A DNA stretch of 64,000 bases, taken from assembly GCA_037951105.1 (NCBI GenBank), contig JBAMJV010004317.1:24929-88928 (forward strand), given 5' to 3'. The stretch comes from Echinarachnius parma (Eukaryota; Echinodermata; Echinoidea; Clypeasteroida; Echinarachniidae). The position numbers and the translations under genes are program-made. The notes below the pieces were generated by a model. The model had not been told where the DNA came from. It saw only the letters and a list, made by a program, of their open reading frames with translations, and did no database searches. Below, piece by piece: positions 1 to 64,000 of the stretch (its first letter is position 1; each line of letters starts with the position of its first letter).

Positions 1-73
1 TAAGTTGGATCACGTATCTGCAATTATTTGCTTGTATACATTTGTATGTGTCGTGTGACTCGTGAGACATAAT

Positions 74-75
<2 letters not shown>

Positions 76-109
<34 letters not shown>
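76..109. repeat. (GT)n microsatellite
   Basis: About 17 uninterrupted GT units. Confidence 0.95.
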
Positions 110-111
<2 letters not shown>

Positions 112-700
112 ATGTGCAATAACAGACTTGCACGCTACAACAATTTTAATAAAATAGTTGACAATATTAGTATTGATCTGTGCTCTTCGATCATTACCGA
201 TGCAAGCAGATTATATGAAGATACAGAAATATATTTCTGAAAGAATCGTGAAGAAAACCTCATTTTCTACTGAAATTAGATGGCCTCGCCTGAGGCTGAG
301 TCACCTCCGCGACTCTGGTTTTTCTCTTACCAGCGCCAATGCAAATGAAAACATTGGTAAATTATTGTTTGAAATAAACATATCTCTGGGCATGTTTTTT
401 TCACACCTTCTTTATCTTGATACCGTTAAAAAAAAAATGTAATTGTATAGACGGTATCTTTTTCTTTCAACCTCTTTATCCGGGCCTTGCCTTGGTCCTT
501 GGTTATCTTGATGATACAAACTACTGGTGAAAACTGCCTATCTACTAAATCTAGCCTGTGTAAAAAAAAAGATGAGAGTCAATTGGGGCCTACCTTTTCG
601 ATCCTAGGCTATTCTGGTAATTTTAGCCTCTGAAGAAGATTCTGCTATATAGGATCGAACAATTAAGGCCCTATAGTCTATCAGGTTATGTAAAGCAGCA
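110..700. other. AT-rich sequence without recognised feature
   Basis: No gene, RNA or clear repeat is supported. A short open frame at 158-442 has no recognisable domain and ends in a poly-A run. Confidence 0.5.
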
Positions 701-2176
701 ATTTTTTTTGCTATAATCTTGGAAACACTTTTTAATTTGGTCTAAATACATTACTGATGATAAAAAGTGATGTTTCCATTTTTTATTTTTGGTCCCAGGG
801 TGCATTTTGGCGATTTTAAAGATAATGAGCTAATTTGCATTTTTTTGAAATAAGGTCAGGGGTCATTTTCTATCTAGGAATAGTACAATATTGATAAAAA
901 CTAGTATTCTATGGTATTTTGGGGCAAGGATTTCATTTCCGGTGCTCGTTTGTAAGTGCTGTATGGTAAACACTCTGAAACCCAAGATGGCTGCCCCTAA
1001 TTTGCATATTTATGAATATTATTGATTTTCAGTGGCTACAGCCCCTAATAAGCAATAATTCTGGATTATTATTTGTCAGTTATGTTCTAAGTATGTATTT
1101 AAGATATCAAAGATGAGTTGCCATCGTGGCAACCTCTAGTAATGCATATTATTTGCATAATTATGTATTTTACCTAATTTGCATATTCCCCCAAATCGAG
1201 TATATTGGGAACCCGGCAAGTAAAAAAGACAAGTAATACCACTTTTCCAACGTTTTAGGGGGCAACAAATCCATTTATGATACTTATTTACCTGTATCAC
1301 CTCGGCAACCAACATAAATCCAAGATGGCCGCCTTTGTCATTTTAAAGTAAATATTGCTATTTGCTACTTTAATGGCATTTAATTTATCAAAATATGATT
1401 TGTTTACTGAAAGCAAACAACTACATTGTGATTCAAGTATTCTAGTTGCTCATTCCAATAATTAAAAGTCAAAACATTATAATATCAATCTAATATAACC
1501 GAAATAATATAGACGTGTATCATAACATGCGTAATTTAGGGAGCAGCCATCTTGGATTTGAGATGGATGCCATGGTGATACAGGTAAATAAGTATCAAAA
1601 ATGGATCTGCTGCCCCCCAAAACCTTGGAAAATTGGTATTACTTATCTTTTTTACTTGTCGGGATCCCATTATACTCTATTTGGGGGAATATGCAAATTA
1701 GGTAAAATACATAATTATGCAAATAATATGCATTGCTAGAGGTTACCACGATGGCAACTCATCTTTGATATCTTAAATACATACTTAGAACATAACTGAC
1801 ATATAATAATCCAGAATTATTGCTTATTAGGGGCTGTAGCCACTGAAAATCAATAATATTCATAAATATGCAAATTAGGGGAAGCCATCTTGGATTTCAG
1901 AGCGTTTCCCATACAGCACTTACAAACGAGCACCGGAAATGGAATCCTTGCCCCAAAATACCATAGAATACCAGTTTTTATCAATATTGCACTATTCCTA
2001 GATAAAAAATGACCCCTGACCTTATTTCACAAATATGCAAATTAGCTAATTATCTTTAAAATCGCCAAAATGCACCCTGGGACCAAAAATAAAAAATGGA
2101 AACATCACTTTTTCTCATAAGTAATGTATGTAGACCAAATTAAAAACTGTTTCCAAGATTATAGCAAAAAATTTCA
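701..2176. repeat. Large foldback (inverted repeat) element, arms about 0.6 kb
   Basis: The left arm (about 701-1345) and right arm (about 1535-2176) are imperfect reverse complements. Both carry the blocks CCAAGATGGC / GCCATCTTGG, CAGTGGCTACAGCCCC / GGGGCTGTAGCCACTG and GGTCCCAGGGTGCA / TGCACCCTGGGACC. About 190 bp separate the arms. There are no coding remnants. It is probably a non-autonomous DNA transposon; its ends and target duplications are unclear. Confidence 0.88.
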
Positions 2177-3227
2177 CAACATTTATTTGTGCTACATTAG
2201 GGGATATACTACTATAGGCTATTATTGTTGGGAATCTGGGCTTGAAATAAGCATCATGGCACTTTCAGAGTGTATCATGGGTGAGCAGTAGTAAAGAGCG
2301 TCTGAGGAATGAGACTAGTCTACGTGGGAATCCCCGGCCCACGCCCAGTATCAGTTTCATCTAGCTCTAGATCATTCCATGAAAATGTAAACAACATCCA
2401 ATACACAAGCCATACTCAAAAGAGCGTTTGACTTTGACGCATGGGCGTAATACGGGCACATTTTCGCCATGGGTTGAGGACTTTTGCCCGATTACTATCT
2501 TTCCCGATTCAGATGATATCTGCTTAATTTGACCATATTGACATGATTTGCCCAAATTTGGCCATTCTCACAACGCTCGGCCCCCACCTCTAACGCTAAT
2601 ATGGTTTGATATGAACTAAATGCAAAGAAACAATTTATCGACTGAGCAATTTTCGTTAAAATGCTGTGGTATTTTCTGCTATTATGTTTGTTTTCTGTGG
2701 GTCCTTTATGTTTTACAGGATTACTTAAAATATATAAATATATATAATACTAATAGATGTAAAAAATTGTTTTTGTTTTTTTAATGAGCAGAATTAAGGG
2801 CAGAATGAATTTCGGACAATTGTGCAAAATTAGAAAATTTCCCCCGATCTGGGATAATTTTACTCCCTGTCAGATGATTGTTGCCCTTGCCCGAACCGAA
2901 TACTCATTGTACTATATATTTCCGAAATTCTCGGGGGCGGAGTTGGGGGTGGGTCAACCCTTTTATAGCTTCCCCCGCCTATCCATCTCTTCAGAGTAAA
3001 ATACATTGCAGGTTAATTGTATACTAAGTTTATCTTCCAGGTTTACAACAAATGGGGAGTGGGGGACAACCCCACCCCCCCCCCCCCCCCCCTCGCACAC
3101 TGCACACATTTGAAAGTGGGGGACATTAACGTTTTCATAAGTTTTCATAATCGTACAAATGAAATGTTAGGTTTCATAGTTCAGTGTTCCACATATCAAT
3201 AACATTTCCGTCTTATACCACAAGTAA

Positions 3228-3258
<31 letters not shown>

Positions 3259-3846
3259 AAAAAGAGAGAAAAAAAAACCTCACTATACCTTGAACATACC
3301 TTGAACATACCTTGAAGGCCACACCTCACCACCTTCGTCGTAAGAGTAGATAGTTTGGCGTGGCAGGGTTTAGGGGGCCCTTTTGAGCCCATTTTAAAAA
3401 CCCAAGTTGGATAACACACACCCCAACCTCAGTGTGAACAACGCCTCGGAAATAAGTAAGTAGTGTAGACAAGACCTATACAAAGTACAGGCGTGATGCG
3501 AGGAGCGTATACTTGAACTACTATCATCTGGATTGCGCAATGTCAAAGTCGGATGGGGATTCCCATTTCCGTAGTCTTGTGTCAGAGGCGCTATATGTAG
3601 TTAAATGAATGCCCACTGCCATAATTATAGGCTTGACTGTGGGGTGACTGTGCCTGCGGCTGAGGGGCTGCAGCCCCCGGGAGTTTTGAAATCAACAATA
3701 TTAGGGAAAAAACACCAAAATCGGGGAAATCAGGTCATATTCGGGCAAACTTATGTTAAATTCAGGCAAATTCATGTAATTTCAGGGCAAAATTGTGTTA
3801 ATTTCAGACTAACCATATAAATCAAATTCAGGACAAGGCCATTTTT
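2177..3846. other. Intergenic, homopolymer-rich
   Basis: No gene supported. It contains poly-C runs near 3074-3092 and 3228-3248 (the latter followed by poly-A) and short frames that are only shadows of these runs. Confidence 0.5.
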
Positions 3847-4793
3847 ATGCCTCCGCAACGAAGTAGCCGGAGGCATTATGTTTTCGGGTTGTCCGTCCGT
3901 CCGTACGTACGTCCCGTTCTCGTGATCGCGTTATCTCAAGAACCGATTGACGGATTTTCACCAAACTTGGGTCATGTAGTATCTTGGGGGGCCAATGATC
4001 TGATTAGATTTTGGGGTCATGAGGTCAAAGGTCACAGAGCTCATTATATATGCAAAAATAGCTCGTGATCGCGTTATCTCAAGAACCGATTGACGGATTT
4101 TCACCAAACTTGGGTTATGTAGTATCTTGGGGGGCCAATGATCTGATTAGATTTTGGGGTCATGAGGTCAAAGGTCAAAGGTCACAGAGCTCATTATATA
4201 TGCAAAAATAGCTCGTGATCGCGTTATCTCAAGAACCGATTGACGGATTTTCACCAAACTTGGGTCATGTATGTATCTTGGGGGGCCAATGATCTGATTA
4301 GATTTTGGGGTCATGAGGTCAAAGGTCACAGAGCTCATTATATATGCAAAAATAGCTTGTGATCGCGTTATCTCAAGAAGGGATTGACAGATTCTGACCA
4401 AACTTGGTACATGTACATTGTATGTTCCTTGGAGAGCCAATGAACTGCTTAGATTTTGGGGGTCAAGGTCAAAGGTCACAGGGCTCATTATATGTAAAAG
4501 TAGCTTCAGATTGGAAATCTCAAGAACTGAATATCAGATTTCAATCCAACTTGATACCTGAATGTATAATAGGGAACAATTGTAGTCATTAGATTTTGGG
4601 GTCATGAGGGCAAAGGTCAAGGTCACTTATAGCTCATAATTGTGATACGTCAAGATCTAAAAGACAGAGTACCATCAAAATTGAGTTGACAGAATTAATT
4701 CTGTGTACATGTTGATTTGGGCTTGATATAAATAAATTGCGTAATGGCGGAGGCATCATTTTCGACTGCGCGCAGTCGAAGATCCATCTAGTT
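3847..4793 (+). mobile_element. Composite repeat family A, copy 1
   Basis: It begins ATGCCTCCGCAACGAAG with an immediate short hairpin (GCCTCCG...CGGAGGC) and a GTCCGTCC run. It ends GCGGAGGCAT...CTGCGCGCAGTCGAAGATCC. Inside are about four tandem units of about 145 bp with ATCTCAAGAACCGATTGACG and a GTCATGAGGTCAAAGGTCA block. There are no open frames with protein similarity. A second full copy is at 40851-41746 and a broken one at 48201/49929. Confidence 0.85.
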
Positions 4794-4869
4794 TCTTCTT
4801 GTGGGTGAAAAACGGGAAGAATAATTGTTCAGTCTCAAGACATCAAACCTTTGAAGTTTGATAAATAGG

Positions 4870-5417
4870 TGCCTATAGTGTACGCCAATCCGTGGCGTAC
4901 CCAGTACCCAGGATTTTTTCGGGGGGGGGGGGGGTTATTTTGTAAAATTTTCGAAGCCGAGACCAAGTACCTTCAAAATTTCAAGACCGAGACCAGGGTC
5001 GGTCAAAAAATGTCGAGGCCGAGACCAAGACCATTGGTCGAGAATCCTCTCAGCAGGGGAGGGGGGGGGGGGGGGGGGGGGGTGGTGTCCATCGAAAAAA
5101 AATTAAAGGCGAGACCAAGAAATTTCAACATTTTAGAGGCCGCGACCTAGATTCTTCGCAATTTTCGAGGTCGAGACCAGGTTCCTTTCAAATTTTTGCG
5201 GCCAAGACCATCGCTAATGATGGTTGAGACCACTAAAAAGTGGTCTCGAGACCAGCTACAATTGGGAAAGGGGGGGGGTTCAACCCCCCCCCCCCAAAAA
5301 AAAAAAAAACACACACAAAAAAAACACCAAAAAAAAAACAGCAATTTTTTGGTCAAAGGGGGGGGGGGGTTTGAACCCCCCAACCACCCCCCCCCCCCCC
5401 CCCCTGGATACGCCTAT
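4870..5417. repeat. G-rich element with GAGACCAAG subrepeats
   Basis: It starts near GTGGCGTACCCAG and carries poly-G runs (about 4920-4934, 5056-5082, 5268-5277, 5358-5370), degenerate GAGGCCGAGACCAAG units and terminal poly-C. A related copy lies at 6742-7000. The internal open frames are low-complexity artefacts. Confidence 0.7.
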
Positions 5418-6741
5418 ATGACGCCAACGCCCACTGCATAATTTATTGCCATGGTTCCTTTCAGGCTGCTGTGTTTTTTCCTAATTTGACACAAGCCTTA
5501 TATATCCCAGTTATATATGAATATATCCGCCTTTCTTTTCTCGGAGAGGCGTTTGCCATCACTCCATTGTTGATAGATCCGGGATAGATGCACAGTGCAC
5601 TGCATCTGCATTTTGTAATCTAGATTTTAAAAATTAGGGGCAGTTTTGTCGTATACTGCTATTTTGTACTTGAAACGCCGAGATCTGTTTGTTTATGTTT
5701 ACAAAGCTGTTGGCCAACCTCGCACGCGCTCGCTCGTGCATATCCCACTGTACACACAGAACGCACGATACCGCTCTTCAGAGGAGTTTGAAGGGGGGTA
5801 AATATAATACAGGGGTAATGTGTACCATGTTCGCTTTTTGCTGTCATGCTTGCTGGACGGACGGGCATGCATTCCCCATCTTTGGCCAGGCAAGGTGAAT
5901 CACTGAATGGACCGTAGGACATCAACAAAGTAATTTGTATATTGTCCAAACTAGAGCAGGTTTGATGGTTTGAACTTCTGCCAGGTGCGAGTTCTCATCA
6001 AAGCCAAGTGAAGTTTGCAATGCCGTTGACTGATTCAGTTTTCGAGATGGTGTCGTTGTTTCCCATTAGATGGTGTCTGTGTCTCCCAAAATGTCATATA
6101 AAGCAAGGTAAAATTCGAGTAGCAGATGATGTACTTATATAAGTTGTAATACACAGTTCGAGTGATATATGCATATTATGTCACCTGTCACTGTCTGGCA
6201 GTAGGATTTGTAGACGTAGTTGCAATTATAGCTCCTTGAAAACACTTATTTTTTGTCTTTCTTTTCTTTCTTTTATTTTTATTTTTCATTCATTTTGTAT
6301 TTTCTATTTCAGGTAACCATCTTCTTCAAGCACTGTAATATATATGCTTCTTAGTACATCTCTAGCTTTAGTTACCAAGTAAAATGAATTAAGTAATATT
6401 TATTACTGATGAATTGCATGCACGGGCGTATATCGACATGTCATTGATAGCCATTCAACTGGAGGGGGGTGGGGGGGGAGGGGTGATCTATTCATCCACC
6501 CCCCCCCCCCCCCCAGTTGATTGCATGCAATGATCAACATAATTTGTTGTAAATTTTGTTTTGTTTTGTTTGACATTGAAGTTGTAAAAGCAAGGATTCA
6601 CCAAATTATATTCATGCATGCATGCAGACTATGCAGTTATATAAAAGAACCACTGTCAGTGGAATGATTTCCACAATTGGGTTTGAAAACTACCTCAATC
6701 CACTCATACATACAGACAATACGATACTGAACATTGTGTGC
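5418..6741. other. Intergenic, no supported gene
   Basis: Nothing recognisable apart from a small element at about 6424-6520 (CACGGGCGTA... with poly-G and poly-C blocks), related to 59098-59205. A 5' UTR exon of the downstream gene could lie here but none can be picked out. Confidence 0.45.
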
Positions 6742-7000
6742 ACCACCAGTGGCGTAGACAGGTTCTTACACCGGGGGGGGGGGGGGGGGGGATAAGATTT
6801 GCTGTTCACCGGACCGAGACCAATTTTTTCGCGCCCGAGACCGCCTGGCAACATTTTTCGAGACCGAGGAAATTGCTTGAAAGTCCTCTCAGTTGGGGGG
6901 GGAGGGGGGGGGGGGGGGGGCTTGTCAATTGTTTTCGCAGCCAAGATCATTCATTAAGATGGTCGAGACCAGGCGCGCAGGAAACAGTTTTGGATTGGGG
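6742..7000. repeat. G-rich element, second copy
   Basis: It begins CAGTGGCGTAGACAGG and then shows poly-G runs (about 6773-6791 and 6895-6920), CCGAGACC units and AGTCCTCTCAG, as at 4870-5417. Confidence 0.7.
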
Positions 7001-7059
7001 GGGCCAAAACCTAAGGGGGCTCACGCTTTTTTGTGTGAGCTCATGCCCAACCACGTGCA

Positions 7060-7412
7060 CAGGGCTGTGCGTCAACTTTGAGCCAGATGGGAGAGTGAGA
7101 CATTGTGAGGGAGCGAAGTGACTGAGCGGGGGGAGGGGGTGTCCCCCCTCCCACGGTAGGGAGCTTTTGCATTTTTGGACTTGAAATTGTGCAATCTGGT
7201 GCTTACCTAGATAGGAAATTCGGGCTTAAAGCCCAGGGCTGCGCGTCAACTTTGAGCAAGATGTGAGAGTGAGACATTGTGAGGGAGCGAAGTGACTGAG
7301 CGGGGGGAGGGGGGTGTCCCCCCTCCCACGTTAGGGAGCTTTTGCATTTTTTGACTTGAAATTGTGCAATCTGGTGCTTACCTAGATAGGAAATTCGGGC
7401 TTAAAGCCCAAG
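7060..7412. repeat. Tandem duplication, unit about 178 bp
   Basis: Two near-identical units run from GCTGTGCGTCAACTTTGAG / GCTGCGCGTCAACTTTGAG to GGGCTTAAAGCCCA. Each contains CTGAGCGGGGGGAGGGGG followed by TGTCCCCCCTCCCACG, which can form a hairpin. Confidence 0.9.
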
Positions 7413-8085
7413 TCCAGTTTCGGGAAAGTAGCCGAATACATCTATATTGATCAATATTGTTGAATATGTATTGAAATAGGGCTTGTGTGGTAAAATCCGA
7501 ACCTAAGCATCGTTAAATACATAAATATCGGAAGAAATCCAATATCCGCCTGTGAAATTCATAAATCCACCGCCCGATCAGCCCTGTCAGCGCCGCTAGC
7601 ACTGGGGGAGCTAGGGACAAGCCCGTATAGCGCGACACCTCTCGTACACCTCGTGGTCGTAATACACATAGCGTATGAACGATTCTGCGTTGGCGATATC
7701 TATCCGGCCCTAGATCAATTTGTAATTTTGCAAATATATCAATTAGTAGGCGGTTTCTTGGCCAAGTTTGGATAATCCTATATTAGTACAATTATATTCT
7801 TAAATAAACATAAATTAAATAAAATAAATAAATAAATGATAAATAAAACAAAATACAAAATACAAATTTAGAATTTAAAACAATACAAATTTGTCCCCCC
7901 ATGTGATTAGAAATATAAATGAAAATGTATATCAATTACATATTAATATTACATTTTCTTTGATTTGTAGAACATATAATTTATAGCATGCATTACATGG
8001 TATGTTACAACTTATAACCCATACTTGTTGTTTAAATCATCATTAATTGTGTATTTTTCGTGGTTCTGATTTATTCTCCTTTCAG
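7413..8085. other. Sequence upstream of HELZ2-like exon 1
   Basis: It has a GC-richer part (about 7560-7720) and then AT-rich sequence up to the TTTCAG acceptor at 8085. A promoter or 5' UTR exon is plausible, but I see no TATA box or donor that stands out. Confidence 0.35.
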
Positions 8086-8137
8086 GTATAGGCTGACATT
8101 AACAAAAAGTTTCCTCACTGTTACCGTATCAGCTAAT

Positions 8138-8238
8138 ATGGAGCAGCAAGAATTTCCTGAGATGGATGAGCAAGAATCAGTCCTCTTGCAGGCTAGGCTC
8201 CAGAGAATGGCAAGAATCGCTCAAGATTCTGATTATGT
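8138..8238 (+). CDS. HELZ2: HELZ2-like coding exon 1 (aa 1-34, start codon)
   Basis: The ATG at 8138 has A at -3 and G at +4, a good start context. The exon ends at a GTAAGT donor at 8239 in phase 2. A TTTCAG acceptor ends at 8085, so a 5' UTR exon probably lies upstream. The frame stays open from 8086 to the ATG, so a further upstream start in an unseen exon is possible. The encoded segment is acidic and Gln-rich. Confidence 0.72.
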
Positions 8239-11200
8239 GTAAGTACATTTTAATATTTGACCTATAGAACCTACATATAAAAGCTATATCAACATATCAT
8301 TTAGGCTTGTGACAAGTTTATATAGCTTCTCACCGGCGGAGCATTAAAAAGGGTTTCTAGGTAGGACGACCATTAATGGGCCTCAAGTGGCTCAATGGTA
8401 ATTAAGAGTACCCGTCTAGCGATTCAGTTAAAGCTACAGAGAATAACAAGAATCGCACAAGATTCTGATAAAATGTGTAAGCACATTTCAATATTTTACC
8501 TAGATATAAAAGCTATATCAACATATATATCTATCCGGTTTGTATCGGGTTTATAACTTCTGCTTACCGGCTGAGCATTGAAGAGGGATTCTGGGAAGGA
8601 CCACCATTAATAGAGCCTTGTGGCTCATGGTTAGAGCACCAGTCTAGCGATTCAGTTTATGCTCCAGAAAATAAAAAGAATCGCACAAGATTCTGATAAA
8701 ATGTGTAAGCACATTTCAATATTTTACCTATATAAAAGTTATATCAACATATATCTATCCGGTTTGTACCAGGTTTATATAGCTTCTGACCGGCCAAGCA
8801 TTGAAGAGGGTTTCTGGGAAGGACCACCATTAATAGGGCCTTGATGTGGCTCAATGGTAATTAGTACACCAGTCTAGTGATTGAGATTCCGAGGTCTTGG
8901 GTTCAATTCCTGGCAAAGCCCAAATCTCATTGCTCATAATATATCATTTATAAATATAAAATATGAAACTGTTAACCATACTGTAATACTATGCACTGTA
9001 TCTCGGGGATGTGAAATGTTTTCCTGATTTTGGTTTCTATTTTTTTGGTTTATAATAGGAATTCAATTTTGTGCAGTGCTAGAAGGCCATCGCGGGACAA
9101 TGTGGTAAGTGAGCGTATACATATCATTGATTTATTGAACAAAATTGTTAAAACAATTCATAAAAATACATACAAAATAACATTCAGTCATAGTACAACA
9201 ATACAGATGAATATGCCTGTACATTCAGTTAGTCTGGTTATAAATTACATTATGACAATAAGAGAACCCGGAAAAGCTCAAATTGAGCTTGAGATGTAGG
9301 CAACCCAAGAATTAATTGTTCGTTATTAAAATCAATTTAAAAGTTTTATCATTTTACATATTGCCTATAAAATATAACTATTCAAAACATAATATATATC
9401 ATTCTGATTATAACTATATGCGATATGAGATTGTATGTGTTCAAGATAATCTAGGATATAAAGTAGATCCCATTTTATATGGTAAGTAACCAAATATATG
9501 TTGGGCCAATATCTTGTATGATTGCTAAATGTGACCTTACACCACAAAACGACTAGTAAATCGGGGAAAATGATTGTGCTGTTTTTTTACATGGCATAAA
9601 AATAGAAGTCTATTATGATTACCTTGAAAATGATACTATACAATTTATCAGACTAAGCAGAGTCTTAGCAGACCCTATCAAAATAAGCGCCAAAGATTTG
9701 GAACATTACATTTTAAAATAAGGGAGAAAACAGGCTGCTACAAAGATTGGCGTCATTTCTAGCGCTGTAATCATTATATAAAAATCATACCTGAACATGA
9801 TTTCTGACCCTCAAAATTTCTCAGAAGGTGGATTCATGAATCCCATATTTTAAACAAAATTTGACTATTTCATCTAATAACAGACGAACTTCCAGCGTGA
9901 CTTAACGGTCGTTTTGTGGGGTAGGTCACAAATATGTAAATGCTAAGTAATTCTGGACCAAAAAGTACAATGCACATAGTCTGGCATATTATGATATTTA
10001 AAGAATATTGACTGGCCTTGAGGGAGACACGGCAAATATTGCCTGAACTAGATTCATATTGCCCGAGTCGAAGACGAGGGCAATATGGATCTAGTGAGGG
10101 CAATATTTGTAGTGTAGCCCGAAAGTCCAGTCAACATTGTAATTATTAACTAATCAGATATCTCGAGCGAACATGCAATATATTAATTTAAAGGGTGCAA
10201 ATTGCACAATTCTTCTAATTATTGAACGATGTTACTTCAAGTTTTAACCAAAATGCATACATCTTCAACCCAGTTTGTAAAGAATCATTACTTAGCTATT
10301 GCGTAACACATTATTACGTCATAATTAGACACACGCAAATCATTAATAAACGCGCGTATGATTTTGCGCAGTCATATGCTGTTAGCGCGCCTTCATACTC
10401 GGATTGACCGGCAACTTACACACAAAATCCCATTGACTTTTCTGAGCGGTCAATATGATTTTGTCCATTGGTTTACTGTGTGATCATATTGACTGGCAAA
10501 TTACACACAAAATCCCATTGACTTTTCTGAGCGGGCAATATGATTTGTTTTCACCCCTAGTTTTGTTGGCCTACTTAACTTGGAGGGCAATATCGTTTTA
10601 AAATTGCCTCGCTCAGATGTCTGCTATGGTTAATAATATATGTTATCACCTGACTTAGTAAATACAGTACATGAGCTGCCATTGTAATATTTTTGGATAT
10701 TACATGGCACTGTTACATGGCAAGTCAGATGATAAAACAGTTGTTAACTTTGCTGTCGGGAAAATCATGGAATGTTCCCCTCGGGATTTTAAATGCTATT
10801 TCGTGAAGAAAATAAGTCCCTCGACTACGTCTCGGGACTTACAATTTAATACTCTTCCCTCAATAGCATTTTAAATCCCTCGGGAGTGGAACATTCCATG
10901 CTTTTCCCTCCACCACCAGTTAACAACTGTATATTAGTAGTTTTAGTGAATTATAGCCTTCTGCAAAACAGAATTACTGGTCCAGACCCCTGAATTTGAA
11001 TCACCCAGAGTGTTATGAAAAAAGTTCTGGAAAACAGTTTAATTACCACTTAACCAGTATTCAGTGAGAAGATGAATATAAAGATTTTAAAAATGAAAAT
11101 TTGAGCAAAATCATTTAAGAAATAAGACAAGTTTGTTATATGCCTCTACTATAGCAAGATTGTGAACGACTCCCAAGATGTTTTGTATGCACATTTTTAG

Positions 11201-14200
11201 TAAGATTCTTTTTGATTTCCAATTCATCTGTATTTCAAATATTATGTTTTGTGTAATGATATAATATTGTTTTCTCTGGCAAGTTGATATTGGTAACATA
11301 CTCTGACAAGAAACAGTTATAAAATATACCAGGAAAGGAATCTTGAGACAATATAGCGTTGCTTTTAAATGATGTTCTTCCTTGCTTTAGACAAGTAATA
11401 TCATTTATTATCATATTACCATACTATGATGTTGTGTATATCATTTATTTCAAGTAATATTTGAACTCCTATCTCCATTCTTGCAGAATCTGATCCGTCA
11501 ACATGCCAAAGAACTGATAGAAGAGGGCATTGGCTGTATTCAACGTAGCGAATGGATGTGTGGTCATATATTTTTAGCCAAGGCAAAGTTTCTTTATCAC
11601 AATTTGGAGAAGCATCATTTTCTACGCCCTGAAGATCGGCATAAACAAATGCGGACTCTTAAATTGCATGCAGAGGTCTGTTTACATAGACAGCCACCTT
11701 CGGTAAGTACTGATCAAGTCAAGCTTTGTATGATTTTAACAAAAGTGCTGAACAGCCTTCATGAATACTAATGAAATATTATATATTTGCATTCATGATG
11801 CAACATGGATTCAAAACCAACCAATACACAAACAGTTAAAAAATAATCTTTAACTTACTTTTACTGAACCTCATTTATTTGTTTTCATATCAATGCTTGG
11901 GGCGCTCTTGCAGGAGCTCTTTTGCTTTCATGACCTCTAGCTTTTACTTTGAGGATTCAGGAACCTGAATGCTTCAAACCATAATTTTCTTTTGAAAGAA
12001 GATACTTAATTGGTGCATATTTGGTCTGTATTGCGCTCTGCAAAAGTTGTTATGTGAATGGATTTGGCCATAAAGCATAGATGGTTTTTGACAAGGAGAT
12101 ACATGTAGTTAATAGAATAACTCTTTGTACAAATGTTTTGGTGATGATAACACATGGTATTTTTTGCATTGGTGATGATAAAATTGGGCATTTTTTGCCT
12201 CCCCCTGTCCATCAGAATGTGATATTTTGTGTATGTGTATGCCATTTATCCAACCTATGAAAATGTGACACTTTCACTATATTTATTCTGCCTATGAAAG
12301 ATTTTTCTTTTTCTCTCTGAACAGAATTTGTTGCAGATCATAGAAGGAGGACTGGATAGTCTGAAAAAAGGTAACATACCCATGTTGATTAATAGTTCCA
12401 TCATGATAGAAATGCACACTGTCTTGCAAGGAATTATACCTTAATAGCTAATTTATCTGTTACAGTCCGTTATTCCGAAGATTCGTTATTCCGAAGGTTC
12501 AGTTATTTCGAAGGTTCGTTATTCCGAAGGTTCGTTATTCCGAAGGTTCGTTATTCCGAAGGTTCGTTATTCCGAGGGTTCTTTATTCCGAAGGTTCGCT
12601 ATTCCTAAAACGAAATCGGGTTCGTTATTCCGAAGGTTCGTTTATCCGAAGAAAAAAATCGGGTTCGTTGTTCCAAAGGTTCGTTATTCCGAAGGTTCAT
12701 TAGTCCGAAAATAAAATAGGGTTCGTTAATCCGAAAATTAAATTGGGTTTGTTATAATACTATAATTTGTGTTTTGTTTATTTAATTTACAGCCTGCATT
12801 AAGCATACCCCTCCCCCTTTCCCTCCCTTGGCCAGACCAATCAAACATTTAAGTTTATTTTATCTCTTTATATGAAATTATAGCATTATAACAAACCCAA
12901 ATTCATTTTCGGATTAACGAACCCGATTTCATTTTAGGAATAGCGAATCTTCGGAATAACGAACCCTCGGAATAACGGACCTTCGGAATAACGAACCCGA
13001 TTTTATTTTCGGACTAACGAACCTTCGGACTAACGAACCTGATTTCATTTTAGGAATAGCGAACCTTCGGAATAACGAACCCTCGGAATAACGAACCTTC
13101 GGAATAACAAACCTTCGGAATAATGCAACAAATGTTCGGATTAACAAACCCTATTTCATTTTAGGATTAACGAACCCTCGGGTATACGAAATTTGCGTGT
13201 TCGGAATAACGAACCTTCGGAATAACGAAGCGCACCCAATTTATCATGGGGACCTGGTACATGTAGGGGCATACAACTTCTGCCATACATCTAACTTAGT
13301 CTGGAGCACCCTGAGCAGCTCCAGCTAGTATGCTCCCCAGGGAATTGAGATGGTGCACAAGATAATTGCGCGGGTTTGAAATGTACATGATGACCAAGGG
13401 TTAAGATAATGCTACAGAACTTAGGAACCCTGTATTAAGCGATATATTCATTTTTGGTTTTAAATGTATCTGATAACCGAGGGTTATGATAATTAGAAAC
13501 CCTGTATTATGCACTATTAGTACAATAATAGCATCTTTTATTGATATTTTTATGATTTGTTTGTTTTTCAGTTCCTTACGAGGATCCCGAGAGACAGTTC
13601 CTGAGCACAGCCCTGAATTTCAGGAAGTTATTCTGCCTCATCCCTTCGGGGGACAAACTCAGTGTGGAACGGCTAGGGAAGCAGTGTCAGAAGTCATTTC
13701 ACAGATTGGACTCTGACAATAAGGTGTGCGTGCATTCCATGTCCCTTTCAAGAATGTCTGAATATATTGAATGTATTCACAAAATACCTGGCCAAAGTAA
13801 TTTCGAGACCAGTTCTTAATGGGTTGATGCTATTTGATTTAAGAATTTCATTATGAGTTTTTAGTATACATTGGTTTTGTTTCTAATTTGAAAGTAAAAT
13901 GTTCAGTTAGTCTCGTAAACTTTACTTTCAGTTATTTATATTTGATATATTTTTTATAGATACCATGTAAGATGAAAGATCGCAAAAGAAACAAAGAAAT
14001 GTACTGTGTCATGAAATAAATATTGTTTTCTTTATTTTAGTCGATATTGACAACAGGGAATCATACTATTCCTGCTTAATGAATAATACATGAATTTGTT
14101 TAACTTTTGCCTTTAGCTATTCGTGGCCCATTATTTTGGGTGTGTTGACAGTTTGGATTTTGAAAGGTTTGTGTCGGAATCGATCCCCTGTTTGCAAAGC

Positions 14201-17200
14201 ACTACAGTAGGAGCAGCAGCAAGGACAGAAGATGTCCCTGTTGATGGAGCATGGGGTCCAGCCCCTCTTGACCCCCATCGGCCTTCTCCTACATCTGGTA
14301 GGGCATCGCCTCCACCCAAGGTGAGAATAAATCATTTGTAGAGTAGAAGAAGGGCGCTAATTAAGACATCATTTGTGCTTCTGAGATTATCATGTTCAAA
14401 GTTTGGGAGCTTTTAAGAAATCTAACATTGCTCTTTTTTCTTTATATAATTTATACAAAGGCATTATGAATCCAATTGCGAATGAGGATTTCTGTTTTTT
14501 TTTCTTCTCAATATGATGGGAAGACTGAAATTTTGTCTTAATATTTGATGTGTGAAATAGTGGAACATTCCCTACAAAAACAAATTTAAAGCACTAACAT
14601 TATTTTAATAATTAATATTTCAGAAATTACAACAAAGATGTAAAAACTAGATGTGAAGACAAAGACATCATAGAGGAGTGAACAAACTACTATAGCTTTC
14701 AATTTTTTTTTCATTTCAGAAGCGACGGTCACGACGAAAAAACAAGATGCACCAAAACAAGAAGCTCCAGCGCCGTCATAATTCAGACATGAGGTCATCC
14801 GACTCATCCTCTCCAGAGCGCCCACTCTCTTTGGACTGTAGCGGTGGAGAGTCTGAGGAAGACCGATCAGTTGAGATGACCTCAAATAATCAGGCAGCGT
14901 CTCTGGAATCTAGGCGCAGGAAGAAAATACAGCGTTCCCGTGACCCTCTGTCCTGTCAGGACTTGGCTAATGAAGAGTGTTTCGACAACCTTGAGAAAAT
15001 ATCAGCAGCAGCAGAAAGAAAAGCTTCAGGAGATCCAGCTCAAAAGGAGTCTACAACCCAGAGTAGGCCAGGTCCAGGGTCAACACAGTCTGGGAAGACA
15101 ACCACGGTCGACAGATCAGTCCGACCAAAGAGGCCAAATCTGTCACAGCATTCTGTCAGTTCTGAAGGAACACCAGTCAAAGGCAAACGTCAGAGGCCTT
15201 CCCAGTCACAGGATGTTCAAGCCAGTCTGACAGCCAGCAATGTGACGCCTGCTGAAGTACCTCCATTCAGTTATACCATTCAGGTAAGTTTGCTTCAGCT
15301 AGAAAGTCTCCATGAATACTTTTGAATCTTAGTCCCAACAGCCATTTATTGCCTTTTCTAAAGTGTTGATTTCCGCCTTCAGTGAGAGTGCTGCTATAAT
15401 TAATAATTGTTTTTTTCCTTCCCTACTTTAGGCTGCTTGTGGGTCATGCTGGACCAAGAACACTTATGACATCAAAGGACGGATTTCAGAGGGAGGAGCA
15501 GTGTGCGCTGGCAACAGCAGACATCCCTGGGGCCTGTATACTGTCCAAGTTGTCTTCTCGAAGGAGAAGTGGATCCGTGTCATCGGCCAACCTCCAAGCC
15601 TCCGGGATGATGCGACACCCAGGCTCTGTGTTGAATACAAGTGCAGAAAGAAGCAGTCTTTGCGTTGTACTTACGCTCACTGCCAAGAAGAGCTGGAACT
15701 TTGGAAATATCAGAGGGAATTCAATGGTGAGATTTGATTTATGATAATATCATATACAGTAAAGTCTGTGTGAAGTAACTGTTTCTTCTTTTTGCTATTC
15801 TTACTATTCTTACTTATGAAATGTACTAACAAATTTTAAGTTGCTGTTTTTAAATTATTTTACACTAGTGTGCTATATACTTTGCCCTACTAAGGAACTT
15901 CCAGCAGCAATATAATGACGTAAAGATGAATTATAATTAATTCACATGCACATGCAGTGAGAACCATTGAAGAGGTGATCAAGATTCAGCAACGAGCTCA
16001 CAGGCCAAAAGACGAGGGGGACCGAAAGGTGTCTGAACCGGTAGCCGAGTGCCCTCGTCGTTGTCGGTACTGTGATGTCATTTGCAAGACGGGAGATGCC
16101 TTTGAGAAGCACAAAGCTTCTGTTGAGCATAAAGCCAGGCTCATTCCAGATGTAGGTCACAACTGGAGGTACCGCGACCCTCCACTAGGAACTGACCCTC
16201 AGCAGTACCAGCTGTGCAAAGGGTAAGTACTCAAGACACTACATAATGAACCATTTTACTTTTTCAACTTTTTTTTTTTACCAAAGCAAATAAAATGTAC
16301 AAAGAAGAGTTTAAAAAAATTAGCTAAAATATTGGTCTTTACCAGGAATTGAACCCGAGACCAATTCTCTTACAAAATTGAGCCACGCACAAGGCCCTAT
16401 TGATGGCGTTTCTTCACAGAAACCCTTTTCAATGCTTGTGATGGTCGACGATGAACAACGTGATCAGATGGCAAACTGCAAAATATGTATCTGCATCTGT
16501 ACATCTTCGTTTCTGTATTGTTTATGTTTATATGTTTTCATTGTATATATATGACTTGTATCCCAATTAGGAATGCAAGCAGTCAGTGCCCCTACTCAGG
16601 ACGCAGCCAAGAGGACAATGAGTGCATCGATGCTCACAGCATGGAGGAGCTCTCGGAGTGGATATGGCGTGATCAGATGCAGACAGTGAAGCTGCAAAAG
16701 GCTCGCCAAGAAGACCTCTTCGCATTCCTGAACGACCTGGCGTTCGAACTGGATGAGAAGGGGCCAAAGGGACTGGTGGGTTATGCTCAGCTCTTATTTC
16801 TTTTTCTGTCTTATAAATGTTTTAGGCCTATTTTCATTGTGCTCAAGTAGAAGGCATTACATCACCATTTGAAAATGTGTGAATTATACTTTTAGAAAAA
16901 CTTGTACATATAAATTTTAAAAAGGAAAACCTCTTAAAATTCCTGGATGACCTGGCATATCAACATTTTTTTTGGTGATTGTAGGCAAAATCAATGGGCA
17001 GTAGGTGATAGGATCAGTCATAAATATTCAGCTTCTTTTCAGTTTTTGTTTGCTATTAAACTCAATATTCTCTTAGGCTCTTATGTTGATATTCGTGTAC
17101 GAATGGAGTCTCAAATATCACTCTTGGAAAATTGAATGAAGTAAATGGATCACTTTGATGAAATGTGTGCGCATTATATTTACATACCGGTATGTAAAGT

Positions 17201-20200
17201 GTTCATATCGTTGGGCGAGAGTGAGAAGGGCATTTTGTTGTTGTTGCTAAATTGAGTTTTACATACATTCTTGTAGGCTAGGGCCTCCTTTATCCCATCA
17301 AGGACAGTGTTCCACATATTTGTGGGTTGGTAGTCCTAAACTTCAGTAAGAAGATAAAAAGTTATATGCAGTATACAAGGAGAAAGAGCATAAATTTCTC
17401 TATTTTTAGAGCCCTATTTTGTAACACTACCTGCTTTAGTTATTTTTTAATGATTATTATTATTGCGTAGATGCTATAATTTAGGAAAATTCTTAAATTG
17501 GCAACACATTGTGATATTCATTTAAAAAAACAGATTTTGGCATTCAAATTGGCAACTTTGCATCAAAGTCACTTCATATTTGTCTTATATTGTAATTACT
17601 TAATATTTTCCACCTATTTTTATGTCATTAAAAGGTCGAAAAAAATTAGGAGTTGCCAATTTGTAGAGGAAAATAATGATAAATTTTACCTTAACCCTAA
17701 CCAGGCCGGGTTATTTTGGCTATGCTATAGCCGGGGGGGGGGGGGGGGGGGGGGGGTGGATTCCACCCCCCCCCCTTAGATCTCGGTCGCCGAACGCGCG
17801 GTCGCCACAAAATTTGGCACACAGATAGATTGCGACATAATCTACAAGATTGCATTGTTAGTTTTTTGAAGAAAAAAAAAAAATCAATTTCGAATTAATT
17901 ATGCAAATTTATGCAAAAATCCCCTTTTTGTCAATAAATCGCTAAATATGGCTCAGAATATGCTAATTTTGTGCATGAATATTCTTTATGACCTAATTAT
18001 CAGGTTTTCAACATTAAAAATTGCGACAGCCAAAAAATCCCTTATGTATTTCTTTGTTTTTTTAATTTCTTATGTATTTCTTTGTTTTTTAACTTTTGTT
18101 TTTTATTATTTTTTTTGATGGAATAAATTATTAACCATTATTCAACAACTTTTAGGCCAAAATTAACCCCTTTACCACGCCATTTGATATACTGCTTCAA
18201 TAGCTATATACGAGATTTTTTTAATGGACCGGTCGAATTACCGCATTGGGTGAGCACAAAAGAACAGATCGATATCTGGTTGACCATGGCATTGTATTCG
18301 CTTCTATTCAACCTAGCGTGAGTTCGCTGGTCAAGTAGTACCGTAGGTGCTGGAGAACCCGGACGGGGGGAGAACCCGGCCAAAAAATGGACAGGGCTAC
18401 CTTTGAAATTAGATTTGCCGATAATGCACTGAACATGCGACTCGAAACTTATATCAAACGATTGATCTGCATATTGCTCATAAAATACATGTATATTGCT
18501 GTTCTGTAGTCCTCCTGGTTATCCAGAAAATCGCTTGAAAGTCAGTCTTTAAACTCCAACATTTGTTATTTTTTATTTTATTCACGATAATTTGAGATTA
18601 CAATTTTTATAATCTTTATTCTCGCTTTTGTAAATCTACGCTCAGTAGTTCATTTCGGTAGAAACTTACACCAATTGGACCGTAATATCGCGGTGCCCTC
18701 GCTGATAAAAAACTATCGCTCAACGGCAAAGCGGGTTTCCGCACGGCGCGATTTCATGCACGAAGGTTCAATTTATCGCAGTGCAGGAGAACCCGGACAC
18801 CGCGCACGGTGTGTGTACAAAGTCAATGACGCACTGTGCTATCTGTGTTGTGTGTGACTGTCCGGGTTCTCCAGCAACTATGGTACACACAATAGAGGCG
18901 ATCGATATGCATAGTACAGGCTCAGCGAAGTGAAAATCTCTGCAATTTCTGTGAACTGGCTTGCATGGGTTTGTATACGAATATCCTGAAAGTAGACTTG
19001 TGTATTACCATGATAAAATTGTAATAAAACAATAACCACGCAACTAGAGTCTGGGAGACTTGATATACATGTAGCCAAGGGTTCAATCTTTGTATTCAGC
19101 TAAATAATATTGTACTTACAAGATGCATACATATATGTTTATGCAATTAATATAGCCCTTTCTCGGAACCGAGAAATCTCGGTTCCCGTATATGAGTAGG
19201 CGCATCGGGAACCGAGAATTCTCGGCAATTTGGCGATTTTCGGGCCGACGCTCACTTACAAAAGGTCACGTGACTTTAGAACCGTATACCCGGTCGTCGC
19301 AAATTTGGTCTCAAAAGTTGCGCAAGACTTCAATGAAAAAAATCATGAAGTCGCGTGGCAATACCTGCGCGCGTTGCGGAATTATCGCGCGAAAAGTCGA
19401 GGGGGGGGTGGATTCCACTCCCCCCCGGCCTGGTTAGGGTTAAAATAGCTCTTGATCTTGATGGGTTATGTAATGCAAAATTTACAAATAACATTTATGT
19501 CTTATTGAGGAATATTCATCAAATATAAAAGAGAGCTTGATCATCTGGTTTCTACATGGCTTTCAAACTGTAAACATATGTGATTATCTCAGAAGTACAG
19601 AACAGTATATCTCATTTCAAAGTAGTATCATCTTTAATGTCTTGATTGAAGGTCGCTGATGACCTTGATGACGTAGAGGTCTACCATGAGGAATTGGACG
19701 TAACCGTGGAGAAACCAGCTGAAGGAGAATCAGTGCACCACAAACTGGACTTACTCATTAAGTCAAACAGTGAGGTATGTACACATGAAATACAATTTGA
19801 AAAGGGTATCTATTATCATGCAATTACCAATAAAATATTGCAGTATTCATAATTTTAACACTTAATTTATAGATATTCATGGCAATCATGCCTTCTTCTA
19901 ATAAAAGATCTTATATATTGGCAATATAATAAGAGCTTTTAAATGTCTCAGGGTAAATCTCAGTAAGTATAAATGAACCACAATACTTGTTGGGCTTTAA
20001 GGCTCTATATGGCCAGTCAAAAAAATGTCTTAAAGGGATAGTTTATTTTTTTGGTATAGAGGGCGCTAGACAAAATAATTTTTTGGTGAGATAATGAAAA
20101 ACTAAGTGTCAAATTTGAAAGAGCATACAAGTTTAATGACAGAATGAACTTTATTGGATCAAAATCGGTTCAGAAATGGCTAAAATATATCCATAAACAT

Positions 20201-23200
20201 AATAATGGTGGGGCCAGCCGTTAAAAATGCTTCCTGTTTTCAAAAATGTTCAAAATAGGTTTTTAGATAGTTGTTGATTATCTCTCTATCTAATCACTAT
20301 TTCAACAAAACATCACATGCACAATATTTTATTTAAAATGGTTGAAACCGATTAGTGTTTAGATGTTTAGATAGCGCCCTCTTGAGTTGTAACGGCTTTT
20401 TACTTGGTCATTTGTAATGTTTTATTCCTTTTGAGCATGGTCAAGTTATAACTATTAGTTTGTAATGTAATGGTGCAGGTTTTGCTTACTAAAACTCAGT
20501 TTACCAAAACTGTACTCTCTTTACCAGAACTCAACTATCCCTTTAATTGAAGTATCAAAGTATATTCCAGTGGAGGAAAACATATATGTAAAATATCTAT
20601 TCTTTAATTATCTGCAGAAACGACTGCACCGTGTAGGTCTTGTTTACGATGAAGATCGGCCTTACTTTAACCTTTCGGAGCCCAGAAATGAAGAGCGCCC
20701 TCAGATCTGCCCGGGGCGCTGCTTGCTAGTTAGAGAAGAGGACGACTGCAAGGAGTATGAAATAACGGTCAACTTCACATCCAAACATCAGGGAGTATTT
20801 GAGCAATTCATCGTCATAGACTTTGGTGAGTTTTAACTCTTAAAAGGCCAGGAATTGTAATGCTCTATGGCATTTGTGTGCATTGTAATTCGCAGAAATG
20901 CAAGCTTGGTACGCTAGGAGAATACATGTACATGTTATATGCCCAAATTTAAAATGGTCTTGACTCCTTGAACTGTTCAAACAATTGATGTCCTTTGGTA
21001 TAATTGTACTTTGCTCTTAAAATAGCATCAAATATGTAGGTTCTCAAAGACCTCATTGTGTAAGGGGTAAAAATTACATCTACAACAGTACTATGACTTT
21101 TAAATGTATGAGTGACTTCGGTAATAGTAGGACCAATCTGTCTGCATTATACTAATTTGTAGAATAAGCAAATGCATGTAAATGAGACGTCAAAAGTGTC
21201 ATGGGAAGATCCCCATCTTGGACTTGCTATTAAAGATATTCGTATTCAAAGATGAGCAGAGTGTTCACCTTTGGGAAGCAAGACAAGTTGCCACTGCAGA
21301 CAGGTGATCTCTATATTGACAGGTCCTCTAACATTAATTCTCTGCAGGGGATAACATTCGGTAGTCACTATAGGCAGTTTAATTGGCTGTCGCAAACGGA
21401 TGGTATTTAAGACCGGTTTGACTGTTATGTGTTTATCTGCCTCCAGGTGAAAAGCCTTACATACTCCGCAAGCTTTGTATCAGCGTAGGGGATCAGCCGC
21501 GGTTAGAGGTTGAGGAGGAGTTCAGCCAGGCGGAGGAAGTCTGGACCGATTCAAACAAACGCATCATCAGATTCAATAAAAATCAGAACAGCTGGATGCA
21601 TCGGTAATAGTTTGGCTTTTACTCAGATTGCATTTTGTAATAATTGTAGTATTGTACGATGACTATAAATCTATATTTATACCATCTATATTAATTTTTA
21701 TGATGAATAAAATGAGAATAATCTTCATAATTAACCTTAGGCCAAAAAAAAAAATTTGTTTGATTGGCGTAACGGGCAACCAAAAATTAGGGTAGGTCGG
21801 TCGGGATTTTTTTTTTTTTTTTTTAACTTTTTTTTTATATGCAGATGCATGCTGGCCCTGGCCGGCGGCATAAACATTGTACATGCATGCGCTGCATAGG
21901 TACCGCGGGGTATTCGGTACCGCGTATACGTACGGTACATTGCATGTACTGTATACAGTATTCGCGCCTTCATCGCCTCGCGGGGAAAAAGCGATATCGC
22001 AACACTTCCGGGTTTTTAGTGCAGCAAATATATCGATCGCAAATGCAGCGCGATACTCAGGCGATAGCAATTTTTTCGCTTCGATATACACAACGATACA
22101 TAACGATATTGATCGCAATCGGCAAAAACATCTAGGGTCGGCGGTATTTTTAGGGACGGGCGGGTTACGCCAATCCAACAATTTATTTTTTATGGCCTAA
22201 GGCCAAAAAAAAAAAAGGTTTGATTGGCGTAACGGGCAACCAAAAATTAGAGCAGGTCGGTAGGGATTTTTTTTTCTTTTTTTTTTTCTTTTTTTTTTTC
22301 CTCGCACAAATACACAAAAACACACACATAACACATCGCAATTGCAAATTCTATTGCAATTTTGTATTTATTTATTTATTTTTTATTATTATTAAACAAA
22401 TAAATAAATTCAGAAAAAACCTCTAGGGTCGGCGTGCATTAGCGCCGGTATTTTTAGGGGCGGGCGGGTTACGCCAATCCAACCATTTATTTTTCATGGC
22501 CTAATCATCCAGCCTAATTAGGTATTCAAAAGATTTGTCATGAGGCTATCTTCTATATTGGCCCACTTCTATGGAATAATTTCCTTTAGTGGAATTCTTA
22601 AAACAAAATCTAACACCTCATGCCTTGATTATCTTTTTAAAGAAAGTTACCGCACACTCAAAGCTCAAACAATTATTGTCTTCTATGTTGTCTCATTCCT
22701 TTTAACAAATTGCATTGAAGCTTTTTTTCCAATTTAATACTGAACAGTTATGTGGCTTCCATGATCTGTAAAGCAAGAATTTCATGCCTTTTCACCATAG
22801 TGAACAAGCTAATGTATAGGCTCTTTGACTTTTTTCAGTTTATAATCTTGCAAAATTGGCGTATGTTTTTTTTAATTATTCTATTGCAATTCCATGACTT
22901 CCCTGAGAAATGTGCCTAATTTTCTCCTAACTTTCCATGACCCACAGGATGATATTACAATTTTCCCTGATATTTAAGGCTGGGAAAATAGCTTATTTAA
23001 ATCCATGACTTATTCCAGGCTGTATCCCTGTTATTTTCTCCCTTGCAGGCAAACGCGACACTACCCTCAACCTTCCATTGCTGAAGATGCAACCAATGGA
23101 GTTGATGCGAGCAGTGCATTGGATCTGACCCTGGAGACATACAAACCCTTCATGCATGACATGCTTTACAAGGAAGAGAGAGAGATGATGAAAAGGGTCT

Positions 23201-26200
23201 CCAGGTATATATATGTACATGTATATCCTCATTTGGTTATTATGATACAGTTCCAATCCCTGCAATTTGTGGATCTAGAAATCATGATGTATAGTATTGC
23301 ACACTAAGAAAATATGAAAGGTATAAAAGTCCTCCCAAAATGATGTCCGCTACAATGACAATGATGTAATCCAGTAATATACCGGGTGGGCCCCCCCCCC
23401 CCCCAAAAAAAAAAAACGGAACAGGGTACTTTCCATTATAAAGAAACATCAAGACTAGGTTCACTGGAAAGATAGTCTTTTTAAAGGAAATTTTATACCA
23501 AGAACATTAATATTGGTTGAGTAGTTTTTGGTCTAGGGCGTCTTTTATAATGACACCATTTCAAGTTCAAATTTGTGTCAATATCCACGAAGTCTGTGCC
23601 TGGAAAATAGCCATTCACACCCAGCCCTCATAGCATCAAGCAGTGATCAGTACGAATACTATTGTCCATGTGCATTCAGCTGTGAAAACCCAGGTCGGAA
23701 GCGAAGGGGTAACATTGCCAGTGACATGAGGGGCTCACAAACTTGTCCTGTACAGGAATGTGATTGTGCGTGTGACGGTATTTTGATATTCTTTACCTTA
23801 TCAATATATTCTTATCAACTTTATACCAGGTAGGGTGAAGGAGAGGGCAGGGCGATGGAGATGGGGAAAACTTCCTGAATGTTCATCCCCTTCTTTCTTC
23901 CCGTTTACTCACTCCCTCCCATATGCCCCTTCGCTTAAGACCTGGGTTTGTACATCTGGGGGGCGTTGCATAAAACTCGAAGTTGTGTTTGATTTTGCGT
24001 TTGATCAAACGCAAAATCAAATGCTTGCTCGCAATTGACCGTTGCATAAATATCCGGATCAAACGCAACTTTGCGTCTGATCCATAACATAATTTGACTT
24101 GCGTTTGATATCAAACGCAAAGTTTTGTTTGATTTCAAGCTCAAGTCTTTATTCAACAGAGTTGCTTTTAAACGGAAAGTTGCGTTTGATTTTTGGTGGC
24201 TTGCGTCGAAAATCAAACGCAACTTGGCATTTTGAGTTTTAGCAACGCCCCCCTGAATGGACAAAAGCAATTGTACTGATCACTGCTTGATGCTATGATG
24301 GGCGCGAATGGCTATTTTTCAGGCACCGACTTCGTAGAAATTGACAACAATTTGAACCTGATATGGTGTCACTAAAGACGCCCTGAAACAAAAACTTCTC
24401 GACCCAAATTACTGTTCTTGGTATCAAATTTAGTTTTAAAAGATTATCTATCCAGTGAACCTAGTCCTGACATTTCTTTATAATGGCAAGTACCCTGTAT
24501 AGTATTATTATTATTATTGTTATTATTATTATTATTATCATTATTATTATTACTTTTTATCATCTGTGTACATATGTCCATTCTTTACAGGTACAAAATC
24601 AATGCTGTCATGCATGTTTCCGTCACTGAGAATGGTGAGGTCTTTGGAATGATTCCCTTCGACAGGCCCCTGTATGATGACTCTGAGGCTTCCCGCATCG
24701 TTCAAGAGCATGTGCAGAGCACCCTCCTTAGTTTCAATGACTCCTCTGGCCTCGTCTTCGAAGCCAAAGTTGTCAGACCAGATACTAAGTCTGTCAAAAG
24801 CCCATCGAATGCCCTCAAGGTCTCACTTAGTACTGCATGTGTGCGATACCATGGGTTTCGTGATGGGGCGGGTGTCCAAGTGACAGTCCAGCTCTGCGTT
24901 GCTAGGCAACACTTCCTCAACATGCACTTTGCCTTGGATAAGCTTCACTGCATGGAGACGGTGTTACCAAAACCTGACCAGACCGAGAGGTGAGTGTTAT
25001 AAATAAAAATTACTTTCCTTATATGTCTGAAGGTGATTATCTACATTGGCTGCAATTAAGTAACTTTTCCAGGACCATTTGTATCTTATCAAGCTGGCAA
25101 GTAAATACAAATCAAAACGGGTAGTTTGAACATTGATGTAGATTTTATGCACGTTTATATTGTCAAATGATGAAAATAAATGACACATCATTATTCCTAA
25201 CACCTCTGTAATTCTAATCTTCACTTGTGAATGTATATCATCGGCTGAGAGTAAGATGTGCTTTTAGTTGAATTTTGGCTAAATTATACCATCTTTTTGT
25301 AATACCAAATTTGAGATAATTTTTTGGTCTAATTTTATCAACATCAAAAAGTAACATCGAGCTACAGTTGGTTTCTACATGGCTTTCATTCGATGATTTA
25401 TACATGCATGATAACCTCCGAAGTACAAAAAGTGAATTAACGCCCTTCGATTCTTTCTCGACTGATCATGTCTTTAAGGTTTCCAAGTGGTGAGGATAGT
25501 TCCAGTGGGACTAATGGTTGCCTGAACGAGAGACAGGAACAAGCTGCACGTTACATCAGTCAAGTCCAGTCAATTGAGACAGGTACAGACCAGCAGAGCG
25601 GGCCCAGTCTTATCCTGGGTCCGTGGGGGACGGGAAAGACCTACACACTGGCCCAGGCAGTCCAGCGAACCTTCTCACAGAACAGGGATGCTCGTGTCTT
25701 GATCTGCACGCATTCAAACAGGTATGGAAGCGCTTAATTGTGTCTCACTTTTTATGTCGATTGAACTGCTGGAACATGGTTCGTTCATTGGTGTCTCCTT
25801 AAGTTTTCTTCTTGCTAATAGAAGTATGAAATTATTTTTTGTTTTTTTACATTTCTGCTGCGTTATTGGGATATTTAATATGAACAAAATATTTCAACTG
25901 ATATACAAACCTATGTGTGATGAGCTTTCCTTTTCAATAGATTTCATTGTAAAAACACCAAATTAATTGCCAAAATTAAACTTTTCCCTCAATCCTCAAC
26001 TTAGCACGAGGTGGAAATTTGTGCATGTTTTAGCTTTCAGTAAAACAATGCTTGCATGCCTACAAGTTTATTTGTTTACACGTTCCCCCCTCAGTGCTGC
26101 GGATCTGTACATCACTGAGTACCTGGACAAATACTGCGGATCTCGTGAAGCAATGGATGCTGGGGTCCGTATGAGGCGAATCTATCCAGAATACAGAAGG

Positions 26201-29200
26201 TTAAACACGGTTAAAGACACAGTGAGGAAATATTGCAAATATGCTGAGGGGAAATTCTGTGTGCCACGTGAAGCAGAATTGCAAGGTAACGTGCAGCTCT
26301 CCTGAAGATATAGCTATGGAGAAAGGATGTTATACCCAAAATTCAAAAGCATTGAGTCTTGAAAAGAATTTTTAAAACTTGGCTTTTTAATGTTGTTGTA
26401 TAGTTTGTATGAATGATTAGCAGAAGTGCGCTTAGAACAACTATGATAGGTTCAATAACATTATAATTGTTCAGGAATATATTTTTCACATGAAAGGCAA
26501 TGCAATGAATACATCTAGGATTTGTCAAATAAAAGTTAGACTGGGTTTACTAAATGTGTGCCCCCATGTCACTATAGCCCAAAAAGAATGTTAATATTTT
26601 TCCATTGACCCCCGCTTGACAGAATGGGTGCACCCACCGCTGAACAGTTTCAATGCAGCAACAGCTCCTAATGTAGTCCTGACCACACTAAGCACAGCTA
26701 TCCACCTGACAAAGACCAGCACGCTGCAAGGTTACTTCACACACATCATCATAGACGAGGCGGGACAAGCCCTAGAGACGGAGGCCATTATCCCTCTGAC
26801 CCTAGCAACGGAAGAGACTTGTGTGATCCTTGCAGGAGACCACATGCAGATAAACCCAAAGGTATCTATCCACACAAACTCCTGATGAGAACGGTTAAAA
26901 ACAAAATTGTTTCATTAAATTTGTTTTTATAATGCGGTAAATTATTCTGGCTAATTCTTTAAAGGGATCTAGTAACTTTGTTGAGATGTGCAAAAACTGA
27001 TGAATGGTTGATGCAATGTATACTGTTGTTATCTCATATGTCCTCAGGGTATTGTGTGAAAATTTCAGGTCAAATGGACAATGTATGGCCAAGTAATGAG
27101 CGAAAATGCAAAGTGATATTGGGTGATATTCACCAACTCACTGCATTCACTTTGTACAGGGATGAAAATCTCGCCCGGAGATTTTCTTATCTAAATACTT
27201 CAATCATACATATCTTTGTAATGAAAGGGAAACTTGAAAAACCGAAAGCTGTCCCATGATTTTATTGTTAATACGAATACAACAAGGTATAAAGGAACCG
27301 CTAGAATTACAATTTTATTTTGAGGATTTGGACAATGTTACTAAGTCCCTTTAACACAACACAAAGCTATAACATGTGCAGCAGATATTCTTCAAGAAGT
27401 GAGTAAATTGTACCTCAGACATGGTAGCAGTCTCTCAGTGCCAATTTGTGGAATAAATTTTTTGCTCAAGGTATTATGACCTGTTTTATAATCCCCATTC
27501 TACTTCTTCTCATCAACGCCTGTTCAGCATCTACCTGTATATCATTGCCAATGGTATCAGTTTCTATAAGACCTTGCACCCTAACTCTTTGATCTTTCCT
27601 ACCCTAAATCATCTTTAACCTTTCCCTCCAGTTCCAGCCTTGTCTGATTGGCTGCCGACTCTCACTGAAACTGTTTCCATTGTTCAGTGTTTCTGCCTCC
27701 TTTTCCCCCTATTTGCAGATATGTCCATGTGTCTTTATAGTCTACATGTCCTTGTCATGTTTGCCCAGGCAAAGATTCTGCTAGGATAGAAGCTAGGCTC
27801 CTATTACTGTCTCTCAGTTTATAGAGCTAGATTGTAACAATTGATACTCTGTGTATATGCACATATCTTAAATAATTATATTATTAAGTTTTTGTGTGTT
27901 TATTAGATATTAATATGCTTCTTTTATTTGGGCTTTATTGGTTTTAATCTTGTATGTTCATCAATGTATCGATTTTGAGCTTGAACTTTTCTAAATGATT
28001 TTTTTGTTTATCCGAATCCTTTTTTAGGTATATGCACCAGCTGGCAGGGAGGCCAAATTCAACATGTCCCTCCTGCAGCGGTTGTTCTTGCATGGCAGGC
28101 GGAACACCTGCCAATCTGCCTGTCTGTTCACGGAGAACTTCCGCAGTTGCCAACCAATCCTGGACTTCTTGGAGGTCCATTACGATAGATGCCTCAGTTC
28201 AAAATGCCCCGACAGACTGCATCCACGTCGCCAACCTCTCAGGTTTTCCGCAGTGAGTGGGAGGGATGTCCAGGTGGGAGGCTCGTATGTCAACCCCGCG
28301 GAAGCTCAGAAGATTGTTGAGGAGGTCCAGTCTCTTGCATCTGATTGGCCAGTTCAAGAATGGGGGATATTTGTCCCCGGGGACATTGCTGTTCTTTCTC
28401 CATACAAGCCCCAGGTAAACTTGATTTGTTCATTGTGTTTGTGTTTGTTCATTGTGCTTATTCATATGAGGAACTCTGCAATAATGATATTTTTGTTATC
28501 ACTGTGGAAAAGGATGTTTTTAAACGTTTTATGTCATTAAGAAAAATTGTTTTTGCATATTTATAAAGTAACAGACGTTGTTTATGTAATGGTTTTTTCT
28601 TCTGCATTCAGGTGGATCTTATTCGCAAGTTACTCCGCAGTAAAGATCTTCATGAGATCACTGTGGAAACAGTTCAGAATGTGCAAGGTAAACTGAAATG
28701 CAATTTGACATTTTGTTCATCAACTGTTCATGTAACTTACAATTGCCAAATAAAGAGCTGAATTAAATGCTTTACTATAAGATATGACATCAAAACAAAA
28801 GTTCATAGAGCTAGTTCAGGGTTGGTCATGTCCAATAATGACATGTTATAATGCTTTTCTTGTTTTAATTCATATCTTCAGGCCTGCAATTTGTATTTGT
28901 TTTGATAGTTTTTTGTCTTTTAAAATACAAATTTAAACAAAATTATGGTGTAATTAAAGCACTGAATGAACAAAATTATTTATCAAAAATTATACTGCAT
29001 ACTTATTTCATGAAAGCAATATGTTTATAGGGAAGTAACTTTTTGCATTTAACTCATTTCCAACTGCAGGAAGAGAATTCCGTGCAGTATTTCTGAGCAC
29101 TGTGCGGACAAAGTCGTCTCTGAACCAAGTGGACTTCACAACTCTTCCGCAGAGCAAGACGAGGAACGTGAGAAGCCGTTACTGGTACGGGTTCCTATCT

Positions 29201-32200
29201 GATCCCGGCCTTCTGAACACAGCCTTCACGCGGGCCAAATCTCTCATCGTTGTCACAGGAGATCCCTTGGCTCTGTGCTCTTCCGGGGAATGCCAGCGGA
29301 TGTGGATGCGATACATAAGGAAGTGTGAGGTCGGGCACAGCATTGATCCAGTCAAGCTGACGCTGGAAAACATCAAGACAGAGTTGAATACAGCCAGGAG
29401 GTTTCTTTGTCCTAGGTTTAGGGTGTCAACTGCCATGCAAGGTCCTTCAGCAAGTCCCTCTGTAAATATACACCAGCAGATGCCTACATATTGGGCAGAG
29501 GTAGAAAGCTGTTCTCTTCCTCTATCAGAGAAACAATATCCACCCATGGTGGACAGCCTTCACAGTGGTGATGTCAATAGCCATCAGGATGACGAGATCC
29601 TTGCAGCTCTGATAGCCGAACATCAAGGTCAGGAAGGAGTTGAGTTAGATCTGCAAGAGGAAGGTCCTGATGGAGCATTGGCAGCTTGTATTGAGCCAGA
29701 GGCCAAAGTTGTACTCGGAGTGCAGAACATTCTAGTGCAAAATGGAGAGAGATATAGGGTTTTTGATGGAAGTCGGTTCAGTAACCCCAACCATCGGATT
29801 TGGTTCGGTGCAGCAGATGCAGATGTATATGATTCAGATGATGGTGATGATGAGGGTGAGTTGCAGAATGGAGGACAAGACAGAACCGATGATGATCTAC
29901 TCAGATGTACAGTAAACCATCCTAACAGATACAAGATAGCAACCTTCAAGCAAGATGAAAGGGGAAGAATGCTAGCTATTCCGCATGACAGGTGTGCAGG
30001 GGAGAAGATTGTGATCCCCAAAAGAGCTCATCGCGGGCGTGCTTTGCATGGAGAAAAAGTCGTCGTGGAAATCATGAGAGATGATGATGCTGATGAAGAA
30101 GAGGAGCATGAAGAAAATGATCACAATGTTGAAGAAGAGAGTCGAGGGAAAGTCGTAGGTATCCTGAAACCAAATGACATGCGGCTGAAAAAGGTAGTTT
30201 GCAACCTTGATCCATACAGCAATGACCTCATGGTACCACTAGACCCCACCCTTCCTAAAATGAAGATACTAGGGCAAGAAAAGGGAGAAAAGCAGAGCAA
30301 GATACAGATTCCTCTGTATGAAGTGACCGGGGGTAGCACAAGAACAGAAATTAGAATGAATGACAAGGGTTCTGTTCAGGTTACTAATGCCAACAGAGAA
30401 AATACGCTCTTTATTGTTCGGTATCTAGAATGGTTCAAAGGCAACCCATATCCACATTGTGCAGTCATCGGTGAACTGCCTCCTGGCATCACAAAAGAAC
30501 AGGGAATGACTAATCTGAAATTGAAGCACAGTATCAGGGAAGACTCAAGGAATGCAAGGGAACATGTGCAAAGAGAATTTCCTGTAGGTTGGAGTCATTC
30601 CAAAGAGCTTTTCCAGCGAAAAGACCTGCGAGGCAAGGCTGTATTCACAATTTCACCTGAGGGACGTAAAGATATCCCCTTGGGTCTCAGCATAGATCCT
30701 CTTCCTCAAGATTCACACAGAGTTGGCATACACATCTCAGATGTGGCCTACTTTGTAGAGAAAGGCAGTCCAGTGGACAGGGATGCATGCAAGAGAGGCA
30801 TTTCATTCTGCACCTCATCTCCAGATGGGAAGATTCACATGCTTCCAGCAGAGCTGAGTGAGGACTTGTGTAGCATCATTCCGGGTGAGGATAGGCTTGC
30901 GCTGTCGATCTTTGTTGTCCTTGATAAAGATGGCAAAGTGATTGCAGAGCCTTTCATAGAGAGGACCGTTATTCGATCTTTCTTGGATATCTCACCGGCT
31001 GAAGCAGAAAGATTGATTGTGGATGACGACAGGTTGACCGACAGCGGTGACATTGCCATACCAGTCAGGATGCTTGATGAACTCGCCAAGAAACGTTGTA
31101 GAGAACGCCTCGGAAATGAGTGGAGGCAGTTCGATTTTGGTGGTGATACAAATGAGCCCTTCCCAAGAGCCAATCGTTTGATCAGAGAAATAAAACTCCT
31201 TGCAAGTTGTATGGCGGCAGAAAAGTGTCTACGTACATTCCCGGATTGCACTGCTCTTCTGCGGCAACTTCCCCCTGCTGCAGATCAGCTTCAGACATGG
31301 CAGGAGCACCATGGCAGCACTGCTGCTAAGAGTATGATGATTCCTGCATCAGCTGTTGGTAACCAGCCAGGCGATCAAGTTGAAGCTGAAGCTGATATTG
31401 TCATGGGTTCTAAGGCATGGGACGAAATGAAAAGGCTGGCTGATGTAGACACGCTGACGAGACGTGATATGGAAGCTGTTAGGAATGTCTTGCTCAACGA
31501 CATGAACCATCCAAAACAGGCTGTCGCCCTATCAGCATACAGAGCCATCCAAGAACATCCTGAGTATACTGACACAACAAATCGAGCTGACCCTTCAAGA
31601 ACTGCTCATTTCTCTTCTGGATGTCAAGCACTTGCCCCCTGTGTAGACCCTCTAAGCTCAAACATGGCTCTAGTGTTTCAAAGATTACTCATTGAGTCAT
31701 CGAGAGGAGAAGAAGAAGCAGTGTGCCCATACAAACCATCAGAGATGGCGGATATCACCCATCAATGCAACATACAAGTTGAACGCGGAAGAAGGTTCAC
31801 AACTGATGTCCAAATTTTGATGCTCTCCCTTGAACTCATGGAGTCTCCTCGACAGGTGACATCCTATGTAGAGCAGTTAACAGAGACACAGATGAAATTG
31901 ATGTTGCCGTCCTGCTCATACGTTCCTATAAAACATCGCTTCCTGGACTACAGCAAGTTGAAACCAAGTGAGAGGCCGACAGTGAACTCGGAAGGTGTCA
32001 ACATTTCATGGGAGATTCCGTATGTTGATGGGAGACAAGTACTCAACCCAGCGGTTGAGCCTGATTCCTACCCTAAGACATTTTCCATACCAGCAGCCAG
32101 GCGGCAACAATTGCTGAGAGCAATTGAACATGCGAGCAGTGAAGAGACCAGAAGAGCAATTGAAATTGCAGGGCTTCATGGCCAGAACAACCCAAATCCA

Positions 32201-35200
32201 TTCAATGGTCAAGACCCAAACCAAGCTGGAAGAGGTGATGGAAGGAGTGTGCCTCTGCAGCGAATGTTCAAACGAGGGGACCCTTGCAACATCCAGCTTC
32301 ATGCCCAGCTTGTTAGAGGCGAGCTGGTCCCCAAGATACAGACCTTCACCTTGACAGGCTCACTGGATCAATGCATCCACCATCGCAGTGATCCAATTCT
32401 CTGCTTTTCCAGGATTGCCACCAAAAAACCTGGCGACGAGAGGAATATTGAAGAGTACAAAGCGAACTGGAAACCGATCACATCAATGATGTCTGCTCAC
32501 AGCGCCGTCGTGAATGACAACTCGGTCATCCATAAAGATATCCAGATTACTTGGGAGAGGAAGGGTGACATAATCAACGGTTCCTTTCTCATCTCTGCCA
32601 ACTTTTTGCGCAGACTCTTCATTCGCATCTTTGTCAGCAGGGATGACAGGAGTAAGGAGTTGGAATATCTGTGCATCCGCTACGGTATGCTTGTTGAGAG
32701 CGGCGGCAACTCTGACCCCTTCAACCAGGGCATGGGACAACTGTGTGCAGGGGGCGATCAGAGGAAGCAGACCTTTGTAGCTCACTGTCTTGTCACGGAC
32801 ATCAAGGATGACCGCCCGATCACAGACATCAATGACGACCACCCGACTGGTCCACAGGATGCTGCTAAGAGTAAACGGGTCAGGAAGAACCTTTCACCTC
32901 CCTTCGATCTGGACTGCCCTTGGGAAGAGGATGAGGACAGGAAACCTATGACAATTGTGGAGTTCACTGTTCACACAAAGTCTATGCCATTTCCAGGCAT
33001 TCTGCTGACAGGAGAGGGCGGAAAAGGAGCAACAGTAGAGTTCATCCTGAAGCCAGAACCTGACAGGTAACTATCCAAGTTGACATAAATTGCACCTACA
33101 TTACCCGTACATTAAAATACTCCCCAGTAAGATTGGCAAGATTTAAAGTTACTGTTCTCCTTTCACAAGCGAAAATTTGCTAGATTGATCCATGTATATT
33201 TGCTGGATTGATTGTCTTATATGAAAGAAAATTGGGCTCCCTGATGCTCAACCCTGAGACCTTCTGATGCTAAACTGGTGCTCTTACACCGACTGAGCTA
33301 GAAAGCTCCTCTGTTATTTTGTAATGTGAAAGAAAATACAATTCAAGAACTAGTCTGAAAAGATGACGGTTAGAAAATACTTTTAAATTAAACATTTAGA
33401 TCTTGGTACTATCTTGTTACAATCATTTAATTCATCTGGCAACTGCTAGCTGTCCATCATTTTATTTTGTATTTTATACTTCTTATTCACATACCATAAC
33501 TGAACTTATTTTTTATTAAGCACAAGCTGAGCTATTGTTCAATTAGATTTGTCATGTAACAGTGTGCTGCGTATTCAGTTCTCATATTATGCAACTCATT
33601 CGGTTTGAAGGTTTAATCGATCAGATGAAACAAAGGCTCTGAACAATAAAAAAATTATGTTTTTCTTCTTTATAGTCCTGTGTGATCTTTGATTGTTATG
33701 TTACTATCAATCTGATACATTTCCTTTTCCTTTATCAAGGCGTGTTGAGGATGTGATCAACAAGATTGAGCGAGCTTCACCATTGGTCCAGAACATTCTC
33801 CTTCATCCGCAAACGAGACAAGCCCCACAAGGTAGGCCACAATTCTGTTGAAATTGGACACAAATTTTAACCCTGACTTTCTGTCACTGAATGTGATCTG
33901 GAACATAAAACTGGCTAACCCAAATTGCTGATCTGGTTAATATTTGTCTTGATGAAAAATTCCATACCTAGTGAAACCAGTTGGTTTGTTCCTATGTTGT
34001 GGAGCTATTCCGTACTGCTTTGGGGGGCTAACTTGTATCTGTATACTTTCTATACATACATGTAGGTTCTGACGACATCACACGGACCCTGCTCCGTAAG
34101 GCCAGAGAGATGGCTGATCTGCGTGTTGCAGGGACTAGACTCAATCCGCTCAACGAGTCGCAGGCAGAAGCTGTGAGGATGGCTCTCAGAAGCGCCTTCT
34201 CCGTCATCCAGGGTCCACCAGGTTAGTCTGTGATTGGTTGTAAAGTTACGTGGAATATATTAAAGCCCTTACCTACTGGCAATCTTGGTGGTCTAGTGGT
34301 TTATATAATGCTTCTTGTCTAGCATCAAGTGGTCATGGGTTCAATCCCAACCCAAGTTGCTGTGAGATATACCTTCTCTGTCATCTAGGGCCCACCAGGT
34401 TAGTCTGCTATTGGTTTTAATGTAATGTGGAGTATTAAAGCCTTAACCTACTGCAATCTTGGTGGTCTAGAGGTTAATAATTTGTTGCCATAGGGCTGTA
34501 ACCAACAATTCACTTGTATCAATGACTGAATGGTCATATAACATTTAAAATAAGGTTGTTATAAAATATGATATATTAGTATAAGGTTGCCTCTCATTTT
34601 ATTACATAGGTTAGTAGATAAGTAGTGTTCATCAGGATTTTTCGTCATTGTTAATTATTGTTATCCCTCTGTTTGATACCAGGAACTGGCAAGACGGTAA
34701 CGGGTGCATACCTTGCATACTTCTACGCTCAACTCAACAAGCAGCTTCCCACAGGCGGCGATCATCCTCATGTGCTGTACTGTGGGCCTTCCAACAAGGC
34801 TGTAGATGTTGTCGCAGGTATGATAATGAAACATCACTTCTCATCATGTGTAGTAGTAGTAATGATGATGATGATTATGACGATGATGATGGTGATGATG
34901 ATGGTGGTGGTGGTGATGATGTCATCATGTGCTGTATTGTGGGCCTTCCAACAAGACTGTTGTCGTCGCAGGTATGAAACTTTTCTCATCATGTATAATA
35001 CCCAGATAACAATGCTACGTTGGCCCATCGTTGGCCCAATGTAGGCGGTCATGTTGGGCCAACGTCAAAACGTGACGTCTAGCCCACGTCATTCTTGCCG
35101 CTGGGCCCTCGTTGGCCCAACCCCCATACGCCAACGTCAATTGCCAACGTTGAGCCAACGTTTGCCCAACCATTTATTTTGCTATTTCTGACGTCAAGCC

Positions 35201-38200
35201 AACATTGAGCCGACTAAACCCCAACGTTAATACGACTATATAAGTCAATGTCGGGCCAACGTTAAAACGTGACGTTTTGCCCACGTCATTCTTGCCGCTG
35301 GGCCCTCGTTGGCCCAACCCAACAAGCCAACGTCGTACAAGTGTTGGGCCAACGTTTTCCCAACCCTTGCCCAACCTTTCCCCAACCCTTGCCCAACCTT
35401 TCAGTTGGCTAATTATGACATCGGGCCAACGTTTACCCAACCTTGGGCCAACTGTTAGCCAACCTTGGGCCAACTGTTAGCCAACCTTGGGCCAACATTG
35501 AACCAACCGTGAGCCAACCAACAATACGAACACTTTAAAAAAAAAGATTAGTAGGCTGCATGGTGTTACATATTCTACCCTTCCGTCATTCAAACGTTAA
35601 GTCCTATATATCCTATATCCTATATCTCCTATATCTTAAACCTAATCCTAAACGTATCATACCCTATCCTATCCTATCGTCTTAACAATAACAATATATA
35701 ATGCAATCGACTTAGTATATATATCCTCATACATACTATGTACATTTGTTGTAGTTAGTAATTGCCGAGAGTAGATTATAAAATAATCAGCCTTTGAATC
35801 ATTATTCATAAGACTATTATTCAGGTGTCATTTAGTTTTATAAATTATATAGAAAAACAAGGACATGATAACACTGTTTTCAATACAAATAATAGCAAAA
35901 ATAGGAATTTTTCTGTTCACTAAATTATGATCGTTTATAATCGATCATGAACCCCGATAGCAATTCTGCGTTGGCCCAATGGGTGATTTCAAGTATGGTG
36001 TTTAGGGCTGGTGTTAGTGTTTATCAAACTGGCGTTTGTGTGTAATAAACACTAACACCGGCCTTAAAGACCATACTTGAAATCACCCATTGTCGGCCCA
36101 CTTACGACGCATTGGGATCGATTGCGGAACGAACCTTTACCGATCATAAATCACTAATTAATAGGTGTATCAAAGTTAATAAAGAGGGGGCTGTGCAGAG
36201 GGGCTTTGCACCGCGAATATTTTGTTAATAACATTTAATGTACAATATTTCCCGTCATTTATCAAAAAGGATAGACATATTGCATAGTATATTATTCAAA
36301 ACTAGCCCTTCAACAACTATATATAAGCAATACAAGTGTATACCGCACATTATATTATCGATAATATTACAACAAATTATATAGAAAACAAAGACATAAC
36401 ACTCTTTTCAATTCAAATAATAGCAAAAATAGGAATTTTTCTGTTCACTATTATGATCGTTTATAATCGATCATGAACCCCGATAGCAATTTACAAATTT
36501 AACAAAATCATAATATACATGTAAGGTACAATATTTCACAATTTCCCCTCATTTATTAAAAAGGACAGACATTGCATAGTATGTTAGTCAAAACTAGCCC
36601 TTGAACAACTATAAACAATACAAGTATATAATGTACATTATATTATCGATAATATTACAACAATCCAAAATGTTCCAAAAAGGTTTTCATACATTGTTGG
36701 TAGCACATAATTAAAATATATTTTAAGTATTATATAATATATTATACAATTTACGAAATCCGTATCGTGACATTGTACATTTTAAGTCGCATGGAGGTTC
36801 ATCTAAAATTACTCCCCCAATGTATGAAATGGACTGTTTCCCTATACCTGTCTTGATTTAGCTATCTTGCATTTTGTTAATCAATTTCCCAGTGAAATAT
36901 ATAGCAGTGGTTCAATCATTTGTTCGTCATATTCGTATCTATATTACTACAAATGAAGTACAGTCCACTTCTGGTAAAGAGAGTTCAGCATTGGTTAACC
37001 CGAGTTTTGGTAACTAAAACCTGCATCATTACATTACAAACTAACAGTTATAACTTACTTCACCATGTTCGAAAGGAATAACACAACACATTACTGAGTA
37101 AAAAGGATGTTCCCATTAAAAAGAGAGACATTAAAACTCAAGAGGACGCTCTTTAAAAACCTATTGGTCTTAACATTTACAAATAAAATGTTGTGCATGT
37201 CATGATTTGTTGAAATAGTGATTAGATAGAGAGATAATCAACGATTATTTAAAAACATCTTTACTATAGTACCTTTTTAAAAAGGAGAAGCAATTTTTTA
37301 ATTTGTTAGCGGCCGGTTCAAAGTTATATTTTGTGTTCCCTACAATTTTTAAAATGTTATGTTAATGGATATCTCAGGCATTTCTGAACCAATTTTGATC
37401 AAATTATAGTTTATTCTGTCATTACAATTGTATGCTCTTTCAAATTTGATACAGTACTCCGTGTTTGATTATATCACACACATATTGTATGTAGCACCCT
37501 CTATACCAAAACCCAACGCAACTATCCTTTAATACCTTGATACCAAAAAACTATTTTCTCGGTAACGATTTCTATATAGACAATATGAATTCGGTCTAAT
37601 ATATTTTCTTTACACCTATAACGCGTCAATATCCCAATATTTGACCTCATTACATTTAAATATATGTGTAAATCCTCTCTAAAAAGTGCGAAACCGGCTA
37701 GAATCATCTGCAAACAATCCCAAATGCAAATAATACAGTAGGTTTGGAAATCTTTTGTATAAAATATGAGGAAAAACGCTGGTTCCACTACAGATCATTT
37801 TGAAACTCCACATGTAATCGGATAAAACGGATAAATATGCCTTGACCACGAGCACCGAGTGGGATGTATGCGAATTTCATGAACTAATTGTAGGGAACAA
37901 TGTTGCTGTGTTGCTGTGTTGCAGTGTTGCGTCCAAATGGACGTTTTTAAATTGTTGTTTAAACGTTAGAAAAAAGAAGAAAAAAAACTTTCATGTATTT
38001 GATTTCAACTGCAAGTACCAGCATATAGCCTGTCGGACGCTGGAAACGTTCTAAGAACGTTTTTTAAACGTTGATTAAGGAAGAAGACCTACGTGACCTA
38101 ATAAAAAAAAAACGTTTTGTAAATGTTGATTAAAGACGAATACGTGACCTAATTAAAACGTTTTGTAAAGTTTTGTGTTTGCTGGGTAGTGCCCGTAATG

Positions 38201-41200
38201 AATGTACTCGGGAGACTATTCACGAAAGCTTATGCGTATATTTATGAACTTAAAGGGATAGTTGATTTCTGGTAAGGAGAGTACAGTTTGGGTGAAACTG
38301 AATTTTAGTAAACAAAACCTACATCATTACATTGCAAACTAATAGTTATAACTAGAAAGGAACACAAAATTCCAAATGACGTAGTAAAAGACCATGTTAT
38401 CATTCAAAAAGAGCCGTTAAAACGTAAGAGGGCGCCTTCTAAAAACTCATCGGTTTCAACCATTTTGAATAAAATAGTGTGCATGTGATGTTTTGTTGAA
38501 ATAGTGATTAGATAGAATTAGATAGAGAAATAACCAACAACTATCAACATACCTTTTTTGTAACTTTTTGAAAAGAGGAAGCATTTTTTTGAATTTTTAA
38601 CGGCTGGTTCCAAATTCTCTAATAAACCGGGGGCCCCAGCTTTATTACAAAATGTTACGTTTATGGATATTTCAGCCGTTTCTGAACCGATTTTGATCAA
38701 ACAAAGATGATTGTATTATTTAGATAGTATGCTCTTTCAAATTTTACACTCAGTTTTTCATTATCTCACAAAAAAAATAAGTAGTCTAGCGCCCTCTCTA
38801 CCAAAACTCAACTACGCCTTTAATTAGGAGTTTGAAAGACCGATTCCAGCGATTACACGGCAATGTGTAAATTTGAATAATTTCGATTTAAAAAGTGTAA
38901 AATTGAGAGAAAATGTTATAATGAATAATAAGTATAATAAGAAGTCTGACGTCAATTAGCCAACTAATTTCCAACACCACTCATTGATTAAATGTTGTAG
39001 TAGGTGAAACGGTGGCCCAACGTTGGCTTGCCTACAGTGTCGAAATGTGGTTGCTTGTCAAATGTTGGTTTGACGTCAACTAGCCAACCACTATCCAACG
39101 CCGCTCATTGACCGAATAGGTAGGCGAAACGTTGGCTTAACGTTGGCTGGCCCACCGTCAAAATGTGGTTGTTTGTTAAAGGTTGGTTTGACGTCAGCTA
39201 GCCAACCAATATCGAACGTCGCTCATTGTCCGAATGTATAGTAGGCAAACGTTCGCCTAACGTTGGCTTGCCCGACGTCGAAATGTGGTTGTTTGTTAAA
39301 GGTTGGTTTGACGTCAGCTAGCCAACCAATATCCAACGTCGCTCATTAACAGAATGTTGTAGTAGGCGAAACGTTGGCCCAACGTTGGCTTGCCCGACGT
39401 CGAAATGTGGTTGTTTGTTAAAGGTTGGTTTGACGTCAGCTAGCCAACCAATATCCAACGTCGCTCATTTACAGAATGTTGTAGTAGGCGAAACGTTGGC
39501 CTAACGTTGACTTGCCCACCGTCGAAATGTGGTTGTTTGTTAAAGGTTGGTTTAACGTCAGCTAGCCAACCAATATCCAACGTCGCTCATTTACAGAATG
39601 TTTATGCAGGCGAAACGTTGGCCTAACGTTGGCTTGCCTACCGTCGAAATGTGGTTGTTTGTTAAAGGTTGGTTTGACGTCAGCTAGCCAACCAATTTCC
39701 AACGTCGCTCATTGACCGAATATTTTCGTAGGCCAAACGTTGGCCTAACGTTGGCTTGCCTTCTGTTGAAATGTGGTTGTTTGTCAAACGTTGGTTTGAC
39801 GTCAGCTAGCCAACCAAAATCCAACGTCGCTCATTTACAGAATGTTGTTGTCGGCGAAACGTTGGCCCAACGTTGACTATCCTACCGTCGAAATATGGTT
39901 GTTTGTTAAAGGTTGGTTTGACGTCAGCTAGCCAACCAATTTCCAACGTCGCTCATTGACCGAATGTTGTAGTAGGCGAAACGTTGGCCAAACGTTGGCT
40001 TGCCCGACGTCGAAATGTGGTTGTTTGTTAAAGGTTGGTTTGACGTCAGCTAGCCAACCAATATCCAACGTCGCTCATTTACAGAATGTTGTAGTCGGCG
40101 AAACGTTGGCCTAACGTTGGCTTCCCCACCGTCGAAATGTGGTTGTTTGTTAAAGGTTGGCTTGACGTCAGCTAGCCAACCAATATCCAACGTCGCTCAT
40201 TAACAGAACGTTGTAGTCGGCGAAACGTTGGCCGAACGTTGACTATCCTACCGTCGAAATGTGGTTATGTATTAAACGTTGGTCTGACGTTAACGAGCCA
40301 ACCAATATCCAACGCAAGTCATTGACACAGTGTCGTAGTAGGCGAAACGTTGGTTAAACGTTAGCCTGCCCACCGTCGACATGTGGTTGTTTGCCAAACG
40401 TTAGTACGACGTCAACTAGCCATCGAATATCCAACGCCACTCATCAACAAAATGTCGCAGTAGGCGAAACGTTGGCCCAACGTTTGTTTTTCGACCAAAA
40501 AATTATGATTGTTCGTCCAACTATCACCCAACGTTGTTTCAACGTACATTTGCCGACCAGTTTGCCAAAAGTCAACAGAAAACGTTGGCGTAACGTTGTC
40601 TTAACGTCAGCTCTCCGACTGCAAAAATGTGGTTGCATATTTACCTTAGGCCAACGTTGGCTCAACGTTGTTTTGCCAACCGCGACGGTGCCGACTATAG
40701 ACTACGTTGGGCCAACGTAGCATTGTTATCTGGGTAGTAGTAGTAATGATGACATTGATGATTATGATGATGATGGTGATGGTGACGATAGTTACAGTTG
40801 TTATATTTAAATAATTATTATGATGATGATAATAATGATGACAACTTTTTATGCCTCTGCCAACGAAGTGGCCGGAGGCATTATGTTTTCGGGTTGTCCG
40901 TCCGTCCGAACGTACGTCCCGTTTTCGTTCTCGCAATATCTCTAGAACTGGTTGACGGATTAATTTCAAACTTGGTATGAGTGTACATATTGGGGTGACA
41001 ATGATCTGATTAGATTTTAGGGGTCATGAGGTCAAAGGTCAAGGTCACTTGACTCAATTTATATGCAAAAATGCCTCGTTCTCGCGATATCTCAAGAACC
41101 GATTGACGGATCAATTTCAAACTTGGTATGAGTGTGCATATTGGGGTGGCAATGATCTGATTAGATTTTGGGGTTCATGAGGTCAAAGGTCAAGGTCACA

Positions 41201-44200
41201 GGACTCGATATATGTGCAAAAATGCCTCGTTCTCGCGATATCTCATGAACTGGTTGACGGATCACTTGCAAACTTGGTGTGAGTGTACATATCGGGGTGG
41301 CAATGATCTGATTAGTTTTGGGGGATCATGAGGTCAAAGGTCAAGGTCACCGGACTCAATATAAATGCGAAAATGGCTTGTAATGGCAAAATTTCAAGAA
41401 CTGAATGTCAGATTTCAATCAAACTTGGTACCTGAATGTATCATAAAGAGTCAACGTAGCCATAAAATGTTGGGGTCATGAGGTTGAGGTCAAGGTCACA
41501 GGACTCATTATACATGCAAAAAAGCTTGTAATGGCAAAATCTCAAGAACTAAATGTCAGATTTCAATCAAACTTGGTACCTGAATGTTTCTTAGGGAGCC
41601 AATGTAGCCATCAAAGCTTGGGGTCATATGGTCAAGGTCACAGGATTAAAAAATAATTCAGTGCATGTTAATTTGGGCTTGATATTTAAATCCTGTGATA
41701 GCGGAGGCATAATTTTCGACTGCGCGCATTCGAAGATCCATCTAGTTTTTACTGATTTACTTATTTTGAAGGCTACTTGAAGAAAATCCCAGGCCTTGCA
41801 GTGGTGAGGGTCTACGGAGAGACACTGGAGCATAAACGGCATCCCATCCCGGGAATACCAGCTCTGGTCCCTAAGTGGTCTAGAGGCGTCGGTGAGGCTC
41901 GCATATCAGAAGAGGTGGAGGATATCTCGCTGCACTACCTCATCAGAAAAGAAGGTGCCCCATATGCAGAGAGAATCAGACGAATGGAAGCAGAGTTGCG
42001 CACCATGATTGACCGTCCCACTTACCACCTTGTAAAGGCATACAAGATGGCTATCTTTGAAGCTACAGTAAGTTTACATTATAGCTATAATAATGATGCT
42101 CATTAGTTCAAGAAACATACTCAAATCAGACGAATGCTAGCAGAGCTGCAAGCCGTTGAACATCCCAGTTACCTGCTCGTAAAGGCGTACGAAACAGTTC
42201 TCTTTGAAACTACAATAAGTTAGTGGAAAAACAATTTGCTATAACGATGCTCATTAATTCAAGAAACATACTCATTTTATCTCTGCACAAAGTGGCCGGA
42301 TCAGAGGCATTGATTATGTTTTCTGTACCTCAGTACATACCTATACACGTAATCAAGATATCTCAAGAGCTTACAAATGATGCACAGGCATGAGTGGATC
42401 GGTAAGAATTGGATGCACGAGTTTAACTTTGGAATGGTTTAAACCCACGAGCGCAGCGAGTGGGTTTTAGACCATTTCCAAAGTTAAACGAGTGCATCCA
42501 ATTCTTACTGATCCATGAAATATGCCTGTGCAGCATTTGTTTTATAAAATGGGCGCGAACAAATTTAAAAATCAGACTTTTTCCCAGTAATGGCTAAATT
42601 GGCTAAAACCCTTTCCAAAGTTAAACTCGTGCATCCAATTCTTACCGATCCACTCATGCCTGTGCATCATTTGTATAATAAGCTCTTGAGATATCTTGAT
42701 TACGTGTATAGGTATGTACTGAGGTACAGAACCGACCCATGCTCTGAGGTACAGAACCGACCATGCTCATTAATTCAAGAAACATACTCATTTTATCTCT
42801 GCACAAAGTGGCCGGATCAGAGGCATTGATTATGTTTTCTGTACCTCAGTACATACCTATACACGTAATCAAGATATCTCAAGAGCTTACAAATGATGCA
42901 CAGGCATGAGTGGATCGGTAAGAATTGGATGCACGAGTTTAACTTTGGAATGGTTTAAACCCACGAGCGCAGCGAGTGGGTTTTAGACCATTTCCAAAGT
43001 TAAACGAGTGCATCCAATTCTTACTGATCCATGAAATATGCCTGTGCAGCATTTGTTTTATAAAATGGGCGCGAACAAATTTAAAAATCAGACTTTTTCC
43101 CAGTAATGGCTAAATTGGCTAAAACCCTTTCCAAAGTTAAACTCGTGCATCCAATTCTTACCGATCCACTCATGCCTGTGCATCATTTGTATAATAAGCT
43201 CTTGAGATATCTTGATTACGTGTATAGGTATGTACTGAGGTACAGAACCGACCCATGGCTTCAAAAGTACCGACCCATGGCTGGGGGAAAATTTGATTTT
43301 CACATTTTTTTTTTTTTTTTTATTCATAAATTTTTTTTATATCAATTTTAAAATTAAAAATTTTGTTTTTAAAATTATATAATATTAAAAAAAAATATAT
43401 ATTTTTTTATGATATAAACAAAATTTATACCAATTTTAAAATATTTTTTTTATTTTTTAAATGATATAAATTAATTTTTTTAAATTTTATTTTTCGATCC
43501 CATGAAATATGCCTGTGCAGCATTTCAAAAATAAAATGAGTGCAAAAAACTGTGAAAATCAAACTAAAGTGAGCCATGCATCAGTACAAAACTTTTACAC
43601 GCTAATTGACCAATAAGAATGCAGGGACTCTTCTACTCATTTTATAACAATGGATAACCAACAAACTTGGTGCCCATATGTATCTTGAGGAGCCAACAAA
43701 CTATTAGACTTTGAGATCATAAAGTCAAAGGTGACAGGGCTCATTATGCAAAAATAGCTCGTAATTGCAATATCTAAAGAACTGGCTTATAGATTACATT
43801 CATGAACCTGTATATTTTGGTTATTTTGGGGTATAGTTACCGTAAGATTTTATAGAAAAGCTTCATATGAAATTATAACTGTGACAAAATCAAATGTTTT
43901 TAAACTAATACCTAGTCTAATTTATTGCATTTTCACATTTAGAAAGAGGTACTTGCCAGACATGACGTTGTGTTGTGCACCTGCCATGCAGCGGCTGCAG
44001 ACAGAATTAAAAAGCACACCAATGTGCTGCAGTGCATTGTGGATGAAGGGGGTATGTGCAGCGAGCCGGTCACTGTATTGCCTCTGGACAAAAATAGTCT
44101 CCGGCAGATTGTCCTAATTGGTGACCATCAGCAGCTCAGGTAAATATGTCCGTCGTGGTGTGATATAATAAAACTGTGAGAACTTTATTTTCTAGATTTC

Positions 44201-47200
44201 TATCTAGCACAAACCACCATGACCTTGGCTTTGTATTGATGTAAGGATTGTTATAAATTAACCATGCAACGCAAAGATATCAGCGTTTTTTCTAAGGACA
44301 TTTTTATGGTTTTGAAAGCAAAATTTTTAGGCTGTCAAAATTGTAGTTGTAACATTGGTTATGAGCGAGTAACTATTATCATTATTATTATTATTATTAT
44401 TTTACTGGCTCTGGCTCTGGGCAGCAATAGTCCCAGGCATATGGTCAGCTACGGTCAGTATATACTCTGCATCTTTAAGAAAACTTTAATGATTTCTTGA
44501 CTTAAAGGTGCACCTGTAAAGTGTCTAACTCCACATTTTCTTCTACCGTGTTGTTTAGCTTTTGGTAAGAGAAGATAAAATAGTGCTAGATTTGTTTCAA
44601 ATGTCCCTATTAATAAGTATGACGATATCTATCATTCAGCTCAAGAGCGTTAATGAACAGTCATAAACCTCATAGACATCGTACAGTAATTCGTTGTAAA
44701 AGCCGACGCAAATTCTCGCTTTTTTAACCAGGAAAGCAATGTTCTTTTTCAATGAAACTTTCACACATCATTCTGACATATCTTACAATGATTTTGGTAT
44801 AGGATTCAAGTCTCAAATGTCAGGGGCGTCGATCTGTTCGGAAAACACAATGCATTGGGGGGGCGAGCATTGTTTGTGAACAATAGCTCGCCCCACCAAT
44901 GTATTGTGTTTTCCGGACAGATCAACGCCCCTGTCAAATGTCATTTTGGGCAATATCTGACACTTTACAGGTGCACCTTTAAGCTTTTCTTGAGTGTCAT
45001 TGTGACCATTAACAGCTCAAGTAAATATATATATTCAACCCTAAAATGGCCAGTGGTGTGGCAAGTCTTGCACAACTTTTGAGACCAAATTTGTGATGAG
45101 CGACTTAACCTTTACAAAATAATTTTAACTTTTGTTAGTAGATATATAATCATGAACATTTTGATCCATTGGAAATTGTTTATTCGTGGGATTCATAAAA
45201 ACCTAATTAGTTTTCATTCTAATCACTGCAATAAATCCATTCTCGGCTGATTATGGTTGATAATTAATTTAATCAAAAACACAACACATACACAAGTAAA
45301 CAAAGCAAAATTGAAATACAAAAGGAAATTGTTGGCTATTGCAACTTTAAATGTTGACATATAAACAAATATATCAAACATATAAAAAATGCATTTTTCA
45401 AACATAATTCAATGACTTATAGGCTATAAAAAGATGTTGGCATACATTTGCATAATAATAAGAATAATTATAGTTCATCTTTAAAAAGAACAATAATTAT
45501 GAAATTGTGTAGATTCTGTAATTGATATCTCAAAGGGGGCAGAATTGGCCCCCTCCACAGGGCATTTGTTTGTTTGAATACGCAAATTGATAATTTTAAT
45601 ACACATCCAACTTAAAGAAAGAGGGAAATGTATAAATGACATGCCTTTGGCCACTCCCAACAGGTCCATAACCCCAGAACTCCATGCGAGGCAGCTTGGA
45701 GCATCCATATCCCTCCTGGAGAAGGGCAAGGACCAAGCTATGATGCTCACGATTCAGTACAGAATGGTGAGTATAAGAACGTCCAGTAATAGTAGTGATT
45801 GACCCTGTCCCTAGTATTTTGGGGACTGGTCAGAAAACGTGTGTGTTCCAACCAATCAGATTTACGCATTTAGAACACATGTTCTGACTAATTTAACTTA
45901 CAGTCGATTCTATCTCTTTCTGCAACAGAGCCCTAGCCTCTGGACTTCTGATAAAGTAAAATCACAATGTCCTAGACTTATTTCATAAAACCCCACTAGC
46001 TGTAATAGTTCCAAATACAAAGCCATATTTGATTATATGGCTTAGTAAGCAATGTATAGTTTTCTTTGTCGCTATCTGTAATTTTCTTACTTACATGTAT
46101 TTATTTGTCATCTATAGCAATGCTATAAGATATAATTTTTTCCTTGTGGTTCATTCAGGCAAGTAAATTTAGTTTCCAACTCTCGTGACCCGAAACCTGA
46201 GTCTCTCAACCCCAAACAATTAAAAACAGTAACAATTCTGTTACATTTTGGTTTCTTATTCAGAGCAGAAGAATTAAGCACCAATTCCAAATTTTCCATT
46301 TCCCCGGGCCTGCATGCCTGTGCTGGTTTTGAGATTTGTCTATATAATGAACTTAACTGATATATTTATAAATGCAAACCCTGGCTGACCATCTGTAATT
46401 TGTTTTCCTTTTCCCCCAGCACGAGAGCATCTGTGAATTTCCCTCAAACCAGTTCTATGGGGGGAGACTGCAGACTGATGCCTCGGTTGGGAGGCGCGGC
46501 CCCGACCCCCTGCGTGCCTACTGGCCTAATGGGGGCGCTACGCCCAGAGTTTTTTGCCACGTGTACGGCAAGGAAGATACGCTGTCGGTCAAAGCTGATG
46601 AGGGAAATGAGATGTCGAAGAGCAACAGAGCAGAGATTAAACAAGCTGTAAGTACAGAGCATTATAGGTGTATGAGGCAAGGTGGGGGTATTCAGCCCTC
46701 CCTATGGGGGTGCTATGCCCAATCACCTTGTACATTAGGTGTTGCTATGTCAGGAAAGGGGCATAAATAAGATTAATTCTTCAATAAGGTGGGAAGGGAA
46801 GCGTCTCTTGGTCTTGCTGCTATTAAGCTCAGCTAGTGGAGAAGCAGTAGCAGGGGATGGGGGGGGGGGGGGGGCAAGGGGGGTATTCAGCCCTCCCTGT
46901 TGGGGTGCTATGCTCAATCACCTTGTACATTTGTTGTTGCTATGCAAGAAAATAACAAATCTTCAATAAAGTGCTAAGGGGAGGGTCTCTTGGTATTGCA
47001 GCTATTAAACACAGCCAGCGTAGATGCAGTAACATAGACGCTACATTATCTAGAAAGTGATTATTAATTTCAAATGGTATTTGTGTCTTTGTAATAATTT
47101 ACATTGTTATTCATCATTCCTCATATATATTCATTACCATCATGTAAGGTCCAGTCTCAATTTAATGTCCTCCTTGCACACATTGTGGACTCTAGATGAC

Positions 47201-50200
47201 GCTACTTAGAAAGGGGTGCTGATACGCAGTGTTCTACGGTAATACAATACATATTGAATCATCATGTCGCTTACCTCATTTCAATTTCAACTTGTAGGTG
47301 AGGATCGTGAAGGACATGTTGCGTCGTGGTGTCCATCCTGAACAGATTGCTGTGTTGTCCCAGTACAGACTACAGTGCTCAGAGATACGCAAGGAACTTG
47401 ACCAGACTGGACAGGTCTACAAACGGGTCAAAGTCACCACAGTGGTCAAGAGCCAAGGTGACTTAATCCTTCTCATTCTCTTTATGTCAATTGACGTAAA
47501 CATTAATTTCATATGAGAGTTGATGTGACTTGTGATCCCTCTGTCTGTCTCTCTCCCTTTCTGGTAAAATCATTATAGCTCATCCACAATATTATTTCAC
47601 ATTTGCATATTTTTCACATCTTATTGTGGCATTAATAACAACTTCGTAACTTAAAGATCTCTTATGTTATCATATACATGTGGAGGTTAATACAGGATAG
47701 TTACAAGCTAGTCAACTTAGCATTCCTGCATGGTAAACTAAAGCCTAATTTGTTTTCTTTCTTTCATAGATATTAAAATGTAATTGTATTGTCCTTTGTC
47801 TTCAGGCAGCGAGTGTGATTACGTCATCCTGTCCAACGTGCGTTCCCTGCCGAAGAAGGAGATAGAAGCCAAGCCCAGCAAGGGATGGCAGAACTTCCAC
47901 CTGGGGTTCATCAACGATGAGAACCAGATGAACGTTGCACTGACTCGGGCCAAGCGGGGGCTCATCATACTAGGTACAAAAGACATTACCATACTGTTGT
48001 GTGTAGCTGGCTGTGCATAGAAAATGCATGGGTGGCAGATATCAGCTATAGAGACTCCACATGCATGTCTATGTACTCTGTGCTAAAAAGATATTGTGTG
48101 TGTAGCGTGTAAATGGTATAGCCTAGTGTCTCAGAGTTTACTCTAGGGATATGGCCATTTACATTTGAAATGTAGGTACAAGCACATTTATTGTTTTTTC
48201 ATGCCTCCGCAACTGGCCGGAGGCATTATGTTTTGGGGTTATCTCAAGAACCAATTCACGGATTACCATCAAACATGGTATATTTTACAGTTGTTACTGG
48301 TGGTGGAGGGAAAAGCACGGAATGTTCCACTTCCGAGGGATTTTAAATGCTATTGAGGGAAGAGTAAATAAGTCCTGAGAGGTAGTCGAGGGACTTATTT
48401 TCTTCACGAAATAGCATTTAAAATCCCGAGGGGAACATTCCATGATTTTTGCGACAGCAAAGTTAACAACTGTTTTATCATCTGAATTGCCATGTAATAT
48501 CCAAAAATATTACATGGCAGCTCATGTACTGTATTTACTAAGTCAGGTGATAAATATATATACACTACTCACAAAAAGTAAGTACCCCCCTAGCATTTTT
48601 TCATATATCTCCAAAAATATTTTACCGATTTTGATCATTCAAACGGAAATGGATATGGAATTTTCTTACGCAAAAAATGAATGGTATTTGTCTGCCAATT
48701 GATAGCATTGTTGGTGTGAAATTGTTTGATGACACAAGGGGTGAAAAAAAATCTTGCACTTTTGTAATTTGTGTCAGCTTCTACACAAATAACAAGAGAA
48801 TCATGCATGTTTCTAAAATTTCAAGCACCATTTATTGCATGTCACTCTAACTTTTACTTTTAATAAGCATCACAATTAAAACAGGACATGACTTTGTCCA
48901 CTCTAATCCCCAAAAATGTCATATTGAAAGGCCTATTGTTTCAGAAAAATGCATGCTTTTGGAAAATGGTTCCACTAACAACAATGCAGCAGTAGTACTG
49001 ATTTACATAAAAGATTTGTGAATAAGGCCAATATGGTTGCCATAGAATTGCGTTTTCATCATCAAAATATGTATTTTCTGATACAAAGTGCAAAAAAAAA
49101 GTTGCACAAGTTTAATATGGCATATTGGGTACATTTTGTATACGAGTAAGCATCTTCATTGAAGATGACCCGACACACAAATCTGTAATGTAATTCAGTA
49201 CTACTGCTGCATTGTTCTTACTAGAACAATTTTTTCAAAAGCATATATTTTTCTGAAACAATAAGCCTTTCAATATGAGATTGTTGGGGATTAGAGTGGC
49301 CGAAGTAATGGCCTGTTTTAATCTTTATTGGAATTGGTCATATTCACAAATCTGTTATGTAATTCAGTACTGCTGCTGCATTATTCTTAGTGGAACCATT
49401 TTCCAAAAGCATGTATTTTTCTGAAACAATAGGCCTTTCAATATGACATTTTGGGGGATTAGAGTGGCCGAAGTCATTTCCTGTTTTAATTGTGATGCTT
49501 ATTAAAAGTAAAACATAGAGTGACATGCAATAAATGGTGCTTTAAAATTCAGAAACATGCTTTATTCTCTTGTTTTCATGTAGAAGCTGACACAAATCAC
49601 AAAAGTGCAAGATTTGTTTTCACACCTTTTGTCATAAAATGCATGATTTCACACCAACAATGCCATCAATTGGCAGACACATACCATTCATTTTTTGCAT
49701 AAGAAAATTCCATATCCATTTCCATTTGAATGATCAAAATCGGTAAAATATTTTTTGAGATGCATGAAAAAATGCTAGGGGGTACTTACTTTTTGTGAGT
49801 AGTGTATATCTTGACAAGCTGAAGAGGTAATTAGATTTTGAGGTCAAAGGTCACAGCTAGGACACTATAAATAGTGTGCAATGGCAGAAGCATCCATTTC
49901 AACTGCGTGCAGTCAAAGATCCACCTAGTTACTCATTGAAGTTGATTTGATTTTATTGATTTAATATGCATTCTCCAAACATCCCTGCCCAAATGCTTTT
50001 GGAACCAGTCCTGAACGGGTTGAGCCATTGAAGATGATTTGATTTTAGTATAACGTGCATTCTCCATATAGACCCTATTCAAGTATTTTGGGGACCTGTC
50101 CTAGGCCCTGTAACATGAAGATTTACGATTAATAATGCTAATAACCAATTTATTATAGGATCTATCATGTGATCTCTCAATTGATAGTGAGATCACTTGA

Positions 50201-50759
50201 TTATAGTTGTATATTTAATTTGAAGTGTTTGTGTTATTGGGCCCTGAATGGGTTAACGTATCTGCGATGAGACATGATTCAACAGGCATGTAATACAAAT
50301 AATGTAATGCACTTTTTCCATATTTAGTGTCTGATTTTAAAAATAAGGAAATACAAAATTGCGGTATATTATTAACCGCTTGCTCACCGATTCCAAGATT
50401 CCAAAATATTTTCTTCTCATTTCATGCTTGGGCAACCAGTACCTTAATTGGTTTAAAAGTAGTCCTTACAAGTGCTCCCTTCATCTAGGATTAATGCAAT
50501 TGTAAATGATGATATATACATGTATATGTAATCCTTGAACAATTTCATCTCATTGGTATATACATGTATCATATGTCCATTTCAAAATAGACATATATTT
50601 TTTTTTTTTTTAAATATTGTTTAAATTTTCTCCCTCTTTTGATGCTCAGGGAACCAATACCTCCTTGCCACCAACCCACGCTGGAAGGCCCTATTAGATC
50701 ACTACAGGTCAACGTACAGCATCAGAGAGACTTGCGACTTCCCCCCAGCTCGTCGCTAA
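8138..50759 (+). CDS. HELZ2: HELZ2-like protein: zinc fingers, two UPF1-like helicases and an RNB module (31 coding exons, 3,304 aa)
   Basis: This is a spliced gene; coordinates run from start to stop codon and the exons are listed separately. I joined 31 exons at GT-AG sites with no phase conflict; coding length is 9,915 bases including TAA. Seen domains: CCCH finger (about aa 505-530), C2H2 finger (about 575-600), CCCH finger (about 628-660), beta-barrel (740-1040), helicase 1 with Walker A GPWGTGKT (1093-1100) and DEAGQ (1235-1239), cold-shock-like region (about 1735-1930), RNB module (about 1935-2300), and helicase 2 with GPPGTGKT (2837-2844), DEGGMC (3016-3021) and an ALTRAK motif (about 3257-3262). 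This order is that of HELZ2/PRIC285, which in vertebrates is an interferon-induced nuclear-receptor coactivator and RNA-processing factor. A role in RNA metabolism or innate immunity is inferred by family only. It is longer than human HELZ2 (about 2,650 aa). The RNB active site is degenerate. There is no signal peptide or membrane segment. Confidence 0.93.
8195..8880 (+). repeat. Threefold tandem repeat of exon 1 end plus intron (units about 236 and 228 bp)
   Basis: The end of exon 1 with its GTAAGT donor (CAGAGAATGGCAAGAATCGC...) recurs at about 8431-8482 and 8659-8710 with substitutions, each followed by the same intron sequence. The extra copies have GTGTAAGCAC at the donor. The repeat junctions fall inside a tRNA-like sequence. 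Confidence 0.9.
8764..8925 (+). repeat. tRNA-derived SINE-like sequence
   Basis: A box-like TGGCTCAATGGTA and B box-like GGGTTCAATTCC are spaced as in a tRNA. They are preceded by a conserved block (AGCATTGAAGAGGGTTTCTG) that is also found in reverse at 16338-16450. It is not a functional tRNA gene: the cloverleaf stems do not pair. Confidence 0.7.
9059..9104 (+). CDS. HELZ2: HELZ2-like coding exon 2
   Basis: A short exon between AATAG (ends 9058) and GTAAGT (9105), entering in phase 2 and leaving in phase 0. A second in-frame acceptor (TTTTGTGCAG, ends 9076) would shorten it by six codons. Its identity rests on splice sites and frame only. Confidence 0.62.
9105..10638 (+). other. Intron 2, first part
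   Basis: AT-rich. At 10020-10130 there are GGGCAATAT motifs in both orientations, suggesting a decayed foldback element. No coding sequence is supported. Confidence 0.5.
10403..10554. repeat. 85-bp tandem duplication in intron 2
   Basis: The block ATTGACCGGCAACTTACAC...TTTTCTGAGCGG recurs 85 bp later with few changes. Confidence 0.85.
10639..10935 (+). mobile_element. Short inverted-repeat element family D, copy 1
   Basis: It contains GGAATGTTCCCCTCGGGATT and its inverted match AATCCCTCGGGAGTGGAACATTCC about 120 bp later, and AGTTGTTAACTTTGCTG / CCAGTTAACAACTG. A reverse-oriented copy is at 48281-48553. No coding capacity. Confidence 0.82.
11487..11702 (+). CDS. HELZ2: HELZ2-like coding exon 3 (N-terminal helical region)
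   Basis: TTGCAG acceptor and GTAAGT donor, phase 0 at both ends, 72 codons. The segment looks alpha-helical (HAKELIEEGIGCIQ, WMCGHIFLAKAKFLY), of the kind seen ahead of the zinc fingers in this family. It contains three cysteines but no clear finger. Confidence 0.85.
12325..12370 (+). CDS. HELZ2: HELZ2-like coding exon 4
   Basis: CTGAACAG acceptor and G|GTAACA donor; encodes NLLQIIEGGLDSLKK and leaves in phase 1. It is short but joins exons 3 and 5 in frame as one helical stretch. Confidence 0.78.
12463..13236. repeat. Foldback element with GTTATTCCGAAGGTTC minisatellite arms
   Basis: The left arm (12463-12750) is a tandem array of the 16-base unit GTTATTCCGAAGGTTC and variants. The right arm (12895-13236) carries the same unit inverted (GAACCTTCGGAATAAC). 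A spacer with a pyrimidine-rich run lies between. It occupies intron 4. Confidence 0.92.
13572..13723 (+). CDS. HELZ2: HELZ2-like coding exon 5
   Basis: Acceptor TTTTTCAG, donor AAG|GTGTGC, entering in phase 1 and leaving in phase 0. It encodes a segment starting VPYEDPERQFLSTALNF and ending HRLDSDNK. The longest open frame here is a different one; only this frame agrees with both neighbours. Confidence 0.82.
13724..14116 (+). other. Intron 5
   Basis: AT-rich; nothing recognised. Confidence 0.7.
14117..14320 (+). CDS. HELZ2: HELZ2-like coding exon 6
   Basis: Acceptor CCTTTAG, donor AAG|GTGAGA, phase 0 at both ends, 68 codons. It starts LFVAHYFGCVDSLDFERF and turns into a Pro-rich linker (PLDPHRPSPTSGRASPPPK). 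Confidence 0.85.
14321..14719 (+). other. Intron 6
   Basis: AT-rich with a long polypyrimidine tract before the TTTCAG acceptor; nothing else recognised. Confidence 0.7.
14720..15283 (+). CDS. HELZ2: HELZ2-like coding exon 7 (Ser/Arg/Lys-rich linker)
   Basis: TTTCAG acceptor and CAG|GTAAGT donor, phase 0, 188 codons. It opens with a strongly basic run (KRRSRRKNKMHQNKK), which could be a nuclear-localisation signal (inference). It then runs as a Ser/Gln/Pro-rich, probably disordered linker up to PPFSYTIQ, just before the first finger. Confidence 0.88.
15432..15726 (+). CDS. HELZ2: HELZ2-like coding exon 8 (first CCCH zinc finger)
   Basis: Acceptor CTACTTTAG, donor G|GTGAGA, phase 0 in and phase 1 out. 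A beta-rich segment leads to a CCCH finger: C-x4-C-x7-C-x3-H followed by QEELELW. The YAHCQEELELW ending is the signature of ZC3H7/HELZ-type fingers, which bind RNA. Confidence 0.92.
15958..16222 (+). CDS. HELZ2: HELZ2-like coding exon 9 (C2H2 zinc finger)
   Basis: Acceptor CATGCAG, donor GG|GTAAGT, phase 1 in and phase 2 out. It contains a clean C-x2-C-x12-H-x5-H finger (CRYC...FEKHKASVEH), the U1-type found in double-stranded-RNA-binding fingers. The last residues (LCKG) begin the next CCCH finger, which is split by intron 9. Confidence 0.92.
16338..16450 (-). repeat. tRNA-derived SINE-like sequence, reverse copy
   Basis: It reads on the minus strand as the same family as 8764-8925: GGGTTCAATTCCTGG (B box), GTGGCTCAA (A box region), AGGGCCTTG and GCATTGAAAAGGGTTTCTG. 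It lies in intron 9. Confidence 0.72.
16571..16775 (+). CDS. HELZ2: HELZ2-like coding exon 10 (second CCCH zinc finger)
   Basis: Acceptor CCAATTAG, donor CTG|GTGGGT, phase 2 in and phase 0 out. With the cysteine from exon 9 it makes a CCCH finger (C-x7-C-x11-C-x3-H, then SMEELSEW). A helical segment with LFAFLNDLAFELDEK follows. A decayed copy of the 3' part of this exon lies downstream near 16921-16960. Confidence 0.9.
16921..16960 (+). repeat. Decayed tandem copy of exon 10 3' part
   Basis: GAAAACCTCTTAAAATTCCT followed by GGATGACCTGGCATATC matches the exon 10 stretch that begins GAAGACCTCTTCGCATTCCT, about 215 bp upstream. Confidence 0.65.
17691..19443. mobile_element. piggyBac-type non-autonomous element (TTAA flanks, 1.75 kb)
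   Basis: Ends are TTAA-CCCTAACCAGGCCGG and CCGGCCTGGTTAGGG-TTAA, a perfect terminal inverted repeat flanked by TTAA, the target of piggyBac-like elements. Subterminal poly-G and GGTGGATTCCACCC palindromes occur at both ends. No transposase frame is seen. A nested inverted-terminal piece (GTGCTGGAGAACCCGGAC ... GTCCGGGTTCTCCAGCAAC, about 18348-18880) sits inside. Confidence 0.85.
18348..18880. mobile_element. Nested inverted-terminal element inside 17691-19443
   Basis: It is bounded by GTGCTGGAGAACCCGGAC and its inverse GTCCGGGTTCTCCAGCA. No coding capacity is supported; it may instead be an internal inverted repeat of the host element. Confidence 0.55.
19652..19774 (+). CDS. HELZ2: HELZ2-like coding exon 11
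   Basis: Acceptor ATTGAAG, donor GAG|GTATGT, phase 0 at both ends, 41 codons. It encodes an acidic segment (VADDLDDVEVYHEELDVTVE) that joins the fingers to the beta-barrel. Confidence 0.83.
20030..20546. mobile_element. TTAA-flanked MITE family E, copy 1
   Basis: TTAA-AGGGATAGTT at the left and AACTATCCCT-TTAA at the right, with GAGGGCGCTA near the left end and a conserved AT-rich interior. It is related to 36957-37532 and 38250-38823, which lie in the opposite orientation. piggyBac-type by target site. It lies in intron 11. Confidence 0.85.
20618..20825 (+). CDS. HELZ2: HELZ2-like coding exon 12 (beta-barrel before helicase 1)
   Basis: Acceptor TCTGCAG, donor TTTG|GTGAGT, phase 0 in and phase 1 out. 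The pattern EITVNFTSKHQGVFEQFIVIDFG is the beta-strand signature that precedes the helicase core in the HELZ/MOV10 family. Confidence 0.92.
20826..21446 (+). other. Intron 12
   Basis: Nothing recognised. Confidence 0.6.
21447..21603 (+). CDS. HELZ2: HELZ2-like coding exon 13
   Basis: Acceptor CCTCCAG, donor CG|GTAATA, phase 1 in and phase 2 out. It continues the barrel (GEKPYILRKLCISVGD), as expected after the IDFG of exon 12. Confidence 0.9.
21738..22506. mobile_element. Two head-to-tail inverted-terminal elements
   Basis: Each unit begins TTAGGCCAAAAAAAAA or TAAGGCCAAAAAA, followed by GATTGGCGTAACGGGCAACC, and ends GGGTTACGCCAATCCAAC...CATGGCCTAA. Units are about 21738-22200 and 22196-22506 and share the junction. 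Poly-T runs follow the left terminus of each. They lie in intron 13. Confidence 0.85.
22507..23048 (+). other. Intron 13, remainder
   Basis: AT-rich; nothing recognised before the CCCTTGCAG acceptor. Confidence 0.6.
23049..23204 (+). CDS. HELZ2: HELZ2-like coding exon 14
   Basis: Acceptor CCCTTGCAG, donor AG|GTATAT, phase 2 at both ends. It ends YKPFMHDMLYKEEREMMKRV, the conserved helix before the second barrel in HELZ/MOV10 proteins. Confidence 0.9.
23416..24499. mobile_element. Foldback element with about 240-bp arms
   Basis: The left arm 23416-23656 (ACAGGGTACTTTCCATTATA ... ATCAAGCAGTGATCAGTAC) is the reverse complement of 24258-24499 (GTACTGATCACTGCTTGAT ... GGCAAGTACCCTGT). The centre holds a second short inversion (AACCCAGGTC / GACCTGGGTT) and a nested element at 23957-24252. 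It lies in intron 14. Confidence 0.9.
23957..24252. mobile_element. Nested MITE with ATCAAACGCAA iterons
   Basis: It is bounded by GGGGGGCGTTGCATAAAACTC and GAGTTTTAGCAACGCCCCCC as written at the two ends. Inside, ATCAAACGCAA or its inverse recurs at least six times, making many small hairpins. Confidence 0.8.
24591..24989 (+). CDS. HELZ2: HELZ2-like coding exon 15 (1B barrel)
   Basis: Acceptor CTTTACAG, donor AG|GTGAGT, phase 2 at both ends. It encodes 133 residues of barrel ending LNMHFALDKLHCMETVLPK, just upstream of the helicase Q motif. Confidence 0.92.
24990..25478 (+). other. Intron 15
   Basis: Mostly unremarkable. The segment 25371-25430 (GGTTTCTACATGGCTTTCA...) resembles 19548-19605 in intron 10. 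Confidence 0.5.
25479..25721 (+). CDS. HELZ2: HELZ2-like coding exon 16 (helicase 1: Q motif, Walker A, motif Ia)
   Basis: Acceptor CTTTAAG, donor AG|GTATGG, phase 2 at both ends. It contains the Q motif LNERQEQA, Walker A GPWGTGKT and the start of motif Ia (ICTHSN). These mark a superfamily 1B helicase of the UPF1 type. W in the second variable position of Walker A, where related proteins often have F or P, is a small variation. Confidence 0.96.
25722..26094 (+). other. Intron 16
   Basis: Nothing recognised; the open frames at 25724-26094 are intron readthrough. Confidence 0.6.
26095..26285 (+). CDS. HELZ2: HELZ2-like coding exon 17 (helicase 1, motif Ia end)
   Basis: Acceptor CCCCTCAG, donor CAAG|GTAACG, phase 2 in and phase 1 out. 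It completes motif Ia (HSNSAADLYITEYL) and continues with a basic helical insert. Confidence 0.94.
26286..26622 (+). other. Intron 17
   Basis: Nothing recognised. Confidence 0.6.
26623..26861 (+). CDS. HELZ2: HELZ2-like coding exon 18 (helicase 1: Walker B and motif III)
   Basis: Acceptor CTTGACAG, donor AAG|GTATCT, phase 1 in and phase 0 out. Walker B is IIIDEAGQALE and motif III is LAGDHMQINPK; both look intact. Confidence 0.96.
26862..28027 (+). other. Intron 18
   Basis: 1.17 kb with no recognised repeat or coding segment. Confidence 0.6.
28028..28414 (+). CDS. HELZ2: HELZ2-like coding exon 19 (helicase 1, RecA2 start)
   Basis: Acceptor TTTTTAG, donor CCAG|GTAAAC, phase 0. It shows FNMSLLQRLF, LFTENFRSCQPILDF and GDIAVLSPYKPQ, the usual order in UPF1-like RecA2 domains (motif IV and the conserved Arg of the FTENFR segment). 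Confidence 0.95.
28612..28687 (+). CDS. HELZ2: HELZ2-like coding exon 20
   Basis: Acceptor GCATTCAG, donor CAAG|GTAAAC, phase 0 in and phase 1 out. It encodes VDLIRKLLR...VETVQNVQ, leading into motif V. The intron splits the Gly codon right after VQNVQ. Confidence 0.94.
28688..29069 (+). other. Intron 20
   Basis: AT-rich; nothing recognised. Confidence 0.6.
29070..33066 (+). CDS. HELZ2: HELZ2-like coding exon 21: end of helicase 1, RNB module and linker (3,997 bp)
   Basis: One intron-free exon covers aa 1425-2757. It opens with helicase motif V (GREFRAVFLSTVRT) and motif VI (NTAFTRAKSLIVV). After a Gln/acid-rich linker come a cold-shock-like region (HRGRALHGEKVVVEI, broken by an acidic run) and an RNB-type domain: KDLRGKAVFTI, GIHISDVAYFV, ISFCTSS, MLPAELSEDLCSIIPG. 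RNB enzymes bind Mg with four Asp in the TIDP..KDLDDA region. Here the aligned residues are S1953, D1959, P1961 and L1962, so only one acid remains. The SPIRRY motif reads DPLSSN. The domain is therefore probably catalytically dead but folded (inference). The last 450 residues are a beta-rich region leading to helicase 2. Acceptor CAACTGCAG, donor AG|GTAACT. Confidence 0.95.
33067..33739 (+). other. Intron 21
   Basis: Contains the antisense tRNA-like sequence at 33240-33318; otherwise nothing recognised. Confidence 0.6.
33240..33318 (-). repeat. tRNA-derived sequence, minus strand
   Basis: On the minus strand it has a near-perfect A box (TAGCTCAGTCGGTGTAAGAG) and a degraded B box (GGGTTGAGCATC). 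The 5' GGAGC can pair poorly at best, so it is a SINE or pseudo-tRNA rather than a tRNA gene. Confidence 0.6.
33740..33831 (+). CDS. HELZ2: HELZ2-like coding exon 22
   Basis: Acceptor TTATCAAG, donor CAAG|GTAGGC, phase 2 in and phase 1 out. It encodes a helical segment (RRVEDVINKIERASPLVQNI) before helicase 2. Confidence 0.88.
34066..34221 (+). CDS. HELZ2: HELZ2-like coding exon 23 (helicase 2: Q motif and first half of Walker A)
   Basis: Acceptor ATGTAG, donor CCAG|GTTAGT, phase 1 at both ends. Q motif LNESQAEAV, then SVIQGPPG; the intron splits Walker A inside a Gly codon. A decayed copy of this exon end lies at about 34374-34410 with TAG in place of the CAG codon. Confidence 0.95.
34283..34352 (+). 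repeat. tRNA-like sequence in intron 23
   Basis: GGTGGTCTAGTGGTT (A box region) and GGGTTCAATCCCAACCC (B box) at tRNA-like spacing. It is partly repeated after 34452. Confidence 0.55.
34374..34475 (+). repeat. Decayed tandem copy of exon 23 end and donor
   Basis: CTCTGTCATCTAGGGCCCAC followed by CAGGTTAGTCTG copies the Walker A end of exon 23 (CTCCGTCATCCAGGGTCCAC, then CAGGTTAGTCTG) about 180 bp downstream, along with the following intron and part of the tRNA-like sequence. CAG has become TAG. Confidence 0.88.
34683..34817 (+). CDS. HELZ2: HELZ2-like coding exon 24 (helicase 2: second half of Walker A, motif Ia)
   Basis: Acceptor GATACCAG, donor GCAG|GTATGA, phase 1 at both ends. GTGKTVTGAYLAYFY completes Walker A; motif Ia is VLYCGPSNKAVDVVA. 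A decayed copy of the exon end with its donor starts at 34922. The frame is open beyond the donor, but that is intron readthrough. Confidence 0.95.
34845..34921. repeat. (GAT)n / (GGT)n-rich microsatellite
   Basis: Degenerate TGA/TGG trinucleotides between the two copies of the exon 24 end. A similar tract resumes at 40741-40848. Confidence 0.9.
34922..34998 (+). repeat. Decayed tandem copy of exon 24 end and donor
   Basis: CATGTGCTGTATTGTGGGCC followed by TTCCAACAAG copies the motif Ia end of exon 24, with a six-base deletion, and keeps GCAG|GTATGA. The copy is cut by the element at 34999-40736. Confidence 0.88.
35830..36670. repeat. Internal duplications in the 5.7-kb element
   Basis: The block AATAGCAAAAATAGGAATTT ... 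CATGAACCCCGATAGCAATT at about 35840-35965 recurs at about 36373-36492. The block with CATTGCATAGTAT and AAAACTAGCCCTT at about 36260-36370 recurs about 290 bp later. Confidence 0.85.
35981..36088. mobile_element. Small hairpin MITE
   Basis: GGGTGATTTCAAGTATGGT ... ACCATACTTGAAATCACCC encloses GGTGTTAGTGTTTA / TAAACACTAACACC. It is about 108 bp and sits between GCCCAAT and ATTGTCGGCC. Confidence 0.85.
36957..37532. mobile_element. TTAA MITE family E, copy 2 (left end damaged)
   Basis: Shares TTCTGGTAAAGAGAGTTCAGC, ATCATTACATTACAAACTAA and TACCAAAACCCAACGCAACTATCC with the other copies, and ends at TTAA 37529-37532. The left TTAA is not clear. Confidence 0.75.
38250..38823. mobile_element. TTAA MITE family E, copy 3
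   Basis: Flanked by TTAA at 38250-38253 and 38820-38823, with AGGGATAGTT at the left and the altered inverse AACTACGCCT at the right. The interior matches copies 1 (inverted) and 2. Confidence 0.83.
38990..40440. repeat. Satellite-like array, 122-bp monomer, about 12 copies
   Basis: The block GGTTGGTTTGACGTCAGCTA recurs at 39181, 39301, 39423, 39545 and 39667 and onward, a period of 120-122 bp. Each monomer carries GCGAAACGTTGGC, AACGTTGGCTTGCC, GTGGTTGTTTGTTAAAGG and CCAACGTCGCTCATT. Outer monomers are more diverged. Confidence 0.95.
40741..40850. repeat. GAT-rich microsatellite, right flank of the 5.7-kb element
   Basis: GTAGTAGTAATGATGACATT... continues the tract at 34845, so the element appears to have split one microsatellite-bearing copy. 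Confidence 0.85.
40851..41746 (+). mobile_element. Composite repeat family A, copy 2
   Basis: The same start (GGCCGGAGGCATTATGTTTT), about five internal units with TCTCAAGAACCGATTGACGG and GAGGTCAAAGGTCAAGGTCA, and end (GGAGGCATAATTTTCGACTG ... GATCCATCTAGT) as 3847-4793. It ends 25 bp before exon 25. Confidence 0.87.
41772..42067 (+). CDS. HELZ2: HELZ2-like coding exon 25
   Basis: Acceptor TTTTGAAG, donor ACA|GTAAGT, phase 1 in and phase 0 out, after a 6.95-kb repeat-filled intron. It encodes YLKKIPGLAVVRVYGETLEH and a helical insert between motifs Ia and II, as in HELZ2-type helicases. A decayed copy of its 3' third is at 42119-42220. Confidence 0.93.
42119..42220 (+). repeat. Decayed tandem copy of exon 25 end
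   Basis: ATCAGACGAATGCTAGCAGA ... CTCGTAAAGGCGTACGAAAC ... TTTGAAACTACAATAAGT matches the 3' third of exon 25 (ATCAGACGAATGGAAGCAGA ...). The donor GTAAGT has become ATAAGT. Confidence 0.9.
42225..43250. mobile_element. Tandemly duplicated TIR element (unit about 510 bp)
   Basis: Each unit has CCTATACACGTAATCAAGAT ... GCATGAGTGGATCGGTAAGA at the left and the inverse TCTTACCGATCCACTCATGC ... ATCTTGATTACGTGTATAGG at the right, with a central palindrome (CCCACGAGCGCAGCGAGTGGG with its flanks). The two units are nearly identical, so the duplication is recent. A short third fragment lies at 43498-43545. Confidence 0.9.
43295..43500. repeat. A/T low-complexity tract
   Basis: Almost only A and T, including a T run of about 20 near 43303. 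Confidence 0.9.
43660..43835 (+). repeat. Fragment of composite repeat family A
   Basis: Matches the internal unit: CAAACTTGGTGCCCATATGT, CATAAAGTCAAAGGTGACAG and GGCTCATTATGCAAAAATAG. Confidence 0.65.
43943..44139 (+). CDS. HELZ2: HELZ2-like coding exon 26 (helicase 2: Walker B and motif III)
   Basis: Acceptor TCACATTTAG, donor AG|GTAAAT, phase 0 in and phase 2 out. VVLCTCHAAA is motif Ib/Ic, Walker B is IVDEGGMCSEP and motif III is IVLIGDHQQLR. The family usually has DEAG here; DEGG keeps both acids, so ATP hydrolysis should be possible. Confidence 0.95.
44502..44982. mobile_element. piggyBac-type MITE (TTAA, AGGTGCACCTGTAAAGTGTC ends)
   Basis: TTAA-AGGTGCACCTGTAAAGTGTC and GACACTTTACAGGTGCACCT-TTAA form a perfect 20-bp terminal inverted repeat. 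An internal palindrome around GGGGCGAGCATTGTTTGTGA (44858-44910) is present. No coding capacity. It lies in intron 26. Confidence 0.9.
45664..45766 (+). CDS. HELZ2: HELZ2-like coding exon 27 (helicase 2, RecA2 start)
   Basis: Acceptor CCCAACAG, donor ATG|GTGAGT, phase 2 in and phase 0 out. It encodes SITPELHARQLGASISLLEK and MLTIQYRM; QYRM is the conserved RecA2 arginine motif of UPF1-like helicases. Confidence 0.95.
45767..46419 (+). other. Intron 27
   Basis: Nothing recognised before the polypyrimidine acceptor. Confidence 0.6.
46420..46647 (+). CDS. HELZ2: HELZ2-like coding exon 28
   Basis: Acceptor TTCCCCCAG, donor GCT|GTAAGT, phase 0, 76 codons. HESICEFPSNQFYGGRLQTD continues the QYRM..I..FPS..FY signature of this helicase family. 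It ends SKSNRAEIKQA. Confidence 0.95.
46679..47038. repeat. Tandem duplication in intron 28 (unit about 195 bp)
   Basis: GGTATTCAGCCCTCCCTATG ... CAATCACCTTGTACATTAGG recurs at 46883 with GGTATTCAGCCCTCCCTGTT ... CAATCACCTTGTACATTTGT. A G run lies at the junction (46858-46873). Confidence 0.85.
47298..47457 (+). CDS. HELZ2: HELZ2-like coding exon 29
   Basis: Acceptor ACTTGTAG, donor CAAG|GTGACT, phase 0 in and phase 1 out. IAVLSQYRLQ is motif IV and VTTVVKSQ leads into motif V. The intron again splits the Gly codon after Q, as between exons 20 and 21. Confidence 0.95.
47458..47805 (+). other. Intron 29
   Basis: Nothing recognised. Confidence 0.6.
47806..47973 (+). CDS. HELZ2: HELZ2-like coding exon 30 (helicase 2: motifs V and VI)
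   Basis: Acceptor GTCTTCAG, donor TAG|GTACAA, phase 1 at both ends. Motif V is GSECDYVILSNVRS; motif VI is NQMNVALTRAKRGLIILG, with the arginine finger present. Confidence 0.96.
48281..48553 (-). mobile_element. Family D element, copy 2 (reverse)
   Basis: Reverse complement of 10639-10935: ACTGGTGGTGGAGGGAAAAG, ATTTTAAATGCTATTGAGGG, GAACATTCCATGATTTT and ATTTACTAAGTCAGGTGATA are all present. Confidence 0.85.
48561..49806. mobile_element. Tc1/mariner-type foldback MITE
   Basis: Ends are TA-CACTACTCACAAAAAGTAAG and CTTACTTTTTGTGAGTAGTG-TA, typical of Tc1/mariner termini with TA target duplication. The inverted arms extend about 450 bp (for example CAATTGATAGCATTG / CAATGCCATCAATTG). The right inner part (AATTCAGTACTACTGCTGCA, CTGAAACAATAAGCC) is present as an extra tandem copy. 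No transposase frame. Confidence 0.88.
49930..50649 (+). other. Intron 30, remainder
   Basis: AT-rich; a T run at about 50589-50601; nothing else recognised before the acceptor at 50648. Confidence 0.6.
50650..50759 (+). CDS. HELZ2: HELZ2-like coding exon 31 (C-terminus and stop)
   Basis: Acceptor GATGCTCAG, phase 1 in. It encodes NQYLLATNPRWKALLDHY and a short tail, then TAA at 50757-50759. The W..LL.HY end is typical of helicases of this family. The exon end and adjoining 3' UTR are duplicated 340 bp downstream. Confidence 0.94.
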
Positions 50760-51064
50760 ACTCTGATTTAAAGATCATCAAGTTTGGGGATGCTACGTAG
50801 ATGTATTTGCCTTCACCAGTGCTTCCCCAAGGACATTTTGTGTCACCATTTTGATTTAGGGTTGTTTGCATGCACTGAATAGCCCTGCGCCAATTTGTAT
50901 TTCAAACTTTTTGCAAGGCGTTTGCAAGATGGCATTGTGCATCTGATATAGCAATCCAAACTCCAGTTATAGTGACTGCGTCGTCATGTTCAGAAATGTG
51001 CAAAGGCTAGTGCATATTTTCAGAACCAAGCAGGCAGAATCGTGCATTCTCTGGACTGCCCTAT

Positions 51065-51210
51065 ACAGCTGCCAACTTCGCCCCAGCACATCGCCAAGCT
51101 GGGATTTAAAGATCATCAAGTTTGGGGATACTACATAGTATCTTCCTCAGGTTTGCCTTCACCAGTGCTTCCCTGAGGACATTTCGGGTCACCATTTTGA
51201 ACTAGACTAG
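51065..51210 (+). repeat. Decayed copy of terminal exon end plus 3' UTR
   Basis: CTTCGCCCCAGCACATCGCC, ATTTAAAGATCATCAAGTTT and TTGCCTTCACCAGTGCTTCC match the end of exon 31 and the first 100 bp of 3' UTR, about 340 bp upstream. Confidence 0.92.
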
Positions 51211-51449
51211 TTTGCGTGGGGAAAAAGTGGGGAATACAAACCCCAACATAGACATATGGATGTCTAAATGAGTTATCCAAATTTTTCTGATATATCAATA
51301 TTACAAAATGCATTCTTAACAAACTTCTTGAGTGAATTAAAAGAAACAAATTTGAATCATGCCTGGTGCCTTTGAAGTATGTAATCGTAAAAGAAAGAGT
51401 ATATCAATATTTTAGTTTACATTGTGTGTTCACTCTTATAATCATGGCA

Positions 51450-51455
51450 AATAAA
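51450..51455 (+). promoter_or_regulatory. Candidate proximal poly(A) signal AATAAA
   Basis: A canonical AATAAA hexamer about 690 bp after the stop codon. Its use is not shown by the sequence. Confidence 0.35.
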
Positions 51456-52335
51456 GTTTCTGAAATGCGATTTAAAACAACTCACACTGTGCAATCTGAT
51501 ATAATGCATTATGAATCTGTAAGATTTGCATTGTATAAAATATACACATTGAAACAAATTACTAAAAAGTTGCTGCAAAATTACACATAGATCTGTTTAA
51601 GGCAATTAAAGCATGTTAATATCTTTATGACTTTTCGTTTCAGTTCCTGTCTTTTATTTCAATCATTTCTGATAAACATTACTAGAGACCTAGACAATTT
51701 TAAAACGCACGGAACATTGGTCAATTGTAGAAAATGTGGATTTTATGAAATTTTGTATAGCTTTGAGTTATCATTATGAAGAAAAAAAACATGTAAAGAG
51801 TAGAAACAAAATACTACTAGACACTTAGATTCAAACACTTGCCAAAATTGTAGATTATATTCAAATTATCTTATTTTTAAAGATTTGATTTGCTCGTCCC
51901 ATTTCCCCCCTGTAATAGTCTATCATTTAAGATATACATCTATATAAATATTATATAATGTAGATATGCTCTGTAAATATTCATGGTATAATTAAAGGTT
52001 TTGTATGTACATTATGTAGAATATGATCATGTTCATATTCTTTATATATGTGATATTTCAAGGTGACTAAATTACTGTATTACATGATTCTTAACAAAAC
52101 ATTTCAATTGTATATGCTCATAGAATTGATGCTTTTTAAACTTACATATTATGCTGCTTGATTCAAGTTTTTCTGTGTAAAATATATACTCTGAAAGGGG
52201 GCAAATTAGACTAGTTCCGTAGTTAAGTCAAGATACATATTCATATATATTTAAATATACAGTATAAGTAAAAAGAGGACCAATACATACAGCTTTGTCT
52301 TCTTCCTATATTTAAATAATTTGCAAAGAATAATC

Positions 52336-52408
52336 ATAAACCAGGACTCGAACCCGGGTCTCTGAATGCCGAAGCCTTCACCCTTCATCCACAGAGACCT
52401 CGTGGATG
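52336..52408 (-). repeat. tRNA-derived sequence, minus strand
   Basis: On the minus strand it has a perfect B box (GGGTTCGAGTCC) and a weak A box (TCTGTGGATGAAGG). The acceptor stem does not pair, so it is probably a SINE head. Confidence 0.6.
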
Positions 52409-52942
52409 AAGACTGATCCAAATTCACAGACCTAAATATATATTTATATATATATCTCCATGATCAGTGCATGAGCACTATTAACACAGCATCTATGTGA
52501 ACAAAAACACACAATATCATAAAGCTACACACATAATAATAGGCATTGTTGCACCTGTGCACTTAACTCTACTTGTTTGCAAGCTATTAAAGAATGGAAT
52601 TTATTGAGTGAAAATATAAAATCAAGTTCAACTTTAACTTGTTTTAAATGTTTATAATGTAAAAAATATCTCTTTAATCGATTTGTATAATGTCACCTTC
52701 AAATTAAATTGATTCTCATATGACGTTATATGACTGATGTGTAACCATGTTTTATGTATGTATTTTTATAAGTTTTTCGTTTCTTTAGGTTATGTGAACA
52801 TTATTTTATGTTTTGCATGTAAATGCGGGACTTGTCAATAAGCATTTGCTTCCTTTGGGCCCAAATCATTCATAATTTTGTAACATTGATATTTTAAACT
52901 TTGTATATATTGTACATAAATAACATTGTTTACGCTTGATTG

Positions 52943-52948
52943 AATAAA
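52943..52948 (+). promoter_or_regulatory. Candidate distal poly(A) signal AATAAA
   Basis: A canonical AATAAA hexamer about 2.2 kb after the stop, near the point where long AT-rich 3' UTR-like sequence gives way to unrelated sequence. Confidence 0.35.
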
Positions 52949-52959
52949 CAGGAAACTAA

Positions 52960-54925
52960 TGTTGCCCAGCTCATTGAAATTTGCATATTTCAAACTTTGT
53001 ATGCGAAAGCTGTTTTACATTTGTTACGTGCGCTGGGAGACAAGCTATTAAACCAAGCTATGAATCTATGAATTATTGAAGTATGAACTTAATCCCATAT
53101 GCGTCACAGAGTGGCACAGGGCCTCTAGTTTAATATATGTGTATATTTTGTTCAGAATTGTTTATTTTAATATATTATATACATTTACTATGCGCAGATT
53201 CATATTGCTCTAAGGAAATATGCATGTTTGTAGAGATTCAAAATCATTAATCATGGAGATTGAATGAAATAATAGAATTGAAATGTTTATTATGTGTACG
53301 TATGAAATCACAGAAACATTCTTAATTGATTTGGTGAAGTGATTAAATGACGATTCAAGATTAGCTGCTACTTTGCGGAAAATTGCATATCATGGAAAAT
53401 CTAAATGTATATACTGAGATAGCAGTAATTTACTAAGTGTAATTATTGTTTCATTGAATAATATACAGCTGTTCTGTTGATCGGTGGTATGTTTACTTTT
53501 TTTTTTACTATAAAACTAATATGTTGCAGCTACATGTACAAAGTTCAATTTATGTTTTCAGTGATTTCATATGTAGCCTTTTAAAGAGTTTAAGTGCCAA
53601 AGATAGTTGTCTTTACCTTTTAAAGCAGGATTTAGTATCAATGTCTGTGTATCAGAATTATCCAAGCAATGGGTAATCTTATTTTGCTTTTGCAATTGTA
53701 GTTTCGTGACATAAAGCTTTGTTGTGTGTGTATTTTGGTATGATTTTATTTATTTTTATAAGAAATTGTGCAGTGCATGAAATGCAAAAAAAAAGACAAA
53801 GTTATATATTTATCTTGTATTTATTTTTGTAATGAAATATAGTAATGCATAGCTCTCTCTCTCTGTATATATAAAATTGAACATAATATAATTCTTTGTG
53901 ACAATCCACTTTTACTAAGGTTTCCTTTTGATACACTATTTATTTGTTTGCATGCTTTACGATATATACCACTTAAAGAGGAGCCAAACGCTGGAATTCT
54001 CGTTTCCAGCGTTTCGTTGCCCTGTAAAAGATTTTTACCCATTCGGGACAACAACACCACTTGTTTGGCTCTATGGAGAAGTCATGTTAGAGCAAAAACA
54101 ATCAGTCCGGAATGGGTTAATGATGAATTAACGAATAGGCTGGTCCCAAAATTGCACAATTAATACTATAATTTATTTTCTGAATCTCCTGCGCTTCTGT
54201 ATACTGAACATTTCTAAATTTGGTGACAGTTTGATTTCATTCTGGTTTTTGCTAGTTTTAGAAGTAAAGTTTGTATATTTGCTGTGATATTTCTAGCTGC
54301 TATACCGAATGTGTACAATGAATAGACTTGAGAAGTAAGTTATTATAATTTGAAGAAGGTTCTTATTTAATTCATGCCATAAACATTTTTGTTTTGTAAG
54401 AAGAAATTCATCATCTTAAAGGATGTCCTGTCTCCTATGCTATCATCTGTTTGTAACAAAAATTCAAGTTAAAACATTGCATAATTTAATTTTTATTGTG
54501 AAGATTATACTCGGCATAATTGTTAACATTTAACCCTCTTAAAGTAAACCGACAATAAGTGCGACATACTGTACATGATCCCATCTATGCTGTTGCCTAT
54601 TATGTTCACTCTGCCATTGTACATTGTACTAAATGTGCAATATTCAACATAACAATATGCAGACACAAATTACGATTATTTTACAATTATTTTATACAAT
54701 GCAGCACTCAAATAGAATTGCGAATGATGATTAAATGCGTAGAATGCGTAGAACTTGTACTCCTTGACCATCTTGTTTTCCTTTCATTAATATTTCAAAA
54801 TAGTAATAACTGATAAGAAGTGTGTTAATTATTCATAGGAAAACATACAGAGATACATGAATAGAGTGAAAGGAAGGAGTGAGTGATGTCCGAATACAAA
54901 ATTAATAACAATTAATTACTTAGGG
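52960..54925. other. Intergenic AT-rich sequence
   Basis: No gene or element supported; only short frames without recognisable domains. Confidence 0.5.
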
Positions 54926-54929
54926 GTAA

Positions 54930-57900
54930 AGTCCGACTGTCACCTCCTCGCGGTGCCCCCTGGGTAATACTAACGACAGCGGTGAAGCCGTGATAGGCCT
55001 AGCACGTCGGCGGTGGATGTAGCTTTGCTCAAGAACAACGCCAACAGCCTCGAATTGGACGGACCACACGGAAATCGACTGAACAGACTTGGACAAAGGC
55101 TTCTGGATATGCAAGCATAGGTACTATAAATGCTGGTACCATGCGAGGAAAGACTGAAGAGTTAGTTAAACTAATGAGAGAACGTCAGCTAAAAAACATG
55201 GGAGCAGCTGAAACTAGGCTTGGAGGAAATGGAAGGAAAACAGTTCATGATGACTATGAACTGATCTACTCCGGCAACGAAGAGAACACTAGACATGGAG
55301 TAGGGGTCATTTTTGACCCAGCTTTCTCACAGTATATTGAGAATGTAAAATATGTGAACAATCGCCTTTTATTAGTGACATTAAACATAAACAGCTACAA
55401 AGTCACTTCCATTCAAGTATATGCCCCCCAACAAGGCAGGTCAAAGGAAGAGAAATACTAATTCTACGAAGAATTGCAAGACACTATAGACATCACACCA
55501 GACGGCAGCGACATCGTCATTATGGGAGACTTGAATGGTCACGTCGGAAAAGATCCCGTTGAAGAAGTGATTGGCAAATTCGGCGTAGGAGAAAGAAATG
55601 AGGAAGGGGAACTACTTATTGACTTTTGTGTGAGAAACAATCTTTCTGTGATGAATACATACTTTTCGCACAGGGAGAGCCACCAATACACATGGTACAG
55701 ATACAACTCAAATATTGGACAATATGACCAAAAATCACAAATTGACTTTATCTTGACAAACAAGAAATCCATCATCCGTGACGTCAAGGCAATCCCATCT
55801 GTATCACTTGACTCGGACCATAGACTGGTCAAAGGGAAGATGAAAATACACTTACCATCTGTCGAGAAGAAAACGGTGAGGAAGAAACTGAAAATAGAGA
55901 ATTTGGAGGGCGCTAAAGCAAAAATCGAACAGAAGTTAGATAAGGAAAGAAACAATATCAAGGGGGATACCATTGATGAACACTGGAATAGCTTGAAAAA
56001 CTGCTTACAAGAAATTCAGGAAAATGAGGTTGGAATGACAGTTGTGGGAAACATGAAAAAGAAAAGGACTGGCTGGTGGACAGAAGAGCTAGAAGCAGAC
56101 GTTGACAAGAAGAATGAATGCTTCAGACAGTGGCTGAAGAAAAGAACGCCAGAGAATAGAACAGCTTGGGTGAATCAGCGTAACTATGTCAACCAGGTGA
56201 AGAAGAGGGCCCAGACTCAAATGTGGGAACAAATAGGAACAGACTTAAAAGAAGATGCACAGGGAACCAAAAAGTTGCTGTATAGTATGGCAAAGGCCTA
56301 CAAGAATAGGAATGATGATAAATCGAAGAACACTAGCCTAAAGAATAAAGCTGGGGAAATTATTACAGGCCAAAGTAATATTCTAGACAGGTGGATAGAG
56401 TACTTCAAGGAGCTGTTGAATGTGGAAGGAGAGGAAGAACCAGACACACGCACCCAACCTGAACAACCTTATCTTTTATTTGATCTCGAGACAACTGAAG
56501 ACCAGATAACAATGGCTGAGCTAGAAGCAGCAATCAACTCTACAAGGAACAACACAGCCCCAGGACCCGACATGATTCCGATCGAAACAATCAAGGCAGG
56601 AGGTGATCCCTTGAAGAACATCTTACTTGACCTGTTTAACCATGCGTGGAGTACAGGAACAGTACCAGAAGAGTGGAACCAATCAGTGATCTGTCCCATC
56701 TTCAAAAACAAGGGTGACCCACTAGAATGCAAGAATTACAGAGGGATATCGCTCATGAGCCACGTTGGGAAACTATATGAGAGGATACTGGAAAGAAAAA
56801 TGAGAAACAAAGTAGAAGAGGTCTTGTCTGAGAGCCAGTGTGGCTTTCGACCAGGAAGGGGAACAACAGACCATATTGCGGCCTTGAGACTGTTGCTTGA
56901 GAAAAGCTGGGAATATGACATTGATCAGCACATCTGCTTCCTAGACCTAGTGAAAGCCGTTGACAGAGTCCCAATCGAGAACATGTGGAATGTAATAGAG
57001 GAGACAGGGATCAACGGCAGACTTCTCAGGGCTATCAAGAGCACATACACAAACCAAAGGAGCACAGTATTAGGTGGAAAGAGGCATTTTGACGTCAACA
57101 CGGGTGTACGACAAGGGATTGTCCTTTCACCACTCCTGTTCATCACATACCTCAACCATGTAATAGTCAACATAGAGAGGGAGGACCACAGAGCAGAACC
57201 ACAGACAGCCAGTCTAGACTACAATATATCATGAACCAATGTGACCAGGAACTTACTGCTGCAGGACTTAAACTTGAGCTACAGCAGGACAGAGTACATG
57301 CAAGTGAGCAGGGAAATGCAAGAAGGCGAAATCAATGTGAATGGACAGACTTTGAAGCAAACCACAAACTTCGCTTATCTAGGCAGCAAAATAACAGCAA
57401 ACAACTTGATGGAAGATGAAATTAACAACAGAATCTCCAAGTTCACAAGGAACGTGAATGCACTGTACCCCCTCCAAAAGATGTCAAGGCATGCATGTAC
57501 TACCATATTAATACCAGTCCTGCTGTATGGTAGTGAAACCTGGATCCTAACCAAAAAACTCAAAAGCAGAATTCAAGCTACAGAGATGAGAGTACTACGA
57601 CTCATTCATGGCGTGACCAAAAGAGACAATAAGAAATGAAAACATCAGAAGCACACTCTCAGTGGAATCCAATCTAACCATCATCGAAAGGAACCAACTG
57701 AGATGGTATGGACATGTCTTGAGGATGCCTGATGCAAGGGACACAAAAAGAATGTATGACTGGAAACCACAGAAGAAAAGACCAATAGGCCGACCAAGAA
57801 AAAGATGGGAGGATCAGATCAAAGAAATCACCCAGAAAGAGGAGAGCAACTTCCAGAAAGTCAAAGCATTGACTCTTGACCGGACGAAGTGGAGGAGTTT

Positions 57901-57960
57901 TACGAGGCTGTTAACTGACAGGCCAACTGGCCTACAGGCGTCAGGGTGAGAAGGGTGAGA
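54930..57960 (+). pseudogene. Dead non-LTR retrotransposon (endonuclease-reverse transcriptase LINE)
   Basis: The endonuclease reads from about 55098 (IGTINAGTMRGKTEE) with AETRL, MGDLNGHVG and LDSDHRLV, the usual Asn, Glu, Asp-x-Asn and Ser-Asp-His sites. A TAA at 55459 breaks this frame and the same frame resumes from 55474 to 57234. The reverse transcriptase part shows NTAPGPDMIP, FKNKGD..CKNYRGISLM, SQCGFRPGRGTTDHI and GVRQGIVLSPLLF, but then runs into unrelated sequence and a stop. The YADD active-site block is missing. The C-terminal part continues in other frames (57241-57639, 57662-57949) with TILIPVLLYGSETW and RPIGRPRKRWEDQI. It cannot move by itself. The clade (RTE/Proto or jockey-like) is not resolved. 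Confidence 0.9.
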
Positions 57961-58235
57961 ATTACTTTGAAAAGACATCCTATCCGATGGACATAATCAT
58001 TTTGTTACTATATTTTTGGAAGTGGCCCGTTCCGTTTTTTGGGGGCCACTCTGTATATATGGGTGGCAGCATTCCTTGCTCTCTCTCTATATATATATAT
58101 ATACATGTAGATTATTATTTACACATTGTCAAAACATTATGTGATGTATTCCTCAACATGTTTTTTAACTTTTAACTTCAGTTACTTTTTTGAAGAGAAA
58201 GAACCCGGTCGAAAGTAATTGAATAAAGACTTTAC

Positions 58236-58618
58236 TTAAGGAGTGGTCACACTGAACACGAATCCCCACGAATAGACCCACGAATGCAGTACGAATTGGT
58301 ACAAATCTATGGCAAGCCGTTTTAACATCTATTCCTATTTCTTGATATCAATAATTGAATTATTGATATCAGTTTATTTCTTGATATCAAGTATTACCAA
58401 TACCGAAAAGTATTTCTTGATATCAAGAATGCATTTCTTGATATCGAGAATGCATTTCTTGATATCAAAAATTCGATTTCTTGATATCAAGAATTGAATT
58501 CTTGATATCAAGGAATAGGAATAAATGTTAAAAACGGCTTGCCATTGATTTGTACCAATTCGTACTGCATTCGTGGGTCTATTCGTGGAGATTCGTGTTC
58601 AGTGTGACCACTCCTTAA
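58236..58618. mobile_element. TTAA-flanked foldback MITE with TTTCTTGATATCAAGAA units
   Basis: TTAA-GGAGTGGTCACACTGAACAC and GTGTTCAGTGTGACCACTCC-TTAA are the ends. Inverted arms are about 90 bp (TGCAGTACGAATTGGTAC / GTACCAATTCGTACTGCA). The interior is about seven palindromic TTTCTTGATATCAAGAA-type units. Confidence 0.92.
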
Positions 58619-59457
58619 AGGCCCAGTCCCATACTGACGATTTTCACGACGACTAGCAACGACTCGCAACGATTTACTAGAACGAATCGACTCGATTTAA
58701 CAACGAATTGGGAAGAATTGTACGGCGACTCAAGACGAATATTCGTTCTTCGTCGTTGTTCGACGAGTCAGCTCGTCCTTCTTTTGTCTTTAACCATTGT
58801 GGTAGAAAAAACGTGGCAGAAAAAAAGGTTGTGGTCCCATAGTGGCGATTGTTGCGGCGAATCGCAACGAATTATCATTCGTGGAGAAAATCGCTTGAGT
58901 CGTCGCGAGTCGTTGTAGTTCGTTGCGAGTCGTAATTCGTTCTGCGAACCGTTGCGCATCGCGAAGAACGCCATGAATCGTGTTAGCACAACGAATGTTT
59001 TGGGACTGTTCAAAACTATCGCCATGTCGCGACGATTTCCTTTCATTCTTTTTATGGAACAATAGGGCAGTGCAACATCGGACTTGTTTGAGTCAGTTCC
59101 ACGGGCGTAGATCTGTCATTGATACCTTTCAACAGGGGGATGATCTATTCATTCACCCCCCCTCGTGATGAATAGGTATTACGTAAGTCTCTACGCCCAT
59201 GGTCAGTTAAAAAACGGACAGCACGCGATCTTCACGATAACGAAACGACTTGACACGAATATGCAACGGTAAATACAATGGTTTTTGGTGAAAATCGTCG
59301 TGACGTGGCGATTGTTTTGAACAGTTGAAGACGGCGATTTTCACGATTTTCTTCACGATGCGCGACGGTTTTGGGGGAAGAACCAATTCGATGTAACACG
59401 ACGCAACACGACCTAAGCGATTTTCTCGACGAATCATCAGTATGGGACTGGGCCTTC
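58619..59457. mobile_element. Inverted-terminal element with CGACGAATCG-type subrepeats
   Basis: AGGCCCAGTCCCATACTGA and TCAGTATGGGACTGGGCCT bound it. The interior is rich in short ACGA/TCGT motifs in both orientations and has a secondary insertion at about 59098-59205 related to 6424-6520. It directly abuts the preceding MITE. Confidence 0.87.
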
Positions 59458-59460
59458 TCG

Positions 59461-59636
59461 TGACATGATGTTGGGCCATTGTCGGAAAATGACGTTATGC
59501 CAATATATCACAAAAATGACGTCGTGACGATGTTGGGCTGGCGGACATTTTAACCTCGAGCCAACGGCGATATGCCGACATCCGGCAACCAAATTCCGAC
59601 ATCGGCCCAACATCAGGTGGCTAGCTGGGTAGGTAC
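59461..59636. repeat. Fragment related to the GTTGGGCC element of intron 24
   Basis: It has GATGTTGGGCCATTGTCGG, CGATGTTGGGCTGGC and CATCGGCCCAACATC, and ends GCTAGCTGGGTA, like the CTGGGTA end at 40736. Confidence 0.5.
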
Positions 59637-59639
59637 TTC

Positions 59640-60470
59640 ATAATTTCACTAAAACCCTTAAAATTGTCTCTACTTTGGAGATCTGAACATAATTATAGAT
59701 AAATCAAATGTACATGTACTGTAATGTATAATGTCATATATGGTTGATAGAAGACCCCTTTCTGTGCTATGAAGTTAATTTGACCATTTCAAAGAAGAAT
59801 TTGGATAGATTTACATCTAAACATATACTTTCTGTATTTAAATATTCCAAAACAGCAAAGATTTAAACCACAACTGGTCATATATAGAAGTGTGAGAAAA
59901 GGGTAAATGTTAACAATGTGTAACGTCCGAAACACATACAAGAATGAAATTTGAATTTTTTTTTGCAAGTGTCTTGCTCCAATTTTATATCATGTAAATA
60001 TGTCCTATGATGTATTGTTTCCATACAATAAGTTTGAACCAACAACAGTAAAAAAAAAATTGCATTATAAAAACTTCAAATTGCAAAATCCAAATTTTAA
60101 GGCTATTTTTCACTTTAAAATGACCTAAAAACGAAAATTTTAGAAACAGAAGCCCCCAAAATGGCACATATGATGTCAGAAGCCCACTTTAATTATTTGT
60201 ATTATTTGTAATGCCATTTGGAATAGTAGGATTTTAGTAAATACAGGAAATCCTAAATGTTCATAGATATTTTGCAGAATTGGGGATAGATTAAGCCCAG
60301 ATATTTATATTTCACGAAAATATAAGTTGTGTCAATGTTAAAAAAAACATGTTTGAAGTTAGTTCACTTAATTTCAATTTTGACCATGTTGGTTGACACA
60401 TTTGGCATCTTAAAAAAAACAGTGCCATATTTCATCGACGAGGACTTTTTAAGTTAAATTGATTTATATA
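59640..60470. other. Intergenic AT-rich sequence
   Basis: Nothing recognised. Confidence 0.5.
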
Positions 60471-60486
60471 CATGTATATATATAAC

Positions 60487-61110
60487 CGTGGTCCCCGTCA
60501 TGACAACTCCCGTCAGGGCAGAAATGGTACCAGCTTCAATTATCAAGGCAGGCGTGACATCGGTTACAATCTCCGTGGGGGACAGGGAGCACGATATGAT
60601 GTACGACGCGGATGTGACATTAGACCAAATGGGCATTAGACCATGTGGGCATTAGACCATGTGGGCATTAGCCCAAGTGGGATAGCCCTAATGGATATTA
60701 GACGTTGTGGTATTAGACCAGTATAATATTAGACAATCTGGTGATTAGACGAAATGGCATTAGACTAAGTGGGTTTGGACCAAGTGGATATTAGACGATA
60801 AGGGTATAGCCCAAATGGTTATTAGACGAACCGGCTATTGGACCAAGTGGTTGTAGACGAAATGGGTTTAGACCATGTAGGATTAGACGAAGTGGATATT
60901 AGACGAAGCGGGTTTAGACCAAGTGGGGGTTTACCGGTTCGACCACCGTTACCAACCACGGGGTGGTGATGCTGGAATCGACCGACAACGCAGAGCTGAC
61001 AGACCAACGTACGCTGAGGCGATCAGGCCTCATCAACACACCACAGGAGGAAACTGCGCATGCTGAACCATGGAGAGAGGTAAATCGAAAGAAGAAGCCG
61101 TTTTTCTGGA
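60487..61110 (+). pseudogene. Arg/Gly-rich coding-like fragment split by a minisatellite
   Basis: Two hydrophilic, Arg-rich reading segments, 60487-60609 (NRGPRHDNSRQGRNG ... RYDVRRGCD) and about 60939-61065 (FDHRYQPRGGDAGIDRQRRA, then DRPTYAEAIRP), lie either side of the ATTAGACC minisatellite. The second is followed in another frame by TPQEETAHAEPWREVNRKKK. The composition recalls RG-rich tails or retrotransposon ORF1 C-termini. There is no start codon or domain; this is a guess that it is decayed coding DNA. Confidence 0.25.
60610..60925. repeat. ATTAGACC minisatellite
   Basis: Degenerate units of about 16-18 bp, consensus GGGCATTAGACCATGT with variants ATTAGACGAA and TTTAGACCAAGTGG, about 18 copies. 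Confidence 0.92.
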
Positions 61111-61860
61111 AAGGCACATATAGACCGGGGGCCCAGAGCGTTTATCTAGTTGAAGAGAGACAAAAGGTTTGATGGTCTCATCATGTTAGTATGTGGCCAA
61201 GGGTCAATGAAATGAATTGCTGCCGGGTCACATCCTGTACCCTAAGCCTAGGGGGCCCAAAAAGGGGGGTAAAAAAACACATTTATCTAGTTGAAGACCG
61301 ACAAGGACAAAAGTTGGTGGATATCGTTCCTTAGGGGGTACCTATTATGAAAACAGCAATGCCAGTAATTGTATCCTGTACGGGGCCCTAGACAGTAGCC
61401 CCAAAGTGCCCCACCCACGTGGTGTTATATAGTTGAAAAGAGACATGGCTAATTTCTTTTACAATAGAAGTATTTCACAACAGAGATAACCAAAACATCA
61501 ATGACAGCAGTTTTATCCTGTACCGGGGGCCAGACAGTTGCCCTGAAGGGTGAACGGAAAAGGACCCGCGGTCAGGTTATAGTCCCAGAATGCAATTCAG
61601 TGCGGCGCGACCACCGCGGCGCACCAGTACACAACTCTTTGTTTTCGTATCGCTCGTTCGCGTACGCGGAGTAATGCGTGCGGGTTTCTTGCCAGCGTCG
61701 CCTGTTCGCTGTGTATTTCTCGCAGAATTTGGCTTTAGAAGCGACAAATTGCGCTGTGTCGGGGTTATTTTTTTTCTCGAAATATGGGTATTTATTAATC
61801 GAATCATGTATTTTGAAGGTGGAAAACTGTCTACTTTAAGTCAAAGAATGTGAAATTAAA
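61100..61860. other. Intergenic, no supported gene
   Basis: Contains GACCGGGGGCCCAGAGCGTT followed by TATCTAGTTGAAGAGA at 61124-61160, repeated at 62942-62980. A GC-rich block with CpG sites spans 61570-61700. No gene is supported. Confidence 0.4.
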
Positions 61861-61861
61861 C

Positions 61862-62165
61862 ACTCGCACTGGCCCGCTGGCCCGGGGCCAGTGAAATTGC
61901 ACCTCGGGCCAGCAACAATGTATAAAAGTCATATTTTGGTGGCCCGATCGGGCAAGCAGATGTTCAACCTGACTTTGAAAAAATGAGAAAAATCTTGTTT
62001 ATTTCCATGTTATGCTTCATCACAGGTTTAATTAGGAAAGAGTGATATTTTGAATAGTAAAAAGTATACACATGAAATACAAATTTTAGGGCCAGTGAAT
62101 TTTTCTTCGGGCCACCAGAAAAGGGGAAGAAATTATTTCACTGGCCCGACCGGGCCACTGACAAA
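61862..62165. repeat. GGCCCGNTGGCCC-type foldback element
   Basis: CACTGGCCCGCTGGCCCGGGGCCAGTGAAAT at the left (about 61867-61897) and a matching inverse ATTTCACTGGCCCGACC...GGGCCACTGA at the right, with GGGCCAGTGAAT also internally. Confidence 0.7.
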
Positions 62166-64000
62166 AAAGTAAAGTGTGGAGCCCTGATTAAAACCCATAT
62201 ATGTGTATCAATTTGTTCATTACGGGGAGTTTTGTATCACACTAACAGTGAGAATCAAGGTTTTTGAATGCAAGTATGCCAGGCGCCGTGCGTAGGTGAG
62301 GGACACGTTTCATTTTTTTTTTCTCCTTCGTTCCTTTCGTTAATGAAAGATATTTACGAATTGATATGTCAAATTATCCACTGGATCGTCAGAACCGTGT
62401 GCAAAGTGACTGCAATGAGTTAGTGAATACCACTTTGTATTTGTGCTCATTACTCGACCATATAACATGCATTTAACTTGAAAGGGACGTATCGGATAAC
62501 AACAATATCAACCAGTCATCACTTTTTTTGCACATGTCAACCCTTGACATCTTGCAATGGAGTGGATGAGATATGATCCCCGCCCCCCACCCCCCCCCCC
62601 CCCCCCCAAACATTTGACTGCAAGTGTAAGTGTGTGTATTTATGAGAATCTCTGTTAGTATAGGGTTTCCCGGTCAATTTCGTCTAATCCGCGCTTGGAT
62701 CGACATATCGTAATTCAAATTCGTTTTTAGTCATTCATATTGAGTAACAGAGCAGCCAACTTCACATTTGCGCCATTATATTGTAAGCGATGGGTGCTAT
62801 TTTTCGTCAATGGTCATTCAAATTCATCACTTAACACTAAAATCGATTTTGGGATCGATTCAATATAGGACAACTATCACATGAAATGTGTTTGTTATAG
62901 GTGTTTGTATGTGTTTATATACGGTTGCATACTAAAATGTAGACCGGGGGCCCAGAGCGTTTATCTAGTTGAAGAGAGTCAAATTATTTGAGAGTCAAGT
63001 ATTTGTGGATTGTCTTCGTGTAATTTAAATTAAATGTGCAATTCTGGAAATATTGATCACCCATTATAAACGAAATTGAATGCACAAACAAGCGACTGCG
63101 ATCCAGCTTGCCGTATCAAATTGAATGCACATAATATTAAACTAGCGCCCATTGGTGAAATTGAATGCCCATTTGCGAATTTGAAGTCTGCGGTTTGACA
63201 TTTGACGATTTGAGTACCCATAAACGAATATGCATGCTCGGAATATGAATTTGAATGACCAAAGTGACTCCTCCGCGGCAATTGCATGAATTTGAATACG
63301 CATAAACGAATTTGGCCGCGTAATGTAAGAAATGAGACGGAAAAACCTATATAAAATTATAATGAATGTATTAATGTATGGACAAAATTGGCAAACTTTG
63401 TCTAAAATAACTACTTCATAATGTGAACGCACAGGTGCATAATGATAATAATTATGCAAACAAGTATTGGCATATCAACCTGTAAGTCCAGATTATCCGG
63501 CGGATATTCCAATCAAAGCCTGTCGATTGTTGTATATGTTTTCCCGGCCAATTTCGTCAAAATAGCGAGCATTTCTGTAAACCTGCTGGTTTCAATGTTC
63601 AATTCTAAACTCCAGAACATTCATCTTCGTCAAATTGCATTCAGTTTGCAACAACAACGTATTAAAATTGGTCAGAATGTCAAACAATTTGGCGATACAT
63701 ATCCGTCATTCAAATTCATGCCAGTTTCCTTGACCTTATAGATTTCGGACCGATTTGGGTTTTCTATTTCGTTTTCAGTCGTGCTTTTTAGCACATCTAG
63801 CATTCAAATAAGAAGGATCAGAACATACAGTATGACGCATTATGAGGGCAGGAAGGGGCGGGGGGGGGGGGGGGGGGGGTGGCAGTTTACTTCCCTATTT
63901 TCCATTATTCCATCACTCCCCAACCACCAACCCCAACCAAGGCAAGTTTGTTTTTCTTCTTTTTTTTTTTTTTTCTTTATTCTGTATTTCTAAGACTTAT
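62166..64000. other. Intergenic, low-complexity and short-period motifs
   Basis: Poly-C (62581-62607), poly-G (63860-63880) and a terminal T run (63957-63975). Between 62640 and 63780 the words GAATGCACA / GAATGCCCA, CATAAACGAATTTG and CCCGG(T/C)CAATTTCGTC recur irregularly. No gene supported. Confidence 0.45.

What the first reader, a model, noticed from the sequence alone, without database searches (positions are those of the whole stretch)
30635..31672. RNB (RNase II-like) module that keeps its fold but has lost its catalytic residues
The RNB signature is clear (KDLRG, GIHISDVAYFV, MLPAELSEDLC). In active RNB enzymes four Asp hold Mg in the TIDP..KDLDDA segment. Here the aligned residues are S1953, D1959, P1961 and L1962, and the later SPIRRY motif reads DPLSSN (S2287, S2288 for the two Arg). 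Both active-site halves are gone although the 4-kb exon is fully open, which suggests selection for a non-catalytic role such as RNA binding. HELZ2 in vertebrates is a helicase with an RNB module; this may be a pseudo-nuclease branch.
Basis: partly seen in the sequence, partly recalled or inferred. Interest (0 to 1): 0.72.

Follow-up and report, generated by a model that had tools for sequence, protein, structure and literature searches.

The report
Nuclease-dead HELZ2-type helicase gene
An animal gene built like the interferon-induced helicase-nuclease HELZ2 has lost most known catalytic residues of its RNA-cutting domain while its helicase motifs are largely kept, so it probably handles RNA without degrading it.

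Summary
The 4-kb open frame is an internal exon of a HELZ2-type gene: helicase 1, OB fold, RNB, helicase 2. Aligned with 13 paralogous RNB frames of the same genome and E. coli RNase II, the window protein has lost 7 of the 8 active-site residues checked: D201S, D209P, D210L, Y253C, Y313P, E390R, R500S (E. coli numbering). D207 is left. All 13 frames keep all eight. A 99% identical copy on another contig shows the same losses. The frame is open with splice signals, unlike a decayed paralog that has stops but keeps SPIRRY. Helicase motifs are kept, except DEGG for DEAG in helicase 2. Constraint has dropped in the RNB but not in the other regions compared (z = -3.3).

Best reading: an RNase-dead, helicase-competent HELZ2 paralog whose RNB survives as scaffold or RNA-binding module. 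Pseudonucleases of this superfamily are known from fungi (Ssd1); my searches found none described for HELZ2. Not shown: expression, RNA binding, conservation in other species, or the fold (models were poor). dN/dS supports past coding constraint but cannot date the loss.

The parts
25441..25721 (+). helicase 1, exon with Walker A (GPWGTGKT); the start is the open frame's, not a mapped splice site; the end is a GT donor read by eye
   Evidence: AAA_11 E 7.2e-08; motif read
26595..26882 (+). helicase 1, open frame with Walker B (DEAGQ) and GDHMQINP
   Evidence: AAA_11 E 1.2e-14
28028..28540 (+). helicase 1, AAA_12 first part (open frame)
   Evidence: AAA_12 E 1.7e-10
29070..33066 (+). long internal exon: end of helicase 1 (FTRAK), acidic linker, OB, RNB, post-RNB region
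   Evidence: open frame; acceptor TGCAG and donor AG|GTAACT; donor phase as in the 10 paralogs printed
29885..30172 (+). OB_HELZ2 domain (PF25049)
   Evidence: 51.9 bits, cut-off 29.3
30590..31918 (+). RNB domain (ORF aa 518-960, bounds set by the paralog alignment), catalytically degenerate
   Evidence: PF00773 145.1 bits over ORF aa 527-758; paralog alignment
30653..30682 (+). metal-site segment SPEGRKDIPL in place of DPPDSxDLDD (S539, D545, P547, L548)
30809..30811 (+). C591 at the place of RNase II Y253
30995..30997 (+). P653 at the place of RNase II Y313
31184..31186 (+). R716 at the place of RNase II E390
31646..31663 (+). DPLSSN in place of SPIRRY (S873 at R500)
34066..34221 (+). helicase 2, exon ending in ...QGPPG (first half of Walker A); acceptor could instead be at 34106
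34683..34850 (+). helicase 2, exon starting with the rest of Walker A (TGKT); end approximate
   Evidence: AAA_11 hit at C4315:59607-59768
43943..44140 (+). helicase 2, Walker B (DEGG; the 8 paralogous loci inspected have DEAG) and GDHQQL
47784..48017 (+). helicase 2, motif VI open frame (NVALTRAKRGLIILG)

Best explanation
The window carries a HELZ2-type gene whose RNB exoribonuclease has become a pseudonuclease. The protein keeps two superfamily-1 helicase modules around the RNB module but cannot hold the catalytic metal pair (three of four Asp gone), clamp the 3' end (Y253, Y313 and E390 gone) or support cleavage (R500 gone). Most likely it still loads on RNA and works through its helicases (remodelling or translational repression of viral or transposon RNA), with the RNB module kept as a scaffold or RNA/protein-binding surface, beside about a dozen paralogs with intact nuclease motifs. 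Shown here: architecture, residue losses, open frame with splice signals, helicase motifs, RNB-specific drop in constraint. Inferred: absence of nuclease activity, helicase activity, any role in defence.
For: 13 of 13 paralogous RNB frames keep all eight residues; the window and its near-identical copy keep 1 of 8. Catalytic positions are lost more often than other invariant ones (1 of 8 against 97 of 162 kept; p = 0.011; with E. coli included 1 of 8 against 36 of 60, p = 0.019). Helicase 1 has GPWGTGKT, DEAGQ, GDHMQINP and FTRAK; helicase 2 has GPPG-TGKT, DEGG, GDHQQL and ALTRAK. Of residues invariant in 12 paralogous frames the window keeps 127 of 268 in RNB (C334: 170) but 192 of 292 in the other three regions compared (C334: 181); heterogeneity z = -3.32. 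Random mutation to 42% amino-acid identity leaves about 40 stops (minimum 28 in 20 runs); there are none. Human HELZ2 with three Asp changed to Asn loses RNase activity in vitro but generally changes LINE-1 restriction less than two-fold, whereas Walker mutants, those of helicase 2 above all, lose more (PMC9839780, section 12 read), so a helicase-only HELZ2 is workable. Ssd1 has S/V/E/F at the four Asp sites and is inactive (PMC8934651, section 23 read).
Against: No biochemical or expression data. D207 is kept. The RNB second half is diverged enough that Pfam does not align it and the models are poor, so a folded module is not proven. The two genomic copies show 7 nonsynonymous and 3 synonymous differences, which does not demonstrate present constraint. 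Helicase 2 Walker B reads DEGG, a departure from the paralogs' DEAG, so helicase 2 might be altered too. The join from the RNB exon to helicase 2 is not settled.
Confidence: 0.62

Rival explanations
1. Domain drift: the gene is used only for its helicases and the RNB part is decaying passively, with no retained function, while the frame stays open because helicase 2 lies downstream.
For: RNB retention is specifically reduced, most in its second half (51 of 122 invariant positions kept; C334 keeps 77). Downstream helicase 2 would select against stops and frameshifts in the RNB part even if the RNB itself were useless. The two genomic copies differ by 7 nonsynonymous and 3 synonymous changes.
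Against: 97 of 162 non-catalytic invariant positions are still kept; RNB omega about 0.11 with omega = 1 rejected by 30.7 log units, although the branch mixes time before and after the loss. OB and post-RNB parts are about as conserved as in C334 (57 against 59 of 89; 76 against 66 of 126).
Confidence: 0.27
2. Recent pseudogene: the whole gene is dead and has not yet picked up stops.
For: Only 10 codon differences separate the two copies, 7 of them nonsynonymous, so a very recent death could not be seen.
Against: Seven separate catalytic replacements, open frame in both copies, kept splice signals and helicase motifs; a really decayed paralog (C3693) shows another pattern, stops and frame breaks with SPIRRYIDLVVHR intact (its metal-site segment was not among the matched pieces).
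Confidence: 0.06
3. The site still works with substitute residues (as Dss1 tolerates Glu at one Asp).
For: D207 is kept; Dss1 has a conserved Glu in its signature (PMC8097288, section 6 part 1 read).
Against: Ser, Pro and Leu replace the other three Asp, and Y253, Y313, E390 and R500 are lost as well; no shifted acidic cluster in the alignments.
Confidence: 0.03
4. Assembly or consensus error.
For: One genome only.
Against: Two contigs (C4315, C1489) agree at all eight sites and differ elsewhere, including about 5.9 kb more between the RNB frame and helicase-2 Walker B in the window copy (my arithmetic from coordinates).
Confidence: 0.02

Closest known systems
HELZ2 (vertebrate interferon-stimulated helicase with RNB domain)
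   Same: helicase 1 - RNB - helicase 2 order, HELZ2 OB-fold domain by Pfam, helicase motifs
   Different: human HELZ2 has the Asp residues and 3'-5' RNase activity that is lost on mutating them (PMC9839780, section 12); the window protein lacks three of the four Asp
Ssd1 / Sts5 RNase II-family pseudonucleases of fungi
   Same: loss of the metal-binding Asp in an RNB domain that persists in an intact gene; both have Ser at the first Asp
   Different: Ssd1 descends from Dis3L2, has cold-shock and S1 domains and (recalled) no helicases; channel-blocking inserts and RNA binding are known there (PMC8934651), untested here
DIS3L2 / DIS3
   Same: nearest solved structures by sequence (DIS3L2, E 4.8e-26)
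   Different: active 3'-5' exonucleases without helicase modules of their own (recalled)

Membership tests
HELZ2-type helicase/RNB proteins | two SF1 helicase modules flanking an RNB domain | tested here: met
   AAA_11/AAA_12 hits on both sides of the RNB exon; motifs; exon joins only partly checked
HELZ2-type helicase/RNB proteins | HELZ2 OB-fold domain (PF25049) | tested here: met
   51.9 bits, cut-off 29.3
HELZ2-type helicase/RNB proteins | N-terminal zinc-finger region | tested here: inconclusive
   no zinc-finger hit in the upstream open frames scanned (10 frames, 2; not all upstream frames were scanned); first exons not mapped
active RNase II/RNB exoribonucleases | RNB domain by profile (PF00773) | tested here: met
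   145.1 bits, cut-off 29.3, profile positions 1-242 of 326 only
active RNase II/RNB exoribonucleases | four metal-site Asp | tested here: not met
   S, D, P, L
active RNase II/RNB exoribonucleases | Arg of SPIRRY/SPIRKY, Tyr253, Tyr313, Glu390 equivalents | tested here: not met
   S, C, P, R
active RNase II/RNB exoribonucleases | 3'-5' RNase activity in vitro | not testable with these tools
   needs protein
Ssd1-type pseudonucleases | descent from Dis3L2, no helicase modules | tested here: not met
   helicases present; closest relatives in the genome are HELZ2-type paralogs
Ssd1-type pseudonucleases | loss of metal-site Asp | tested here: met
   Ssd1 residues from PMC8934651
Ssd1-type pseudonucleases | blocked RNA channel and RNA-binding outer surface | not testable with these tools
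   models too poor (mean pLDDT 51.6)

The most novel reading that the evidence does not exclude
A metazoan pseudonuclease branch of the HELZ2 family: a stable RNase-dead member that regulates, competes with or guides the many paralogs with intact nuclease motifs in the same animal, i.e. an effector family in which decay and holding (helicase or binding) have been split between paralogs.
Probability: 0.3. Interest if true: 0.65.

Novelty: new variant of a known kind. Interest (0 to 1): 0.46.

Why it matters
RNase II-family pseudonucleases are described for fungi; the metazoan Dis3L2 homologs examined in that survey keep the active-site signature (PMC8097288, section 6 part 1). A HELZ2 branch that lost the nuclease by itself would be an independent loss in an animal, and a natural counterpart to the human finding that the helicases matter more than the RNase for LINE-1 restriction. 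It makes the open question 'what is the RNB of HELZ2 for?' testable with a natural separation-of-function protein and its paralogs with intact motifs from one genome.

Tried and rejected
Structure: two AlphaFold runs (window RNB module and active-type paralog C9741; 11 of the 15 frames in hand in each alignment, C1489, C2898, C3792 and C4630b left out as near duplicates) gave mean pLDDT 51.6 and 52.5. Foldseek on the window model put Dis3L2 first (E 8.4e-20) but with TM 0.27. I do not count this as evidence that the fold is kept.

Allele dN/dS: 3 synonymous and 7 nonsynonymous differences; too few to use. Codon model (6 of 15 frames): some branches ran to the upper bound of length (window in the OB and helicase parts, C334 in the RNB and helicase parts), so only the window RNB and post-RNB estimates are used, as rough. 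Net charge of the RNB: window -15, the 13 others -6 to -21, nothing special.

Trees: the flank tree joins window and C334 with full local support; the RNB tree with E. coli leaves C334 and E. coli together at 0.52, so it does not resolve the root. That the loss fell on the window branch rests on parsimony.

Literature: searches; listings seen, and only the best 20 of 6,941 and 20 of 37 were listed. None of the listed titles reports an inactive HELZ2 RNB; most subscription papers are not held, so this is weak. A paper on human HELZ2 as an RNB exoribonuclease (recalled) is not held.

Caveat found late: paralogs recombine among themselves, so 'invariant in 12 or 13 frames' overstates independent conservation; C334 and E. 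coli serve as outside checks.

Full report
What is there. The finding lies in a stop-to-stop frame of 1343 codons, window 29039-33070, plus strand. The real exon is most likely 29070-33066: it starts after an AG acceptor (CTGCAG) and ends at a GT donor, and the apparent stop codon is part of the donor. The donor keeps the phase seen in the 10 paralogs printed. Pfam finds the end of helicase 1 (AAA_12), the HELZ2 OB-fold domain (PF25049, 51.9 bits) and RNB (145.1 bits) in this exon. Upstream frames carry AAA_11/AAA_12 with GPWGTGKT, DEAGQ and GDHMQINP. Downstream, a second helicase is spread over exons from 34066 to about 48017, with GPPG-TGKT joined across an intron, DEGG, GDHQQL and ALTRAK. 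How the RNB exon joins helicase 2 is not settled: a direct join to the acceptor at 34066 is out of frame, one to an AG at 34106 is open, and a short stretch at about 33.7-33.8 kb resembles one in C334 and may be an exon between them (by eye). The architecture is that of HELZ2. The mitochondrial COI of the same genome has an AAA codon where I recall Asn as conserved (one informative AAA codon), with AGA = Ser and TGA = Trp; this hints at an echinoderm or hemichordate, weakly. The species is not known.

Active site. A PF00773 search of the same genome (1.2 Gb, 14,790 contigs) gave 13 places besides the window locus with a nearly full RNB profile (reaching 322 or more of 326) in frames of 1345-1474 codons, plus a near-identical copy of the window frame on contig C1489, a partial copy, a decayed copy and exon pieces that look like the DIS3 family (the last label is inferred). 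Aligned with these and with E. coli RNase II, the window protein has S, D, P, L at D201, D207, D209, D210; C at Y253; P at Y313; R at E390; S at R500 (the roles of these E. coli residues are recalled, the letters were checked on NC_000913.3). All 13 paralogous frames have D, D, D, D, Y, Y, E, R. The two copies of the window gene agree. The 13 are not 13 independent genes: C3306 and C3792 are identical in protein to rounding, C4630a and C4630b 98%, C4101b and C2898 94%.

Is it more than chance? In the RNB domain (ORF aa 518-960), of positions invariant in the 13 frames the window keeps 97 of 162 non-catalytic and 1 of 8 catalytic ones (Fisher p = 0.011); adding E. coli, 36 of 60 against 1 of 8 (p = 0.019). 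So the site is preferentially erased, not just caught in general divergence.

Where has constraint dropped? Taking positions invariant in 12 frames (without C334), the window keeps 59 of 77 in the helicase-1 end, 57 of 89 in the OB part, 76 of 146 and 51 of 122 in the two RNB halves, and 76 of 126 after the RNB. C334, about equally diverged but with an intact site, keeps 56, 59, 93, 77 and 66 (the linker aa 130-270 was not included). The drop is specific to RNB (log odds -0.66 against +0.16, z = -3.32, p = 0.0009). Recombination among the 12 inflates their invariance, but the comparison of window and C334 uses one common set.

Is the gene alive? The frame is open in both copies. Random mutation of an active-type paralog down to 42% amino-acid identity leaves about 40 stops; the real identity to the 13 is 34-40% with no stop. 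A six-sequence codon model gives omega 0.11 for RNB on the window branch, and omega = 1 costs 30.7 log units. This is rough: the branch is near saturation and mixes time before and after the loss, so it shows long coding constraint, not constraint on the dead domain. The two copies differ by 3 synonymous and 7 nonsynonymous changes, which says little either way. As a contrast, the HELZ2 copy on C3693 is clearly decayed: in-frame stops and broken frames, while SPIRRYIDLVVHR is still readable (its metal-site segment was not among the matched pieces). The window shows the reverse pattern, which is that of a pseudoenzyme rather than a pseudogene.

How it most likely works. With three of the four metal-site Asp, the 3'-end contacts and the Arg gone, hydrolysis is very unlikely. 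In human HELZ2 a triple Asp-to-Asn mutant loses RNase activity in vitro but generally changes LINE-1 restriction less than two-fold, while helicase mutants, helicase 2 above all, lose more (the helicase 1 Walker A mutant was nearly as good as wild type in one of two cell lines; PMC9839780; passages and section 12 read). A natural HELZ2 with helicases and no nuclease is therefore workable: it could bind and remodel target RNA, or block it, without decay. The RNB could serve as scaffold between the helicases or as RNA-binding surface, as Ssd1 does after losing its site (S/V/E/F at the four Asp; PMC8934651, abstract and section 23 read). The main rival is passive decay of the RNB part inside a gene kept for its helicases; present data cannot separate the two, because helicase 2 downstream would by itself keep the frame open.

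What is new. RNase II-family pseudonucleases are known from fungi, with at least four losses in Dis3L2; the metazoan Dis3L2 homologs examined in that survey keep the signature (PMC8097288; abstract and part 1 of section 6 read). The text I read does not mention HELZ2. My searches listed no report of an inactive HELZ2 RNB (two listings were capped), within a library that lacks most subscription papers. I rate it a new variant of a known kind.

Limits. One genome; no expression data; no orthologs; structure models with mean pLDDT about 52 for both the window module and the active-type control, so 'keeps its fold' is plausible from sequence but not shown.

Noticed in passing
L021 (C4101a) and L022 (C9741), RNB frames: Mosaic paralogs: C4101a is 92-97% like C4101b over alignment columns 0-900 (and only 45-63% like C242 over columns 300-700) but 45-75% like C4101b and 88-95% like C242 after column 1100; C9741 switches partner similarly. 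Suggests recombination or gene conversion among the HELZ2 paralogs.
   Followed up: partly
own genome, contigs C242, C334, C1521, C1535, C2898, C3306, C3792, C4101, C4353, C4630, C9741: HELZ2-type genes are expanded to 13 full RNB frames (fewer loci if some are alleles), one decayed copy (C3693) and one partial copy beside an intact one (C242).
   Followed up: partly
window 43943-44140: Helicase 2 Walker B reads DEGG in both copies, where the 8 paralogous loci inspected read DEAG.
   Followed up: partly
window 38947-41640: Large minisatellites (122-bp unit, 12.6 copies; about 150-bp unit) between helicase-2 exons; the C1489 copy is about 5.9 kb shorter between the RNB frame and helicase-2 Walker B. 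Whether the repeats explain the difference was not tested.
   Followed up: no
own genome, contigs C1853, C8703, C8722, C11954, C14324: A separate set of AAA_11 helicase frames of 1305-1897 codons with the match in one open frame, four of them on C1853.
   Followed up: no
L031 (C14600): Mitochondrial COI reads with TGA = Trp, AGA = Ser and probably AAA = Asn (one informative codon), the code type of echinoderms and hemichordates (code assignment and COI consensus recalled).
   Followed up: partly
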